From the NCBI GenBank assembly GCA_913057845.1, contig CAJXPC010000090.1:1-7053 (forward strand): a stretch of 7,053 nt of DNA, in the 5' to 3' direction. Below the pieces are notes generated by a model. It had not been told where the DNA came from and did no database searches. It was given only the letters and a program-made list of their open reading frames with translations. Both the position numbers and the translations under genes were made by a program. Shown here in pieces: positions 1-7,053 of the stretch; position 1 is the stretch's first letter; each line of letters begins with the position of its first letter. Origin of the DNA: an uncultured Pseudomonadota bacterium (GTDB lineage: Bacteria > Pseudomonadota > Gammaproteobacteria > Burkholderiales > Eutrophovitaceae).

Positions 1-26
1 CAGCGTCAGATGTGTATAAGAGACAG
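1..26 (+). other. Untrimmed Nextera read-1 adapter (not genomic)
   Basis: The first 26 bases equal the 3' end of the Illumina Nextera read-1 transposase adapter. Positions 8-26 are the 19-base Tn5 mosaic end AGATGTGTATAAGAGACAG. Position 27 is therefore the first base that can be genomic. This is library-preparation sequence, not a transposon carried by the organism. Confidence 0.97.
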
Positions 27-523
27 TTATGGGGCTCGCAATTTTTATTATCGCTTTCGGGTTGCCGCGCTCGATACCCTTGGTTGGGGGCATTGTGTTG
101 GCATTGATGACGTTGCCAACCATTATTATCTCGTCTCGCGCAGCTATTCGCGCGGTACCTCCGAGCATTCGAGATGCGGCATTGGGGGTTGGCGCCTCAA
201 AGATGCAGACAATTTTGCACCATGTGATCCCCCCTGCTTTGCCGGGCATGTTGACGGGCACCATTATTGGGATGGCTCAAGCGCTGGGTGAAACGGCGCC
301 ACTTCTGATGATTGGCATGGTTGCCTTCATCGTTGATGTGCCTGGTGGAGTGGCAGAGCCGGCGACCGCGCTTCCAGTTCAGATCTTTATGTGGGCTGAT
401 TTTGCCGAGCGTATGTTCATTCAAAAAACCAGCGCAGCTATTATTGTTCTGTTAGCCTTTTTGATTACCATGAACGCAGGGGCAATAATTCTTCGAAAAA
501 AACTTGAACGACGATGGTTATGA
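27..523 (+). CDS. pstA: Phosphate ABC transporter permease PstA, 3' part only
   Basis: This is the C-terminal part (about 164 residues) of PstA, one of two inner-membrane permease subunits of the PstSCAB high-affinity phosphate importer. The 5' part is cut off by the contig end; the ATG at 29 lies immediately inside the adapter junction and is not a reliable start. Counting from that Met, a run resembling GGIVLALMTLPTIII is followed by the binding-protein-dependent permease EAA loop, seen as DAALGVGASKMQTILHHVIP at about residues 49-68. This loop docks onto the ATPase PstB. Then come IGMAQALGETAPLLMIGM, typical of PstA, and a last hydrophobic helix near residues 137-153 that ends in a basic cytoplasmic tail (RKKLERRW). 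pstB starts 21 bases after the TGA, so the two are surely cotranscribed. The family call is secure; full length is unknown. Confidence 0.95.
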
Positions 524-544
524 TTACGAAACAATGGACAGCGC

Positions 545-1387
545 ATGACTGATGCAGTGAAGAAGACGGGAGAGGTGAAATTCCAAGATCGCGAGATTCC
601 TGAAGAAACGGTTGGGGAAGTCTACGTTGAAAACGCCAGGATGACTGCTCGCGATGTGAGTGTTTACTATGCTGATAAACTTGCGGTTGATGATGTGACT
701 TTGGATATTGGTTATAGCGAGGTTATTGCATTTGTAGGGCCTTCTGGTTGTGGTAAGTCAACTTTGCTTCGATGTTTTAATCGAATGAATGATACGATCG
801 ACATTTGTCGTATGGAGGGCATGATAAAAATTGATGGTGACGATGTCTTTGACCCTAACATTGATGTGGTCTCCCTTAGGGCGCGAGTTGGCATGGTTTT
901 TCAAAAGCCGAATCCATTTCCCAAATCAATTTTTGATAATATTGCTTATGGTCCTCGTATTCATGGTCTAGCGAGGGACAGCATAGAGCTGGATGAAATT
1001 GTTGAACGCTCGCTTGAGAGGGCGGGCTTGTGGAGCGAGGTTAAGGATCGCCTTGATCAACCGGGGACCAGCCTCTCAGGAGGCCAGCAGCAGCGTTTAT
1101 GCATAGCGCGCGCCATTGCCGTGGGTCCAGATGTCATATTAATGGATGAGCCGTGTTCAGCCCTGGATCCGATTGCCACGGCGAAGGTGGAGGAGTTGAT
1201 CTCCGAGTTGCGTGAGCAATATTCTATCGTGATCGTGACACATTCCATGCAGCAGGCAGCCCGTGTATCGGATCGGACGGCTTATTTTCATTTAGGAAAG
1301 CTTATTGAGGTGGGCGAAACGAAGAAAATATTTACAAATCCCATCCACCGATTGACTGAAGACTACATTACTGGCCGTTTCGGTTGA
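545..1387 (+). CDS. pstB: Phosphate ABC transporter ATP-binding protein PstB
   Basis: PstB is the cytoplasmic ATPase that powers phosphate import through PstC/PstA. The 280-residue protein has all ABC motifs: Walker [10 protein letters not shown] at 65-73, Q-loop Gln120 in a [15 protein letters not shown] run typical of PstB, signature LSGGQ at 177-181, Walker B VILMDEP at 197-203 with catalytic Glu202, D-loop SALDP at 205-209, and switch His233. It therefore looks fully active. The N-terminus is about 20-30 residues longer than the roughly 257-residue E. coli protein; the extension (residues 1-31) is acidic and the ABC core begins near residue 32. An internal ATG at 641 (Met33) is an alternative start, but neither start has a strong Shine-Dalgarno sequence. 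The gene follows pstA by 21 bases. The regulator gene phoU, often next, is absent here. Confidence 0.97.
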
Positions 1388-1451
1388 TTCTTAGCGGGGC
1401 CTAGCGTGGTGGGTTTTGTTTTGTTTCTCTGGTTAAGTTGGCCGCCGAACA

Positions 1452-1481
1452 TTGACCCCAAAGTGTGTAAAAAGGTAGAAT
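1452..1481 (+). promoter_or_regulatory. Sigma70-like promoter upstream of tpiA
   Basis: A TTGACC box (1452-1457) and a TAGAAT box (1476-1481) each match five of six consensus bases and are 18 bases apart. The expected transcription start is near 1488, giving a leader of about 22 bases before the tpiA ATG. It lies in the 123-base gap after pstB, so it would let tpiA-secG be transcribed independently of the phosphate transporter genes. Inferred from motif match only. Confidence 0.6.
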
Positions 1482-1510
1482 CGCGAGGTTTTACTTTAGT
1501 GGTTTAGCGG

Positions 1511-2278
1511 ATGAGTCGTAAAAAATTGGTTGTCGGTAATTGGAAAATGAATGGATCCCTTGCTGATAATGGGGCTCTACTAAGCGGTTTGTCTGTTGCG
1601 TGTGGGCTATCTGGTCTGGATGTTGCGGTATGCGTCCCTAGTCTATATCTCTCGCAGGTGCGGGATTGCCTGACTGCAGGTGCTATAGCTTGGGGAGCTC
1701 AGAATGTTAGTGAGCATGAGGCTGGAGCCTATACCGGTGAGATTTCTGCGAGGATGCTTTCAGAGTTTGGGGTGTCATATGGGCTTGTGGGACATTCTGA
1801 GCGCAGGGCTTTGTATGGTGAGGACAATGAGCTTGTTGGGCAGAAAGCCCAGAAGTTGTTGGGGGTTGGGATTGCGCCCATTATTTGTCTTGGAGAGACT
1901 CTTGGACAAAGGGATGATGGACAGACTTTTGAGGTTGTTTCGGGGCAGCTCTCAGCGGCGATTGAGTGTATTGGGGTGGGGAAGTTAGAGAAGATTGTGT
2001 TGGCGTATGAACCAGTTTGGGCTATTGGAACAGGCTTGACTGCATCTCCTGAGCAGGTTCAGGAAGTGCATGGCTTTCTTAGAGACCAAGTGGCCTTAAT
2101 GGATGCAAATGCCGCGATAGCTATAAAAATTCTTTATGGCGGTAGTGTTAAGCCTGATAATGCTGAGGCTTTATTTCAGCAAAAGGATGTTGATGGTGGG
2201 TTAATCGGGGGGGCTTCACTTAGCCTGGTTGATTTTTTGACAATTTGTCGCTCGGCGATTTCAGTGACAACACATTAA
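1511..2278 (+). CDS. tpiA: Triose-phosphate isomerase
   Basis: TpiA interconverts dihydroxyacetone phosphate and glyceraldehyde 3-phosphate in the cytoplasm, in glycolysis and gluconeogenesis. The 255-residue length is normal for the family. Active-site residues are all present: Asn10 and Lys12 in VVGNWKMNGS, electrophile His95 in GLVGHSERR, and catalytic base Glu167 in LAYEPVWAIGTG. The flexible loop 6 follows directly (about 168-178), and the phosphate-binding segments are LYGGSVKP (208-215) and IGGASL (232-237). The start at 1511 places NWKMN at its usual distance from the N-terminus. The Shine-Dalgarno sequence is poor (only GCGG nearby). The gene ends in tandem stops, TAA then TGA. secG follows after 16 bases, the usual order in many proteobacteria. 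Confidence 0.98.
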   Translation: MSRKKLVVGNWKMNGSLADNGALLSGLSVACGLSGLDVAVCVPSLYLSQVRDCLTAGAIAWGAQNVSEHEAGAYTGEISARMLSEFGVSYGLVGHSERRALYGEDNELVGQKAQKLLGVGIAPIICLGETLGQRDDGQTFEVVSGQLSAAIECIGVGKLEKIVLAYEPVWAIGTGLTASPEQVQEVHGFLRDQVALMDANAAIAIKILYGGSVKPDNAEALFQQKDVDGGLIGGASLSLVDFLTICRSAISVTTH

Positions 2279-2294
2279 TGATTGACTGAATATT

Positions 2295-2654
2295 ATGAGT
2301 TTTATTGTTTTGGTGGTACACGTGCTGGCAGCCTTAGGTGTAATTGGGTTGGTTTTGATGCAGCATGGTAAAGGAGCGGACATGGGTGCTGCTTTTGGAG
2401 GTGGGTCGTCTGGAAGTTTGTTCGGGTCGAGTGGGTCGGCAAACTTCTTAAGTCGGGTGACTGCTATTTTTGCGACTATATTTTTTATAACGAGTATGAG
2501 CTTGAGTTTTCTCCAGTTTGAGAAATCGCGATCTGTCGGTGTGATGTCTGGGGTTACGATTACTTCCCCTGCCGCTGTGCCGGGTGCCGTTGAAGAGCTC
2601 GGTTCAGTTGTTGAAGAGGGCGAAGGTTCTAAAGTTGATGAAATTCCTAAGTGA
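2295..2654 (+). CDS. secG: Preprotein translocase subunit SecG
   Basis: SecG is the small, non-essential inner-membrane subunit of the SecYEG translocon and assists SecA-driven protein export. The 119-residue protein has the family layout: a first transmembrane helix at about 3-21, the signature loop GLVLMQHGKGADMGAAFGGG at 18-37, a glycine/serine-rich linker containing GSLFGSSGS, and a second helix at about 52-73. The remaining 45 or so residues form an acidic, low-complexity tail (several Glu, Val and Ser residues). Such tails vary between species. The gene starts 16 bases after tpiA with no clear Shine-Dalgarno sequence, which suggests translation is partly coupled to tpiA. Its stop codon sits in the loop of an inverted repeat. 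The tRNA-Leu gene follows 49 bases later. Confidence 0.96.
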   Translation: MSFIVLVVHVLAALGVIGLVLMQHGKGADMGAAFGGGSSGSLFGSSGSANFLSRVTAIFATIFFITSMSLSFLQFEKSRSVGVMSGVTITSPAAVPGAVEELGSVVEEGEGSKVDEIPK

Positions 2655-2667
2655 ATATCTTAGGAAT
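2643..2667 (+). repeat. 9-bp inverted repeat spanning the secG stop codon
   Basis: ATTCCTAAG (2643-2651) is exactly complementary to CTTAGGAAT (2659-2667), with a seven-base loop holding the secG TGA. No run of T follows, so it is not a standard intrinsic terminator. It could form an mRNA hairpin that protects or processes the 3' end of the tpiA-secG message ahead of the tRNA. Function is inference. Confidence 0.5.
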
Positions 2668-2703
2668 AACATCGACGAACTTTTGTAAGTAAGTATTTTT
2701 ATT

Positions 2704-2788
2704 GCCGACGTGGTGGAACTGGTAGACACGCCGTCTTGAGGGGGCGGTGACTTAGGTCGTGCGAGTTCGAGTCTCGCCGTCGGCACCA
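2704..2788 (+). tRNA. tRNA-Leu, anticodon GAG
   Basis: The 85-base gene folds as a class II tRNA. The acceptor stem GCCGACG (2704-2710) pairs perfectly with CGTCGGC (2778-2784), followed by discriminator A and an encoded CCA (2786-2788). The anticodon stem CCGTC/GGCGG (2731-2735/2743-2747, one G-T pair) closes a seven-base loop with anticodon GAG at 2738-2740, reading CUC and CUU. The long variable arm (GAC/GTC stem, 2749-2758) and the T arm GCGAG-TTCGAGT-CTCGC (2761-2777) confirm leucine identity. A tRNA-Leu(GAG) just after secG is also found in E. coli (leuU). I see no convincing promoter or terminator of its own, so it may be cut from a longer transcript. Confidence 0.97.
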
Positions 2789-2822
2789 AAACTGCATGTA
2801 AAGTCGTTAATGATTTAGCGGC

Positions 2823-2858
2823 TTGAACTATTAGTGAAACGCAAGTCTGATAATCAGA
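2823..2858 (+). promoter_or_regulatory. Possible nuoA promoter with overlapping 13-base dyad
   Basis: A TTGAAC box at 2823-2828 precedes GATAAT at 2849-2854 (five of six bases of a -10 consensus), but the 20-base spacing is longer than ideal. The -10 candidate lies inside a perfect dyad, TCTGAT-A-ATCAGA (2846-2858), which looks like a small operator. It lies 25 bases before the nuoA start. The symmetry is plain in the sequence; promoter activity and repressor binding are guesses. Confidence 0.3.
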
Positions 2859-2883
2859 TTGAATCGTGGCGCGGAGTAATTGA

Positions 2884-3252
2884 ATGATAGCTGAATATTT
2901 CCCAATTTTATTGTTTATCGTTGTCGGTGTTACCGTGGGATTAGTGTTGCCCTTAACTGGAGCTGTGCTCAGTCGGGCTCTCCGTTCTCATAATCCAGAT
3001 GCGGCTAAATTAACCGCCTACGAGTGTGGTTTTGATGCATTCGAGGATGCTCGAACAAAGTTTGATGTTAGATATTATCTTGTGGCTATTTTATTCATTA
3101 TTTTTGATCTTGAGATTGCATTCTTGTTCCCTTGGGCGGTTGCGCTCGACCAGATTGGTTTAACTGGTTTTGTCGCTATGATGATTTTTCTTACTTTGTT
3201 GGTCGTGGGGTTTATTTACGAATGGAAAAAAGGAGCCCTAGATTGGGATTAG
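2884..3252 (+). CDS. nuoA: NADH-quinone oxidoreductase subunit A (NuoA)
   Basis: NuoA is a small membrane subunit of respiratory complex I (NDH-1), located where the membrane arm meets the quinone-binding module. The 122-residue protein has three predicted membrane helices at about 5-30, 64-88 and 93-113. The conserved loop [12 protein letters not shown] (42-53) contains the Cys48 region that reports active/deactive state in complex I, followed by [20 protein letters not shown] with the conserved acidic residues Asp75 and Glu77 in the membrane. The C-terminal KKGALDWD motif is also typical. A GGAG Shine-Dalgarno sequence at 2873-2876, seven bases before the ATG, supports the start. It is the first gene of the nuo operon; nuoB begins 12 bases after its stop. 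Confidence 0.98.
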
Positions 3253-3264
3253 GTTGCAGCGAAT

Positions 3265-3741
3265 ATGATTATTGAGGAAATTCAAGAGAAGGGTTTTGTA
3301 ACAACGAGCGTTGATGCGGTCGTCAATTGGACGCGTACCGGGTCGCTGTGGCCGATGACTTTTGGCTTGGCTTGTTGTGCTGTTGAAATGATGCATGCCG
3401 GTGCCGCTCGCTATGATTTGGACCGGTTTGGTATCGTCTTTCGACCGAGCCCTCGGCAATCTGACCTGATGATTGTGGCGGGAACGCTGTGTAACAAGAT
3501 GGCTCCGGCTCTTCGGAGGGTATACGACCAAATGGCCGAGCCGCGATGGGTTATTTCTATGGGATCCTGTGCAAATGGTGGCGGGTATTATCACTATTCG
3601 TATTCGGTCGTGCGTGGATGCGACCGTATTGTTCCTGTTGACGTTTATGTTCCAGGATGCCCACCTACAGCTGAGGCGTTGCTCTACGGTATTGTGCAGC
3701 TTCAAAATAAGATTAAAAGGACAAATACGATTGCGCGTTAA
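3265..3741 (+). CDS. nuoB: NADH-quinone oxidoreductase subunit B (NuoB)
   Basis: NuoB (PSST/20-kDa homologue) carries the terminal iron-sulfur cluster N2, which hands electrons to quinone at the junction of the peripheral and membrane arms. The 158-residue protein shows all four N2 ligands: adjacent Cys37 and Cys38 in [10 protein letters not shown], Cys102 in GSCANGGG, and Cys132 in [14 protein letters not shown]. Other conserved runs are [20 protein letters not shown] and [15 protein letters not shown], and the end [14 protein letters not shown] is much like betaproteobacterial NuoB as I remember it. Length is normal. The Shine-Dalgarno sequence is weak (AGG about 11 bases upstream), so translation may be coupled to nuoA, 12 bases away. 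Confidence 0.98.
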
Positions 3742-3770
3742 ATAGCGCGGTAGACTGGCTTAGGGGTTAA

Positions 3771-4367
3771 GTGAATCAAGTGCATCAAATTTTGGTAGAG
3801 AGGTTAAAGTCTAATCTGGAGCTAACAGGGGACGCTGTTCGTTATGAGCTTGGCGAAGTGACGCTTACGTTGGCGGCATTGGACCTGCCTGCGAGCATGA
3901 TCTTATTGAGGGATACTCCAGATTTGAAATTCAATCAACTTGTGGATGTCTGTGGTGTGGACTACAGAGATTACCCATCGAAAGATCGATGTTCTAGCAG
4001 GTTCGCAGTTGTTTATCATTTGTTATCCATTGATTTGAATCATCGTGTGCGGGTGCGGGTTTTTTGCGATGACGATGAGCAGCCTGCAGTTTCTTCAGTA
4101 GTCGACATTTGGCCTGGCGCTAATTGGTTTGAGCGTGAGGCATTTGATCTTTTTGGTATCGTTTTTGATGGCCATCCCGACCTGAGGAGACTCTTAACTG
4201 ATTACGGTTTTGTAGGGCATCCACTTAGGAAAGATTTCCCTTTATCAGGTCATGTTGAGGTGCGTTATGATCCGATAGAAAAACGAGTGGTTTACCAGCC
4301 TGTGACGATTGAGCCTCGGGAGATTGTCCCGCGAGTTATACGAGAGGACTCTTATGGCGATGTTTAG
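3771..4367 (+). CDS. nuoC: NADH-quinone oxidoreductase subunit C (NuoC)
   Basis: NuoC (30-kDa subunit homologue) is part of the hydrophilic connecting module of complex I and packs against NuoD and NuoB; it binds no cofactor. The 198-residue protein carries the family signature at 121-161: an [20 protein letters not shown] run, then [20 protein letters not shown]. The start is a GTG with AGGGG (3762-3766) four bases upstream. A second in-frame GTG at 3780 is possible but would be 13 bases from that site. The gap from nuoB is 29 bases and to the preferred nuoD start 38 bases. nuoC is a separate gene, unlike the fused nuoCD of enterobacteria and Pseudomonas, which fits a betaproteobacterium or a gammaproteobacterium outside those groups. 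Confidence 0.96.
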
Positions 4368-4405
4368 TGGGATGGTGTGGCGTCGATGTGAAAAGAGATT
4401 GCTAC

Positions 4406-5659
4406 ATGGCTGAAATTAAAAATTACACAATGAATTTTGGTCCGCAGCACCCAGCCGCGCACGGAGTGTTACGTCTGGTGCTCGAGCTTGACGGGGAGGT
4501 GATTGAACGCATTGATCCCCATATTGGGTTACTTCACCGTGGAACCGAAAAGTTAGCAGAACATAAAACGTTCTTGCAGTCGGTCCCATATATGGATCGA
4601 TTGGATTACGTGTCAATGATGTGTAATGAGCATGCTTACGTCATGGCAATCGAAAAATTGCTCGGCGTGGATGTGCCTATCCGAGCGCAATATATTCGTG
4701 TCATGTTTGATGAAATTACTCGGATATTAAATCACTTATTATGGCTAGGTGCGCATGCGTTGGATGTCGGGGCCATGACAGTGTTCCTCTATTGTTTTCG
4801 CGAGCGTGAGGACTTAATGGATTGTTACGAAGCGGTATCGGGCGCGCGTCTGCATTCGGCCTATTACCGACCCGGCGGTGTTTATCGAGATTTGCCAGAT
4901 GTTATGCCTCAATACGAAGCGTCTAAGTTTCGTAATCAAAAGGAAATCAATAAACTGAACGAAAATCGACAAGGATCGTTACTTGATTTTATTGAGTACT
5001 TTACGAGCCATTTCCCTAGCAAGGTGGATGAATATGAAACCTTGTTAACTGATAACCGTATCTGGAAGCAGCGGACCGTGGACATTGGTGTGGTGACGCC
5101 GGAAAGGGCTGCCGCATTAGGGTTTACTGGGCCTATGCTTCGGGGTTCGGGCATTGCTTGGGACTTGCGAAAAAAACAACCTTACGATGCTTATGATTTG
5201 GTTGATTTTGATGTTCCTGTGGGCACTAACGGGGACTGTTACGACCGATATTTAGTGCGTGTTGAAGAGATGCGTCAGTCGAACCACATCATCAAACAAT
5301 GTATTGGCTGGCTGAGAAAAAACCCAGGGCCAATTATTACGAAAAATACTAAAGTTGCCCCACCTTCACGTGAAGATATGAAGGTGAATATGGAAGATCT
5401 TATCCATCACTTCAAGTTGTTCACAGAAGGGATGCATGTCCCGGCTGGTGAGGCTTACTGTGCCGTCGAAGCGCCAAAGGGGGAGTTTGGAATTTATTTA
5501 GTCTCGGATGGGGCCAATAAGCCCTACCGGTTAAAGATAAGAGCGCCAGGATTCGCGCATTTATCGGCAATAGATGAAATGACCAGGGGGCATATGATCG
5601 CTGATCTTGTAGCCATAATTGGTACTCAGGATGTTGTGTTTGGAGAGATTGATCGATGA
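4406..5659 (+). CDS. nuoD: NADH-quinone oxidoreductase subunit D (NuoD)
   Basis: NuoD (49-kDa homologue) forms, with NuoB, the quinone-reduction pocket of complex I. From the ATG at 4406 it is 417 residues, the usual bacterial length, starting [20 protein letters not shown]. An in-frame GTG at 4367 would add 13 residues not expected in the family; AGAG eight bases before 4406 supports the ATG. His19 in GPQHPAAHG and Tyr68 in [12 protein letters not shown] correspond to the quinone-contacting His59 and Tyr108 of the bovine protein, with the same 49-residue spacing. Later conserved runs include MRGSGI-like [12 protein letters not shown] and, at the end, [14 protein letters not shown]. The TGA overlaps the nuoE ATG by four bases (ATGA), implying coupled translation. 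Confidence 0.97.
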
Positions 5660-6150
5660 GTGGAGTCAGACTATTGAGTGTAGAGGCTTATGGGGCAATT
5701 GATAAAGAGATCGCGAAGTATCCTGTGGATCGAAAGTCCTCCGCAGTTATGGCGGCTTTAGCGATAGCGCAAAATGAATTAGGTTGGGTTTCCGAATCCG
5801 TTGTGGCAGATGTCGCGGAGTACCTAGAGATGCGTGCTATAGCGGTATGGGAAGTGGCAACGTTTTATGGCATGTACAACTTGAATAAACCTGGGCGTTT
5901 TAAATTAGCGATTTGCACCAACTTACCTTGTGCGTTGCAGGGTGCCAATCAAACGGTGGATCAATTGAAAGCAGCCCTTGGTATTAACTTCAATGAGACA
6001 ACCTCGGATGGCTCCGTAACCTTAAAAGAGGCGGAATGCATGGGAGCCTGTGGAGATGCGCCGGTAGTCATTATTAATGATCGCGAGATGCGCGGTAAAG
6101 TAAGCGTTGGAGACGTTGATGGATTAGTAGAGGAGTTAAAAGCGCGATGA
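5656..6150 (+). CDS. nuoE: NADH-quinone oxidoreductase subunit E (NuoE)
   Basis: NuoE (24-kDa homologue) belongs to the NADH-dehydrogenase module and holds the [2Fe-2S] cluster N1a close to the FMN of NuoF. The 164-residue protein has a thioredoxin-like C-terminal domain with the four cluster cysteines in the usual spacing: Cys87 and Cys92 (CTNLPC), Cys128 and Cys132 (ECMGAC). The helical N-terminal half includes [16 protein letters not shown] and [12 protein letters not shown], both typical. GGAGAG at 5642-5647, eight bases before the ATG, supports the start. The gene overlaps nuoD and nuoF by four bases at each end. The sequence resembles betaproteobacterial NuoE more than E. coli NuoE, judged from memory. 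Confidence 0.97.
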
Positions 6151-7032
6151 TTACATCAAATCCTCCATTCCCAACCACTAGTTATGGCCCGGATGCCTCG
6201 ATTATGAAGGGTATTGACGGTCTGAACTGGAACCTTGCGGATTATGTTAAGAGGGGTGGGTATCAAGCGCTTCGAAAAATTCTTAAGGAAGGGGTCTCAC
6301 CCTCGGATGTGATCGCGGAAGTAAAGAATTCGGCGCTCAGAGGTAGAGGCGGAGCTGGATTCCCCACGGGGCTTAAGTGGAGTTTTATGCCCAAAGGAGA
6401 GGGGCAAAAGTATGTGATTTGCAATTCTGATGAGGGAGAGCCTGGCACATTTAAAGATCGTGATCTCCTCAGATATAACCCACATGTCGTGATTGAGGGT
6501 ATGGCCATTGCTGCTTATGCCATAGGGGCTACTGTGGGATACAACTACATCCACGGGGAAATTTGGGAAGTTTATGAGCGGTTTGAGAAAGCGCTAGACG
6601 AGGCAAGGGCGGCAGGATATTTGGGTAAAGAGATTTTGGGGTCACAGTTCGCGTTTGATCTGCATGCGCATCATGGGTTCGGTGCTTATATATGTGGCGA
6701 AGAAACAGCCCTTCTAGAAAGCATTGAAGGTAAAAAGGGTCAGCCAAGATTAAAACCTCCTTTTCCAGCTTTAATAGGATTATATGGATGTCCAACAATA
6801 ATTAATAACGTGGAAACTATAGCTGTTATTCCAACGATTTTGAGAAAAGGTGGCAAATGGTTTGCTTCATTAGGTAAAGCAAAAAATACAGGAACTAAAA
6901 TATTTTGTATATCTGGAAATGTTAATAAACCATGTAACGTTGAAGAAGAAATGAGTATATCTCTTAAAGAATTAATCGAAGTTCATGCTGGTGGAGTAAT
7001 TGGTGGATGGGAAAATTTACAAGCTGTTATAC
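6147..7032 (+). CDS. nuoF: NADH-quinone oxidoreductase subunit F (NuoF), 3'-truncated and probably chimeric
   Basis: NuoF (51-kDa homologue) binds NADH and FMN and normally a [4Fe-4S] cluster (N3), starting electron flow in complex I. The frame opens at an ATG overlapping the nuoE stop (ATGA), with GAGGAG at 6130-6135, and stays open to the contig end: about 295 of the usual 420-440 residues. Visible are the FMN/NADH glycine-rich loop [11 protein letters not shown] (65-75), [15 protein letters not shown] (92-106) and [13 protein letters not shown] (179-191). The C-terminal cluster-binding domain is missing. Residues 1 to about 190 are beta/gamma type; residues about 200-295 are alphaproteobacterial/mitochondrial type (GCPT-INNVET, then KPC-VEEEMS) with strongly A/T-ending codons. 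The final codons run into adapter, so the apparent tail after Ile295-Pro is false. Treat only about 6147-6700 as belonging to the upstream genome. Confidence 0.9.
6747..7032 (+). other. AT-rich nuoF segment, apparently from a different (alphaproteobacterial) genome
   Basis: From codon 201 to 295 of the nuoF frame only about 10 of 95 codons end in G or C, compared with about 49 of 100 for codons 50-150 (hand counts). The encoded residues follow the alphaproteobacterial/mitochondrial NuoF pattern: [32 protein letters not shown] and GGW-NL-AVIP. The upstream part follows the beta/gamma pattern. An AT-rich alphaproteobacterium such as a SAR11-like organism is a reasonable guess for the source. 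The exact breakpoint cannot be placed because the region around 6681-6770 is conserved in both types. Confidence 0.8.
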
Positions 7033-7053
7033 CTGTCTCTTATACACATCTCC
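7033..7053 (-). other. Untrimmed Nextera read-2 adapter (not genomic)
   Basis: The last 21 bases are the reverse complement of the inner end of the Nextera read-2 adapter: the 19-base mosaic end CTGTCTCTTATACACATCT followed by CC. Together with the read-1 adapter at the other end, this shows that the contig is bounded by tagmentation sites, and that genomic sequence stops at 7032. Confidence 0.97.

Follow-up and report, generated by a model that had tools for sequence, protein, structure and literature searches.

Excerpts of the GUNC paper (PMC8201837) describe misassembly into chimeric contigs as a relatively rare error in MAGs, and they state that estimates based on markers detect non-redundant contamination with lower sensitivity. 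The window analysed here, a DNA stretch of 7,053 nucleotides that is contig C90 of its assembly, resembled such contigs in that two source genomes were found in one contig together with a low marker-based contamination. It was unlike them in that just 332 alien bases were present, within one gene, nuoF, at the contig end. The locus was also compared with the two kinds of NuoF that it combined. As in Burkholderiales-type NuoF, the nuoF head and the piece on another contig of the same assembly, C227, each matched NuoF families, and nuoG and nuoH lay downstream on C227. However, the window copy switched lineage at 6684-6700 and was then truncated by adapter. In the case of SAR11 (Pelagibacteraceae) NuoF, window positions 6701-7031 were identical to L022, from a Candidatus Pelagibacter MAG, at 312 of 331 sites (94% DNA). 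In contrast to SAR11 NuoF, the window contained a middle gene piece alone, with none of the remaining SAR11 operon.

Results

The native nuo operon and the head of nuoF

The assembly comprised 1,866,622 bases in 309 contigs, with a completeness of 86.84 and a contamination of 0.05. C90 contained the end of pstA, then pstB, tpiA, secG, a tRNA-Leu gene, nuoA-E and nuoF. The adapters, nuoA-E and all parts of nuoF were on the forward strand. The native genes nuoA, nuoB, nuoC, nuoD and nuoE (2884..6150) were assigned using NCBIfam matches and congener DNA. nuoB, nuoC, nuoD and nuoE gave matches above an NCBIfam cut-off, and the best match of nuoA was 128.5 bits, below the family cut-off of 163. The whole stretch was a single continuous match in all eight congeners, with 73-94% DNA identity. 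At the left end of the contig (1-523), an adapter remnant cut into a partial pstA, and an annotated protein beginning there could include adapter-derived residues.

The nuoF frame was open over its full length (6147-7032), up to the adapter. Its 5' part (6147..6683) was native, as indicated by congener DNA identity and the protein tree. It was identical to L006, the nearest congener found, at 506 of 537 positions (94% DNA), compared to 259 of 501 for the SAR11 locus L022 in the gapped codon alignment. The head matched the NuoF family, and in the protein tree the window clustered with the eight congeners at a support of 100/100. We called this part Burkholderiales-type because those of its best protein relatives that carried an organism name were Burkholderiales or Betaproteobacteria; the closest relatives of all, at 94%, were not among the named ones.

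The lineage switch within nuoF

The base composition of nuoF changed along the gene. GC at third codon positions (GC3) was 0.475 in the 179 codons of 6147-6683, compared to 0.129 in the 116 codons of 6684-7031. This agreed with a sequence-only reading of the window, in which third-position G/C was said to fall from about half to about one tenth. Seven other genes of the window (pstB, tpiA and nuoA-E) had GC3 values of 0.377-0.487. When stretches of 110 codons were taken from these genes and the nuoF head, the lowest value was 0.309, compared to 0.127 for the tail. L022 had a GC3 of 0.155 over the stretch equal to the tail.

The alien piece (6701..7032) was assigned to SAR11 nuoF based on DNA, protein and tree. 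It was 332 bases long and was terminated by adapter. Its identity to the congener L006 was 197 of 325 over 6701-7031. L124, from the same SAR11 group as L022, was 94% identical to the tail, and identities over 80 SAR11 loci were 79-94%. The tail protein matched named Pelagibacteraceae proteins, the best being that of L022 with 98% over 91 aa. In the protein tree of the tail, the window clustered with 10 SAR11 rows, representing 10 of the 80 loci, at a support of 100/100. SAR11 bacteria are marine, and Pelagibacteraceae is an alphaproteobacterial family. This agreed with the proposed switch from a beta/gamma-type to an alpha-type protein, the head being Burkholderiales-type and the tail SAR11.

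Of 297 SAR11 family genomes, a selection from a larger group, 253 matched the tail. No donor strain emerged from these 297 genomes, the best identity among the matches listed being 94%. A 6.3 kb SAR11 locus was used as a query against the window's own genome and gave three matches. The only SAR11-like one was the window tail at 94%, and the other two were native C227 at 67-70%. No further SAR11 contamination of the bin was found with this one locus.

The alien tail had its closest protein match in P0121, at 98%. It had 431 aa and came from a contig of 1498 bases. A nucleotidyl transferase domain at 6-135 was followed by NuoF domains, so that P0121 itself looked chimeric. The changeover was near the peptide IDEAY, which was also present in SAR11 NuoF. 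P0121 may be another artefact join.

Location of the join

Sites that separated the two lineages were defined in the codon alignment as those where no base was common to the eight congeners (plus C227 from 6684) and the 80 SAR11 loci. The window was native at 87 of 88 such sites up to 6683, the exception being 6531. Past 6700, it was SAR11 at all 42 sites. None of these sites fell within 6684-6700. The contig thus contained two lineages with a sharp switch between them, as in an inter-species chimeric contig.

The join interval (6684..6700) consisted of 17 bases shared by the window and C227 and was not assignable base by base. When L006 and C227 were compared with L022, the last separating base before the shared stretch, 6683, was native and the first one after it, 6701, was SAR11. 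The sequence-only reading had put the join at 6681-6770. The location was right and the interval too wide, since 6701-6770 was already SAR11 at the DNA level, with 67 of 70 bases identical to L022 compared to 49 of 70 for L006. This confined the join to 6684-6700. At 6698, the window had the native C, whereas L022 had T. Because this C was found in just 3 of 91 SAR11 loci, 6699-6700 is the most likely position of the switch.

The switch was located inside sequence common to both sources, which was 17 bases long with C227 and 14-17 bases with close SAR11 loci. At the join, native and SAR11 sequence matched perfectly over 14 bases (6684-6697) when either of the two closest SAR11 genomes found was compared; the best of 91 SAR11 loci gave 17 bases. 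C was present at 6680 in 4 of the 91 loci. Given a donor with C at both 6680 and 6698, the overlap with the true donor could reach 21 bases (6680-6700).

The join had also been described as in frame, without insertion or deletion. The frame was open and the tail showed no indel relative to L022, which supported the description. Compared to the native gene, the tail had two extra residues, near its end. In the L022 row of the codon alignment, a stop sat upstream of the nuoF start.

The native continuation on C227

The native 3' part of nuoF was not absent from the genome. It was found on C227, a contig of 3448 bases in the same assembly. Positions 1-42 of C227 were Nextera adapter and index, which we take to be of the i7 side. 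Past the adapter lay the native 3' part of nuoF, followed by nuoG and the beginning of nuoH, each matched by its family. The first base behind the adapter corresponded to window position 6684. The first 17 post-adapter bases were identical to window 6684-6700 (17/17), and divergence followed. In the tail region, C227 was identical to L006 at 313 of 325 positions (96%), which was in line with the identity of the window head to this congener. C227 was also placed with the congeners in the tail protein tree. The true continuation of the gene was thus present elsewhere in the window's own assembly. On C90, the chimera stands in for this native continuation, at the place where the native assembly breaks.

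In all eight congeners, nuoF crossed the join point as one uninterrupted frame with a native tail, and the chimeric nuoF was carried by none of the eight, as judged from the tails in the codon alignment. A nuoF search covered 41 genomes (the window's own, the eight congeners and 32 more distant ones) and gave matches in 39; the tails were compared in the eight congeners. Of 8000 proteins scored, the best 120 had identities to the query of no more than 81%. Neither native DNA behind the chimera nor a copy of it in another genome was observed, as adapter followed in the window and 0 of 8 congeners carried it. A literature search on this nuoF locus gave nothing among the matches listed.

Adapters and contig ends

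The left end of C90 was a Nextera adapter remnant (1..26), identified by sequence and presumably of the i5 side. The alien piece and the contig were closed by Nextera read-through adapter (7033..7053), identified by sequence and script trim, which we assume to be of the i7 side. The 19-base adapter core occurred 382 times in the 309 contigs (618 ends), and a reversed control gave 0 occurrences. In the first 100 places listed, forward copies began at most 32 bases from the contig start. Each of the 19 readable contigs that were examined had a full or partial adapter at one end at least. Wherever the remnant in the contigs read was long enough to show an index, a single i7 and a single i5 index appeared throughout. 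Since copies of the adapter core were this abundant in the contigs, the assembly entry seems to have been built from untrimmed reads.

GC content at contig ends was measured in 37 terminal stretches of 300 bases from 19 contigs (C227, C84, the window and others), one end of C1 being left out. The right end of C90 had the lowest value, 0.323, and the next was 0.360. However, inner 300-base stretches in two other contigs of the assembly had GC down to 0.317, and low GC alone was therefore not diagnostic of alien DNA.

A low-GC end was also seen in C140 (L114, 3512-5388), with 0.373 in the last 300 bases and with transposase and bacterial globin families. The 800 bases at this end had no match in the eight congeners. 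The end of C140 may be a natural island or another join. A second low-GC end, that of C40, brought no telling result.

Discussion

The hybrid nuoF is almost certainly an artefact of one kind or another, because C227 holds the probable real continuation of the gene, starting exactly at the join. The sequence-only reading had proposed that two community members were joined by template switching or by an assembly error, and this agrees with the native 3' part on C227, the SAR11 tail and the lack of the chimera in the congeners.

As to the specific route, PCR template switching during library making is probable. During library PCR, a native strand left incomplete would have annealed to SAR11 DNA at the short conserved stretch and acted as a primer. 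Native fragments would not have spanned 6684, and the assembler would have extended along the chimeric fragment until it met the adapter at 7033, leaving the true continuation as the separate contig C227. A single PCR-chimeric fragment, with native sequence on its left side and SAR11 sequence as far as 7033, would cover the short alien piece, the adapter end and the join within the shared stretch. The length of 332 bases fits one library fragment, and a match of 14-17 bases is short for k-mer assembly and sufficient for a PCR primer end. The start of C227 at the join is compatible with any artefact route and does not single out PCR.

A misjoin made by the assembler alone, with no chimeric molecule, is a rather unlikely route but the foremost alternative, with several observations on its side. 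A low-k graph or overlap step would have linked native and SAR11 reads through 6680-6700. The native assembly breaks here, with C227 beginning behind an adapter, and the adapters were left untrimmed. The diverse SAR11 strains, as seen in the spread of the 80 loci, may fragment in assembly. An assembler with k=21 might bridge the overlap if it reaches 21 bases. However, the perfect matches found at the join, 14 bases with the closest genomes and 17 at best, are below the common minimum k values of assemblers, which speaks against this route, not decisively. Chimera formation during multiple displacement (whole-genome) amplification before the library, which would apply to a low-input or single-cell source, appears highly improbable. 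Such chimeras are reported for the method in the excerpt of PMC5745018 that bears on it, but no result of this analysis points to such amplification.

Natural recombination, in which SAR11 DNA replaced the 3' part of nuoF in the cell, was rejected after checks of the window's own genome and the eight congeners, and we regard it as scarcely credible. The open frame and the exact register within a conserved stretch would also be expected from homologous recombination. However, the same assembly contains the native 3' part, which begins at the join, none of the eight congeners has the chimera, and adapter rather than native DNA closes the alien piece. The earlier view that the adapter-bounded ends make recombination the less likely origin was therefore upheld, with adapters at 1-26 and from 7033 and the native 3' part on C227. 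That a minority of the Burkholderiales-type population carries a NuoF with an in-frame, SAR11-replaced 3' part, produced by natural recombination across bacterial classes, beside the normal gene of C227, is likewise scarcely credible.

We see no new kind of object here. The contamination of the genome is listed as 0.05, yet one of its genes combines a native part with a part from another class. A hybrid gene together with leftover library adapters means that genes at such contig ends are unfit as evidence of gene transfer. As an artefact, the hybrid is useful for quality control and carries no weight for biology, and the chimeric protein is not expected in any cell.
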